Shown in pieces: positions 1-64,000 of a stretch of 64,000 nucleotides of DNA. The DNA is from Channallabes apus. Its lineage: Eukaryota > Chordata > Actinopteri > Siluriformes > Clariidae. Every line of letters starts with the position of its first letter. Within the stretch, counting starts at the first letter, position 1. A program made the position numbers and the translations under genes. The notes beneath the pieces are model-generated. The model had not been told where the DNA came from, searched no databases, and worked only from the letters and a program-made list of their open reading frames with translations. Location: assembly GCA_030522415.1 (NCBI GenBank), contig CM060104.1, positions 26,384,325 through 26,448,324 on the forward strand, in the 5' to 3' direction.

Positions 1-1350
1 GATTCCAAAAATTTTTTACAAATAAATAACTGAAAAGTGGGGTGTGCGTAATTATTCAGCCTTCTGAGTCAATACTTTGTAAAACCACCTTTTGCTGCAA
101 TTCCAGCTGCCAGTATTTTAGGGTATGTCTCTACCAGCTTTGCACATCTAGAGGCTGAAATCCTCGCCCATTCTTCTTTGCAAAACAGCTCCAGCTCAGT
201 CAGATTAGATGGACGGCGTTTGTAAACAGCAGTTTTCAGATCTTGCCACAGATTCTCGATTGGATTTAGATCTGGACTTTGACTGGGCCATTCTAACACA
301 TGGATATGTTTTGTTTTAAACCATTCCATTGTTGCCCTGGCTTTATGTTTAGGGTCGTTGTCCTGCTGTAAGGTGAACCTCCGCCCCAGTCTCAAGTCTT
401 TTGCAGACTCCAAGAGGTTTTCTTCCTAGATTGCCCTGTATTTGGCTCCATCCATCTTCCCATGAACTCTGACCAGCTTCCCTGTCCCTGCTGAAGAGAA
501 GCACCCCCAGAGCATGATGCTGCCACCACCATATTTGACAGTGGGGATGGTGTGTTCTGAGTGATGTGCAGTGTTAGTTTTCCCCCACACATAGCGTTTT
601 GCATTTTGGCCAAACTGTTCCAATTTGGTCTCATCTGACCAGAGCACCTTCTTCCACATGTTTGCTGTGCAAACGGGACTTCTTATGGTTTTCTGTTAAC
701 AATGGCTTTCTTCTTGCCACTAAGGCCAACTTTGTGCAGTACACGATTAATAGTTGTCCTATGGACAGATTCCCCCACCTGAGCTGTAGATCTCTGTAGT
801 TCGTCCAGAGTCACCATGGGCCTTTTGGCTGTATTTCTGATCAGCGCTCTCCTTGTTCGGCCTGTGAGTTTAGGTGGTCGGCCTTGTCTTGGTAGGTTTA
901 CAGTTGTGCCATACTCCTTCCATTTCTGAATGATCGCTTGAACAGTGCTTCGTGGGATGTTCAAGGCTTTGGAAATCTTTTTGTAGCCTAAGCCTGCTTT
1001 AAATTTCTCAATAACTTTATCCCTGTCCTGTCTGGTGTGTTCTTTGGTCTTCATGGTGTTGTTGCTCCCAATATTCTCTTAGACAACCTCTGAGGCCGTC
1101 ACAGAGCAGCTGTATTTGTTTTGACATTAGATTACACACAGGTGCACTCTATTTAGTCATTAACACTCATCAGGCAATGTCTATGGGCAACTGACTGCAC
1201 TCAGACCAAAGGGGGCTGAATAATTACGCACACCCTACTTTGCAGTTTTTATTTGCAAAAAAGATGTTTGGAATCATGTATGATTTTCGTTCCACTTCTC
1301 ACGTATACACCACTTTGTATTGGTCTTTAACGTGGAATTCCAATAAAATT
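1..1350 (-). mobile_element. Tc1/mariner-type DNA transposon, cut by the window start
   Basis: The two ends are inverted copies: the stretch at 20-61 (core GTGTGCGTAATTATTCAGCC) returns in reverse complement at about 1212-1255. The right repeat appears to run on to about 1350, so the left end probably lies outside the window. A broken Tc1 transposase lies between the repeats on the minus strand. The element precedes the immunoglobulin exons and shows no link to them. Copies like this are common in fish genomes and are usually dead. Confidence 0.9.
69..1054 (-). pseudogene. Tc1-like transposase, frameshifted
   Basis: Cut-and-paste transposase of the Tc1 family. The coding sequence is split over three minus-strand frames. 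1054-683 holds the N-terminal paired-like helix-turn-helix (KISKALNIPRSTVQAIIQKW) and a GRPPKL linker. 659-426 holds the first catalytic Asp ([11 protein letters not shown]). 413-69 holds the second Asp ([10 protein letters not shown]) and the final Glu (NPIENLW). All three DDE residues can be recognised, and total length fits the usual 340 residues or so. The frame changes between the pieces mean no full protein can be made. Start is the ATG at 1054. Confidence 0.9.
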
Positions 1351-2160
1351 GATTAATTTACATCTACAAACTGATAATGATCAGTAAAATAGGATCTGAG
1401 CCACAAGAGTGCTGTTCCTTTAATTCTTACCTAGTTTTCTAATCTGTAAAAGAAAATAATATGATCAATGGTGTCAAAAGCTGCACTGTAAATGTAAGTG
1501 CCATATCGCACGTTTTATGAATTTGTTGTTGTGTTTATTTTATTTTATTTGCTGTTATTTCATTTATTCTACCTTGTTCTATTCATTAGTAAAGCAATAA
1601 GCATTAAGTTTGTTACATAAGCCATAAGCTTTATATTTCTTAGTCATGCATCATAAGTTGACAATCGTAAGTTGGTCTGTGATGTCATTCTACTATTACA
1701 TGCATTTGTGTGACTGTCATATGTTAGAGAGTTCAGTCTAGATGCGGAAGGCTAAGGAAACACAAGCTTTTGACCGTAAGCGTAAGCTCGTTAGCTAACG
1801 TAAGCCCGGTAAGCTAAGAATGTGAAATACAGCAACTAGGTTGTTGTAACCGTAAGCTCCCGTAAGTGGATATACAAAGCAAGAGTGTTGTTATATTCGC
1901 AAGCTAAGATTGTGATTTGTGAGATGCAGCAAGCAGGTTGTTGTAAAAGTCAGAGATTTGCAAGATGCAGCAACTGATGTCTGTAATCACAGTGGATTTA
2001 CTCAAGACGACTGTATGAAGTGTTGATTCTTTGATGCTGACAAATAAACTACGAGAGACAAAGAGATCATCGGACTTCAGTTCTTGTGAGTAAATGATCA
2101 GACCAAAGCTAAGCGTCAAAACTGGTGAAATAATATGACCGCACCTACAGTAGGAAGTCA
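1351..2160. other. No gene; GTAAGC-rich, possibly a solo LTR
   Basis: AT-rich DNA without a credible reading frame. From about 1610 to 1870 the words GTAAGC, GCTAAG and TAAGTT recur many times, and an AATAAA lies at about 2044. The stretch stops abruptly at 2160, where LINE coding sequence starts. A solo LTR of a retroelement would fit (TG near 1611, CA at 2159-2160), but I found no target duplication or internal region. The short minus-strand frame at 1904-2161 has no recognisable motif. Confidence 0.3.
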
Positions 2161-3001
2161 TTTACTATTTCAACAAGTGCTGTCTCTGTGCTGTGATGAG
2201 GCCTAAATCCTGACTGATAGAGTTCATATAGTCCATTTCTATGTAGATAAAGGGGAGGTTTCAGCCTGTAATTGGACAGCTGACAGGGGTTGAGGTCAGG
2301 TTTCTTTCAGTTCTGTGGAGTCAGACGGTGATCCAATCAAAGTTGATAACTCTGGGAGATTACTGGTAAAACTCTGTGTAGTATTTGATGTGAATGTACA
2401 TTTAATGCGGTAGTGCTACATTATTATATATTACTATGACACTTTAATTGAGACAAGATCGTGATATGAGATAACTTCAGACAGTGGAAATATGATTATA
2501 TTTATTATACTTAATCCGAAGGATATTATTAAATATAAAGTGTGACCTGCTTTATGAGTGGGTCCTACTACACACTGATTTACTCCTACTGAGTCCAGTA
2601 TGGACATAAATGCTGTTCTTAGGGGGTCTACTCGATTCTCAAAATGAATATTAAAATCTTCAGCAATTAACACTTTGACTACAGAAATGACCCGGCTTGA
2701 GAAGAAATCTGCAAATTCACAGAGAAATTCAGAGTATGGCCCTGGAGGTCTGTAAATGATTATCAACGGGATTGACTGAGCAGACTTATTATCTGTGGCC
2801 ACACTTGTTATGTTACTATAGAGAACTTGCGTTCTCAAATGCATTACATTTGTGTCTGTGTTTGTGTACAAAGGTCAGATTATCGTTGTAAATAACTGTG
2901 ACGCCTCCTCCTCTACCAGTTAACCGAGGCTTGTGTATGTAGCTGTATCCAGGAGGACTAGCTTCATTAAGAGCTACATACAGTACTAACTCTGTTCTCA
3001 C
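2161..3001 (-). pseudogene. L2/CR1-type LINE fragment (endonuclease and start of reverse transcriptase)
   Basis: Minus-strand remains of a non-LTR retrotransposon. 3001-2816 encodes the segment PPGYSYIHKPRLTGRGGGV seen near the N-terminus of fish L2-type apurinic endonucleases. 2871-2434 carries the DFNIH motif, the VGPTHKAGHTL segment and a degraded SYHDL in place of the usual SDH box. At 2300-2161 a piece of reverse transcriptase appears (SNYR, then YQSGFRPHHSTETALVEIV). The part between endonuclease and transcriptase is missing and frames shift. The fragment ends sharply at 2161. Confidence 0.8.
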
Positions 3002-3278
3002 TTACATCATAACAGCTATCAGTAGTTGTTCCCTCAGCCTTTTTTCTCTCTCCCAAAAGTTATAAATCACACATCAGGCAATCACAAGCTATTCATTAAA
3101 TTCTAGTGTAATTAAAATAAATAAATGAAAATGTTGACCAGCAAAATCAGTAAAAATAAATCTCAGTTTAAAAAATACAGACATTAAAAGAAAGAACACT
3201 TGCTTTTTTGCAGCTCACCAAAAAGGTTCACTGTCTGTTTATGATCATGACCAATTCCTTGTCTTTTCTTTCCTTCAG

Positions 3279-3662
3279 CTGAATCTTTGAGGAAATCACT
3301 TTCTGTTTTTGAGTGAAGACATCATCATTTGTGCTCCATGTCTGCTTCAACTAGAACCTCATATCCTGAGTTTTCTACAGTGCAATCTTCTGCTGGTGAC
3401 ACAGTCACTCTATGCTGTAAACTCTCTGATAAAATCAGCAAAGTTACCAGAGAGATCAGGTGGTTTAGGGGGACAGAATGTATTCACCAGGAGGACTATG
3501 GGAAGGGAAGGATACTTGTAAAGGAGAATGCGTGTATATTCTATGGGACAAACGTGTTTCTGAAACTAAGAGATGTTAAAGTCACAGATTCTGGACAGTA
3601 CAGGTGTGAAGCTCATGGCGAAAGAAAAGAAGAAGTTGCTATTATTTATTTGCATGTTGCAA
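3279..3662 (+). CDS. Ig V-set exon 1 (divergent, with an in-frame stop near its start)
   Basis: Extracellular V-type immunoglobulin domain of a presumed immune receptor. Acceptor TTTCCTTCAG ends at 3278 and donor GTAAGT starts at 3663; both ends are phase 1. Domain marks are the B-strand Cys (DTVTLCC), the core Trp (EIRWFRGTEC) and the DSGQYRC motif with the F-strand Cys. It is the most divergent of the six V exons: it lacks the CICLYQN segment of the others. In the phase-1 frame a TGA occurs at 3314-3316, before the domain. The exon may be dead, or a downstream acceptor may be used. Confidence 0.7.
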
Positions 3663-3760
3663 GTAAGTGTTGTGCAACATAATATCAGACAACATCTAGA
3701 GACAATTTCTGTTTGTGAAATGCTCTGTAATAGCTCTTTACCTTGTGTTCCTCCTCTTAG

Positions 3761-4102
3761 GGTTTAACCTGATCTCCAGGTCTGATTATTATAGCCCATC
3801 CCGACTGATTCCTGGTGAAGATGTCACTTTGCCTTGTCACCTCTCTCCTAAAATGAGTGCTGTTGCCATGGAGATCAGGTGGTTTAAGTGGACAGACTGT
3901 ATCTGTCTGTACCAGAACAGGCAGGTGAAAGAGGGGAAGGGTTACGAGGGCAGAGTGAGTCTGTTCACCCACGAGCTGGAGGAAGGAAACGTGTCTCTAA
4001 TGCTGAGGAATGTTAAGGAGTCGGAGAGTGGAGTCTACAAGTGTAAAGTTTCCCATGGAAAAAACAAGGTGGCAAATGATCAAAATCGCTTGGATGTGTC
4101 AG
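3761..4102 (+). CDS. Ig V-set exon 2
   Basis: V-type Ig domain, butyrophilin/MOG style. Acceptor CTCCTCTTAG ends at 3760; donor GTAGTA starts at 4103; phase 1 at both ends. Motifs in order: DVTLPCHLSPK (first Cys), EIRWFKWTDCICLYQN (core Trp plus an extra CIC pair), YEGRVSLFTHELEEGNVSL, SESGVYKCKV (second Cys). The frame is open throughout. It lies 98 bp behind exon 1, so the two domains may be spliced in tandem. The next intron was enlarged by a gypsy element and a hAT MITE. Confidence 0.85.
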
Positions 4103-4372
4103 GTAGTATTTTTCCAGACAGATACATATTCAATAATAACCGTTTATCAACTCTGAAATCTTATTTTATAAATCATAATTAATATTGCAGCATAAATTAT
4201 GTGGTTACATTAAAAAATTAAGCATGATGACAATACTAACTGATGCAGATTATGGCCTTGTTTCTGATTGAAAACAATCATTCGATTCTAGATGAGCTAA
4301 AACTCGACTGATGGACTCTATTTAGGGCGAACTGTTCAGATCATGCTAAGAGAAATTGCTTTAATTAAACTT

Positions 4373-4734
4373 TGTCATGTTTCATGCCCTGTCTTCTGTC
4401 GTCTTTTTTCCACGCTGTCACTTCTCCCCACATGCTCATGTTTTCCCCTAGCCCGTCACGCGCATTCCCCACGCCCCCGTTTCTGCTCTGTTCACCTGTT
4501 CCTCATTTCCTATACTGATTACTGATTACAGATTTTTTGCCTCGCTCTCAGATCTCCCGGCTTCGAATTCACGCTTCCCCTTTGACTACGCCGCCCGCCT
4601 TACGTTTTAAGCTCTGATGCCTCGCTGCCTGACTTTTGTTGCCGACTCCGCTTCTGCCTCCTCGACCACGCCCCCTCTGTTTGTCGTCATCATTCGCGTT
4701 TGGATTCATCACGTTTCGCATTAGCCCCGTCACA
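4373..4734 (+). repeat. 5' LTR of the gypsy element
   Basis: 362 bp from TGTCATG to CGTCACA. Its last 154 bp or so (from TTTGACTACGCCGCC at 4581) recur with few changes at 7219-7373. Confidence 0.88.
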
Positions 4735-4752
4735 GAATAATCCAGCCACAAC

Positions 4753-7200
4753 ATGGATCCAATGGATTTTGATCAGCAGGAGCTGCTCACTACAAAGGAG
4801 TCGCTCGCTGACATCACAAGCCAGGTCCAAAGACTCCGACTCTCTCCAGCACAAGATGGATTCCCCCCCCCACCTATGAAGGAGATCCAGGTACCTGTCG
4901 CTCCTTTCTCTCCCAGTGCTCACTGATCTTTGAGCTCCAGTCCTCCACTTTCACCACTAAATGCTCCAAAATAGCGTATGTCATTACACTTCTCACAAGA
5001 CGAACCCGGGAATGGAATACTGCGCTCTGGGATGCCTATGATCCTTGCTGTTCTGATTACGAGAGCTTCGCCCAGGAAATGATGAGGGTGTTTGACCGTT
5101 CTTGTCATGGAAGGGAGGCTGGATGCAAGCTGCTGGGACTTAAACAAGGCACACGCTCGGCCTACGACTATGCCATCGAATTCCAAACCCTGGCGCTCCC
5201 TAGTGGATGGAATGAACGAGCCCTGTGTGATGTATTTTTATAAGGCCTAACAGAGACACGCAAAGATGAGCTGGCCTCCCAAGAGCTACCTTCGTCTCTC
5301 CAGGGGCTTATAGACTTGGCCGGACGAGTGGACTCCGCCTTTGTAGAGCTCCTCGGGGTTCTCCACCCAGATTTTCCCTCCAACCCTCATCTCCTTGAGC
5401 CGACGCCCAGGATGAATTTTTGCAACTAGACAGAATGCGCAGAAGAGAGACGACGTCGAGTGGAAGGAGCCTGTTTTTACTGCGGGAAATCGGGCCACCA
5501 GCTCAGAAACTGTCCAGCAAAAGGAGGCGCCCTCTAGTTCAGCTGGGTGCACGAGAGGGTATGACTCCAAGAAGACTCCCAGACCAACGCCACCTGGTCC
5601 CCGTTTTCCTCATCTACGAATGACAAACCCACGTGGTACAGGCACTGGTTGACTCAGGATCAGACCGCAATCTCATCAATGCAGCTTCGGCCAAGGCTCT
5701 GGGTATCCCTGCACTGCCTTTGGAGACCCACCTCAAGGTTCAGGCCCTCGACGGGAGTCCGCTCCCATCTATCACCCACAGAACCCCTCTCGTCAGTCTC
5801 AGGATCTCAGGCAACCACACAGAACGGATTTCGCTATTCATCATGGAAGGATCTCATGCTACGATCGTTCTGGGCCTGCCCTGGCTAATCAATCACAACC
5901 CACAGTTGGACTACACAGAGGAGCTCAATTTTGGCCTGGAGCCCCTCATGTTCCATGACCTGCTTACTTTTATTTTATTATTTTTATTTACCTTTTTTTA
6001 ACCAGGCAAGACAGATTAAGAACAGGTTTCTTATTTACAACTGTGGCCTGGCATAGCACAGCTGCGACAGCATACGAGCTGCAACCACACCGTGTCTCAG
6101 CCCCGCCCCTGCAGGGGATCTACCAGACCTCATACACATCCCGTCAGAATACCATGACCTCAAGGAGGCCTTCAGTAAATGTCGCTCCATCAACTTACTC
6201 CCGGGAACCACACCACCCAAGGGCCGCCTGTACTCGCTGTCACCCAAGGAACACGAGGCAATGAACCAATACATCACGGAGTCCCTCGCGGCAGGGATCA
6301 TTCGCCCCTCCTCCTCCCCAGCGGGAGCTGGAGTCTTCTTCGTGGACAAAAAGGATGGATCTCTTCGCCTGTGTATAGATTACAGGGGCGTAAACGAAAT
6401 CATTGTCAAGAACCGCTACCCTCTCCCACTAATGGCTACCGCCTTTGAACTCCTCCAGGGAGCCAAGATATTCACTAAGCTGGATTTACATAATGGATAT
6501 CACCTCGTCCGCATTCGGGAGGGAGATGAGTGGAAGACGGCCTTCAACACCCCAACGGGACACTATGAATACCCGGTGGTCCTCTTCGGCCTGACCAATG
6601 CCCCGCAGTCTTCCAGGCCCTTATCAACAACGTTCTCAGGGACTTCCACAACTCCTCTGTATTCGTTTACCTTGACAACATCTTGATCTTCTCCCGGAAC
6701 CTGGAGGAACACCAACACCACATTCGACAGGTGCTTCAGAGGTTACTGGAGAACAACCTGTTTGTCAAGGCTGAGAAATGCGAGTTCCACTCCATGACCA
6801 CCACATTCCTCGGATTCGTTATTGGCCCCAAAGGCATCAAGATGGAACCAACCAAGCTCCAAGCTGTAGCGAGCTGGCCCAGTCCCACCTCACGACAGGA
6901 ACTCCAGAGATTCCTGGGCTTCGCCAACTTCTACCGCCACTTCATCTGGGGCTACATCTCCATGGCTGCCCCCCTAACAATGCTCACCTCTCCCAAGAAC
7001 CACTTTCACTGGGACCCGGAGGCAGAGAAGGCTTTTACGGAACTTAAACAACGATTCACGTCCACCCCAATCCTAACCATCCCGGAGAGTGATGCCAGTT
7101 CATCTTGGAGGTCAACGCCTCCAGCACGTCCTGTCCCAGAGAGCCCCACACGATAACAAACTACACCCCTGCTCCTTCTTTTCACACCGCCTAACGCCCG
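4753..7200 (+). pseudogene. gypsy gag-pol remnant
   Basis: The reading starts at the ATG at 4753 (MDPMDF) and changes frame repeatedly. Visible parts: gag capsid-like segment at about 4925-5400 (with a TAA at about 5240), CCHC zinc knuckle at 5472-5513 (CFYCGKSGHQLRNC), aspartic protease at 5633-5950 (LVDSGSDRNLI), reverse transcriptase at 6110-7156. The polymerase box reads YLDN (6668-6679) where the family has YxDD, so the second catalytic Asp is lost. About 90 bp of unrelated AT-rich sequence (about 5965-6052) interrupts the region between protease and transcriptase. RNase H stops near 7200. The copy is dead. Confidence 0.9.
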
Positions 7201-7218
7201 CTGAAATGAACTATGGGA

Positions 7219-7373
7219 TTTGACTATGCCGCCCGCCTTACGTTTTAAGCTCTGACGCCTCGCTGCCTGACTTTTTTTTGCTGACTCCGCTTCCGCCCCC
7301 TCGACCATGCCACCTCTGTTTGCCGTCATCATTTGCGTTTGGATTCATCACGTTTCGCATTAGCCCCGTGACA
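7219..7373 (+). repeat. 3' LTR of the gypsy element, 5'-truncated
   Basis: Matches 4581-4734 of the 5' LTR. It is joined directly to the broken RNase H region, so a single deletion probably removed the end of pol and the start of this LTR. Confidence 0.88.
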
Positions 7374-7790
7374 AACTTAGCTCATAATTTTTTCCCTGCT
7401 AAAATATTTTGTTCTGTCTTTGAGACAATAAAAAGTGCATGGTGGCAGTTTTTCAGTCTGATAGGGAATTGATCCAGCATGAAATATTCTGTAAAGATAA
7501 ATGGTCTCAGATGCCCTCTGAGTTGCATTCCCCAACCTTATAAAACGTTATAAAAGAGAACTCGATGTTGTTTTCTGCCAAAGAGAAGTTGGTCAACATG
7601 GCCACTTTTGCCAATCCGGTTTTAGTAGGCATTTGACAGGGTTACAAATGAGCATTTGTTATGAAACATGATTGGTAGGCCCCTCTAGCATGTCCCAAGA
7701 AAATGTGGCATAGCTAATGAAGTTGGGCATAGAGGCCTATTTTTTAACACAGAATCACACTTATTGTGTCCATAATAAGATAGACAGAAT
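7374..7790. other. Intron sequence, nothing recognised
   Basis: AT-rich stretch between the gypsy element and the hAT MITE. No open frame, splice-site pair or repeat structure stands out. Confidence 0.5.
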
Positions 7791-8770
7791 CAAAGGTGGA
7801 AAGAGTAATTAATTTTTGTACTCAAGTACTGTTATTTCAGTGAAATTTTACTGAAGTACAAGTAAAGGTACCATTATAAAAATCTACTCAAGTAAAAGTT
7901 AAAAAGTAGCTCATTAAAAATGTACTTAGAGTAAAAGTTACGGAGTTAACAGCAGGGGTGAGATGGGGGATTCTAGTGTAGTTCAAAAAAGACAAGCGGA
8001 TATAAATCTCAAACTAGTTGTTTTTAATTGAAGAAACACCTTTGCATAATTAAGCTGTTGCCTTTCTTGTGCTTGAAAGCGGTCTCTTAAATATGGTGTG
8101 GCATTTTGCACCAAATAGCCAAGGGAAAAAAGAACTCAGGGCCGAGAACGTTCAGCACAAAACCTTTATCGGCCTCTTTCAGCATCACAAAGTTATAATA
8201 CAAAACATAAAGTAAAAGTAAAGAAAATGGTTAAAGAATAGAGTTTTTTGGGAGTGAGCAGCACACCTGAGCTCCTATTCCGTTCTCTCCTTCTCATGCA
8301 CACACCTCCACAGCGCACACACTGAGGGAGGGGCGGCAACTCTACTCTAGAGAAACATACATACATAATGTGGCTTACAACATACTAGTTTCCGTTACAA
8401 TGACCAGGAGTTTGCTTCATAAGAATTTGATGGCATTTCACTTTCAGCTGTGTCTGCATCACTGGCATATGTTTTGTCCGTCTCCATCATTCTTTTGAAT
8501 TTAGTGCTTTGTTCTCCCAACCCATTAATGGTCTCCATGGTGCAATTTTTTATTATTTATTATTTTTCATTTTCATTCATTTATTTTTTTCTCAGTAGCA
8601 AATATGGTTTCAAATGTAGCCAAGTACAATACTTCAAACAAAACATACTTAAGTAAAAGTAAAATTACAGATTTAAAAAAATACTTTAAGAAGTAGAAGT
8701 ACACAAAAAAAAACTACTCAATTACAGTAACGCGAGTAAATGTACAGTAATTAGTTACTTTCCACCTCTG
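7791..8770. mobile_element. hAT-type non-autonomous element (MITE)
   Basis: 980 bp. The ends are inverted copies: CAAAGGTGGAAAGAGTAA at 7791 and TTACTTTCCACCTCTG at 8770. Both subterminal regions are rich in AAGTACTTTA and GTAAAAGTA words in inverted orientation. The flanks carry an 8-bp direct repeat with one mismatch (GACAGAAT 7783-7790, GACAGGAT 8771-8778), the length typical of hAT elements. There is no transposase, so movement would need an enzyme from elsewhere. Confidence 0.82.
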
Positions 8771-8778
8771 GACAGGAT

Positions 8779-9190
8779 ATAATAGACCAATTAGTCATAA
8801 CATTTGGACTAGCAAATTGGTGGTGACAGGATCATGGGCACCCATCGCTCACCCATGCCCGCAGGGTCCAGAGGCCAGCCTGTCAACCTCAATCCCACAG
8901 AAAAGCCAGTGTAGCAGTGTAGCACAAATTACTGAATAAGGGCAATGCTCCAGAACACCCACTGCACCACAGCCTGCTGTGCACAGGGCCAGACATGGAA
9001 TGAATTCAAGTCTGTTAATTTGGAATCTAAAATCCCCATATTTTATTCCAATCAAACAAGTCTGATCCATGGTGAGACCACCCCACAACCCACAGCACCA
9101 AAAAGATCTGCTGCTAATATCCGTGCGCCACACTCCACAGCACACAATCAGAGGTCTTGTGGAGTCACCTTACCTGTTCTTGTCAAATAA
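8779..9190 (+). mobile_element. Decayed Tc1-like repeat
   Basis: No usable frame. Word runs such as AGAGGCCAGCCTGTCAACCT and CAGAGGTCTTGTGGAGTC match what I recall of a widespread fish Tc1-related repeat. The middle of the element is missing. The identification rests on memory of that repeat and should be checked by search. Confidence 0.45.
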
Positions 9191-9249
9191 TATTTTATAA
9201 CATCAGAAGAATTCATCTATTTCTCTTCACACAGGCCCTTCAGTTCCTT

Positions 9250-9640
9250 GTCAGTCCTCCTTTTTGCAAGTTTCAATAGTCAAGATTAGACTATTGCAAC
9301 TCAATGCTGGCAGGAAGTGGACTGTGGACCATTTGTCTTCTACAGCTGATCTAAGATTGTGGCTGTATGACTTGTTTTCAATCTTCCTATGTTCTCCCAC
9401 CCCACCCCACTTCTCTGCCCCCTTCAATGGCTTTCTGTAGCTGCTTCAATGGCTTTCTGTAGCTGCCCATTTGAGCTGCCTGCTCAAATTCAAAAGACTG
9501 AAGATTACCTACAAAGCTAAAACATCCCAGCACCCACTTACCTCAAAGGAAACTCTGTACTACACTACCTTCCCTCAGATACTCCACCACTGCTTGACTG
9601 GTCCTACCGTACCATCTTTCAAAGAAGACTTCTAGATGTA
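9250..9640 (+). pseudogene. Decayed L2-type LINE, reverse transcriptase C-terminal part
   Basis: The plus-strand translation holds RLDYCNSMLAG followed by degraded PPSMAF and KLKHPSTHLP segments. These correspond to the LDYCNSLLAG, LHWLPV and PAPTYL blocks at the C-terminus of fish L2-type transcriptases. A local duplication of CAATGGCTTTCTGTAGCTGC lies at about 9425-9465. Stops and frameshifts throughout. Confidence 0.6.
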
Positions 9641-9925
9641 TTCTTAGAATATTTGCTATAACTGCTATATTTAATATTGTATATTGCTATATTTCCTACA
9701 ACTTTAAAATTGTGATGTCACATTACTAGGTAGCATCTGAGAAGTATAAGCCTCTGACACCAGGGAATTATTTTGATTGTGCAGTACTACAGAAAATATA
9801 CCATTCTAGTTGTATAATTTTTCCCTTCCACATCATTCTTTTAACAACAGTACCATTATGTAGATACCAGTGTAATTATTTATTAAACAACTGAAACATT
9901 TCTCTGTTTTTTTTCTTCTTACTAG

Positions 9926-10291
9926 AGTTGAAACTGGTCAACAAACCAAACCGTTGCCAAACCTCATCTGTTGCCAATCCTTACACTATTTATGCCTGGT
10001 CTAGTGATGATGCCACTCTGCCCTGTTACCTTTCTCATGAAAGGAATGCTTTTGCCATGACAATTAGGTGGTTTAAGGGGACAGATTGTATTTGTCTGTA
10101 CCAGAATGGGCAGGTGAAAGAGGGAAATGGCTATGATCGAAGAGTGAGTTTGCTCACCCATGAGATGGAGAAAGGAAATGTGTCTCTGATGCTGAGGAAT
10201 GTTCAGGAGTCTGATGTTGGAGAGTACAAGTGTGAAGTGATTCATCAAGAATACAAGGTAGAAAACAGTGGTGTCATCCTAAAAAATTCAG
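9926..10291 (+). CDS. Ig V-set exon 3
   Basis: V-type Ig domain. Acceptor TCTTCTTACTAG ends at 9925; donor GTAATT starts at 10292; phase 1 at both ends. The N-terminal segment reads ELKLVNKPN. Then come ATLPCYLSHE, TIRWFKGTDCICLYQN, RVSLLTHEMEKGNVSL and SDVGEYKCEV. The frame is open from end to end. The exon and its flanking introns resemble those of exons 4 and 5, pointing to tandem duplication. Confidence 0.87.
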
Positions 10292-10659
10292 GTAATTATT
10301 TATGAGCAACCATAAAATGCATGTAGTGTACAGTACTGTATATGCTCTTTGAAAATATATTGAAACTTTTGTTTCTAAATAATGATTAATTATGATACTT
10401 TTCAATACAAGCAAGTGGCAACAGATTGTAGTAGTTAAAAAACGTTAAGAATATTATGCTGAAGATAACAATTAGATATTGTTAGAATATGAATTGCAGG
10501 CATGGCATAAGCACATACATTAAGATTTTTAGTAAAGAATATAAAACAAACAGAACAGAACCAAACAGAATAGAACTAAACAGAACAGAACTGATCTGAT
10601 TACTTAGTAGCATCTCAGTAGTATCAACCCTTGACACCAGGAAATTAATTAAATTTAAT

Positions 10660-11070
10660 ACAATTTTATTCATGTAGCACTTTTAACAATGGTCATTATC
10701 TCAAAGCAGATTCATAAAATCAAAAGAAAATTACTGAAATATGTATAGAATGAGAGAAAATGTGTATAAATCATAATACTCAGATAGTCCCTGATGAGCA
10801 AGCTGAGGGCGAAAGAAAGAAAAAGTCTCTGAGATGGCAATAAGAAGAAACTTTGAAAGGAACCAGACTCAACAGGGATCCCATCCTCAATCTGGGTGAT
10901 AACGGATAGCAGCAATTGTTTAGCAATCATAGTCATACTGTGTGTTAGGAGGCTGGTAGTTCTATATAGCAGATGATATCTTTAAGTTAATATGGAGTCC
11001 AGTTCGTTATTGGAGGCTCATGTAGACTGTATCTCAGTCCTGAAATTACTTTTGTTGTGAAATCACTCTG
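10660..11070. repeat. Interspersed repeat family R1, copy 1
   Basis: Starts with a TTTTATTCATGTAGCACTTTTAA-type border and carries the blocks GAACCAGACTCAACAGGGA, TCCCATCCTCA and ATGGAGTCCAG. The same blocks in the same order occur at 22550-22900. It lies in the intron between Ig exons 3 and 4. No coding capacity is seen and the class is unknown to me. Confidence 0.6.
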
Positions 11071-11216
11071 CAGTTTCCTCAGGAAATAAACCTTTTTAGT
11101 TGTATAATTTTCCCCATTCACATCATCCTTTCACAAGAACAGTAAAGTAAATGTCAGTGTCAATGTAACTAATTATTAATCAACTGAAACATTTCTCTAT
11201 TTCTTCGTCTTACTAG

Positions 11217-11591
11217 TGTTGACACCAATCCCTGAACCAGACGATTTTACATTCAGTACTGAAACATATATCACCAAACCTTACACCATTCATGCCTGTG
11301 CTGATGATGATGTCACTCTGCCCTGTTACCTCTTTCCTAAAAAGAGTGCTTTTGCCATGGAGATCAAGTGGTTTAAGGGGACAGACTGTATTTGTGTGTA
11401 CCAGAATGGGCAGGTGAAAGAGGAAAAGGGCTACGAGGGAAAAGCGAGTCTGCTTACTCATGAGTTGAAGAAAGGAAATGTGTCTCTAATGCTGAGCGAT
11501 GTTCAGGAGTCTGATGGTGGAGAGTACAAGTGTGAGGTGACTCATGAAGAATACAAAATAGAAAACAGTGGAGTGGACCTACAAATGTCAG
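11217..11591 (+). CDS. Ig V-set exon 4
   Basis: V-type Ig domain. Acceptor CGTCTTACTAG ends at 11216; donor GTAATT starts at 11592; phase 1 at both ends. Reads VLTPIPEPDD, then DVTLPCYLFPKKS, EIKWFKGTDCICVYQN, ASLLTHELKKGNVSL and SDGGEYKCEV. Open frame. It is closest to exons 3 and 5, and the intron following it is also related to theirs. Confidence 0.87.
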
Positions 11592-12098
11592 GTAATTATT
11601 GATAAACAACCATAAACATGATGATCCATGTACTGTATATACTCAAAGAAGTAATGCTGTCAGAATAACATTTGTTTCAATATCATGATGAATTTACATA
11701 CTTTTAAATACTTTGTTTCTAAGCTAGTGGCAACAGAGTACTGCAGGTAAAAAGGGGTAAAAAATATTATGCTAAAATAATTATATATTGCTAGGATATG
11801 AATTGCAGGCATGGCATAAGAACAGACATTAAGACCTTTTAATAAAGAATAGAAAACAACAGAACAAGAAAACAAAACCAACAGAACAAAAAAAAAAAAA
11901 CATAAGAGAACAGTGAGTGATGTTACATTATTAAATAGCATTTATATCAACCCCTGACATCAGGGAATTCTTCTGGTTTTGCAATCACGAGTTGTATAAA
12001 TTTCCCCATGCACAGCATCCCTTCAACAACAGTACAGTAAAGTAAATAGTGTATTTATTTATTAAACAATGGAAATGTCTCTTTCTTCTTCTTACTAG

Positions 12099-12461
12099 AG
12101 TTAAAACTGATCCGCAAACCAGACCATTCCTTTAAATCTATCACCATACCTTACATCATTTATGGCTGTGATGGTGATGATGTCACTCTGCCCTGTTACG
12201 TCTCTCCTAAAAGGAGTGCTGTTGCAATGGAGATCAGGTGGTTTAAGGGGACAGACTGTATTTGTCTGTACCAGAACAGGTTGGTGAAAGAGGGGAAGGG
12301 CTACGAGGGCAGAGTGAGTCTGTTCACCCACGAGCTGGAGGAAGGAAACGTGTCTCTGATGCTGAGGAATTTTCAGGAGTCTGATGGTGGAGAGTACAAA
12401 TGTAAGATGACTCGTCGAGAACGAAAGATGGAAATCAGTGGTATCTACCTACAAATGTCAG
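12099..12461 (+). CDS. Ig V-set exon 5
   Basis: V-type Ig domain. Acceptor TCTTACTAG ends at 12098; donor GTAATT starts at 12462; phase 1 at both ends. Reads ELKLIRKPDHS, then DVTLPCYVSPKRS, EIRWFKGTDCICLYQN, RVSLFTHELEEGNVSL and SDGGEYKCKM. The frame is open from the acceptor onward; the first ATG (12227) lies inside the domain and is not a start. Confidence 0.87.
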
Positions 12462-12554
12462 GTAATTATTCATGCACAACTGTAGACATGATGATGCATG
12501 TACTCTATATACTTTATGAAGTATACTATTTGTTTTAATATCAATAGCAATATG

Positions 12555-12619
12555 TTGGCCAGACTTTTTCCAAACAACTTAAATTACAGGGCGTCAGGGC
12601 TTAATTACTAGCACTGTTG
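12555..12619. repeat. Left 65-bp target duplication of the RTE insertion
   Basis: Matches 13538-13602 with one clear mismatch (AACTTAAA against AACATAAA). The two copies abut the two ends of the LINE. Confidence 0.9.
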
Positions 12620-13498
12620 ACAGAAGAGTTCAAGGTGGAGGTGGGTCTGCATCAAGGATCGGCTCTAAGCCCCTTGTTGTTTGCTCTGGTGATGGACACG
12701 ATGACAGATGAGGTTAGACAGGAGTCTCCATGGACTATGATGTTTGCAGATGACATTGTGCTTTGTAACGAGAGCAGGGAACAGGTGGAAGAAAATTTGG
12801 ACAGGTGGAGGTACGCTCTGTAAAGCAGAGGAATAAAGGTTATCCGCAGCAAGACGGAATACATGTGTGTGAATGAGAGGAACCCAAGAGGAACGGTGAG
12901 GCTACAGGGAGCAGAGGTAAAGAAGGTGCAGGACTTTAAGTACTTAGGGTCAACAGTTCAGAGCAATGGAGAGTGTGGAAAGGAGGTGAAGAGGCGGGTA
13001 CAGGCAGGTTGGAATGGGTGGAGAAAAGTTTCAGGTGAGTTGTGCGATAAAAGAGTATCGGCGAGAATGAAAGGAAAGGTGTACAGGACAGTGGTGAGAC
13101 CAGCGATGCTCTATGGCTTAGAGAAAGTGGCACTCAAGAGAAGACAGGAGGCAGAGTTGGAGGTAGCAGAGCTGAAGATGTTGAGGTTCTCCTTGGGAGT
13201 GACATGGATAGATAGGATCAAGAATGAGTTCATCAGAGGGACAACTCATGTGAGATGTTTTGGAGATAAAGTCAGAGAGGCCAAATTAAGGTGGTTTGGA
13301 CATGTTCAGAGGAGAGATGGTGACTATATCGGTAGAAGGATGCTGAGGTTGGAACTGCCAGGCAGAAGGTCTAGAGGAAGACCAAAGAGGAGATTTATGG
13401 ATGCAGTGAGAGAGGACATGAAGTTAGTTGGTGTGAGAGAAGAGGATGCAGAGGATAGGGTTAGATGGAGGCAGATGATTCGCTGTGGCGACCCCTGA
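12620..13498 (+). pseudogene. RTE-type reverse transcriptase, C-terminal part
   Basis: Non-LTR reverse transcriptase. Visible motifs: [13 protein letters not shown] (palm), FADDIVL (catalytic Asp pair), FKYLGSTVQSNG, AMLYGLEKVALKR, RWFGHVQRRD and the end SRGRPKRRFMD. A single in-frame TAA (about 12821-12823) splits it; both parts are in the same frame. Everything before the palm is missing, as usual for a 5'-truncated LINE. Otherwise well preserved, so the insertion is not very old. Confidence 0.9.
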
Positions 13499-13537
13499 AA
13501 GGGAACAGCCGAAAAACGAAGAAGAGGAATCAATGTA
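12620..13537 (+). mobile_element. 5'-truncated RTE-type LINE between long direct repeats
   Basis: 918 bp holding the 3' part of a reverse transcriptase gene and a 3' tail with GCTGTGGCGACCCCTGAA. The flanking direct repeat is 65 bp. The insertion interrupts a tRNA-like SINE whose head now lies in both repeats. Confidence 0.88.
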
Positions 13538-13602
13538 TTGGCCAGACTTTTTCCAAACAACATAAATTACAGGGCGTCAGGGCTTAATTACTAGCACTGT
13601 TG
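13538..13602. repeat. Right 65-bp target duplication of the RTE insertion
   Basis: Partner of 12555-12619. Confidence 0.9.
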
Positions 13603-13787
13603 TCTTGCACCACCAGGGTCTGGGTTTGATCCCCGGCCAGGTTTGTTTCCCATATCTGTGTGCATGGAGTTTATCTGTTCTTCCCATGCATGGTGGGTTT
13701 CCTCTGTGTACTCTGCTTTCCTCCCACAGGCCAACGACATGCAGATTAAGCTAATTGGTGTTCACAAATTGCCTGTAGTGTGTGAAT

Positions 13788-13829
<42 letters not shown>

Positions 13830-13885
13830 ACCCTGCGACGGATTGGCACCCTGTTCACGGTGTACCCCGTCTTCAGTATTTTAAA
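13565..13885 (+). repeat. tRNA-like SINE with an internal TG microsatellite
   Basis: Begins with an RNA polymerase III B-box-like GGGTTTGATCCCC after TTGCACCACCAGGGTCTG. Later blocks include CATGGTGGGTTTCCTC, CTCCCACAGGCCAACGACAT and GATTGGCACCCTGTTC. The layout resembles the Mermaid-type fish SINE, but I am not certain of the name. (TG)n runs from about 13790 to 13829. Confidence 0.6.
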
Positions 13886-14351
13886 TCTGATGTGAGCAGC
13901 TTGAGAGGTCAGTGGAGGGAGTGGATTAGTGGAGTGGGGTTGGAGAACAATTGAAGTCATTGAGGCAGACCATGAGTACGTAGTAGTAGTAGTAGTACTT
14001 TTCATTTACCTTCTCTACAGCTTTCTCCTGTGTAAAGGGTCGCAGGGGCATGAAGCCTCAAGGCCAGATAATTGTCAAGTCAATTCAAGTAGAGGTACAA
14101 TCTTTCTGTTTCACTTCATTATCTGATAATAATACTGATAATCAGACAGGACACGCCAACACGCTATTCACAGGGAAACAGTCTGGGTACTTTACATACA
14201 AGTGCACACCCCAACATGCATGTGCACACAAACACAGATTCAGTGAGTTTCCTGCATGTTTGGAAGATGTCACTCGCTGTACAGATTTCTGAAACTCTAC
14301 AGAATGTTCCGGATAGTTGGAGGAGTTTAGCTTTTAACACTGAGATTCTGA
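13886..14351. other. No gene recognised
   Basis: Contains a short GTA trinucleotide run near 13979-13996. Open frames here are short and carry no recognisable motif. Confidence 0.5.
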
Positions 14352-14876
14352 CTAGTGATGGGAAGTTTAAATAATTTTAATGACTCAAAATGAACAAATC
14401 TTTTTTTTGAGTCATTTAGTTTTTTTCGTTCTTATTTTGATCAGAAAGAAAATAAAATGTTACATTTTCAATAAACAAACACCCAACACAAATGTTGGCT
14501 CTAGTTCCAGTAATTAAAATATAACAATGCAGCTAAGGACATATTATGAAAAACAGAATAATCAGCTCACTTCCCATATCTTCTGGTCTGAATTGTTCAT
14601 TCTTTTGTCATTTGACTCCCCATAGACACTATGTAGTGCATTACACAGGAAACAGAATTGAGTGGTTCTGTTCATGAGTCTTCTAGTCTGAGTCATTTGT
14701 TCTTTTGAATCTGTTGCACTGCATAGTATCTATAGGAGTTACTGTATGTGACAAATAATGACAGACAATGACTTGAACTAGAAGACTCAAAGGTAACTAC
14801 TCATTTCTGTTGCCTGTACATAACCGAGACTACTCGTTCAAAAAGAAGGCATCGTTCATGAATGACCCATCACTAA
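14352..14876. mobile_element. MITE with TAGTGATGGG ends
   Basis: About 525 bp. TAGTGATGGGAAG at 14353 is mirrored by GACCCATCACTA at the right end. GAGTCATTTAGTTTTTT-type blocks lie inside near both ends in opposite orientation. Flanking octamers (ATTCTGAC, ATTCCAAT) agree at only 5 of 8 positions, so hAT membership is likely but unproven. Confidence 0.55.
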
Positions 14877-15732
14877 TTCCAATAGAAACCCAAGGAGAAT
14901 CGAGGAAGCCGTTACTATGGGTGAGTTATTAAGTCTCATATAATCCTTATACTGATCAAATAAAACTCATATTATTTTATTTTCCCTTGTTTTGGCTAGC
15001 TTTGTCCAGCTTATATGAAACATTGTATTTCAATGTCACTTACATAAAGTATTAATTTTTAGATTAGTATATATACAGTATAACACTGCTAATCATGCTA
15101 ACATACTGACTTTTGTAGGTTAGCACAAACATGTTAGCTCCCGGGTTGCTAAGCTAATGAGAACAGCTTGTGTTGTCTTGTTGATTGATATGATATACAG
15201 TAGTTTCTTTTATTGTGTTATCATACTCATGTTTTTTTTTTTTTTTTTATAAATAGTTGTGAGAGTGAAAATGATCAGCCTGTTTGACAGAAAGCAAATG
15301 CAAACAAGCAGATGAGATACAGACAGCACATCACTGTTTCATGGAAAACACAGACTGATGATGACACTCTGTGATTCCTGCCTGCATGGAAACCTGGACC
15401 ACAACTAGGGTCTGGATTCGGGATGGATCTCTTGTATTTTTAAAGTGAATGGACACACAATAAGTCTCTGTCTGCACGTGTGAATGTGTGTAACCAGCAC
15501 ATGGACTGCTGGTCACAGGGTCTGTGTGCATTGTAACACAGTGTACAGTAACCAGAAAAAACATCATGGACATGTCAGTAATGCAATGTTCACTTGTGTC
15601 TTCAGTTAAACAGGACCTGCTTTTTAAGATTGGCACAAAGATGTATGACTGTGTAGGGTGTAAGAGTTGGCTTTTACAAACCTGACATAATTTTGTCATT
15701 GTATTTTGCATGGCCATATTTATGCTATATGT
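14877..15732. other. No gene recognised
   Basis: A poly-T run lies at about 15232-15249. A 128-codon minus-strand frame (15717-15331) has no domain motif, is cysteine- and histidine-rich at random positions, and shows no splice context. Confidence 0.45.
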
Positions 15733-16788
15733 ATGTCAGTTAAATATATTCTAAATAAACTACAAACAAAACAAATATGTTTCTTTTGTCCTCAACTTAT
15801 TATCTTGTAGCATTTCCCTTCTGTCATACCTGTATACCTGACAGACTCGTTATTCAGTTCTTTGTCTTCTGGTGTGAATTACAGCATTATTTATGATTAT
15901 TCATGCCTCCTCGCATACGGCCTTTCTAAACAACAGGTGTCTTAGAAAATGTACATGAAGATATTAATTTGTATAAATGAGTGAGCAGGATGATGGTCAC
16001 ATCATTTTGAAGTAGAAACTCCAGGCTACAAGATGCACTTCAAAAGAGTCTTGTACACAAATGTTATTAATGTGTTTTGTGGCCTTATTTCAGTGATTTC
16101 TTTGTTGTTTTCAATAATTTTGAAAATTGTAATTTTCTCAAAAACACAAGCTTGTACACACATGCTGGTCACATATTACTGTCACCCAGGTTGTGCAGAA
16201 TACAGTGTAATCAGCCATTTACAGTCTTATGCAAAAGTTTGGGCACCCCTTGATGAATAACAGATTATAATTTAATTTTAATTGACAAGTTGTTACAAGA
16301 CAGTCTCTCTTGGAAATGGAAAAAAAATGCACAATATTTTCAGCAAACATTGATGCATAGTTACGTCTTTTAAATTTAACAAAAATAAAACATTATTATG
16401 GCACTGTGCAAATGTTTGGGCACCCTAGAGTCTCAGATTCATTTTACAAGGTTTCAGACATTAATCAGCTCATTAGATCTGATGCATGGCAACAGCGGTC
16501 ATTAGTAAATGCCATTTTATTGCTTTATAAATACTTTGAATCTCCAAACCTTGTGCACACACTTGCGGACACACAACAACTCTGAAAATTAAAGTTATTG
16601 ATGCACACAATGCAGGAGAGGGCTACAAGAAGATAGCAAAGTGTTGTCAGCTTTCAGTTTCCACAATGAGAAATGTAATTAAGAGATGGCAGTTCAGGGG
16701 AACTGTGGAGATCATGATGAGATCTGGAAGACGAAGATCTCTCAGAGAGCAGTTCTGCTCGTATGCTGGTTAGAAAGACAAAGTAAAA
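15733..16788. repeat. Duplicated segment, copy A
   Basis: Matches 29555-30600 over about 1 kb in the same orientation: the stretch after AAACTACAAACAAAACAAAT, the CCTCGCATACGGCCTTTC block, the GTAGAAACTCCAGGCTACAAG block and a Tc1-like element. Copy A was later interrupted at 16789 by a DIRS element. Confidence 0.8.
16580..16788 (+). pseudogene. Tc1-like transposase N-terminal fragment
   Basis: Encodes the helix-turn-helix start of a Tc1-like transposase (IKVIDAHNAGEGYKKIAK-type), with frame damage after KRWQFRGTVEIM. Parallel to 30400-30600. Confidence 0.65.
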
Positions 16789-17020
16789 CGTCTCGGGTTA
16801 CTTTGCTGTAACCCTGTTCCCTGAAAGGTGGAAACAAGATGCTGCGTGAAAACGCTATGGGAACCATTTTGTGCAGTTGCCAGTTGTGGAGCACGTGTGC
16901 AAACATGTATATAACCTCGGTCAAGTGACGTCATCTGATTAGATGCAGGTGGAGGTTATAAATACAGGTGAGTCGGCAACAAACCTCAGATTAATTTGTC
17001 TGAACGGACGTCCGGTCACG
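16789..17020. repeat. DIRS left inverted terminal repeat
   Basis: Inverse of about 21325-21511: GCTGCGTGAAAACGCTATGG, ATCTGATTAGATGCAGGTGG and TTATAAATACAGGTGAG all return in reverse complement. Confidence 0.88.
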
Positions 17021-17054
17021 TGGTAGTGCGGCATTCGGACGCAGCATCTCGTTC

Positions 17055-17150
17055 CCGCCTTTCAGGGAACAGGGTTACAGCAAAGTAACCCGAGACGTTC
17101 CCTTTCAAGGCTACACTCGATGCTGCGTGAAAACGCTATGGGAACGAGAA
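17055..17150. repeat. DIRS internal complementary region
   Basis: The first half (to CCCGAGACG) is the reverse complement of the extreme left end (CGTCTCGGGTTACTTTGCTG). The second half (from TTCCCTTTCAAGG) is the reverse complement of the extreme right end. This two-sided complementarity is the hallmark of DIRS elements and is thought to template joining of the ends into a circle. Confidence 0.88.
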
Positions 17151-17242
17151 TACCAACGCCGCCGCACTACAGGTGTCTGGACCCCAAGGTTGTGTAGCAT
17201 GTGACACAAAGCCGAGAAGGTCTCAGAACCATGCCTGGGCAG

Positions 17243-18360
17243 CTAAGTCGGGGCTTTGCCTGAGCCCGGAGTAGCATGAACATCTAGATTATAATGTAAC
17301 AAATGTGTGCGGAGAGGAGCAACCCTCCGTGTCACACAATTTGCTGCAGGGGAATACCTCTTGCTGGTGCAAAAGGAGGCGATCTCCCTGGTTGAATGAG
17401 TCCTGCTTCCTAGAGGCGAAGTGAACCCACGCGCCTCATAGGGGAGGGCAATATGCATCTCTCACCCAGTGTAGTGGCGGCCGCTCCAGCGGCCCCAAGA
17501 CATGTAAAGGCTGCTCTGACCTACACCACTGGCTGATGCGGTGGACGTAAATCTGAAGAGCACGTGCTGGACAGTAAATGAAGTCTCTCCTGCTCCGAAG
17601 CTGTAAAGGCGGAGGATGGAATGCTTCAAAACAATAGGGTGCTGTTGTTTATGGACTTAGGCCGATAGCTCCGTGAGGGTGCAGTTACGTGCGTCCTGAG
17701 AGTATTTGGGCACAGGCCCGAGGACAACTTTCCTGCAGGGACTCCAGCACTGAAGCAATTCAGCAGTGGACTGGGTCTACCTGCTTCGCACACACTTGCT
17801 GCAGGGGAATATCTCTTGCTAGTGCAGTAGATGAGGCGATCCCCCAGGTTGAATGAACCCTGATTCCTAGAAGCGAAGTGAGCCCACGCGCCTCATAGGA
17901 GAGGGCAATGGCCTCTCTCACCCAGTATAGTGGCGCTCTGACTTACGCCACTGGCTCATGCGGTGGACGTAAATCTGAAGAGCACGTACTGGACACAGTA
18001 AGTGAAGTTTCTCCTGCTCCGAAACTGTATAAGGCGGAGGGCAGAAGGCTTCAGAACAGTAGGGTGCCTGTTACAAATGGAACTTTCGGAAGATAGTTCA
18101 GTGAGGACGTGGTTAAGTACATCTTGAGAGTACTAGGGCACAAGCCTGAGGACAAGCTTTTCCTGCCGAAACTCCAGCACTGAAACATTTTGGCAGTGGA
18201 CTGGGTCTACCTGCTTAGCGCACACTTGCTGCCGGGGAATACCTCTTGCTAGTGCAATAAACGAGGCGATCCTCCTGGTTGAGTGGGCCCTGCTTCCTAG
18301 AGGTGAAGTGAGCCCAAGTGCCTCATAGGAGAGGGCAATAGCATCTCTCACCCAGTGTCA
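17243..18360 (-). pseudogene. DIRS tyrosine recombinase C-terminal region, present three times
   Basis: Tyrosine recombinases integrate the circular DIRS intermediate. The box with the catalytic His and Arg (HSTR) is encoded by the first copy, 17458-17243 (YEARGF, GSRTHSTREIASF, then LHYNLDV with the candidate catalytic Tyr). A second copy lies at about 17940-17800 and a third at 18351-18133 (YEALGL, GSRAHSTRRIASF). The copies are tandem, spaced about 461 and 423 bp. Stops and shifts separate them; no single enzyme could come from this. Confidence 0.75.
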
Positions 18361-18629
18361 CCCTTTAAAAAGATTCCATTTGAGGGCATAAGCTCTTGAA
18401 GAGGGATACTAGATCCAGAGTCAGGGAGTAGCAAACGGGACATTTGCTGATCTTGCGAGGCAAAGCGGTCCACCTCTGCTGCATGAAATCTCAGCGAGAT
18501 TGACTGACTATTCGGGGTGGGGTTTCCATTCCCCGTGCGTCAGAGATTGACTGGACAATTACAACTGCTCTCACATTCATATGCCCTGGAACGTAAATCG
18601 CGCTGAGGGACAGGAACCTGGTGCGCTAG

Positions 18630-19560
18630 CTATTCAGCGGCGCGAGCACAGTCCGCCCTGGCGATTAATATATGAGACTTGCCATAGTGTTGTCCACCCG
18701 CAATGGGACATGGCACTCTCAACCGCTGGAGGAAGTGCTTTAGGGTGAGAAATAGAGCCATCATTTCGAGGCAATTGATGTGCCGTGCGAGAAGAAGGCC
18801 TCTCCAGCACCCTTGGGCTGGGACGGTCACCTAAGACCGCACCCCCGCCTGTGAGGGAAGTGTCTGTCATTAGCATCTGCGACGACAAGACGAACTTACA
18901 GTGGGACCCAGAGTCAGAAACCGGGGTCTGAACCACATAGGACGGGTACGAAGCACCTGGCGCGTAACCCTTGTTGGGGATGTGCCCTAGAGTGAAATCC
19001 CCTGTCTTAGCCACAACTGAAATGCTCTCATGTGCAGGCCCAAGGGTCACCGTGGAAACGGCTGCCATGAGAGCTAAGATCTCTGAAAGTGATGGTCACT
19101 TTCTTGGTGTAGCTTGATTTCCTTGAGTGTGTTGAATATGGATTCGACACGAGCGGGAGACAGCTGTGCCCGCTTACGATCGAATCTCATGTGACACCCA
19201 ATCCTCCGAACAGGAAAGAGCACACTTTCGTGGCGTTGGGTCTCAATCCTAAGAAACAAGATGAGCTAGGGCGACATGCTGATGTCGAAGCGCTAGCTAA
19301 TGAGACTGGGCCAGCCAGTCGTCCATGTAATTCCAATATGGATGCCCTGGTAGTCGTAAGAGCCAGAACTACATCCATGCATTTTAATATGTGCGGGTGA
19401 GAAAGCTAGACCAAGTGAAAGGACCCGATACTGGTAAGCTTGGCCCCAAAAGCGAACCTCAGGTCTTTCCTTGTGTTGTGGGAATATTTCTATATGAAAG
19501 TAAGCGTCCTTCAATCGATTGTCACAAATCAATCGCTTGGTAGGATTTGAGAGCAATCAG
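18630..19560 (-). pseudogene. DIRS reverse transcriptase and RNase H
   Basis: From 19556: KDAYFHIEI, then GQAYQYRVLSLGLAFSP, then the polymerase box YMDD (reverse complement of 19318-19329) in a shifted frame. 19259-19074 holds LSPARVESI, the thumb-like block of DIRS enzymes. 19068-18634 contains MAAVSTVT, TDTSLTGGGAVL and SYINRQGGL of the RNase H domain. Order and motifs match DIRS pol, but at least three frameshifts are present. Confidence 0.85.
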
Positions 19561-20219
19561 TTTAACAGTGAACATTGAAACTGTATTGTTTATTTTAGTT
19601 ATCGGTACAGCCCGCGAAATCTAAAAATTTGGACGCTGCCCCCCGTTCCTCTGGGAATGAAGGAATACTGATTGTAGTAGTCTGACTCACTGTCTGGGAG
19701 GGGGACATGTTCCATGGCCCCATACCCAGCAACTTCTGTCAGGAGATGTGCACCTTCCGGTTTCATGGAAGTGGAGATCACGCCATTTTGAAACGCGGAA
19801 GGTGATGTGAACTGAGTCCTGTAGCTTCTCTACAGTGCTAGTACCCAAGGAGACTTGGTTAAACGGGGGGGGGGGGGGGTGTTAGATGTTTGGCATCCTG
19901 AAACATGGCAGGAAAAACCGAAGAACTAACACTTTATTGGAGACTGGTGTTGACCGAAACACCAGCGGTGGCGGAGCAAAAACACCGACCTCCTGGGGGT
20001 GTCAGGGAGACCACTTCATTCTAGAAAGAAATTCTGCGTGCATCTCCCCATTGGGGGGGGGGCACCCCCATGGTCCTGGGCACATGAACCTCAGGGCTTC
20101 TTTGTGAAGAAGACAATATGCCAGTCTGACCCTTTTTGAGGCTGATAGTGAGGCGCGTCGTACCCCAAAGGGGTGGCAGGCTCAAAAACACACTCCTTGT
20201 ATTTCACGCCTCGCAATTG

Positions 20220-20498
20220 TCAGACCCGGTCGAGACTGGGTGGCCGACAGTCCCGACTTTTGAGTACGGCGGGGAAGGAATTTCCAGAAGGCTTGTTCAT
20301 ATAACTTCGCCTCATGAACCTAGTGGCGACTGAGTTAACGATATCGCCAAACAGGCCGGAAGGCGAGATAGGGGCATCCAGGAGGAATGCACGATTCTTA
20401 TCCTTGATGCGCCTAAGATTCAACGACAAGTGCCTCCATGCGAAACCCATTGCAGCCATAAAACGGCCGATAGCACGAGCCGTCTGCTTTTGTTGCAC
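20220..20498 (-). pseudogene. DIRS gag-like ORF fragment
   Basis: Contains LLDAPISPSGLFGDIVNSVA, which resembles the SPAGLFGD block found in fish DIRS first ORFs. Only about 90 codons are open. The region between here and 21325 (end of the left coding part) has no further recognisable protein. Confidence 0.6.
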
Positions 20499-21324
20499 GC
20501 AGAGTCAAGACTGTGGCCCGGCGTAATTCCAATACACCCTATCTGAAGAGCCCCACCAGTGCTCAAGTCTCTCAGCAGGTAGCGTGGTAGGCCTGCAAAA
20601 CCGCCATGGTGTGCAAAGGAGCACCAACCTGACCTGCTGCCTGAAAAGCTTTTCCCTTCAGGGAAGATGAAAGTCTACACAGCTTGAAAGGAAGTATTAG
20701 CTTTTCAGGAAGGATGATGTCCCAAGAGAGAGATAGCTTTTGAAGCGTCTCTTCTATCTGGGCTACATCATATAACTCTGCAATTTCACATTAACTATAT
20801 TTAAACAACTAAATAAGTCAATGGCAGGAAAACACAGGATTAATACAGCTTACTCCATGAAAGGGTTAACTCATATGGAGAAAGCTGGGGGAGCGCGTCG
20901 TTGAGGCTCCGTCCCCCCCGGGCACCCGATTCCAGGTTTTTTTTGTTGTTGTTGTTGTTGTTTTCCTAGTACTCGGAGATTATTCAATCTCAGTGGTTTA
21001 AGCAAGTTAGGATGTTTATCCTTACCCATTCACAGGAAGCCCATGGCGCGCTTGAGAGCCGATAGAGGGATTTCCCGATCCAACGAGGAAGTGAGTTTTA
21101 AGCACCAAAATGCGCCGCGGCTCGGAGAATGCGAGGCGCACGAGCACTTTTTTTTAATTTTTTTTTTTTTATCGTAGCAGTAAGGATCGCCCTCCGATAT
21201 GGATTATCACACACGGAGGGACATCTTGTTTAAAACTCCGATATCGGTGAGTTAAACACTTCTTATTTTGCTGGTTTAAACACAACACGCTCACAACAAG
21301 GTCAAAGAGAAGACAAATGATCTG

Positions 21325-21511
21325 AAGTTTGTTGCCGGCTCACCTGTATTTATAACCTCCACCTGCATCTAATCAGATGACGTCTCTTGACCAAGGTTAT
21401 ATACATAGCCAAATTTTGGCGCGTTTGCACACATACTCCACAACCGGCAACTGGACAAAATGGTTCCCATAGCGTTTTCACGCAGCATCGAGTGTCGCCT
21501 TGAAAGGGAAC
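21325..21511. repeat. DIRS right inverted terminal repeat
   Basis: Inverse of the left repeat. It ends with GTCGCCTTGAAAGGGAAC, directly before the resumed Tc1-like sequence. Confidence 0.88.
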
Positions 21512-21636
21512 CCCCATTTGACTATAAAAAATCTGAAGGAAGATTTAGCAGACTCAGGAGTGGTCGTGCACCATTCCACTAGACCTTCATGGAAGAGTCA
21601 GCAGAATAAAACCTTACCTGCATGAAGTTAAAATAG

Positions 21637-21637
21637 C

Positions 21638-21690
<53 letters not shown>
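21637..21690. repeat. (TG)n microsatellite
   Basis: About 27 TG units in a row, apparently uninterrupted. Confidence 0.95.
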
Positions 21691-21691
<1 letters not shown>

Positions 21692-22221
21692 CATGCAAAA
21701 GTTTTAGAACACTTGCAAATTTCTTTGTTTTTGTTTGGTGATTTATTTTCTACATTCTACAACAATACTGGGGAATTCAACACTATAAAATAACACATAT
21801 GGAATTAGGTAATTACGTAACAACAAGAAAAACTACAGTTAGTTGTTATTTTAAGACACAGAGGTCAGCCTTTCTGTAATAGTTCTTGCAATAACAGCAT
21901 TGTCAAGTGCATTTGCAAAATCCGTCAAGCACCATAATGAAACGAGACGGACGAGAGGACGAGACCAAAACCTACCTCTGCTGCAGACGAGAAGTTCATT
22001 TAGAGTTATCAACCTGAAAAATGACCAATTAACAGCACCTCAGATTAGTGGCATTATGAAGTCTTTACAGAGCAGAAGTAGCAGGAACATCTCAATGTCA
22101 ACTGTTCAAAGGAGATTAAGGCATTTTTTGGACGCCTTCAGCATTCCTTTACAATGTAGAAAGAAATAAACTTCAGGAACCATCATGAAGTTAGAAAGTG
22201 TTCTAAACATTTTGAACGTTA

Positions 22222-22225
<4 letters not shown>
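21689..22225 (+). mobile_element. Internally deleted Tc1-like element
   Basis: The ends mirror each other: CAAAAGTTTTAGAACACTT at 21695 and AAGTGTTCTAAACATTTTG at 22197. The 89-codon frame at 21900-22169 keeps a Tc1-style second helix-turn-helix block (NLKNDQLTAPQISG, STVQRRLRHF), then stops. The catalytic domain is absent. A closely related, shorter copy lies at 47803-48030. Confidence 0.72.

Positions 22226-22227
<2 letters not shown>

Positions 22228-22294
<67 letters not shown>
22228..22294. repeat. (TA)n(GA)n microsatellite
   Basis: A TA run followed directly by a GA run. Confidence 0.95.
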
Positions 22295-22298
<4 letters not shown>

Positions 22299-22324
22299 AA
22301 ATGAAGCACATTAATAAATCCCTT

Positions 22325-22548
22325 AAGTGTGTGTGTAATTGGTACACACACTCACTCATCTTCTATACCACTTTATCCTGTCTTCAGGGTCACAGGGACC
22401 TATCCCAGGAGACTTAGGGCACGAGGCAGGGTACACCCTGGACAGGGTGCCAGTCCTTCACAGGGCACACACACACATACTATGGGCAATTTAGGGGGCC
22501 AATTAGGCTAACCTGCATATCTTTGGGACTATGGGAGTAAACTGGAGT
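22325..22548. repeat. Fish interspersed repeat with CA run
   Basis: Blocks such as CACTCATCTTCTATACCACT, GGGTACACCCTGGACAGGG and TGCATATCTTTGGGACTATG fit a common fish SINE-like repeat related in its 3' part to the one at 13565-13885, in the opposite orientation. The name is unknown. Confidence 0.5.
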
Positions 22549-22549
22549 A

Positions 22550-23220
22550 TTCAATTCAATTCAATTTATCTCAAAACAGCTTTACACAATCAAAAGAATT
22601 ATTTAAGTTTGTATGGAATGTGAACGTGTATGATTCAAAATGGTCAAATAGTCCCTGGTGAGCAAGCCGCGGGCGGCAGTGGCAAGGAAATACTCCCTGA
22701 GATGGTAATAGGAAGAAACCTTGAGAGGAACCAGACTCAACAGGGAACCCATCCTCATCTGGGTGAAACAGATAGCAGGAAATGATCTGGATTCATACAG
22801 TGTGTTAGGTGGCAGGCAGTTTAGCTATAATAGTTGATGTTAATTGATGTTAAAATGGAGTCCAGGTAGTTATTGGAGACTCCGATAGACTTGTAGAAAG
22901 TTCCAGTCCTGAACTATCGAATTGTCAAGTCCTCAGAGAAACAGCTGCTAACACCAGTCGAGGCCAGAACCATCTGATAGAGAGAATCATCCCCAGGCAC
23001 CAAACGTGTCAAAGAGACACACGGGGCACACATGGGGACGAGACCTCCAACCAGAAGCGGGGCACCAGGATGGATCAGACAGGTCCGGAAGGCAGAGGGA
23101 GTCTGGATCACTGGCAGCTCAGGGATGACATGTGTAGCTCGACAGAGAGAGAGAGAGGAAGAGTTAAAGGGGGAGACAGGGGGAGAAAGGAAAGAGAAAG
23201 TGGGGGAGAAAGAGAAGAAG
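22550..23220. repeat. Interspersed repeat family R1, copy 2 (longer)
   Basis: Shares with 10660-11070 the blocks GAACCAGACTCAACAGGGA, CCCATCCTCA and ATGGAGTCCAG, and continues further (GAGACACACGGGGCACA, GGACGAGACCTCCAACC) to a GAGAGA run near 23145. Frames of 70-130 codons here come from repeat sequence and have no motif support. Confidence 0.55.
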
Positions 23221-23299
23221 GAGAGATGGCAGTTACAGTGGGAGCCACGCCAAATAGCGGCGACCGTGCAAACGACGTGTGAATGGCGTGTGACTGCCC

Positions 23300-23557
23300 T
23301 ATGCACGCCGTAATCCCCCCCTCCCTTTTCTGTCAGAAAGGTGTGTCAAGATTTCACAGTAAACACGCCCATTCAAGCCCTATTTATTCATTTACCTGGT
23401 GTCACCACTAGATGGTGCTTCGTTCTCAAGAACACGTTAAAACAAGCCAGCTGCGCTGAGTTGCAATCACGTGATTTTAACAACCCGCCTCCACCCCCGC
23501 CGAACTGACGCTACCAAACTACAGAGATTGAGATGGCGGCTTAACGGACTATTCGTG
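23300..23557 (+). promoter_or_regulatory. CpG-bearing promoter-like region with a first exon
   Basis: After AT-rich surroundings this stretch turns GC-rich with many CpG. At 23529-23540 lies GAGATGGCGGCT, which fits the YY1 site that often sits at transcription starts. It ends in a good donor (GTG then GTAAGT at 23558). The ATG inside the YY1-like site opens only a three-codon frame (M-A-A-stop). No direct evidence of transcription. Confidence 0.4.
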
Positions 23558-24900
23558 GTAAGTGATGTTTTATTTTATAAAAAGTGTTTGGGGTAGTTTA
23601 CAGTTTATTTCCCAGTTTAGTTTTTTATTGGCCGTTTTAAATATCACTGGCAGCACCAGCAGTGGTCAGATGTGACTTTAGAGAACTTAATGGTCTGTTT
23701 ACCAAGTCTGGAGTTAACATTACAGCTTACTGTCAGTGTCACAAACTTACAATGTCACTCCACTTTAACTCAAAAACATGCTCAAGCTTCGAAAATACTA
23801 TTAATGTTCCTATTACAAGAGCTGCACTACCCGATGAAGAGTGTTTGTGCTCTCTGTAAATACTGAGAGAATCTCACCGCGTGTTGTCTGGATAAATTCA
23901 CCGGTTATTTATTCTTTGGTTAAGAGTTAATCTGCAGGTTATTTCTGTGACTGGAATATAATGTGATGCAGTTCATGAGGGACACAGACTGAGGGTAGCT
24001 GTACAGGAGCTAGTAACGCTCATAACCCCGTTTATATTTTATCCACTTTGGTCGTGACTTTCCGCGGTAGCGCGAGCGCTTAGTTAACGAGCTGAATAAA
24101 AACACTGAAATGTTTATTAGTTAAGGAGGAGGAGGGGGGAGGTGTGTGTGTGTGTGGGGGGGGCTTCAGTAAGTTATAGTTTGGTTTCAGGGATGAACTA
24201 ATGCTCATATACGAGTGTTATATCGCTTAACTTATTCGTATGAGAAGCGCATTAAGTAAATTCCCGGTTAATTTAATTCAGACGATAATACAGACAGACC
24301 GCGGTTAACACTAACAAAGTTCACTGGTTAACATTAGCACAGGCAGTTTATTTACATTCCAGAATTCCCAAAACAGTATTTTACACACTCTGTGGTAAAT
24401 AGGTTTATTAATATATTTTATATTTATTACAACTAGATGTTCTGTGAAGTTTATTTGTCTTTGTCTTCACTAAATTCTCCTGTTGTCTTTAAGCAGAGCT
24501 CCGCTGTGGAGGATTGGGGGGTCAGACGGCTGACGGCTGGCCTTTTGGAGCTACAGTACTGGAGGACCCTGAACAAGCTGTTGAGGGAGCTGTAGGAGGG
24601 ATGACGTCACAGTCCGACAGCTTTAGAATGATGTTTGGTCAGGTCTACTGTATATTCTGAACATAGAACTGCAAAATGTCTGATACAGTACTTTAGGGGG
24701 AAACAAAGACTTAAACTGTTCCATGTTTAATAGTTTTGATATTTTAATATAAAAGACCTATAGATAGAGACTTATAAGGAGGTGGTGTATCCGGGTAGTT
24801 TAATGAACTTTAAGCAAAAAGACAACATGTATTCACCTGTTTTATATAAATTACAGTTTTAACTTTGACTAGTTTTGGAAAAATAAATTGAATTCTTAAA
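23500..24900 (+). ncRNA. Possible two-exon non-coding transcript
   Basis: Candidate exon 1 ends at 23557 with a GTAAGT donor. A candidate acceptor (TGTCTTTAAGCAG) ends at 24496. The second exon would run to the AATAAA at 24882-24887. No long frame is present in the joined sequence. Most of the intron (23560-24490) holds nothing else I recognise. The proposal rests on splice-site and promoter appearance alone. Confidence 0.25.
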
Positions 24901-25872
24901 GTCATGTTTGCGTGTTTTAATTTTGGGGGATTGTTTGGGTATTTAAAAACCATTTAGTTGAACCAACAACTTCAATGGGCAAAAAATGGGACACAACTTT
25001 GTTTTAACCCTCTGAGGTCCGGGGTGATTTTGGGGCCCTTGAGATGTTTGGACATGCTCTGATATTTGTGCTTTTTTCAGCTACTTATAATATATTATTG
25101 ACCAACCTGTATTTTTCTTGTAATCAGTACAAACTGTTCTACAATAATACGTGACCAAAATTAATGTACGTGTTTGCATTTTTTAGGAAAAAATTTTTAT
25201 GACGACCGTTATAGTAAGACCGCCCACGTCGGTTAGTAAGGCCATGAAACTCATACAGACAATTTGTTCACAAGACATTGTTTCACAAGGGCTGGTGGAC
25301 TAGTGTTTTTGCTTCAAAATGATGTGAAAATGATCTTGTTTACTTGCTCACAGAAAACAATATAGTGATTAACACTTTTTAAGTCACTTTTTGAGTGTAA
25401 AGGGTCTATGCGAGAAGGCGTGATCTATCATTACTAATGCAGTGATTCACACCTGAGAAGACAAAGGCCTGCATACTGATCTGCATAATGAGCCATCAGA
25501 CAGGTATGTGACAGAGAGAGGAGAGTTACAAGAAAGAATCTGAGGATAAAATAAGTTTATATACTTTCAGTGTTTAGGTCATTTGAGAATGTATTTGACA
25601 CACACAAAAAAATCTTGAGATTCATTTGTGAGTTCAGTTAAACAGTTTATTAGGAACAATCAAAGTTGACTTTTTAGCAGCATTACTGCAGTCACCATGA
25701 CAGAAAATATAGCTAACAATAATATATAAAATTATATATATATAAAACAACAACAGCTCTTTGTAATTACCAGAACAAATGACTTTACCAATACTGTACT
25801 ACATTTTTTCTACAATACACTACAGTTTACTATGATGAATATACAGTATTGTATTATCGATTTATATAATAT

Positions 25873-27813
25873 TGTAGCGTTTTTCGACGCTAGCAGGGAT
25901 CTTGGAGGACGAGTGAGCTTACTTGCTCCCCAATGCAAATGGCTGGGGAGTAGTTTATTACTCTCAGCACAAGCACACATACACAGGTCAAGCACACACA
26001 TACACGCACCCAACTTGGCCGAAGCCACTAACCTAAACACCCCTCTCTCTCATGGTAGAGACAGAGAAAACCCCCGCAAAGCATGACGGTCGTCAGCCGC
26101 CGCCCCGCCCACGCCAAACTGCCCCCACCCGAGCTGTGACCGTCCCCAGTCACCATGACTCTCAGTCTTGGAGGCGTGAAGGCGGTCGGCGCTGTGCACG
26201 CCGGGGTCCTTTTGTGGAGAAGCACATTGTCCCGGAGGCGGTCCGGCCTCCGCAGAATTCGCTGTCTCGCCGGCGTGCGGCTGGAAAGGCGCAAGACGGT
26301 CTCGGTGGAGCAACACTCGTGCCCGCCCCGCAAACCGCACCCGGTAGATGAACTCGGCGAGCTGAGCTAGTACCGTACAGGGGCCCACCCAGTGAGACGT
26401 GAGCTTGGGTGAACGCCCTCTCTTCCTTCCGGAACACACCCACACCTGCTCACCAGCAGCAAAGCCTTGCCCCTGGCTGTGAGTGTCCACGCCCACACGC
26501 TCCACAGGTGCCCCTACCCGTAAGTCCTGCAGCGGTGCCCGCGAGCGCTGGGTGGGGCCCTTCTTTGCCGTGTAGTGCCGTTCACTGTCCCGCTGCGGCG
26601 CAAGCGAAATGACTGCGGGCGATGCTCTCGGCGAGGGAGTAACTCTGCACACGCGCTCTTCACCTCGCTCGCAGTACCGACGACGCGCTTTGCTGCCCGG
26701 ATGTTCACCTGGCAGGACCACTGGCGCTCGTCCGATGGCTGCTGGGGTACGCTGTCCCTCAGTCCTAGGAACGTTGCCTCGGCATCGCCTCGAAACCCCA
26801 GAGACTTTTCCATTGTCTAGCCGTGACGGGTAGCCCTGTCCCCGGCTAGAATCACCTACCGAGTGCCCCCGAGCTGCGGGCGGTCGCTCGGCTCTTTCGC
26901 CGTGATGCACGCAGTTGTGGGTTCAGCGCGCTGTGCTGCGCGTAGCGCCTCAGTGAGGGAAGCTGGTGCTGCTAACCTGATGTGCTCACGGAGCTGCGGC
27001 GGTCGGAGCCCTCGAAGAAAAGCGGGAAACGCTAGCTGCTCTTGTTTATTCGGCTCGCACTCTGGATAACCCCGGCGCGCCAGGCCTCTTAAGTCCATGG
27101 CGAACGCGCCCAGTGGCTCTGACACGCGCTGCTCGCAAACCGCCAGCTCCTCGCACGCTGCTTCTTGACGAAGCTTTGCCCAGTCCTTCCAATCATCGGC
27201 CCGGAGGTCTTCCAGTGCCCGGAGCGCGGCGCCCTTCAGCGAGAGTGCAACCCTTACGGCCGTTTCCGCCGCAGACCAGCCTGCGAAGTCGGCGACTAGC
27301 TCCACTTGGGCGAAGAACGCGTAGGGCTCGACGGCACGGAGCTGAAGCTTGCTCCGACACTTGCGCAGCGTCTACGTTGGGCTCCGCTCCGAGATCCAGT
27401 GCCGGGATCCTCATCTCGCTGCTCCGCTTTCGTTGTGCTGGCACTGGTTCCGTCCGGGAGATGCTTCTTCCGGAGTCGTGCTGCAACTCGGCGGCCCTCC
27501 TGAATCTTTCGCAGGTCCTCCACCGTTCGCTCCAACTCGAAAACCTCCATCCCACTTCTGACACCAATGTAGCGTTTTTCGACGCTAGTAGGGATCTTGG
27601 AGGACGAGTGAGCTTACTTGCTCCCCAATGCAAATGGCTGGGGAGTAGTTTATTACTCTCAGCACAAGCACACATACACAAGTCAAGCACACACATACAC
27701 GCACCCAACGTAGCCGAAGCCACTAACCTAAACACCCCTCTCTCTCATGGTAGAGACAGAGAAAACCCCCGCAAAGCATGACGGTCGTCAGCCGCCGCCC
27801 CGCCCACGCCACA
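25873..27813 (-). mobile_element. Non-autonomous Ty3/gypsy-like LTR element, copy 1
   Basis: 246-bp LTRs at 25873-26118 and 27568-27813, flanked by the 4-bp repeat ATAT (25869-25872, 27814-27817). On the minus strand the inner edge of the 5' LTR is followed by TTGGTGTCAGAAGTGGGA, the likely primer-binding site. A purine-rich GGGTGGGGGCAG precedes the other LTR. The body encodes a Gag joined to an integrase tail, now broken. It has the same architecture as copy 2 at 36935-38905. Confidence 0.92.
26050..27560 (-). pseudogene. Gag/integrase-tail fusion of LTR element 1, broken
   Basis: Three overlapping minus-strand frames cover what is one frame in copy 2. 27550-27296 carries the coiled-coil-like start (ELERTVEDLRKIQEGRRVAA). 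27305-26856 carries the Gag core (AFAMDLRGLARRGYPECE). 26910-26050 carries the integrase C-terminal tail (GEQVWVCSGRKRGRSPKL and HRDRLAPFQPH). Protease, reverse transcriptase, RNase H and integrase core are absent. Deletions relative to copy 2 lie in the first part of Gag. Confidence 0.85.
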
Positions 27814-28017
27814 ATATAGTTATATTAAACTAACATCTATGATATACTGAATGTGAACTTAGTCGTGGTTCTCCAGTGAAACTGAACGACACTCACGTGA
27901 CTTTCTTGTGCACGGTGCCGGTGATGCAGAAAATTGAAACTTGAAGAATACAATCATTCACAAACAGCTGGTGAACAATTTGACCATCTGAAACACAGTC
28001 TAAACAATACAAAACAC

Positions 28018-28020
<3 letters not shown>

Positions 28021-28091
<71 letters not shown>
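28021..28091. repeat. (TA)n microsatellite
   Basis: About 70 bp of TA with one ACATA interruption. Confidence 0.95.
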
Positions 28092-28093
<2 letters not shown>

Positions 28094-28254
28094 ATAAATA
28101 ATACTTTAGACAGATCGTAATCAGATTTTATTGCGGGCTTTGTAAGTAGCGTGCATATTTCATATTTTAACCAATTTTACTCTCGCTGGTATTTAGTATT
28201 TTCCAAATGTACATATAAAATATAGAGCAGTGATGATGAGAATAAAAGACTTAC

Positions 28255-28409
28255 TCGTCAGGAATTACATCCTCCGTTGAGTCCAGATGTTGTTCAAAAT
28301 AAAGACGTTCCTCGTCTGAGTCTTGCTCTTCCTCTGATGAGAAAGTAAATTCTTCATCGCTGTCCAGAGTCATCTGAAGCGCTTCTTCACCCGTGTAGCG
28401 TGACATCAT
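28255..28409 (-). pseudogene. piggyBac transposase first exon (acidic N-terminus)
   Basis: The ATG at 28409 opens 51 codons ending in a GTAAGT donor (phase 2). The peptide MMSRYTGEEALQMTLDSDEE and the following EEEQDSDEER stretch are strongly acidic, as is usual for the N-terminus of piggyBac-family transposases. The remaining exons are not found downstream (to about 27820), so this is a remnant, or an exon used by a derived transcript. Confidence 0.5.
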
Positions 28410-28823
28410 TCAAACGCGCAGAAACAGTAAGTAAGTCTATGATGAAGCTTGTTGTTTTATGCCCTGGGGGTGTGTACGGTGATTACCTGCCTCACCTCAG
28501 TTCATTTCCATATGAACAGCGCGCGCGCAGGGAGGCGGGAGCGCATTAGCTGTAATGAGCCGATACAGGAGAATCTGTACCACTCCTTACTTTCATACGG
28601 ATTACATAAAAACAGATTATTTGTTTTCACTGTGACTTGCATCATTTAAAAGTAGACCATTTAAGCTTTCTATAGATATATTTCTCATGTCTGTCTGTGC
28701 AGTATTTGCGGAGTTTCAGTTCATTTTAGTGATGTGTTTCAAAAAGATTTTCGCGGAGACTGAGATGGCTGAAAGCGCACCCGGTTTAATTTATTTATTT
28801 TATTAATGCACAAAGTTTTATTT

Positions 28824-29025
28824 TTAACATTTACATTTAGGCATTTGGCAGACGCTCTTATCCAGAGCGACTTACATTTTTATCTCATTACACATCTGAG
28901 CAGTTGAGGGTTAAGGGCCTTGCTCAAGGGCCCAACAGTGGCAACTTGGTGGTTGTGGGGTTTGAACCTGGGATCTTCCGAACCGTAGTCCAACGCCTTA
29001 ACCACTGAGCTACCCCTGGCCCAGT
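28824..29025 (-). repeat. V-SINE
   Basis: Carries the V-SINE core CATTTGGCAGACGCTCTTAT followed by CCAGAGCGACTTACA. At its other end is a tRNA-like head readable on the minus strand (GGGTAGCTCAGTGGTTAAGG, then CAGGTTCAAACCCC as B box). A partial copy of the core lies at 58234-58294. Confidence 0.85.
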
Positions 29026-29384
29026 AACACAGTAACATCTGTGCATACAAAAAAGTAGACACTTTACAGATTCGATTAATATATAGATCTTGTCTGTACG
29101 ATCAAAACTGAAAGTGTAATTTAAGTTCTTATTGGCGTCATCAGGGGAAAACACCTCAAAACGCATATATGCGTTCGCGGACCTCAAAGTGTTAATATCA
29201 GATGAGGAAGAGAGCAAGAGAGTAGAAATAACTCCTTTATATATAAAATAATTCTAACATCATGTAAAATTATTTTAAACTGTTTTTTAAATATTTTTAA
29301 CTCTTGTCAAAGCTATACCCCACTTGTATTGTGAAGACACGCCCCATAGAACTGGGGGGCGGGTTCAGTAGAGGTCATTAACAT

Positions 29385-29558
29385 TTAAAGGAGCATTTAC
29401 TGAAATAGGTTGCTGAGAACAGAGCTACTTTTTACCAGATAAAAGTAATGTTTTTTTTACACAACAATTGAGAATTTTTAATTATATTACAAACTTTTCA
29501 TTAGGACCCTAAAGAATCATATTAACCTATGCAAAATTGAGACTGTATGTCCCTTTAA
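29385..29558. repeat. Short TTAAAGG-ended MITE-like repeat
   Basis: TTAAAGGAGCATTTAC on the left and ATGTCCCTTTAA on the right are imperfect inverted copies around about 170 bp. Only suggestive. Confidence 0.3.
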
Positions 29559-30605
29559 ATATATTTTAAATAAGCTACAAACAAAACAAATATGTTACTT
29601 TTGTCCTCAATTTATTTTCTTGTAGCACTTCCCTTTACCTGTATACCAGGACTCATTATGCAGGTCTTTGTCTTCACTGGTGTGAATTACAGCATTATTT
29701 ATGATTATTCATGCCTCCTCGCATACGGCCTTTCTAAACAAAAAGTGTAAATGAAGATATTATTTTGTATAAATGAGTAAGCAGGACGATTATCACATCA
29801 TTTTGAAGTAGAAACTCCAGGCTACAAGAACCACAAAAGTCTTGTACACAAATGTTATTAATGTGTTTTGTGACCTTATTTCTGTGATTTTTTTTGTTGT
29901 TTTCAATAATTACGCTTAACTGTAATTTTCTCAAAAATACAAACTTGTAAACACATGCTGGTCACATATTACTGTCACCCAGGTTGTGCAGAATACAGTG
30001 TAAACAGACTTTAGCCATTTACAGTCTTATTCAAAAGTTTGGGCACCCCATTGATGAATAACAGATTTTGATGAAATTTTAATTGACAAGTTGTTAACAC
30101 AGTCTCTCTTGGAAATGGAAAAAAAAATGCACAATATTTTCAGCAAACATTGATGCATAGTTACTTCTTATGCCATAAACTGAACAAAAATAAAAACATT
30201 ATTATGGCACTGTGCAAAAGTTTGGGCACCCTAAGTGTTCCAGAGTCTCAAATTCATTTTACAAGGTTTCAGACATTAATCAGCTCATTAGATCTGATGC
30301 ATGGCAACAGCTTTATGAATGCTTTGACTCTCCAAACCTTGTGCACACACTTGCGGACACTCAACAACCATGGGTTCTGCATCTAATCATCTGTGCAAGA
30401 CTCTGGAAATTAAAGTTATTGATGCACATAATGCAGGAGAAGGCTACAAGAAGATAGCAAAGCGTTGTCAGCTTGCAGTTTCCACAGTGAGAAATGTAAT
30501 TAAGAGATGGCCGTTCAGGGGAACTGTGGAGATCATGATGAGAAGACCAAGATCTCTGAGAGAACTGCTCGTATGCTGGTTAGAAAGACAAATTAAAACT
30601 CCCAT
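29555..30605. repeat. Duplicated segment, copy B
   Basis: Counterpart of 15733-16788 in direct orientation. It ends just upstream of Ig exon 6. It keeps an uninterrupted version of the site where the DIRS element entered copy A. Confidence 0.8.
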
Positions 30606-30640
30606 TTGACTGCTGTATATACACATCATACAAATAGAAC
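30030..30640 (+). mobile_element. Tc1-like element, truncated
   Basis: CAAAAGTTTGGGCACCCC terminal sequence at 30033, repeated inside at 30217. An 80-codon transposase N-terminus (30370-30609) contains EIKVIDAHNAGEGYKKIAKR and STVRNVIKRW (helix-turn-helix). No catalytic domain follows. Confidence 0.72.
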
Positions 30641-30781
30641 CCGGACCTTGGAGATGTAAGGCGGCAGTGCTAGCTACTACACCCCGTGCTGCTTTTGGTG
30701 CACACACACATATATGGTATTTGTATTTGATCACACTCTGGCCTGTGTGTGTTTCTCTAATGCATCTGTTCTTCCTCTCAG

Positions 30782-31153
30782 AATTCAAGCTGGTCCACAG
30801 ATCTGAAGATGTTGGAAAGCCCTTTGGATCTGATAATGCATCTCACTGCATGTCTGCGGAGAAGGATTGTGATTTCACTTTGTTCTGTCACCTCTCTCCT
30901 AAAAGGAGTGCTGTTGCCATGGATATCAGGTGGTTTAAGGGGACAGACTGTATTTGTCTGTACCAGAACAGGCAGGTGAAAGTGGGGAAGGACTACGAGG
31001 GCAGAGTGAGTCTGTTCACTCACGAGCTGAAGGAAGGAAACGTGTCTCTGAAGCTAAGGAATGTTCAGTGGTCTGATAGTGAAGACTACAAGTGTGAAGT
31101 CACATATAGTGATGAAAAAATGGAAGCATCAATTAACTTAATACTACACCAAG
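30782..31153 (+). CDS. Ig V-set exon 6
   Basis: V-type Ig domain. Acceptor CTTCCTCTCAG ends at 30781; donor GTAAGG starts at 31154; phase 1 at both ends. Motifs: DFTLFCHLSPKRS, DIRWFKGTDCICLYQN, RVSLFTHELKEGNVSL, SDSEDYKCEV. The N-terminal part has two additional Cys (SHCMSAEKDCDF). Open frame. It is closest to exon 2 in the SPK(M/R)SAVAM segment and is followed by two micro-exons. Confidence 0.87.
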
Positions 31154-31415
31154 GTAAGGACACCAAATTTTCATTTTTTCCTTTTACAGTATGCAGACAC
31201 TGTAAAACTGACATGCAAAACAGGAAATTATCTTAAATACAGCCAGGTTCATTTAACATATCCCTAATGTAGAATAAACTTACAATAATTTTATTCTCTT
31301 AATCTGATATCAAGTTTTAAATTGTTATATTATTATGGAAGCTATCTATTTCTTATCATTTATTTCAAGCAAATACAAATGTACCTTTCTCTAACCTTAT
31401 TATTTCTCATTTTAG

Positions 31416-31430
31416 ATGACGCATTTTCTG
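31416..31430 (+). CDS. 15-nt micro-exon of the Ig gene
   Basis: Acceptor ATTTTAG ends at 31415; donor GTAAGA starts at 31431. Phase 1 gives D-A-F-S-G with the neighbours' bases. Such tiny symmetrical exons between the Ig domain and the tail are usual in butyrophilin and chicken B-G type genes. The length alone would not convince, but it is followed by a similar exon. Confidence 0.5.
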
Positions 31431-31652
31431 GTAAGAATCTTTGGAATATTTGTTTTATTGTATAAGTATGAATTACATTAACTCATATAGGAAGGCTTGA
31501 ACATTACATGAACATAAACATCCTTTTTGATTTGTCTTATTTAAGGAATAGGGATCATCAATTCATTATAAAAACTTGTATTCATGCAGCATTTTTGATG
31601 TTAAAATATTTATGCAAAATCACAAATTTTAATTCATTTCTTGAATTTACAG

Positions 31653-31688
31653 GAAAAATAGGTGATGATGATGATGATGACACACCTA
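31653..31688 (+). CDS. 36-nt micro-exon encoding an acidic hinge
   Basis: Acceptor GAATTTACAG ends at 31652; donor GTAAGC starts at 31689. Phase 1 reading is GKIGDDDDDDTPS, a stretch of six Asp built from a GAT repeat. Likely part of the stalk or the cytoplasmic tail. No transmembrane exon has been found near it. Confidence 0.5.
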
Positions 31689-31784
31689 GTAAGCCTTTTA
31701 TTTATTTATTTACATTTTTATTAAGCTCATTAATCTCTTTATTCTTTTTTAATACACATATAATCCCTATTTTTTTGTTAAGTA

Positions 31785-32230
31785 CAGTGGTACTGTACGA
31801 ATGCTCCGGCTTGGGAATGTTTTCAATTTTAGAACTAAAATTGCATTGGCATAAAAATAATTTTCGGCATACGAGTGACCGAGTCAGTTACAGTATGCAT
31901 ACTTTCTGTTGTGGGTACAGTACAACCAGTTCCTTGTACTTCCAGTATCTGATCAAAACTTGTTTGCATCAGTGGAAAGCCAAGTGAATAGTGTTTATTT
32001 ATTTATTTATTTATTAGCATTTTGTGTAAGATTTAGTAAAGACATAGCACCATGAGTCCTAAATATATTAGCAAGGATGGTAGCAAGAAGAAAAGGGAAC
32101 TGCTTTTAGATTCGATTCAATGCATTTACTTTTTATTTACTTTTGTTTGCTTTTATATGCAAAAATATTATTATTGTGTTGGAAATTGGTAATATTGGTA
32201 ATATTTTTGTGCGGCTGGGTTATTCGTATA
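31785..32230 (+). mobile_element. pogo/Tigger-type element fragment
   Basis: Starts at a TA with CAGTGGTACTGTACGAATGC and contains further TTCGGCATACGAGTG words, typical of Tigger-like terminal repeats. The ATG at 32052 opens MSPKYISKDGSKKKRELL, which resembles the start of Tigger-like transposases, then the frame is lost. The rest of the transposase is missing. Confidence 0.5.
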
Positions 32231-32356
32231 AAACAAAAAATGTGTATGACAAAGAAGCTACTTCTGAAGTTTATATAGCATGGACGTGACCAATCTCGTT
32301 TCCCAAAAAATTCAAGTTGCTAACTTTTTTTTGGATTGATTGAAGCATGATTTTAT

Positions 32357-34820
32357 CACTAGAAGCGACGAGCACGGTCATTTTGACCGCAAGGGGCAAA
32401 CAAAAAACAAAAAAAAAACTTCACACTCAATCAAAATCCAGGACCTTCCTTTCATGACTTTTCCTAGACCTGTGAGCTTAATCACCCTGCATGCTTAAAT
32501 TTTCTAAATCGCACCAGTAAAAGCCAGTATAAAGCTATTTTGCCCTTATTTACGTGAAATTCCTGACAGCTGTGAGGCGGCGTAACGTTTCCTGCCTTTT
32601 CCAACCTGCGATTCTCATTACCCTCAGCAGATGGCGCAAGGGATCGAGCAGCGATTTATTTATATATATATATAAATAAATATCGACAATTCACCATTCA
32701 TTCCCGCATTGATAATCAGCGATATTTTATAAGGAGATTTAGGGATTTAGCTTTAGTTCATTTTATAACGTTTTAAGAAAATTCATTAGTTCGTTCAGTC
32801 AATTTGAAGTCTATATATATACAGTATATATACACAATTCGCCATTCATTCCCGCATTGATAATCAGCAATATTTTATAAGGAGATTTAGGGATTTAGCT
32901 CTAGTTAATTTTATAACGTTTTAAGTAAATTCATTAGTTCGTTCAGTCTGAACATCCCGGAATGTTTTTTTTTTGTGTGACAGTGCCTGAGGATATAAAG
33001 CTTTATTATTGTGTTTGAATAAATCAGATCTACCACAAACTGAACAACTTCACTTTTCCGGTATGGTAACATAAGCACCTCAGATACCTGTCGCTGCTGC
33101 TGTGGAAATATTACGCTACTGATATTAAATATAGAATATATATTGAAACAAAAACTAATACCATTATAAGATATATAACGTTATATAATATATATATATA
33201 TAAAACGTTTATAACTTATCGAAAATGATTCGATTGATTTACAAGATGTATGCTATATAATACTAAGGGTTTCCGGGGGTATGTGTTTCGCCTACCATGT
33301 GGGAGACCCGGGTTCGATTCCGAGCCGGTGACCAACAACAATAATGCTAATTGGGTTTCTAAATGTGCTGTGTCCTATTTATATGATGTCCTCGATAATG
33401 ATTATAATAAATATATAAATAATACAGTAAACAATAAACACTGCCTTTTGCAAAGTGAAAGTGAGTTTCGATGATCAAAAGGCTGATAAACGCGCGCAGA
33501 TATGAGCAGGTTTATCGATAAAACTGCAGACATACTCCCCCATATATGCTTCTGTGAAATATCGACAATTCGCCATTCATTCCCGCATTTATAATCAGCG
33601 ACATTTTTTTAAGGAGATTTAGGGATTTTTCTCTACTTTATTTTATATAATTTTGAGAAAATTCATTAGTTCGTTCATTCTATTTGAAGCTCCTGAACGT
33701 CTCGGATGTTTTTTTCAAGTGAAAGTGAGTGCCGATGGAGCAGGAGCAGCGATTTAGTTCTGAACACGTTTCCGTGAAATTATCACTAAAACAATATTAA
33801 ATTTGAATAAATCAGATAGCATAGTTTATTATCAGTCTATAATAAACAATGCTATGTCATAACTGAACCAAACACCACGATTATGCCTCGTTTCGTTCAG
33901 TGTTGCTAGACAACGGATCACGTGCCTAATCGGCGGGAACGTGGTTCACTTTTTCGTTCACCTCTGAGAAAAAAAAAGCTGTATTTTGTTTACTTACATT
34001 TTACATTTTTATAACAGTACAAGAAGTACGTGCACTCACGCACACACACGCGCACACACCTCCACTTTTTTTCAGTTACAACAAGCACAGTGATGAGTCC
34101 ATGTCCGCTGAATTCGACAGACTAAATACAAATTACCGTTGTCTGATAGACCACTATACGTAAAGCCTATAGTAAATGCCTAAGTAAATATAGTGAATAT
34201 AGTCTAATTTACCTCGTGTTTTCTACTATAAGATTATCATAAACCAAATTTAAGCTAAGCGTTACATTTTTAAGTTCTTGTCCTGTTGGCAGGAATCCAC
34301 TATAGTAAAAGCCTATAGTAAATTGGACAATATACATCTACTTAGAGCTGTTCATTTACGAAAAAAAACTACATCTAAATATCTGCTTTAACTTACTTTA
34401 ACTTTTTTTTTTTTATTCATGAGACAACCTTTCAGTTTTGTAAATATTCTAGTTACAGTGTGACAAGTCTTACTTTAGGGTAAACGTTTTTAAGTATTAG
34501 ACCATCCAGCTAAGATACATGTTATGTCGTTGATTGATAAAATCTGGATTAAGGATGTTTTATTTTGTTTTATTTATGTTTCACTGTTTATGACATAGTG
34601 ACACTAAACAGCTGAACAACTTCCCTTTTTTGAGAATTGTTTTTCAACGTTTTTGAGAATTAGAACATCCAGGTTAGTTTTTTTTTTTATTAATTATTAT
34701 TATTAAACTAATTATCACAACATAACTAACCCAACAACATCATTGATTCAGCTGAAACTAATTCTATACATGTAACAGAAAGTGTAGATGCAGATTCCAA
34801 ATGTATACATATGCATGTTA
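32357..34820. repeat. Left inverted arm of the composite
   Basis: Modules found in inverse order and orientation in the right arm: 32930-33075 (with 55830-56020), 33260-33530 (with 55370-55790), 33545-33965 (with 53185-53460), 34270-34370 (with 55070-55170), 34730-34815 (with 54695-54805). Blocks such as ATGATGTCCTCGATAATGAT and ACCTGTCGCTGCTGCTGTGG are unchanged between arms. No gene is seen; several TA-rich runs occur. Confidence 0.75.
33267..33333 (+). repeat. tRNA-like module (Gly/Asp-like), left arm
   Basis: Reads GGGGGTATGTGTTTCGCCTA, then CCATGTGGGAGACCCGGG and TTCGATTCC (B box). The 3' half fits a tRNA-Gly fold with ACC in the anticodon position. The 5' half is poor, so it is a tRNA-derived module and not a working gene. 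A shortened inverse copy is at 55711-55765. Confidence 0.5.
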
Positions 34821-35190
34821 TTTACAGGTATATATATAATACTTTTAAAATTAAATCGCCTTATTGAATAAAAGTAGTTTCTGGTAAATCAACTGCATTT
34901 ATAGTTTATTTACAGTAATTCATAAAAATTGAATATACATTGTACAGTACAAGGTAAACACGAGAAAGATTACAAAATGAAAAAAAAAGTGTCTACTGTA
35001 AAAACAGCTTCCATTTCAAGTGGAGAGATATTTGACCGACAGCCTAGAACAAAAGAACTGTAGGTGTGATCACAACCCCCTCCGATCGACTGTGCCATGA
35101 ATCACTGACCACCTCAGAAGTTCCCTTCAATGTATGCTGATGTTTTGCAAGTATTTTTATCACCATTCAAAGGCTTACAATTAATTTAAG
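34720..35190. repeat. Inner inverted repeat, left copy
   Basis: Returns in reverse complement at 41425-42225, on the far side of the transposase and LTR element: TGATCACAACCCCCTCCGA, GAGAGATATTTGACCGA, GATGCAGATTCCAAATGT. Confidence 0.75.
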
Positions 35191-35231
35191 GTTAAGATTT
35201 CTAGCAGAAGCCATAAGTTTTGTTCCCTGAA

Positions 35232-36352
35232 TTAACATTCCAAGCACAGCTTTGTTGTGTTCTTTGTGCATTTGCCACAGACAAGCTGCTTACAGGTCTG
35301 GCAGATATAAGAGGTTTTGTTCCCTGGACATCTGCCAATTTGACACTGCCTCCTTTTCGCAGGTGGAGAAGGAGTTTCAGCTAAAGGTCGCTTGTATGCC
35401 GTTGCCCCTTCTGCCCTTGCCGTTTTCTGGTGCGCACATTATTTACCAACTCCAGAATAAATCTCCTCCTGCTTATGGTCACATTTATGCACTGTTTATA
35501 TAGAATATGTGCATTAATTGCCGCCAGGTCTAGGAGGTTGTAAAACACAGCCACAGGCCAGCGCCGGGTGCCTCCCTTTACTGAATACAGCCGCGCCATT
35601 TGATCCATAACATCAACACCAACTTTAGTGCTGTTGTAATAGGAAATTGTTTCAGGCAGTTTCTTTTCGCCATTATCAGTTGAAACTGCCTGATGCATTG
35701 TGCTCAGAACGCATACATTCTTCTTTTGTTTTGCCTGGTAAATCGTGAGCGTGGCCTTTCCAGCCTTTAACAACCTGGTCGAATATCGTTCAGACTGTGC
35801 CTGTGTACAAGGGGGCATTTCTCGTCTAATTTTATTCAATGTGCCAACAATGGTGGTTTTATTCGCCAAAAGATTGTTTGCCAGTGCTAACAAAGTAAAG
35901 AAATTGTCTGTTGTTATATTTCTTCCTTTCCCCAGGAAAGGCTCCACAATGTGGATTACAACGGTGTCTGATAACCGCTGACCAGCCGCCCTACTGTCGT
36001 CTTTCCCTAGATAGGGAATTGCGTTCAACATGTATTTTGTTTCCACATCAGCGGCCACCCAGAATTTTATACCAAACTTGTCTGGTTTATTGGCCATGTA
36101 CTGCATGAAACGGCAGCGCGCTTTAGTAGGGAACAGTTGCTCATCTACTGTTATGTTCACACCGGTTGTGTAAGAGGCAATGCTGTTTTTCACAAATTTC
36201 TCGAATATCTCCGAGATCATGGCAAATTTATCATTCACAAGTCGGGCAGCCCTTGTGTTCTTGTCATCAAAGCGCAGATACTGTACAGTGGTTACAAAAT
36301 TGGAATGGCGATCTCGCCGCGTATACCGCCGTTTAAAGGCAACAGCGGCCAA
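35232..36352 (-). pseudogene. piggyBac-family transposase (catalytic core and Cys-rich tail)
   Basis: Cut-and-paste transposase acting at TTAA sites. The 323-codon frame 36352-35381 has all three catalytic Asp of the family in context: ITVDEQLFPTKARC, ITTDNFFTLLA and VGVDVMDQMARLYS. A +1 shift near 35390 moves the C-terminal Cys-rich domain (RRQCQIGRCPGN, ICQTCKQLVCGKC, CLEC, eight Cys) into another frame, ending at the TAA at 35232-35234. The acidic N-terminus is not found upstream of 36352. It may have been a separate exon or been lost. Probably inactive as it stands. Confidence 0.85.
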
Positions 36353-36599
36353 AATAAATCAGTTGCATTTCAAAGTCATTCGTAAAATGGCCGCCAGGTG
36401 GCGCAAAGTGACATTTTCATTCATTGCAGTAAATACAACAGTGATGGTAATTTCCACAACAAACATGAAAAATCTGAACCAGAGCTATTAATGTGTACTG
36501 TACAATAATGAGTAAAAAAAATTATAGTAGATTTATTAACTGAAATAAATGACCATATTTTTCAAGAGAATTTTCAAGCCCCACTCATCAAACAAAATT

Positions 36600-36934
36600 A
36601 TAACGAAATCGGCCAAGTTTACTATTTATTTAAATATAAATTTCTAAACCAATAAGATCAAATAACACCAAGTTATTATTATAACAGGCTTACTTCGTCA
36701 CTTGTCAAAGAAGTACACTTGCTTTCAAAGAAGTCGAGTGGCTTATTAAGGTCTCTGGTGTGTATTGTCTCTAAGTAGCTGCTTGGTGTAGCAGTTAGAA
36801 CACTCGGCCAGTGATCTACAAAGCGCTGGTTCAAATCCTGATTTATGTTTTAAAATTGTTTTATTTTAAAACTAAATAAAATTTTTAAGTGCGCTTAAGG
36901 TAGAGTCTTATAAAGGCTATGTAGACTTATATAG
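36600..36934. repeat. Arm module C with tRNA-like sequence, copy 1
   Basis: Repeats in direct orientation at 39585-39850 and in reverse at 54028-54350. The tRNA-like part is 36780-36842 (TGGTGTAGCAGTTAGAACAC as A-box region, GCTGGTTCAAATCC as B box). Confidence 0.75.
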
Positions 36935-38905
36935 TGTAGCGTTTTTTCGACGCTAGCAGGGATCTTGGAGGACGAGTGAGCTTACTTGCTCCCCAATGCA
37001 AATGGCTGGGGAGTAGTTTATTAACTCTCAGCACAAGCACACATACACAGGTCAAGCACACACACATAACACGCACCCAACTTGGCCGAAGCCACTAACA
37101 CAAACACCCTTCTCTCTCATGGTAGAGACAGAGAAAACCCCCGCAAAGCATGACGGTCTTCAGCCGCCGGCCCGCCCACGCCACACTGCCCCCACCCGAG
37201 CTGTGACCGTCCCCGGTCACCATGACTCTCAGTCTTGCAGGCGTGAAGGCGGTCGGCGTGGTTCTTTTGTGGAGAAGCACATTGTCCCGGAGGCGGTTCG
37301 GCCTCCGCAGAGTTCGATGTCTCGCCGGCGTGCGGCTGGTAAGGCGCAAGACGGTCTCGGTGGAGCAACACTCGCGCCCGCCCCGCCAACCGCACCCGGT
37401 AAATGAACTCGGCGAGCTGAGCGATTACCGTACAAGGGCCCACCCAGTGAGACATGAGCTTGGGTGAACGCCCTCTCTTCCTTCCGGAACACACCCACAC
37501 CTGCTCACCAGCAGCAAAGCCTCGCTCCTGGCTGTGAGTGTCCACGCCCACACGCTCCACAGGTGCCCCCACCCGCAAGTCCTGCAGCGGTGCCCGCGAG
37601 CGCTGGGTGGGGCCCTTCTTTACCAGCGGCGGCGCAGGTGAAATGACTGCGGGCGATGCTCTCGGCGAGGGAGTAACTCGGCACACGCGCTCTTTCCTTC
37701 GACGCGCTTTGCTGCCCGGAGGTTCACCTGGCACGACCACCGGCGCTCGTCCGACGGCTGCTGGGGTACGCTGTCCCTCAGTCCCAGGAAAAACCCCAGA
37801 GACTTTTCCGCTGTCTAGCCGTGACGGGTAGCCCTGTCCCCGGCTAGATTCACCTACCGAGTGCCCCCGAGCTGCGGGCGATCGCTCGGCCCTTTTGCCG
37901 TGATGCACCGCAGTTATGGGTTCAGCGCGCTGTGCTGCGCGTAGCGCCTCGGTGAGGGAAGTTGGTGCTGCCAACCTGGTGTGCTCACGGAGCCGCGGCG
38001 GTCGGAGTCCTCGAAGAAAAGCGTGATAAGCTAACTCTTCCTGCTTCTTGGGCTCGCATTTTGGATAGCCCCGGCGCGCCAGGCCTCTTAAGTCCATGGC
38101 GAACGCGCCCAGTGGCTCAGATGCGCGCCGCTCGCGGACCTCCAGCTCCTCGCACGCTGCTTCTTGACGGTCACCGGTGCCGAACCAGAGGTGAAGCGAC
38201 TCGCGAAGCTTTGCCCAGTCCTTCCGATCATCGGCCCGGAGGTCTTCCAATGCCCGGAGCGCGTCGCCCTTCAGCAAGAGTGCAACCCTTACGGCCGTTT
38301 CCGCCGGAGACCAGCATGCGAAGTCGGCGGCTAGCTCCACTTGGGCGAAGAACGCGTAGGGCTCGACGGCGCCGTTGTAGAAGGGAAGGCGCAGCTGCAG
38401 CGCACATCGCCGGCACGGAGCTGTAGCTTGCTCCGACACTTGCGCAGCGTCACCGTTGGGCTCCGTTCCGAGATCCAGTGCCGGGATCCTCATCTCACCG
38501 CTCCATTTCTGTCGTGCCGTTTTGCTGGCACTTGCTCCATCCGGGAGATGCTTCTTCCGGAGTCGTGCTGCAACTCGGCGGCCCTCCTGAATCTTTCGCA
38601 GGTCCTGAATCTTTCGCTCGAACTCTAAATTCTCCATCCCACTTCTGACACCAATGTAGCGTTTTTTCGACGCTAGCAGGGATCTTGGAGGACGAGTGAG
38701 CTTACTTGCTCCCCAATGCAAATGGCTGGGGAGTAGTTTATTAACTCTCAGCACAAGCACACATACACAGGTCAAGCACACACACATAACACGCACCCAA
38801 CTTGGCCGAAGCCACTAACACAAACACCCTTCTCTCTCATGGTAGAGACAGAGAAAACCCCCGCAAAGCATGACGGCCTTCAGCCGCCGGCCCGCCCACG
38901 CCACA
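36935..38905 (-). mobile_element. Non-autonomous Ty3/gypsy-like LTR element, copy 2
   Basis: 251-bp LTRs at 36935-37185 and 38655-38905, nearly identical. The 4-bp target duplication ATAG lies at 36931-36934 and 38906-38909. The unoccupied counterpart of the site is in the right arm at 54024-54027. Minus-strand layout: 5' LTR, primer-binding site TTGGTGTCAGAAGTGGGA, one long ORF, purine tract, 3' LTR. No protease, polymerase or integrase core. Confidence 0.95.
37117..38637 (-). CDS. Gag fused to an integrase C-terminal tail
   Basis: 506-codon frame. I chose the ATG at 38637 because it directly follows the primer-binding site; an upstream in-frame ATG lies in the LTR. Residues 1-30 look like a coiled coil (EFERKIQDLRKIQEGRR). 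About 85-240 is a Ty3/gypsy-type Gag (FYNGAVEPYAFFAQ, LHLWFG, FAMDLRGLARRGYP). About 370-436 is the SH3-like tail of a gypsy integrase (GEQVWVCSGRKRGRSPKL, HWVGPCTV, LHRDRLAPYQPH). No CCHC knuckle. The frame then runs into the 3' LTR. The fusion is what remains after deletion of nearly all of pol, yet the frame is open, so the product may still form particles. Confidence 0.82.
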   Translation of the reverse strand: MENLEFERKIQDLRKIQEGRRVAARLRKKHLPDGASASKTARQKWSGEMRIPALDLGTEPNGDAAQVSEQATAPCRRCALQLRLPFYNGAVEPYAFFAQVELAADFACWSPAETAVRVALLLKGDALRALEDLRADDRKDWAKLRESLHLWFGTGDRQEAACEELEVRERRASEPLGAFAMDLRGLARRGYPKCEPKKQEELAYHAFLRGLRPPRLREHTRLAAPTSLTEALRAAQRAEPITAVHHGKRAERSPAARGHSVGESSRGQGYPSRLDSGKVSGVFPGTEGQRTPAAVGRAPVVVPGEPPGSKARRRKERVCRVTPSPRASPAVISPAPPLVKKGPTQRSRAPLQDLRVGAPVERVGVDTHSQERGFAAGEQVWVCSGRKRGRSPKLMSHWVGPCTVIAQLAEFIYRVRLAGRARVLLHRDRLAPYQPHAGETSNSAEAEPPPGQCASPQKNHADRLHACKTESHGDRGRSQLGWGQCGVGGPAAEDRHALRGFSLSLP

Positions 38906-39228
38906 ATAGTTTTGTTATATATTTTTTGCACATTAATCTGAGTCCTCATCTGTTAGATCTGTTTAGTTTTTTTTTTCCTGCCGGGAAGAATGCGCGGTTC
39001 CATCCTTTTCCCGCCTATTCAGGGAGCCTACGGAGTGAGCGATTAACCATAGTCGAATCGATTGGTGTGCGTCCAACTCACGTTACTCGTGTGCTATTCA
39101 TGCCGGCTGGTGATAATTAACGTTAATATGATCTCGGGCTTGCTCACGATGCTCAACATCTATAAAAATAGCAAAGTATTGTGTATAGAGTGATAAAAAA
39201 AAACTATCTAACGCATGTTAGAAAACAT
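38906..39228. repeat. Arm module B, left copy
   Basis: Inverse of 53705-54022 over its whole length, including GAGTCCTCATCTGTTAGATC, GGAGCCTACGGAGTGAGCG and CTAACGCATGTTAGAAAACA. Confidence 0.88.
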
Positions 39229-39584
39229 CATTTCCTGCATTTTTTGATGATTTGATTGATGTTTTAAATTTTTTTATTTTAATTATAGCAAAATTAAAAT
39301 AAAAAAAATTGTTGTATTTTGATTTTGCTTCAGCATACTATAGAAAAAACAGCAAACTCGCACGCAACCAGTTTGTATTCTTTAAATTTAGGGGAGTGAC
39401 GGCTCGGTCTGCTGCTGCTGTGTGTGTGTGTGTGTCATTATACTGATGAAAAGTGGTGGCCATCTGCAGTACCGGCAGTTTTGATTTACGACAGCTGTTT
39501 ACGGCAGTGTAGTCCAGTGCGGGAGATGCATTGTGGGTAATGAGGTCCGGTGTTACATCTGTTACATTTTTGATAACAATAGTT

Positions 39585-39850
39585 TTTTTACAAACATTTC
39601 TAAACTAATAAGATCAAATGACACCAAGTTTAAAACAGATAAAATACACGTGCAAATAGTATAATTGTATAACAGGCTTACTTCGTTACTTATTTAACGC
39701 TTGCTTTCAAAGAAGGCGAGTGGCTTATTAACGTCACGGAGGTGTGTTGTCTCTTAGTGCCTGGTTGGTGTAACGGTTAGAGCGCTCGGTCAGGTTGTTA
39801 CAAAGCGTCGGCTCGAATCTTGGTTGATGCTGTTTTAAAAAATTGTTCTG
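39585..39850. repeat. Arm module C with tRNA-like sequence, copy 2
   Basis: Direct, diverged copy of 36600-36880. The tRNA-like part (39757-39828) is better kept here: TGGTTGGTGTAACGGTTAGA, GCGCTCGGTCAGG, GGCTCGAATCTT. Confidence 0.7.
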
Positions 39851-41239
39851 TTTTAATTTTACTCAGCAAACAAACAGTAAACAAAAAATGTATTATTCAC
39901 AGCACGATATACAACCGTAATGAGTCCCGTAACCGGCTTATACAGCTGGCATGTGACCAACGTATTTAACCGTGATGAGTCCATAAAATCAGTAGCAGCT
40001 AATAATTACTAATTACTTTAGTTAATGCTGCTACTGATTTTATTCCAGCTTACCTGTTCAGGTTGATTGCGATTCTTTTTAAAATATTGTCTCAGTTTTA
40101 TATGTTGTTCGTCTTGATGTTTGTCTTCTTTTCACTTGGCAACACTCAAATGCAAATTATTCACCGTGAATCAGCTGTTCTCACCTATCCATTCAGAGAA
40201 ACTGAATGAGCTGAAATGAGCCTTTGTTTCACGACCGCGACACCCCTCTCTCTCACGCACATACAGTACAGAGTAGACCAAATCATTACAGTACATACTT
40301 TATCCAACGAACATGAAAAATATCGACATAATGATGAGTTAAGAAGCATTGCTTAATTTTCGTTTAGACAGACTGTTTGTATCTGATTATTGGTATTATT
40401 AAAGAACAGCAGCACAAACAACAACACAAGGGCTTGTACAGCAAGACACATTTTTTATTATTTTGCAAAGAGTTAAATTTGTAACAGTAAAATGCATCCG
40501 AATTTAAATATATAAATTACTAGAAACAAATTGAGCACACTATCAGAATAAAAAATAGAACAAATCAAACGTTTTTTACACATACACAAGGAGGATAATG
40601 ATACCGAGTTTATATTAAAATATCAAATATTGTAATATTGTTTTTGTGTTATTATAAATAATGAAATGCAGTAGGCTGTTATGGTCATCATCAAAAGAAA
40701 ATATATTAAGTAACAGATAATATTAGGTTTATATTTCAAATTAGATAAAATGCTGATTTTCCAGCAGTAAAATTATTGTATCTCTACAGTTTACAAAACC
40801 TCCGCTGCGTGTATTCATTCACAGTCTCCAGAGCACGCACAGAGAAATAGGAGACTGTGGTTTAGGAGTGGATTGGAGAGAAGAGAGCTGTTCAGTTACT
40901 ATAAAAAAAAATCTAAAAAAAAATATATAAAAACATAATATGATCTTTTTGAGTTATGAGGTTTTTTTATTATACATAAGACAACCTTTCAGTTTTGTAA
41001 ATATTCTAGTTATAGTGTGTTAAGTTTTTCTTTAGGTTAAACGGTTTTGAGAATTAGACCATCCAGCTAAGATCAATATTATGTCGTTGATTGATAAAAT
41101 CTGGATTAAGGATATTTTATTTTGTTTTATTTATTTAATTTGTATTTTTCATCTTCCCCCTGAGGGATTGCCACCTTATTGTGGTCAGGGGATTTGCGTG
41201 CCTCAGTGCTTGGATGTTTACCGAGGGCTCAAGGGAGGT

Positions 41240-41271
<32 letters not shown>

Positions 41272-41424
41272 CTGTGTGTGTGTGCGCGTGCGTTGTAGCC
41301 TCTCCTTTTTTTCAGCGGATTTTTCCGCTACCGCAGATCAGTTTATCAACTTGTAATATATAAATTTTAGGAATATATTAACATGTGGAGACATCATTAT
41401 ATGTTGAATGGAACTTGTAAGCCT
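39851..41424. other. No gene; AT-rich, part of the composite
   Basis: 41060-41135 is a direct repeat of 34500-34570 (CGTTGATTGATAAAATCTGG). A TG/CG microsatellite spans 41240-41290. The block at 41158-41235 (CACCTTATTGTGGTCAGGGG) looks like the start of a fish LINE 5' UTR, but this is weak. Confidence 0.45.
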
Positions 41425-42225
41425 TTGAATGGTGTTAAAAATACTTGCAAAACAAGTATTGCAGCCATACATTGGAGGGAACTTCTGAGGTGGTCAGTGA
41501 TTGATGGCACGGTCGGTCGGAGGGGGTTGTGATCACACCTATAGATCTTTTGTTCTAGGCTATCGGTCAAATATCTCTCCACTTGGAAGCAAAAACATGC
41601 AAGGGATTTCAGCATCTCGACGCACATACTAAGCTGTTTATAAAGTAGACACTGTTTGTTATTTCATTTTGTAATCTTTCCCGTGTTTACCGTGTACTGT
41701 ACAATGTATATTCATTTTTTAATGAATTACTGTAAATAAACTACACATTCCGTTGATTTACCAGAAATGACTTTTCTGTTTTTTGTGTGTGCTAAACTAA
41801 ACTTCAGGGTCAAAATAATAGCGATTTTATTTGAAAAGTATTATATATTTACAATGCTGATAAGTTCAAGCTTAGATTCATATATAAACTGCTTCAAAGT
41901 CTTTCCACCCCGTGACCGCTGAAATCCGACAGACGCAGGGCTCAAGGGAGGTGTGTCTGTGTGTGTGTCTACCGCAGATCAGTTTATCAACTTGTAATAT
42001 ATACATTTTAGGAATATATTAACATGTGCAGACATTTAAGGGTGCGCTGCCCTCTCTTGCCCCTGCGTAGAGCCTACACACACACACACACACACACATC
42101 TATCTATCTATCTATTATATAAATACACATTTGGAATCTGCATCTACATTTTCTGTTACAAGTATAGAATTAGGTTCAGCTGAGACTCATGATCAATGGT
42201 GTTAGGGTACTTATGTAGTGATAAT
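41425..42225. repeat. Inner inverted repeat, right copy
   Basis: Reverse complement of 34720-35190 with insertions. Contains a (CA)n(TCTA)n run at 42071-42113. Confidence 0.72.
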
Positions 42226-42576
42226 TAGTTTCAGCCAGATCATTAAACTAACAATGGACTATGACACTCTTGATAGGGGATATGAAGGTGTTATTCATTT
42301 ATTTATTCTCTACAAGAGTGCGAACTACAATACAGACCAAACTATAACTCTCTCTTACTACTATAAAAATCCTAAATATAAACAAACAAAATACAGCTTT
42401 TTTTCCTCAGAGGTAAACGGAAAAGTGAAGTTGTTCAGCTGTTTACTGTCACTGCAGCTTCTTCAAAGTCTTCCCACTCCGTGACCACTGAAATCCGACA
42501 CGACACCACGTTAGGCTGCGTCTTGACTCATTTGTATACCGACGGTGATTGGATGTTTCCCGAGGGCTCAGGGGTA

Positions 42577-43636
42577 CGGAGCCCCCCAGGGGTCATGAGG
42601 GAAAAATATCAACAAACAGAGCACGCGGATTAATACATCATGCGCTCGGATTAATAAATCATGCCCTCAGAATAATAAACCGAGTGCACGGAATAAAATA
42701 TCCGTGCGTGCGGATTAATAAACCTTGCGCGCGGAATAATACCACCGTCTGCTCCGATTAATAAACTTTGAGCACGGAATAATAAACCGAGCGCGCTGAT
42801 TGGTTTACACGTCTGGATTCGAAGTTATGACCTATCGGACATGAACGGAGAAGAAGAAGCTCATATCAGCTCAACGACTTTAAGGTATGTCACCAACTTT
42901 TAACTTAATATTTAAACATTTAACTTAATTTTAAAGGTTTGTGGATATGTTTGCATGTTCCACACTTTCATGGAACATTTTATGAGGCTTTCCTGTGCCC
43001 CATCTTTTGCTCCAGGCCACGGGCATAGAATAACGCAGCATGCAGGTTTTCATTGAAATTTAAATATAATGTAAGAACACACTGCTTCCCCCGAACACAC
43101 ACACACACACACACACACTATGATATTCTGCGATCTCATTTTCCATAAGGCTTTATTCTACTGGTTCCGGACCGCGCTGAAGTTGGTTTAAAGTTGGACC
43201 TTGGGTATTCGCGCGCCGGCTTCTAGATCCCGATTTGTGGTGGAGAATAAATATTACAATATGAATATTTATAATATGAATATTATTCGTATTCGGTCAG
43301 TAATTTGCAGACGGTCACTAACTCGCGCAGTGACGAGGTTCGGTCGCCGGACTCTGATAGCGAATGTCTACCACAAACCGGAGTATAGAAGCCGGAGCGC
43401 GAATATCCAACGTCTAACTTCATACCAACGTCACCGCGGGCTAGTCCGGTTTTGGTTATACTTCAACATTATGTATGCTGACTGTAACAGTACCCAGTTT
43501 GTCCTTGTGTTACTCGCAGAAAATGTCACGTCACATATGCGCATATATTTTACAGTCTGTTTAATACCCCAATCACACCTGTGCGGTTTTGCGTGGTGGC
43601 CGTAAATACGTTTCATGCATCATGTGATTACATTTC
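42577..43636. repeat. Left terminal inverted repeat of the two-gene transposon
   Basis: Reverse complement of 52083-53154 with few differences apart from the length of a CA run (about 43093-43119). It carries the subterminal repeats, a promoter-like region and the 44-nt exon 42841-42884. A 134-codon frame (43201-43605) exists in both repeat copies but begins with TTG and has no motif; I take it for intron sequence. Confidence 0.92.
42615..42790. repeat. Subterminal tandem repeats, left
   Basis: About eight degenerate units of 20-22 bp of the type GCRCGGATTAATAAACCNTG. Arrays like this near transposon ends commonly bind the transposase. They lie directly upstream of the shared exon, so they could also control its promoter. 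Confidence 0.75.
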
Positions 43637-45186
43637 ATGTAGGACATCCAAATACATGAATGAATGGGCAGTTATGACGCTTTGGTCAGTGTAGACATGC
43701 ATAGTATTCCTTGAATTATATCTATAATTAAGGACTTGACAAAATCAACTTCTTTATATCTTATGTTAATAGGTGGCTGACCTTGGAGCAGAGTATTCCA
43801 ATTGCAAATAATTGTTTTGCACCATAAATCATTCTTTCCTTCTGGTACTTCACTGACTTGTGAACAGTTACTGCCTTGCCTGGATATTCCCTGGCATGGA
43901 TAAATCACAGCTAATTGAACTTTATTTTCTTTTGGGTCTTAAATATACAGACATTCTTCACATTCTAAGTGTAAGACATGGAATTATTGTGAGTCTGAAA
44001 ACACTGAAGCGATTTCTCAAGAAGAATGGATGCTTTCGTCGTAAACACTTTGACAACCTTGAAAATGTTATTCAGTTCATAAAAGAAGAACTGGAGGGCT
44101 CAGGGGCCCTGCATGGCTACCGGTGGATGTACAGTAAATGTAAAGACAAGGGATTACATGTTCGAAAAGAAGATGCTCGTTTAATTCTTTCAAGTCTGGA
44201 TCCAGTAGGCAGAGACTTGAGAAGGCAGAGGAGACTCAACAGAAGAGCTTACTTCGCGAAAGGGCCAAATTTTGTATGGCATGTTGATTCATATGACAAG
44301 TTAAAGCCTTTTGGCATATGTATAAACGGGGCCATAGATGGATTCTCAAGGATGATTTTGTGGCTCAATGCATACAACACAAACAGTGATCCCAAAGTTG
44401 TTGGTGGATATTTTCTCGAGACGGTAAGAGAAACTGGTGGTTGTCCTCGTACTTTAAGAGCAGACATGGGAACCGAGAACAGCTCTATCCGAGACATTCA
44501 GCGGTCCTTGCGTCAAAATGATGTTGACTTACAAAGTGGTGAAAGGAGTTTCATCTATGGGCGAAGCACAAGTAACCAAAGAATTGAAAGTTGGTGGGGA
44601 ATTCTTCGCAAAGAGTGTGTGGAGTTTTGGCTGGAGCAACTCCATAGCCTCAAAAATGAAGGTGTTTTCAATGGGGAATTCCTAGATAAAAATCTTATCA
44701 TCTTCTGCTTTCTTGGTATCATACAAGTAAGTCATTCTCACACAAAAAATCTCCATTATAAAATAATTGAATAGATATTTAAATATTTATTTATTCTGCG
44801 TATACTTCTGTTTTAATTTATTTGTGCTCTCCTCTTTCTGTCTTCAGACTGAATTGGATGCTGTCAAAGAGTCATGGAATAGTCACCTTATTCGTCCGTC
44901 ACGAAACCAGAGAGTTCCCCATGGACGCCCTGAAGTCATGCATTTATTACCGGAACTATACAACACACAGGACTACTTATGCCAGATTCCAGAGGATGAA
45001 GTCAACCATTATGAAAATGAGTGTGTCCACCGATCCGACATTGTTTGTGATAACGACGTCTTTACACTGTGCACCTCCATCATGGCTGAAAATAATCTTC
45101 ATGTTCCTGGGGACACTTACATGGCATTGGACCTCTACCTTTTCCTACGACAAGAACTAACAAATCGTCTAGACATTGAAAGATAA
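42841..45186 (+). CDS. Spliced DDE integrase-type transposase
   Basis: Predicted exons 42841-42884, 43868-44726 and 44848-45186 (1242 nt, 413 aa). Exon 1 (MNGEEEAHISSTTL) lies in the inverted repeat. The second intron has clean GTAAGT and TCTTCAG sites, phase 0. The N-terminal part (LYFLLGLKYTDILHILS) is a helix-turn-helix; then YRWMYSKC, and the rve core with D155 (WHVDSYDKLKPFG), D214 (LRADMGTEN) and E255 (NQRIESWWG), spacing 58 and 40 residues. The C-terminal part has RPSRNQRVPHGRP and TDPTLF-like Cys residues. If exon 1 is not used, translation can start at the ATG at 43896. No stop or shift is present. Confidence 0.82.
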
Positions 45187-46951
45187 AGATTGGCATGCAT
45201 GAACACAGCCCCATTCACACAATGTACTGTCTCAAGGAAAATTATCTTTTCCCTTTCCTGGGTAAATGTAAAATTAAAAGTAAATGCTTTATTGATCCTT
45301 CAGAGGTACGAAGATAGAAATATTTTGGCCATAAAGTCTGCAAAACCACCGATGAGCCTCTTAAAAATCAGTACTGACATCCCTCTGAGGCAGTTTCCCA
45401 CAGATACTGTACTTATCTTAACTCATGTGACTTTGACAGACTGACTCCACATCTGGGAGTCCACACTACTCAAAACTGAGGAAGCCGTTCAGATAAAAGG
45501 AGACAATCTTTTACAACTTCAAGTCAAGTTGCTGACATCAATATTTTTGAATGCATTTGTACAGGAATAAACATTAGATCAGATTAATTCCCCTTTTTAT
45601 CTCTAATACAGTGCAACACATCCTGGCAACAAAAAAAAAATGTGGTTTTGGTTTCTAAAAATTATTATTATTATTATTATTTTTACAATGTTTCACAAGT
45701 GCTATGCTTTGATAAGCAACATTAAAATTATTAGAATTAAGTGTGAAAGCAGGTCACTGTTTTTATATTGAGGTGCTTAAGTTATCATATTTACCTTTAA
45801 GGTTTAACAGCATTTTATTAATGTTCAAATCTAATAGAAATTATTAAAAGACAAACAGTAATTTGCGGTACAAAACACTTTATTTAAGAAATTTTATATA
45901 AAACATAACCCATAACAAATGTTCTCTGTAAAAGCTTTTTTTAAACATCATAGATACATGAACATCAATAACTACACTGAAGTGTTGGGAGTTACTCAAA
46001 TAATTACCAACGTCTACTTACAGTAGAAATGTAGAATTCACTACAAAAATAGTAAACTCAGTAAAACACTTCAGAATAACAAACAACATAAAAACAAGTG
46101 CATTGTATTTATCACAACAACTTGAACTGAAGAGTAAAGAGACAAAAAATTCCTACTTGTTCTGGAATACTTACTGTAGGTATGTTGTGAAAATACCAGA
46201 AAAATAAAATATTCATACTAACATGTTTATAATTGAAACCCAAATACTAGAATGCTTATAACTTTATGTAACACTTATTATTATATAATAATTATAATAT
46301 AAATATAATATATTATTGTATAATAAACTGTGATATATATAATGAACTGTCCTTGTTCAAGTAAAGTGTTATTACTGTATATTATCATTTGAGCTGAAAC
46401 CATCAATAGAAAACCATATTTTTGGTTTATGAACATAAAATGAGCTAATGAACAGATCTTAGCCAAATTGTGAGAACGTAAAATAATTATAATCCATCCT
46501 AAACCATATGTTGTCAGATTATATCTCATTCTGTCAAGTTAATGCAATTTGGTCAAATTTATTTTGCACTACATCAATTTCAATTTGAAAGACCCTCCAT
46601 CAAATATATCAAACATTATATCTAAATATATATATTTATTTATATCAAATAAAATTCCCCAAATGTAATTATTCAGTAAAGAAAAACACTATTTGTAAAC
46701 CTTATTTCACTTAGATAAGAAATCAAATACTGTGAAACACCACTAACATACCAATGTTTAAACTAGTCCAATAGTATTTATTAATCTAAAAATTGTGATG
46801 TCCCTGTCAACATTATGTTTGGAGTCCTAAAACCTAGGGAAGACAAAAGCAAATGCATATGAACATAAACACACTTGGTCAAAGAAAAATAGACGAATAA
46901 ATGGAAAAATAATGAATGAATGTAAATGTACTGTGCACCTGAAACTTACCT
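45187..46951. other. AT-rich spacer between the two convergent genes
   Basis: Holds the 3' ends of both transcripts. An AATAAA at about 45566 could serve the transposase. Several AATAAA-like words on the minus strand below 46952 could serve the ligase. No further gene. Confidence 0.6.
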
Positions 46952-49900
46952 CTAAATAATGTCCATTACCCACATGTTGGCATCAAGTACACTTGTAAAA
47001 TCTTCAGCAAGCTCAAGGTATGATCCGTAGTTGTTTGGCACTTCTAACACACAACCACATGTGTGTGACTGGGGGCTTCTGGTAAAGGTGCTCTTTGGCT
47101 CAGTGAAGCGCACATGGATGGACTGTGATACAAGTAGATCAGCACCTGTAAAGGTGTGCAAAAATTATTGTTAATTCAGAGGACAACCTGTGCTACCTAA
47201 ACAATACCTCCACTGTCACATAAGAACACACTGTTTTCTTAATGGGAAGTGCCCAAAACCAGGGTGCATATTGACTAAGCATCTCAAAGTATGAAATTGC
47301 TCCAAAATTCAAAAATTTTGGTCAAACTTTTAGGAGTAGGAATAAGAACAATTCATTAACATTCTTAACATAGAAAATCACGCTTTTCTCCACCAAAATG
47401 TAGAAGAGTTCCCGAGGTACGTATGAGTCGTGAGGAAATGGATCAGGCAGAGACGTGAGCGGACATGGATCTCATAAAAGATGTTTGGACATATTGGTTT
47501 TAAAACCAATAACGTTGTGTATGTAACTGCTCCATTAATGAGCATGTTGTATGCTGTCTCTGCTACTCTGTTTTTTTAGTAACAGCAAAGATGCAGCTTT
47601 GAAACACAGACGGCAGTGTCGGAAATAATAAATTAAACTCTGTTCTTACAGCACCGCTGATCATGCGCAGATTCATACATTCCCACTATATAATGGGAAA
47701 TCAAAGAAAAACAAGCTGCATTTATTGAGTTCAGGGCATCCTTATAAATATAGAAATCCAATTATATTTATATATTCTATATATACATAATTACATAATA
47801 TACACTCCTGTTCAAAAGTTTGGGGTCACTTGCAAATTTCTTTGCAAGAGTCGTTATGAAGTCTTTACAGAGCAGAAGTAGCAGACACATCTCAATATCA
47901 ACTGTTCAAAGGAGATTATTGCATATTTTGGACATCGCCAGCATTCCTTTACAATGTAGAAAGAAATAAAAATCAGGAATGATCATGGAGTTAGAAAGTG
48001 ACCCCAAACTTTTGAAGGTAGTGTACACCTACTGTAACTGTTTCTTGACATTCTTTGTCATAAGCAGGACTTTATCACAGTGTATTCCCATGTTTCACAC
48101 TCCTCAGGGGTACATGCAGCAAACTGACAGGTGGCATTGAGGCTTTCACAAATTGACTCTACTCACTTTTTACCTTTAGAGGTAAGAGTAGGGCAGAATT
48201 TTACTTTCATTATTTCTTTACATTTTACTCCCTTCTTTGCAAACTAAACTGTCTGTTGAGCACAAAGCTTTCACACAACTGATGTTGATTTCATCATTTC
48301 GCTTTTCCACCATTTAAAACTACAAAAACCAGTAAAAACTACAACACCCACTATAACGCGCAGCCTACTTTGAAAGCATGTGATATCACTCTTTAAGAGC
48401 AGCAAATTAGGCTGCATGTTATAGTGGGTATTGTAGTTTGACTTGTTTATTGTTTAAAATAGTGAAAAAGTTAAATGCTGAAATCAGTGGCAGTTGGTTG
48501 AAAGCTAAACTTATAGACGTGCGACTCGGATGCAGAATGTCAGGCTAATCAGACTGCTCCAATCACAACTGTTTAAAGCCCTATAATACAGCTATGCAAG
48601 ACTGTCACAATCTGATGAAAATTACCTCGAAAAGAAAGCGAAACTGGAGAGAGAATGAGAGCATTTTGCTTGCAAGGGAGGGAGTAAAATGTAAAGAAAT
48701 AATTTAGGTAAAATTTCACCCTACTCTTACTTCTAACGATAAAAAGCAAGTGGCGGCAATTTGTGAAAGCATCAATACCATGTGTCAGTTTGCCGCACAT
48801 ACCCCAAAGGAGTGTGAGAAATGGGGGTACGCCGTGGTAATGAAGTGATGAAGTGTGGCTCAAAAAACATTTGTGTACACTGTCAAATAATTGAATACAG
48901 ATATATAAAATATATAAAAATAAAATAAAATTAATCATTTAAAAAAATAATAATAATAATTAAAAAATAATATATATAGGAACACAATTTCCTCACAACC
49001 AATAACCAGTTAGGACACCTTCTAAGTTTTCGTGGGGATAGAAGTAATTTCCTGTTTTAATAATGTTGAAAACTCCTACACCTGAAAGCAGGACCAAAAT
49101 GATGTGACTCTTTTGGCCACTTAGGAGAGATTTCTTACTCAGAGAGGCTTAGTAAATAAAGGCCCTGGAGTTTCCACAAAATCATGGCAAAAGCTTCATA
49201 TAACATCCATCCTTTTGCCTTTTTGGAAAAAGGTGAGCACTTCCTCCAAGTATATGATTAGACAGAATACAGACAGAGAAGTCTGTCTCAAATTAGACAG
49301 AGAAGTTGATATTGCCTGGAGACTGATCAGTGTATAGCAGGTTTCCCAAAAAATACTGTATAGGAAGAAATGGTTGGCATAAATGCAAAGTGAGGTTAAA
49401 AAGTGAGGAAAATCTGGAGGTGTTAGAGAGATTTTTTAAATGTACATTATATTACAATTCCCCAGAACATTTTTTATGGTAATATCTTTAATTATTAGTT
49501 ACAAAATATCACTTGTGCGAAAATACAAACAAAAACATTACCTGTGCAAAACCGGAGAAATTTCCTCAGGCGAACATCACTACAGGTCCTGATAAATTTT
49601 TTAAGGAAATCCAGAATCTGACACTCTCGTTTGTTGAGAGTTTCATGTTGCAACATTGCTACAACCTTCCTGGTTGTGGGAGTGAGATTAGACATCACTT
49701 CATCTAGTCCTCCTGGAGGAAGATGGAGTCCCTGCAGAATATTGCTCCAACACTCTGCTACATAGGCTGGGTCTTGCACCATTTCTTTGTGTGCAACTTC
49801 AAGCAGAGTTCTCCTCAAATTGTCCTCCGTGACATGTCTTTTAATGTCATGTGCCTCAAGGAATTCAAACCATTCTTCTTTTCCAAAAATGGATTTAAAA

Positions 49901-52600
49901 TCTCTCATTGCCTGCTCTGCAATCTCCTTATCTTCACTTGGAATTGTTTCCAGGAATGCAGCAAGCAGTTCATCATCCTTGATTTCCTGGTGAAGGCAGT
50001 GAGAAAGAAAGGGCTTAGCCAAGGCCACAGGAAAGTACTTTGCCATGTTGTAGCCTAACACCATCACTTTGGCCACATTCTCCCACTCGTCTTTCATATC
50101 ATGCCTGATCATTGGAACTTTCAGCACATTCCCAGTTGTGCATTTTAGTATAAATGTTTCCCAGTACTCACTCAAGGCATCACGCAAGACCCCACCATTG
50201 TCCTCTCCCTTTTCAGCATTGCCATTTGGAAGGACCATCTCAATCTCCAGCAGCATGTCATCAACTGTTATCTGTCCATCCTTAAATGCAGCATTCAGTT
50301 CATAAAATATGTTTCCCCTTCGAAGTCTTAGTTTAACAACCTTATTTTCATGATGAAGTCCTATTGGTGGTGGTTGTACTACAGCAGTCTCCACTGGAAG
50401 AGTGTCATCCAGGACAACATTGTCATATGGGAGGTAAACGTACCCTATTTGGATCTCCTCATCAACTGAAACTGATGTGTTTTGTTCTTGCAGCAGGTCA
50501 TGGTCATCTAAATGCAATGGTGATGGGAATTTCTCATCATTAGCATCAACAAAAAGAAACCTTGTGTCTGTTGTGGATGTGCTTGCCATTACAGTGTCAG
50601 TGGTAAGTTTGATGGGAGTGCTTGTCAACATAGCAACTTCACTGGCATGCTCATCAACGACAATTCCTGTGCTTTTTGAGTGTGTGTGTAGAGATGAAGC
50701 TATATGTGAATCTACTTGATTTGCAGTTATGTCCTGTGCATCCGTGAAAATCCTTTTGCATGACACATAAAGTCTAAGCAGTTTCACTTTTCTCAAATTG
50801 TACAGCTGACCAAGTGTCATGGATGAGTCCAGCTCAGCTTCAGTGAAGTCTCTTAGTGTAAATTCAAACTGATTTATATTTCCAAGCTTGTTTTTTCCCT
50901 GCGGGAAAAACAGATCTTTGCCAGTGTTCAACAGCTCACTCACTGGAGTGTCCTTCGATGCCTTGAGATGTCTGACTCCACCTCCTTTTCTTTCTCTGAC
51001 TTGAATAAGTGAGCCTTCGACCTCTTCAAACAAGCCAATTTGATATGTACGGCTGTTTTTGAGGGCATTTAAGTTGCCAGCTAATTTTTGAGAACGATTA
51101 TCTGAATGAGATCTTTTACCAGTCCTCCGTAGTTGAATTTTTTCTCGTAGACTTTGAGTCGCTTTTGACACAATCGAGGAACTCTTTTCAAATGCTGCCA
51201 CTTCTCTTCTGCAATACTGTCGAATGGCAATTCTGTCTCCAAATTTGGGAACATATTTCATTAGCTGCTCATCTGACATCCCGTTTACAGCATAACAGTC
51301 TATCTGCAGAGGAGAGTTGAGGGATTATTGTATATAATAAACAATAACAATAAACACAAGAAATGGCACTATAGCCTTAAGCCATAGTTCAAATTGCCAC
51401 ATATATTTATAATGCTAAATATTGTAGTATTTGATTAAAGACTGACAAAGTATTAACGCTAATTGTCAGCCATGTAACCCATGTGCATAATGTTATGTAT
51501 ATCCACAAATACTATAAACACAGGATACTGGGATTTTAGGTGTTTACATGTACATAACCCATATACCATATATACCTAGTGCACTTTCATCCAGATTACA
51601 AGAGAATAAAGAGTTTACGATGTGATGTCCTACTCCAAATTCCTTCCTTCTACTTTTATGCTATTATAACTACTATGCTATTCTACTTTTATACAGTATA
51701 ATGTGGGAACAGAGCAATATAAAAAAGTCAATACTATAGTATAGAAACAAAAACCTTCTAATTGAGATGCACTTACCTTTTCATTTACAAACACGGAGAT
51801 GATGCCCTGATCCAACTCACGCTGTTGTTGCAGAAAATCTAAGAATCCCTGATCCATTCTGTCCAAAAAAGGCAAATACACTATGAAAAAGCACGAACTG
51901 TTCAGTCAGTCTGACAGAATGCATCTATTAGACCAATCTATCTGTGCCCCCCTTTATACACCTACTGTATACGGTTTGACTCGGTGTGGCACCGTGAGCC
52001 GCCTCGAGTGACTGCCCGACGTTCCGGGAGCTTTCTCATGTTAATGTTCATCATGTTTAATGTTTTTCCGCGTGGAAAGATGGAAATGTAATCACATGAT
52101 GCATGAAACGTATTTACGGCCACCACGCAAAACTGCACAGGTGTGATTGGGGTATTAAACAGACTGTAAAATATATGCGCATATGTGACGTGACATTTTC
52201 TGCGAGTAACACAAGGACAAACTGGGTACTGTTACAGTCAGCATACATAATGTTGAAGTATAACCAAAACCGGACTAGCCCGCGGTGACGTTGGTATGAA
52301 GTTAGACGTTGGATATTCGCGCTCCGGCTTCTATACTCCGGTTTGTGGCGGACATTCGCTATCAGAGTCCGGCGACCGAACCTCGTCACTGCGCAAGTTA
52401 CTGACCGTCTGCAAATTACTGACTGAATACCAATAATATTCATATTATAAATATTCATATTGTAATATTTATTCTCCACCACAAATCGGGATCTAGAAGC
52501 AGGCGCGCGAATACCCAAGGTCCAACTTTAAACCAACTTCAGCGCGGTCCGGAACCAGTAGAATAAACAGCCTTATGGAAAATGAGATCGCAGAATATCA

Positions 52601-52637
<37 letters not shown>

Positions 52638-52890
52638 CGGGGGAAGCAGTGTGTTCTTACATTATATTTAAATTTCAATGAAAACCTGCATGCTGCGTTA
52701 TTCTATGCCCGTGGCCTGGAGCAAAAGATGGGGCACAGGAAAGCCTCATAAAATGTTCCATGAAAGTGTGGAACATGCAAACATATCCACAAACCTTTAA
52801 AATTAAGTTAAATGTTTAAATATTAAGTTAAAAGTTGGTGACATACCTTAAAGTCGTTGAGCTGATATGAGCTTCTTCTTCTCCGTTCAT
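46952..52890 (-). CDS. Spliced SAM/HECT-like E3 ubiquitin ligase, transposon-borne
   Basis: Predicted exons 52890-52847, 51858-51777, 51303-49542 and 47145-46952 (2082 nt, 693 aa). Donors GTATGT, GTAAGT and GTAATG; acceptors TTTTGGACAG, CCTCTGCAG and CCTTTACAG. Exon 1 is the one in the right inverted repeat. Residues about 16-80 look like a SAM domain (VNEKIDCYAVNGMSDEQLMK). After a long Ser/Thr-rich linker comes a HECT N-lobe (EDNGGVLRDALSEYW; VLGYNMAKYFPVALAKPFL). The last exon gives the C-lobe, with SHTCGCVLEVP placing the catalytic Cys at about 659, 34 residues from the end as in HECT enzymes. It resembles fish proteins annotated as G2E3-like. Role in transposition unknown. Confidence 0.82.
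47803..48030. mobile_element. Short Tc1-derived MITE in the ligase intron
   Basis: Ends are inverted: TGTTCAAAAGTTTGGGGTCA and TGACCCCAAACTTTTGAA. The inside shares GTCTTTACAGAGCAGAAGTA with the element at 21689-22225. Confidence 0.75.
48085..48835. mobile_element. Foldback element in the ligase intron
   Basis: A near-complete palindrome. CCCATGTTTCACACTCCT at 48088 pairs with AGGAGTGTGAGAAATGGG. Arms of about 170 bp pair through GAAATAATTTAGGTAAAAT-type sequence, and the centre repeats CAACACCCACTATAACGCG against ATAGTGGGTATTGTAGTTT. No coding capacity. Confidence 0.7.
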
Positions 52891-53154
52891 GTCCGATAGG
52901 TCATAACTTCGAATCCAGACGTGTAAACCAATCAGCGCGCTCGGTTTATTATTCCGTGCTCAAAGTTTATTAATCGGAGCAGACGGTGGTATTATTCCGC
53001 GCGCAAGGTTTATTAATCCGCACGCACGGATATTTTATTCCGTGCACTCGGTTTATTATTCTGAGGGCATGATTTATTAATCCGAGCGCATGATGTATTA
53101 ATCCGCGTGCTCTGTTTGTTGATATTTTTCCCTCATGACCCCTGGGGGGCTCCG
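52083..53154. repeat. Right terminal inverted repeat of the two-gene transposon
   Basis: Inverse of 42577-43636. It holds the identical 44-nt exon on the minus strand (52890-52847) and a TG run of about 34 bp (about 52602-52635), longer than in the left copy. Confidence 0.92.
52929..53118. repeat. Subterminal tandem repeats, right
   Basis: Mirror of 42615-42790. Confidence 0.75.
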
Positions 53155-54118
53155 TAAACAGTGAAACATTCCACAGGTTTATAATACATGGCGGCCAAGT
53201 GAACCACGTTCCCGTCGAACGAAACGAGGCATAATCGTGGTGTTTGCTTCGGTTATGACACACCATAGTTTATTATCTGCTGTGGTAGATCTGATTATTT
53301 ATCCAAACACAATAATAAAGCTTTATATCCTCAGGAGGGCTCAGTACATTGTTTTAGCGATAGTTTCACGGAAGCGAGTTCAGAACTAATCTAACCAAAC
53401 CAAAAAAAAAAAAAAACATCCGAAGCTTCAAATAGAATGAACGAACTAATGAAATTGATATATATGTAATTGATATACTGTATATACAGACGTGTGTGTG
53501 TCATTTTAATTCAAATGAACATTTTAATGCTTTCTGATACACTTATCAACTTATCCACATACACTTATCAACACAAACTCTCCGTGCACGCACACACAAT
53601 CTCTAAAAAATGAATATTAATAACATACATATACAAATAAACAAAAATATAAACGTCTATATTGAAGTTTACGGTGAACGCAGAGTCGGCTAAGCACACG
53701 TGATGTTTTCTAACATGCGTTAGATAGTTTTTTTTTATGACTCTATACACAATACTTTGCTATTTTTATAGATGTTGAGCATCGTGAGCAAGCCCGAGAT
53801 CATATTAACGTTAATTATCACCAGCCGGCATGAATAGCACACGAGTAACGTGAGTTGGACGCACACCAATCGATTCGACTATGGTTAATCGCTCACTCCG
53901 TAGGCTCCCTGAATAGGCGGGAAAGGGATGGAACCGCGCATTCGTCCCGGCAGGAAAAAAAAAAACTAAACAGATCTAACAGATGAGGACTCAGATTAAT
54001 GTGCAAAAAATATATAATAAAAACTATATAAGTCTACATAGCCTTTATAAGACTCTACCTTAAGCGCACTTAAAACATTTTGTTTAGTTTTAAAATAAAA
54101 CAATTTTAAAACATAACT

Positions 54119-54182
54119 CAGGATTTGAACCAGCGCTTTGTAGATCACTGGCCGAGTGTTCTAACCGCTACACCAAGCGGCC
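54119..54182 (-). repeat. tRNA-like module, right arm
   Basis: Inverse copy of 36780-36842: on the minus strand GCTTGGTGTAGCGGTTAGAA and GCTGGTTCAAATCC. No acceptor-stem pairing convincing enough for a real tRNA gene. Confidence 0.55.
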
Positions 54183-54918
54183 ACTTAGAGACAATGCACA
54201 CCAGAGACCTTAATAAGCCACTCGACTTCTTTGAAAGCAAGTGTATTTCTTTGATAAGTGACGAAGTAAGCCTGTTATAATAATAACTTGGTGTTATTTG
54301 ATCTTATTGGTTTAGAAATTTATATTTAAATAAAACCCTACACACTTCTTTTCTAATTACACGTGATAAAATCTAAAGGCTCACTGTGTTAATATTTATT
54401 GTGCTTAAATTTGATCTTAATAAGATTTGATTTAATTTGAATTCTACATTTGTACTGTAATTATAGTACTGTGATTATGAATTCGGTCAACTACAGTGTT
54501 TCACTTGATGTTATCGGCTATTACGTGTATTATTGAGGCAGAGAATGAACTAAGGCATGAGGCGTCAGTCTGTAGTTATATAGCGCCACTCAGTGGTAAA
54601 AGCCAGCAAATGCACAGCAAATGCACATCCCGTAATGCGGCGGCGACGTTACATACGACGCTCCGATTTTGTAACCACTGTAGCTGCGTATTTATACATT
54701 TGGAATCTGCATCTACATTTTCCGTTATATGTATAGAATTATGTTCAACTGAAACTCATGATCAATGGTGTTAGTGTACTTATGTAGTGATAATTAGTTT
54801 CAGCCAAATCACTAAAACTAACAATGGGCTATGCAATGCGTTACTCATTTATTTATTTATTTATTTCAATAACATAACATTTATCTTAGCTGGATGTTCT
54901 AATTCGCAACTCACACTG

Positions 54919-54922
<4 letters not shown>

Positions 54923-54987
<65 letters not shown>
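54923..54987. repeat. (TA)n microsatellite
   Basis: About 65 bp of uninterrupted TA. Confidence 0.95.
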
Positions 54988-54990
<3 letters not shown>

Positions 54991-56304
54991 TAGAGAGAGA
55001 GAGAGCTGTTCATTTATGATAAAAAAAGATCAGATCATGTGTTTTTTTTATATTTATTATTATTATTTTTATCGTAAATGAACAGCTCTAAGTAAATGGA
55101 TATAGTAAAATTTACTGTAGGCTTTTACTATAGTGGATTCCTGTCAACAGGACAAGAACTTATTTACCCATCAGCGAAACCATCACCCATCAGTGAAACC
55201 GGTTTGATAACTTCACACCTATTGTGAATGAAAGCATTACAGTAATGGGGGTCTGTGGGTTTTCGGCTCAGAGCGCAGTCGCGTTGTATTCATCGAATAG
55301 ACTATATACTGTATTTGTTTGTTGCATTTCAGGGGGAGTATGTTCGCAGTTTTATCAATAAATCTGCTCATCTCTGCACGCGTTTATCAGCCTTTTGATC
55401 AACGGCACTCACTTTCACTTTGCAAAAGGCAGTGTTTATTATACTAAGTATACTACTTACTACTCAAAATGAAATGCGCTACATATGAACTACATATGAA
55501 ATGCGCGTACATACACCTATGAGCTATACATACCCACCTCTACGTGGCCACACAACTGCACAGAGTAGCGAACTGTAGTGCTGTGAAAAAAATTTAACTT
55601 GAAAAATTATTTATATATTTATTATAATCATTATCGAGGACATCATATAAGTAGGACACAATAATTTACATTTCAACTTAATTTAGAAACCCTCATCATT
55701 ATTGTTGTTGGTCACTGGCTGGGAATCGAACCGGGGTCTCATACCAATGAGCCACCAGCGATATTTCCACAGCAGCAGCGACAGGTATCCGAGGTGCTTA
55801 TGTTACCATACTGGAAAATTGAAGTTGTTCAGTTTGTGGTAGATCTGATTTATTCAAACACAATAATAAAGTTTTATATCCTCAGGAGGGTCATTACATT
55901 GTTTTAGCGATAATTTCACGGAAGCGAGTTCAGAACTAATCTAAAGCACTGTCACACTAAAAAAACATCCGAAAAGTTCAGAAGCTGCAAATATAATGAA
56001 CAAACTAATTAATTTTCTTCACACGTTATAAAATTAAGTAGAGACTTAGTGACTCCCCTTAGAGACTCTGTAGTAGGTTTTCTCAGTAGAATATGAAAAA
56101 AACAAATACCGCTGATTATCAACGCGGGAATAAACGGCGCATTGCCCAAGTGCAAGTTTATCTTGGAGCTAAACTATTTGCTTTGGGTGAAAGCGCCAGC
56201 TAGCGATCATTGTGTGTCAGCAACAGCTTCCCATTCAAAACAATAGGCGGTCAAAATGACCGTGAACCGCGTAGGTCACACTGGCCCGGCGCTTCTAGTG
56301 TTAA

Positions 56305-57064
56305 ATGTGCCCCAAAAATGGCCATTTTTCAGCATTTTACTATCTTGCTTCATACAATAATAAATAAAAATGTAAATAATCCATATTCACTGGTGTAAGT
56401 AAAATGCTTAAATTAAAGCATTCTGTGCAAAATTAGCAATTTTTGCAAAATTTGAATTTCCTCTGTAGCATTCATACCCACATTGAATTGTATTTTAGAA
56501 TAATAGACTTTTTCAGATCATTGAAAGATTTTCATTAAAAAAAAGTTACAGACACTAAAACATAAAACGGCATGAAATTGTATTTAGCAAATTTGTTTCT
56601 TTTTATCTGATAAAAATATAAATATGTATGCATATTTACAAAAAACAAAGTATAGTATGGATCTGAAGAAGAGAATCATTAGGTATTATGAAAAATTGTG
56701 TTTATGATCCTATCTGAAAATTCACTAAATGAGACACTTTTTAGCACCAATACCATGTTTTGGCCATATGGGAAAATGCATTTTGCACTACATTTTGTTT
56801 TAAGAACTCCATTTAAAATTATTCATGTTTAATACATCATAGCAACTGTGAAAAAAAAATGTCAACAAACATAAGCCCCTGTTTCCTAAAGAATTTCCTT
56901 ACTAGAAAAACGAACTGTTAATGATATTATTCAGTTTCATTAATGCTAAAATTATGAAGGTTACTATTTAATACAGTATGAATACAGTATAATACAGTAT
57001 GGCGTGCTGTATACACAAATCCTATGATATAGTGACTTTTAATATGATTTATTCTCTTTTGAAG
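56305..57064. other. Ig-gene intron, nothing recognised
   Basis: AT-rich sequence between the right piggyBac tip and the next short exon. No transmembrane-type exon was visible. Confidence 0.45.
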
Positions 57065-57109
57065 AAAAACTAGGAAGGCGGTGGAGTATGACATTAGATT
57101 TTCCCAGCA
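57065..57109 (+). CDS. 45-nt micro-exon of the Ig gene
   Basis: Pyrimidine-rich tract and AAG end at 57064; donor GTAAGT starts at 57110. Phase 1 at both ends gives KLGRRWSMTLDFPS. Its start and the intron before it match the exon beginning at 63967 (KPGRRWSNPG), which supports both. Basic composition suggests a cytoplasmic tail segment, by analogy with the short repeated tail exons of B-G type genes. Confidence 0.45.
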
Positions 57110-57616
57110 GTAAGTAATCTCTGAACTGTACTCTGAGTCAAAGGCTGATGTTTTACTTCAAAGCACTTTTTAACACCAAAGTAATGCAATATGGAAGTGA
57201 CCAATCTAGCACATCAATTTGTGGACATTTATTAAACATTTGCACATTAATTAGTATAGTTTACTTTAATAATTATATGTAACAATGCGAGTCTTGTGAG
57301 GGCAGATCCACAAGAGGACACTATGCACTGTTCAGAATGGGCAGATCTGCAGACGGCTACACAGGCTCTATCGCTTTAACACAGGCTATACACCTCGTTA
57401 CAAATTATTATGCAAATTGAATGTAAGTGTCATAAATATTAAATGTTTGGTTTTTAAATTAAACTCATGGATGGTGTTGGGTCTCAGAGCTCTTTGGATC
57501 ACTGAAATGAATCTCAGACACCTGTGATAATTACTTTGGCAGATAAGTCCTATTAAAGAAAAAGTACTGAAGAAGGTTGTTTCACATTATTAAGCAGGCC
57601 GCAGATTTCAAGCAAT

Positions 57617-58665
57617 ATGGGAAAGAAAAAGGACCTGCTGAAGGATGCTGCTGAAAAGCGTCAAATAGTGTAATACCTTGGACAAGGTATGAAAACATTA
57701 GATATTCCACGAAAACTTAAGCATCATCATCAAACTGTGAAGACATTTGTGGCTGATTCAGAGCACTGATGGGTTCATGCAGATAAAGGCAGAATGAGGA
57801 AGGTTTCTGCCAGACAAATTTATTGGATTAAGAGAGCAGCTGCTGAAATGCCATTAAAAAGCAGCGAACAGGTATTTGAAGCTGCTAGTGCCTCTGGAGT
57901 CCTGCGAACCTCAAGGTGTAGGATCCTTCAGAGACTTACAGTTATGATTTAACCTACTATTCGGCCACCCTTAACTAATGCTCACAAGCAGAAATGGTTG
58001 CAGTGGGCCCAGGCATACATGAAGACTAGTCTTGTTTACTGATGAGTGTAATGCAACCCTGGATGGTCCAGATGGATGGAGTAGTGGATGATTGGTGGAT
58101 GGCCACCATGTCCCAACAAGGCTGCGATGTCAACAAGGAGGTGGTGGGGTCTTGTTTTGGGCTGGAATCATGGGGCGAGAGCTGTTAGGCCCCTTTAGGG
58201 TCCCTGAAGGTATGAAAATGACCTTGGCAAAGTACATTTACATTTAGGCATTTGGCAGATGCTCTTATCCAGAGCGACTTACATTTATATAGTATATAGA
58301 GTTTTTGACTTTCTTCCATTGTACAAAAACAAGAACCGTGCCTTTTGTAGCAAAATCTTCATGCATGACAATGCACCATATCATGCTGCAAAGAATAATT
58401 CTGTGTCATTGGCTGCGATGGGCATAAAATATGAGAAACTCATGGTGTGGCCACCATCCTCCCCTGACCTCAACCCCATTGAGAACCTTTGGAGCATCCT
58501 CAAGCAAAAGATCTAGGATAGGAGGCAGTTCACATCAACACAACCTGGGAGGCTATTCTGACATCCTGTAAAAAAAATTCAAGCAGAAACTGTCCAAAAA
58601 CTCCCAAGGTCAATGAATGCAAGAATTGTGAAGGTGATATCAAAGAAGGGGTCCTATGGTAAGAT
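57617..58665 (+). pseudogene. Tc1-like transposase, interrupted
   Basis: The ATG at 57617 (MGKKKDLLKDAAEKRQIV) is followed by an early stop. Blocks still readable: GQGMKTLDIPRKLKHHHQTV (helix-turn-helix), KVSARQIYWIKRAAAEMP, ASASGVLRTSRCRILQR, a degraded TDECNATLDGPDGW with the first Asp, then FMHDNAPYHAAKN (second Asp) and [14 protein letters not shown] (Glu). A V-SINE core is inserted at about 58234-58294 with AGTA on both sides. Dead copy. Confidence 0.85.
58234..58294 (+). repeat. V-SINE core fragment inside the Tc1-like transposase
   Basis: CATTTGGCAGATGCTCTTAT followed by CCAGAGCGACTTACA, the same core as at 28824-28880. A 4-bp direct repeat (AGTA) flanks it. Confidence 0.75.
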
Positions 58666-58785
58666 GTACAGTAACATGCCTTGTTAGGATGTTTTTGATT
58701 TAAATATTTTTTAAATTATTGAATTTTTGATTATTGAGTTTTTGATGACTTGAATTATACTGACTGTCATTTGCATTGACTAAGT

Positions 58786-60358
58786 ATGAAAATCAGAGAA
58801 AGATATCATCCATCCATCCATCCATCCATCCATCCATTTTCTTCCGCTTATCCGAGGTCGGGTCGCGGGGGCAGCAGCTTCAGCAGGGATGCCCAGAGTT
58901 CCCTCTCCCTGGCCATTTCTTCCGGGGGGGATCCCAAGGCGTTCCCAGGCCAGCCGAGAGACATAGTCCCTCCAGCGTGTCCTGGGTCTTCCCCGGGGTC
59001 TCTTTCCGGTGGGGCGTGTCCAGAACACCTCACAAGGGAGGCGTCCAGGGGGCATCCTAAATAGATGCCCAAGCCACCCCATCTGGCTCCTCTCGATGCG
59101 GAGGAGCAGCGGCTCTACTCTGAGCCCCTCCCGGATGACTGAGCTTCTCACCCTATCTCTAAGGGAGAGCCCAGACACCCTGCGGAGGAAACTCATTTCG
59201 GCCGCTTGTATTCGCGATCTTGTTCTTTCGGTCACTACCCATAGCTCATGACCATAGGTGAGGGTAGGAACGTAGATCGACCGGTAAATTGAGAGCTTTG
59301 CCTTTTGGCTCAGCTCCTTCTTCACCACGAAGGAACGATACAGAGCCCGCACACTGCAGACGCTGACCCGATCCGCCTGTCGATCTCCCGTTCCATTTTA
59401 CCCTCACTTGTGAACAAGACCCCGAGATACTTAAACTCCTCCACTTGGGGAAGGATCTCACTCCCAACCCTGAGATAGCACTCTACCCTTTTCCGGCTGA
59501 GGACCATGGCCTCAGTTTTGAAGGTGCTGATTCTCATCCCAGCCGCTTCACACTTGGCTGCGAACCTATCCAGTGAGAGCTGTAGGTCACAGGGTGATGA
59601 GGCCAACAGAACAACGTCATCTGCAAAAAGCAGTGACCCAATCCTGAGCCCACTCAAACCTCAACGCCCTGGCTGCGCGTAGAAATCCTATCCATGAAAA
59701 TTATGAACAGGATCGGTGACAAAGGGCAGCCCTGTCGGAGTCTCACCAGAAACAGGTCCGACTTACTACCGGCAATGCGGACCAAGCTCCGACACCAGTT
59801 GTACAGGGACCGGACAGCCCTTAACAGGGAATCCGATATCCCATACTCCCAGAGTACCCCCCACAGGACTCCCCGAGGAACACGGTCGAATGCCTTCTCC
59901 AAGTCCACAAAGCACATGTAGACTGGTTGGGCAAACTCCCCCCAAATGCCCCCTCCAGGACCCTGCTAAGGGTGAAGAGCTGGTCCACTGTTCCGCGACC
60001 CGGACGAAAACCACACTGCTCCTCCTGAATCCGAGGTTCGACTATCTGACGGACCCTCCTTTCCAGGACCCCTGAATAGACTTTCCGGGGAGGCTGAGAA
60101 GTGTGATCCCTCTGTAGTTTGAACACACTCTCCGGTCCCCCTTCTTGAAGAGGGGGACCACCACCCTGGTTTGCCAGTCCAGAGGTACTGCCCCGATGTC
60201 CATGCATTGTTGCAGAGACGTGTCAACCATGACAGCCCTACAACATCCAGAGCCTTGAGGAACTCCGGGCGGATCTCACCCACCCCCGGGGCCCTGCCAC
60301 CACGGAGCTTTTTGACTACCTCGGCGACCTCGGCCCCAGAGATGAAAGAGTCCACCTA
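58786..60358 (-). pseudogene. RTE-like LINE, reverse transcriptase and C-terminal part
   Basis: Minus strand, 3' end at a (CATC)n run (58805-58838). Readable in order from 60355: EVVKKLRGGRAPGVGEIRPE, the segment LDWQTRVVVPLFKKGDRR, FRPGRGTVDQLF, FVDLEKAFDRVPRG, RQGCPLSPILF, LLFADDVVLLAS (catalytic FADD), EEFKYLGVLFTSEGKM, TLTYGHELWVVTERTRSR, RPRGRPRTRWRDYVSRL. At least four frameshifts. It is a different family from the LINE at 12620-13537. Family name (RTE-like) inferred from the C-terminal GHELW and RGRPRTRW blocks. Confidence 0.85.
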
Positions 60359-60359
60359 A

Positions 60360-61382
60360 AAAAAATAAATAAAGTCTCTGGGCACAAGGCGCCCTCTAGG
60401 GGTTAACCCTGACAAATATATCACAGCTGTGCTGATATTCAGCACAACAGCACAACCTTACATATTGATATTGCTTTTATACAACAGTTCCACAAACAGT
60501 GCTTCTTTATTTAACCAGTTATTTTGCTCCACAAACGCATAACGCAAATAGTGTTAAATGGAAAGGTAGTGCACTATATGATATATATTGTCTCACACAT
60601 CATGTAGTGGCCTTGATCAGAGATTAGAGAAGGATTTGAGATTTAGCCTTGTGTTAGATGCTAGTTAGCATTGTGATCACCTTAAATGTAATTTAAACAA
60701 CATAGAAAGCTCAGAGGCACTTCAGAATAACTTAGAAGCAGACTAAGTTACTAAGTAGACTGCATGTTTAAGATGACATAACGTTATTAGAATTCTCTTG
60801 CTGAAAGTGCTTCAGTGATTGGTTTTAAATATGGGTTTATGCAGGCAGCTGCTCTTCTTTCCCATACCAAACCAACCTACTCTCACCCACACCGTGACTG
60901 ACAGTTAGTAATTAATAATTGTTAAAACATCTTTTATCAACACCAAGTTTATAAAATGCATAAGCATTTAAAAGTTCTGAATATCATTTAAACATATTCT
61001 ATTCAGAAAGAGATGCTTTGCAAATAATAAATAAAGGATAAAAAATAGAAACAAACACAAAAATAAAGTATTTCAGTGGTGCCCAGTAGTTATTAATATA
61101 TGTTAATGCAGAGAAATGCAATGTCTACAATCGTGCTCAAGTTAATCAGATTAATACATCTTACTGTATATCTTTGTGTGAATAGCTGTCTTCCCATTGT
61201 ACCATAAAACATCCTGATCCAACAGGAATGCAAGCGGCATTTTCCAGGTGTTGATAGCTACCACTTTTAGTCAATACTTGCAGAAGCAAATGAAAAGCAA
61301 CAATGCACCAATCACATACTGCTTTTTAAAATATTTTATTTTATTTTACACAACCATACAAAGAAATGTACACACTGCCTAT
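60360..61382. other. No gene recognised
   Basis: AT-rich intergenic or intron sequence without long frames or clear repeats. Confidence 0.5.
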
Positions 61383-61645
61383 CAAAACAAACTAATTGTT
61401 GTTGTTGGTCTTTCGGCTGATCCCAGCAAGGGGTCACCACAGCGGAATATCCAGTCGGCACTACAACTTGGCACAGGTTTTACGCCGGATGCCCTTCTTG
61501 ACGCAACCCTCCCATTTTATCCGGGCTTGGGACCGGCACTGCATCCAGTGGCTGGGGTGGTTTGGGCACTGGCTGGGGCTCGAACTCGGGCCTTCCGCAT
61601 GGCAGGCGATACACCTACCACTGAGCTACCGGTGCCCCTCATCAA
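61383..61645 (-). repeat. tRNA-derived SINE with RTE-like tail, copy 1
   Basis: Read on the minus strand: GGCACCGGTAGCTCAGTGGT (A box), CCCGAGTTCGAGCCCC (B box), a body with CAGTGCCGGTCCCAAGCCCG, and a 3' tail CCGCTGTGGTGACCCCTTG. The tail matches the 3' tail of the RTE LINE at about 13485-13515. Confidence 0.8.
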
Positions 61646-63310
61646 AACAAAGTAATTAAGATTAATAAAATGAAATGAAATAAATGAATAAAATAATTAA
61701 ACAAAAAATCACAAAAAAATTCTGATTACTGTGGCTTACATAGTGATTGTAACACTTGGCACAAAATGACCTGTGATAAGGCTGAAGTGCCAGATACCAA
61801 CAAGTGATCTATGCATTGGCATCCTTCATATGGTGGAGCCACTGGAGCAGGGCATGATCAAAACAGAGGGTAAAAGGGCAAAGCAGGTAGTATCTGAGAG
61901 CAAGGAAAAACCATGTGGTCTTCTCTGTGGTGCTGCACTTTATCTATGTCACAGCCAGTTTGCAGCTGATGTACAGCACCAGGTGCTCCTTTTCCTTCAA
62001 CACCTGGGACAGAACAGTCCCAGCCATCTGTTCAACAAGTTGGTCTGCAAGAGAAAACGAATATAAACAGCAGGTGAATGCCAAAGCACGCCCCCTTACA
62101 AATCCACTTTAACCTGGTTAAAATACTGTTCACATGATTACATCCATTGGCTCAGATCTGGTGCCTCCTTTTTAGCGAGGGTAGTCCACAAGCTAGTGAC
62201 ATTCCAAACATTAGGAACAAACGGCCTATAATAGCTAGCCAGACTTCCCCACCCCGTATGTATTGTATAGACCAGTTGTTACTATACATTACAATGTTGT
62301 CTATGTTATGATGTTGTCTATGCAACGGGCAATGTATGCAGCATGTGGATGGAGGATTCAATCTATGAAAGGATGAAACATTGTGGGAGCCCTAAACCAA
62401 ACAGAAATAATAAACAAGTATAATCCTACAGTGTGGAAACATACATTTTCTCATGGGTTATTGGGTTAAAGAAACTGAAGGAATCTGACAATATCCCTCA
62501 GTTAAATCAATTGTCTAATAAAAATGAGCCATTCTCAACAGATCAAAAAGTTCATCAATGTGAGGCATTAGGTATGCGTCAAATATAAAAATCACATTGA
62601 CTTTTCCATACGTAGACCACACAGACCTGGACCAACCCCACAGACATGGACACCAAGACCACCATGTCACTCCAATCTCATCACTATTATACAGCCAGGA
62701 TTGCTTTTCTGACCCTGTAACAAATTTTTTATTAACATATTGCATGGAGTTTTTGTCTCAGGTAGTCTCAGGTGCCCTGCAAATCTACCTCTGCAGGCAT
62801 CCCAGAGCTGCTGAGCAAATGCAACTGTCTGCTTATGCTAGTGAAAATCATACTACAGTATGTACAGTATGGCCCACTGCAGAATTGCCTTCCTATGGAA
62901 AAGATACTCCAGCATACAGTTCACCTGGAGGTTGTTTCCCTGTGAGCTGGTCCTCACTGATCAGGATGGGGAGCAAACAGGATGCTCCTTGTCACTAGGG
63001 CCAGTCCCATGGCTTGGAGGCATGCTTAAACAGCTTGACAAATGCCTTTGGGTCACCATGCAGACCCACTTAGCTAGGGTGAGGTGACAGTAAACCGGCC
63101 CCTAGCTAGCCTACCCCCTTTCTGAACCAGGCTCTGGAGCACTGCCAGTCAGATCTAGAGAAGCTCTAGGTACTTCTTTTGCTGTAGACTGGAAAGGGCC
63201 TTGAAGTAGGTGGTCAGCATTGAGGTCTTCATAGGGCAGACACCTTCCTTGTCCTGGGTTTCAGCTCCAGTGCGATAAGGAGTAAGTGAAGGGGTAAGAA
63301 TTTTGGACAA
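61646..63310. other. No gene recognised
   Basis: Frames of up to 133 codons (62597-62998) occur but have no domain motif and overlap others. No splice-site pattern like that of the Ig exons. Could contain old unidentified repeats. Confidence 0.4.
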
Positions 63311-63533
63311 AGCTAGTCAATGTTGTTGTTGGTCTGTCTGCTGCTCCCGTCAAGGGGTCGCCACAGCGGAATATCCAGTCCGCATTACAACTTGGCACAG
63401 GTTTTACGCCGGATGCCCTTTCTGACGCAACCCTCCCATTTTATCCGGGCTTGGGACCGGCACTGCATCCAGTGGCTGGGGTTTGGGCACTGGCTGGGAA
63501 TCAAACACCTACCACTGAGCCACCAGTGCGTCA
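63311..63533 (-). repeat. tRNA-derived SINE with RTE-like tail, copy 2
   Basis: Same family as 61383-61645, with the head shortened (part of the A-box/B-box region lost). The tail reads CCGCTGTGGCGACCCCTTGA on the minus strand. Confidence 0.8.
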
Positions 63534-63966
63534 ATAATTCATTTGCTTCTCACATCTCCACTGCTGGAAGTGAAGACTTTCTTTCCCTCTTACAATCAAA
63601 TTAACACATAAATAAATTTGCATAATGAGCCAAAGGTGGAAAGCATCAGTGTTACTTAATGTTTTCACCCCTTATGCAAGAGATGCTTAAGCACACAGGT
63701 TTTGCTGCAGTATACTAATTGTTTTGATAATTGGACAGGAGCAAGTCTGTAATTAATAAATTATTAAAAGCAATTGAGGAAAACTGTAATGATGCTATTT
63801 AATTTAAAGTAATGCTATTTAAAATCATAACTGTCACTAATTGATGTACATTATTTTTTTTTATGTTTTTACAATTAAGCAGCATACGACTGAAAAGTAT
63901 AAGCTACTGTTATTGACATATCCACTAACTGGGGGACTTTTTGTGTGATTAATTTTCTTTTTACAG
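63534..63966. other. Ig-gene intron before the last visible exon
   Basis: AT-rich. Ends in the acceptor TTTTCTTTTTACAG, which resembles the intron end at 57040-57064. Confidence 0.45.
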
Positions 63967-64000
63967 AAAAACCGGGAAGACGATGGAGTAATCCGGGGGA
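63967..64000 (+). CDS. Start of a further short Ig-gene exon (cut by window end)
   Basis: Phase 1 reading KPGRRWSNPG, homologous to KLGRRWSMTL of 57065-57109. The exon runs off the window, so its donor and length are unknown. Confidence 0.45.

Follow-up and report, generated by a model that had tools for sequence, protein, structure and literature searches.

An element with long inverted repeats

The window (the whole stretch of DNA analyzed, 64,000 nucleotides) contains an element at 42575-53156 that encloses two convergent genes, one encoding a transposase and the other a HECT-like protein. It is bounded by a left terminal inverted repeat (42575-43636, forward strand, 1062 nt), which starts with TACGG, and a right terminal inverted repeat (52083-53156, reverse strand, 1074 nt), which ends with CCGTA. 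Inverted repeats of ~1.06 kb had been described in a first-pass annotation and are confirmed here, except that each outer end reaches two bases further than 42577 and 53154. The two repeats differ by 8 substitutions, all within 43218-43585, and by two indels, one of 10 nt (in a CA run) and one of 2 nt (near 43151). The outer 643 nt have no substitutions and differ by the two indels only, with all 8 substitutions lying further in; under an even spread, the chance that 8 of 8 would fall in the inner 485 of the 1062 nt is ~0.002. This skew fits with either constraint on, or recent homogenization of, the outer repeat, without pointing to the exon described below in particular.

A subterminal array of ~21-nt units occupies 42626-42784 (forward strand) and is mirrored in the right repeat at 53105-52947. 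The motif [CT][CG]GA[AT]TAATA has six matches in the left array, six mirrored matches in the right one and a single match elsewhere in the window (29072), and it is possible that the array units are candidate transposase sites. No target site duplication was found at this copy: the 40-base stretches around the two ends have no 5-10 bp word in common, and the flanks differ (CAGGGG on the left, AACAGT on the right). The copy may therefore be rearranged.

Smaller inverted repeats are also present within the element. The CpG-rich inner block of the left repeat contains a 73-nt imperfect inverted repeat (43172-43244 / 43367-43439; 82%, arms 122 nt apart), with a mirrored counterpart in the right repeat; it is perhaps a nested older insertion. 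A 177-nt inverted repeat (48072-48248 / 48664-48840; 81%) in the large intron of the HECT-like gene is perhaps a nested non-autonomous transposon, and another piece of this intron (47854-48024) is 87% like 22054-22225. A 137-codon open frame present in both repeats (43192-43605 and 52527-52114) was considered as a repeat-encoded protein; it has no Pfam match at E 1 and 7 of the 8 substitutions alter a residue in it, and it was therefore rejected as coding.

The transposase and HECT-like genes

Downstream of a putative first exon in the left repeat, the transposase gene comprises exon 2 (43868-44726, forward strand), with an internal ATG at 43896 and the integrase core, and exon 3 (44848-45186, forward strand), which reaches the stop codon. 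Its product matches the Pfam family rva_4 (integrase core) above cut-off (E = 3e-29). The NCBIfam matches to IS481 (4.7e-6) and IS3 (1e-5) are both far under their own cut-offs, and the IS3/IS481 affinity is thus remote. Based on these matches, the protein is assigned to the IS3/IS481-type DDE transposases with remote affinity, and D131, D190 and E231 (numbered from the internal Met) are the likely catalytic triad.

The HECT-like gene is encoded on the reverse strand. Following its putative first exon in the right repeat are exon 2 (51777-51858), with an internal ATG at 51857, exon 3 (49542-51303), in which the HECT match begins, and exon 4 (46952-47145), which contains most of it (residues 600-677 of 693) as well as the stop codon. 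The HECT domain scores under the Pfam cut-off (21.5 bits vs. 23.9; E = 0.00021; profile positions 210-291 of 306), a weak match that suggests a divergent HECT-like protein. The sequence SHTCGC, which we take to be the candidate catalytic cysteine site of the HECT C-lobe, falls inside the weakly matched stretch. For the N-terminal 217 residues there is no Pfam match at E 1.

Searches of PDB sequences at E 0.1 returned no matches for transposase exon 2 or for the joined HECT-like protein, and AlphaFold2 models made without an alignment had mean pLDDT values of 41.1 (transposase exon 2 from its ATG) and 35.8 (HECT exon 3). Single-protein queries, which recover close relatives only, gave 2 pattern matches in viral contigs and 5 in prokaryotic contigs for the transposase, and 4 in viral contigs for HECT exon 3, none of which was confirmed; the first 30 bases of the 44-nt exon discussed below had no match in viral contigs. 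Because these contig collections are viral and prokaryotic, misses there say little about fish.

According to excerpts of the published work, complete IS3EU families have TA..TA termini and usually 6-bp target duplications (PMC10045372); fungal IS3EU elements have the signature TAYGG..CCRTA, and in those that carry TET the transposase and alpha-kinase genes are oppositely oriented (PMC12730594). IS3EU is also tabulated among the elements of four teleost genomes (PMC4746887) and named in a killifish study (PMC12763893), so an element of this kind in a fish is unremarkable. The element described here ends in TACGG..CCGTA, matching both the TA..TA termini and the fungal signature, and has a transposase with IS3/IS481 affinity. 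Like the TET-carrying fungal elements, it has a second gene opposite to the transposase, although this gene is HECT-like here and an alpha-kinase there; the word HECT appears 0 times in the main text of PMC10045372 and PMC12730594. The excerpts of these two papers also make no mention of repeats of >1 kb with a putative coding exon, as seen here, and our literature search yielded no paper joining HECT and IS3EU. In addition, the usual 6-bp target duplication was not found at this copy. This duplication is a property of the insertion event, but its lack here is the reason for calling the element IS3EU-like and not filing it as a member of the group; it is best explained as a DNA transposon of the IS3EU-like kind, in a genome resembling that of a fish.

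A 44-nt stretch common to both repeats

The first-pass annotation had reported that both repeats carry the same 44-nt stretch, joined in frame to two different genes, and each of these points was reproduced. The stretch (ATG...AAG, reading MNGEEEAHISSTTL plus AG) lies at 42841-42884 on the forward strand, as the putative coding first exon of the transposase gene, and at 52890-52847 on the reverse strand, as the putative first exon of the HECT-like gene, and in both positions is followed by a GTATGT donor. Its phase allows in-frame joins to both 43868 and 51858. The resulting models, of 1242 nt for the transposase (42841-42884, 43868-44726, 44848-45186) and 2082 nt for the HECT-like protein (52890-52847, 51858-51777, 51303-49542, 47145-46952), are open to the stop. 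The 44-nt stretch shows no difference between the repeats, but this identity follows from the repeats being near-identical and is hence no separate evidence. Just upstream, the ATG at 42827 starts a frame of five codons (42827-42844) whose TGA overlaps the exon-1 ATG (ATGA).

Donors and acceptors were scored with an ad hoc splice-site matrix. By this measure no donor in 42575-43900 exceeds that at 42885 (5.03; the runner-up scores 2.38), which is also the only candidate of at least 3 with an ATG-opened frame. For the HECT-like gene, the acceptor at 51858 (3.90) has the highest score in the interval from the right repeat to the internal ATG. The transposase acceptor at 43868 scores -2.8, a value that 32% of AGs equal or exceed; the AG at 43773 scores above it (1.21) but offers no open join. 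No acceptor in the region outscores the one at 43016 (7.44; mirrored at 52715), which falls within the repeat, and with splicing to this site the exon-1 frame would hit a stop after four codons. AG-free runs of 73, 72 and 64 nt precede 43868, transposase exon 3 and HECT exon 3, respectively, compared with 41 nt for HECT exon 4 and only 21 nt for 51858; gaps of at least 71 nt account for 1.6% of the AG gaps in the window. The transposase gene has 11 AGs in the 260 nt preceding its internal ATG, and the sole one with an open join is the proposed acceptor 43868; in the HECT-like gene there are 15, two of them with open joins, including the proposed acceptor 51858.

The frequency of such joins by chance was estimated from 4000 random 1062-nt segments taken from both strands of the window outside the element, with overlapping draws that are not independent. 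A donor of at least 5 with an ATG-opened exon was present in 757 of the 4000 segments, and in 147 (about 4%) this exon was open to both acceptors; the number was likewise 147 when any AG within 260 nt was allowed. With donors of at least 3, 875 of 4000 segments (22%) were open to both fixed acceptors. Given a chance of about 4% under the strict and 22% under the loose cut, compatible frames by themselves provide modest support, amounting to a factor of at most about 27 and of about 5 under the looser donor cut.

The 266 nt preceding exon 1 (42575-42840, forward strand; mirrored in the right repeat) are CpG-rich (o/e 1.60, GC 45%), contain ATTGG (inverted CCAAT) and represent a putative promoter region. 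The CpG o/e is 0.54 in the following 311 nt, the AT-rich part of the repeat that includes the exon, and 1.44 in the inner repeat block (43152-43636), which lies inside the proposed intron; it ranges from 0.19 to 0.52 in the element interior and from 0.54 to 0.64 in the flanks. Between the donor and the internal ATG there are 24 ATGs in the transposase gene and 21 in the HECT-like gene. These counts make unspliced leaders unlikely, and splicing is expected if the outer repeat holds the transcription start.

Proposed expression from the repeats and competing explanations

In the mechanism that we favor, each repeat would carry a promoter together with a first exon that terminates in a strong donor, with transcription from the left repeat entering the transposase gene and transcription from the right repeat entering the HECT-like gene; the same first exon would then be spliced to 43868 or 51858. 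In its preferred form the exon is coding, and both products would start with MNGEEEAHISSTTL. The arrangement probably originated when one end of the element, promoter and exon included, was duplicated at the other, or when gene conversion homogenized the two. Repeat-borne expression with a shared coding start had been proposed in the first-pass annotation, and its two components fare differently: a leader for both genes is backed by the best donor, acceptors with open joins, CpG content and the many intervening ATGs, whereas the evidence for the coding start is that of the frame, with strong internal ATGs competing. We consider it probable that both genes take their promoter and first exon from the repeat, and have considerable confidence in a repeat-borne exon of either sort, coding or leader. 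As the open frame favors a coding exon and the internal ATGs favor a leader, the chances that the 14 residues of the 44-nt exon are a shared protein start appear evenly balanced.

The alternative that survives best retains the repeat-borne promoter and treats the exon as a spliced leader, with translation from the internal ATGs at 43896 and 51857; the exon-1 ATG would then open a short upstream frame that is in phase by chance, or that is sometimes used via leaky scanning. Both internal ATGs precede the parts of the proteins that match known families and have contexts (GGCATGG, AAGAATGG) that we take to be strong under the Kozak-type rule and better than that of the exon-1 ATG. Splicing to the strong acceptor at 43016 would likewise yield a leader within which the frame of exon 1 terminates, and of the 757 random segments in which an ATG-opened exon ends at a donor of at least 5, 147 join open to both genes. 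However, the context of the exon-1 ATG (GACATGA) is usable and this ATG would be the first encountered by scanning ribosomes, and the joins to both genes are open. We regard translation from the internal ATGs as a possibility with clearly less than an even chance.

A separate start for each gene, located either within the element or in the repeat's CpG-rich inner half (43152-43636), with the 44-nt stretch being no exon, would agree with the high CpG o/e of that block and with the weak matrix score of 43868. It is nevertheless unlikely: an unspliced leader from the inner repeat would present 13 ATGs, from 43471 on, ahead of the transposase ATG, and 51858 is a good acceptor immediately upstream of the HECT ATG. 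The lack of a common word at the two ends could also reflect a dead or rearranged composite, such as the joined ends of two insertions, in which the arrangement is functionless, but with both spliced frames open and the outermost 643 nt of the two repeats separated by only two indels this is very improbable.

Maize MuDR provides a parallel for expression from terminal repeats, as its convergent genes mudrA and mudrB are each driven by a promoter within the near-identical terminal inverted repeat. To our knowledge, MuDR coding sequences begin inside the element, with no common N-terminus encoded by the repeat. The element described here is similar to MuDR in its two convergent genes and near-identical terminal inverted repeats, with promoters that are only putative, and differs in having an unrelated transposase. 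The first-pass annotation knew of no description of the arrangement, but parts of it have precedents: promoters in the repeats are familiar from MuDR. Excerpts on fungal IS3EU elements describe genes in opposite orientations (PMC12730594), and a coding first exon shared through the repeat would be new relative to both systems rather than categorically new.

Taken further, the coding-exon mechanism would make the repeats portable promoter-plus-coding-exon cassettes, with any enclosed gene spliced from the repeat and the transposase and HECT-like protein carrying the same N-terminal tag; we offer this extension tentatively and consider it doubtful. If it were true, the common tag could allow the cell or the element to address the two proteins with a single signal, and gene conversion between the repeats would hold both N-termini identical. 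In that case, once one end had been copied onto the other, a captured gene would immediately possess promoter, start codon and splice donor, which would explain how DNA transposons with long inverted repeats acquire working second genes.

Other parts of the window contain two UnaL2 LINE tails, frames that we take to be Tc1-like, piggyBac-like and retroelement-like, and what we read as repeated immunoglobulin-V-like exons; this mix is indicative of a teleost fish. The presumed immunoglobulin-V-like frames, several of one repeated kind, are on the forward strand at 3317-31236 (from about 3317, 3700, 9895, 11180, 12050 and 30610) and, by our reading of the frames, suggest an immune-receptor-like cluster.
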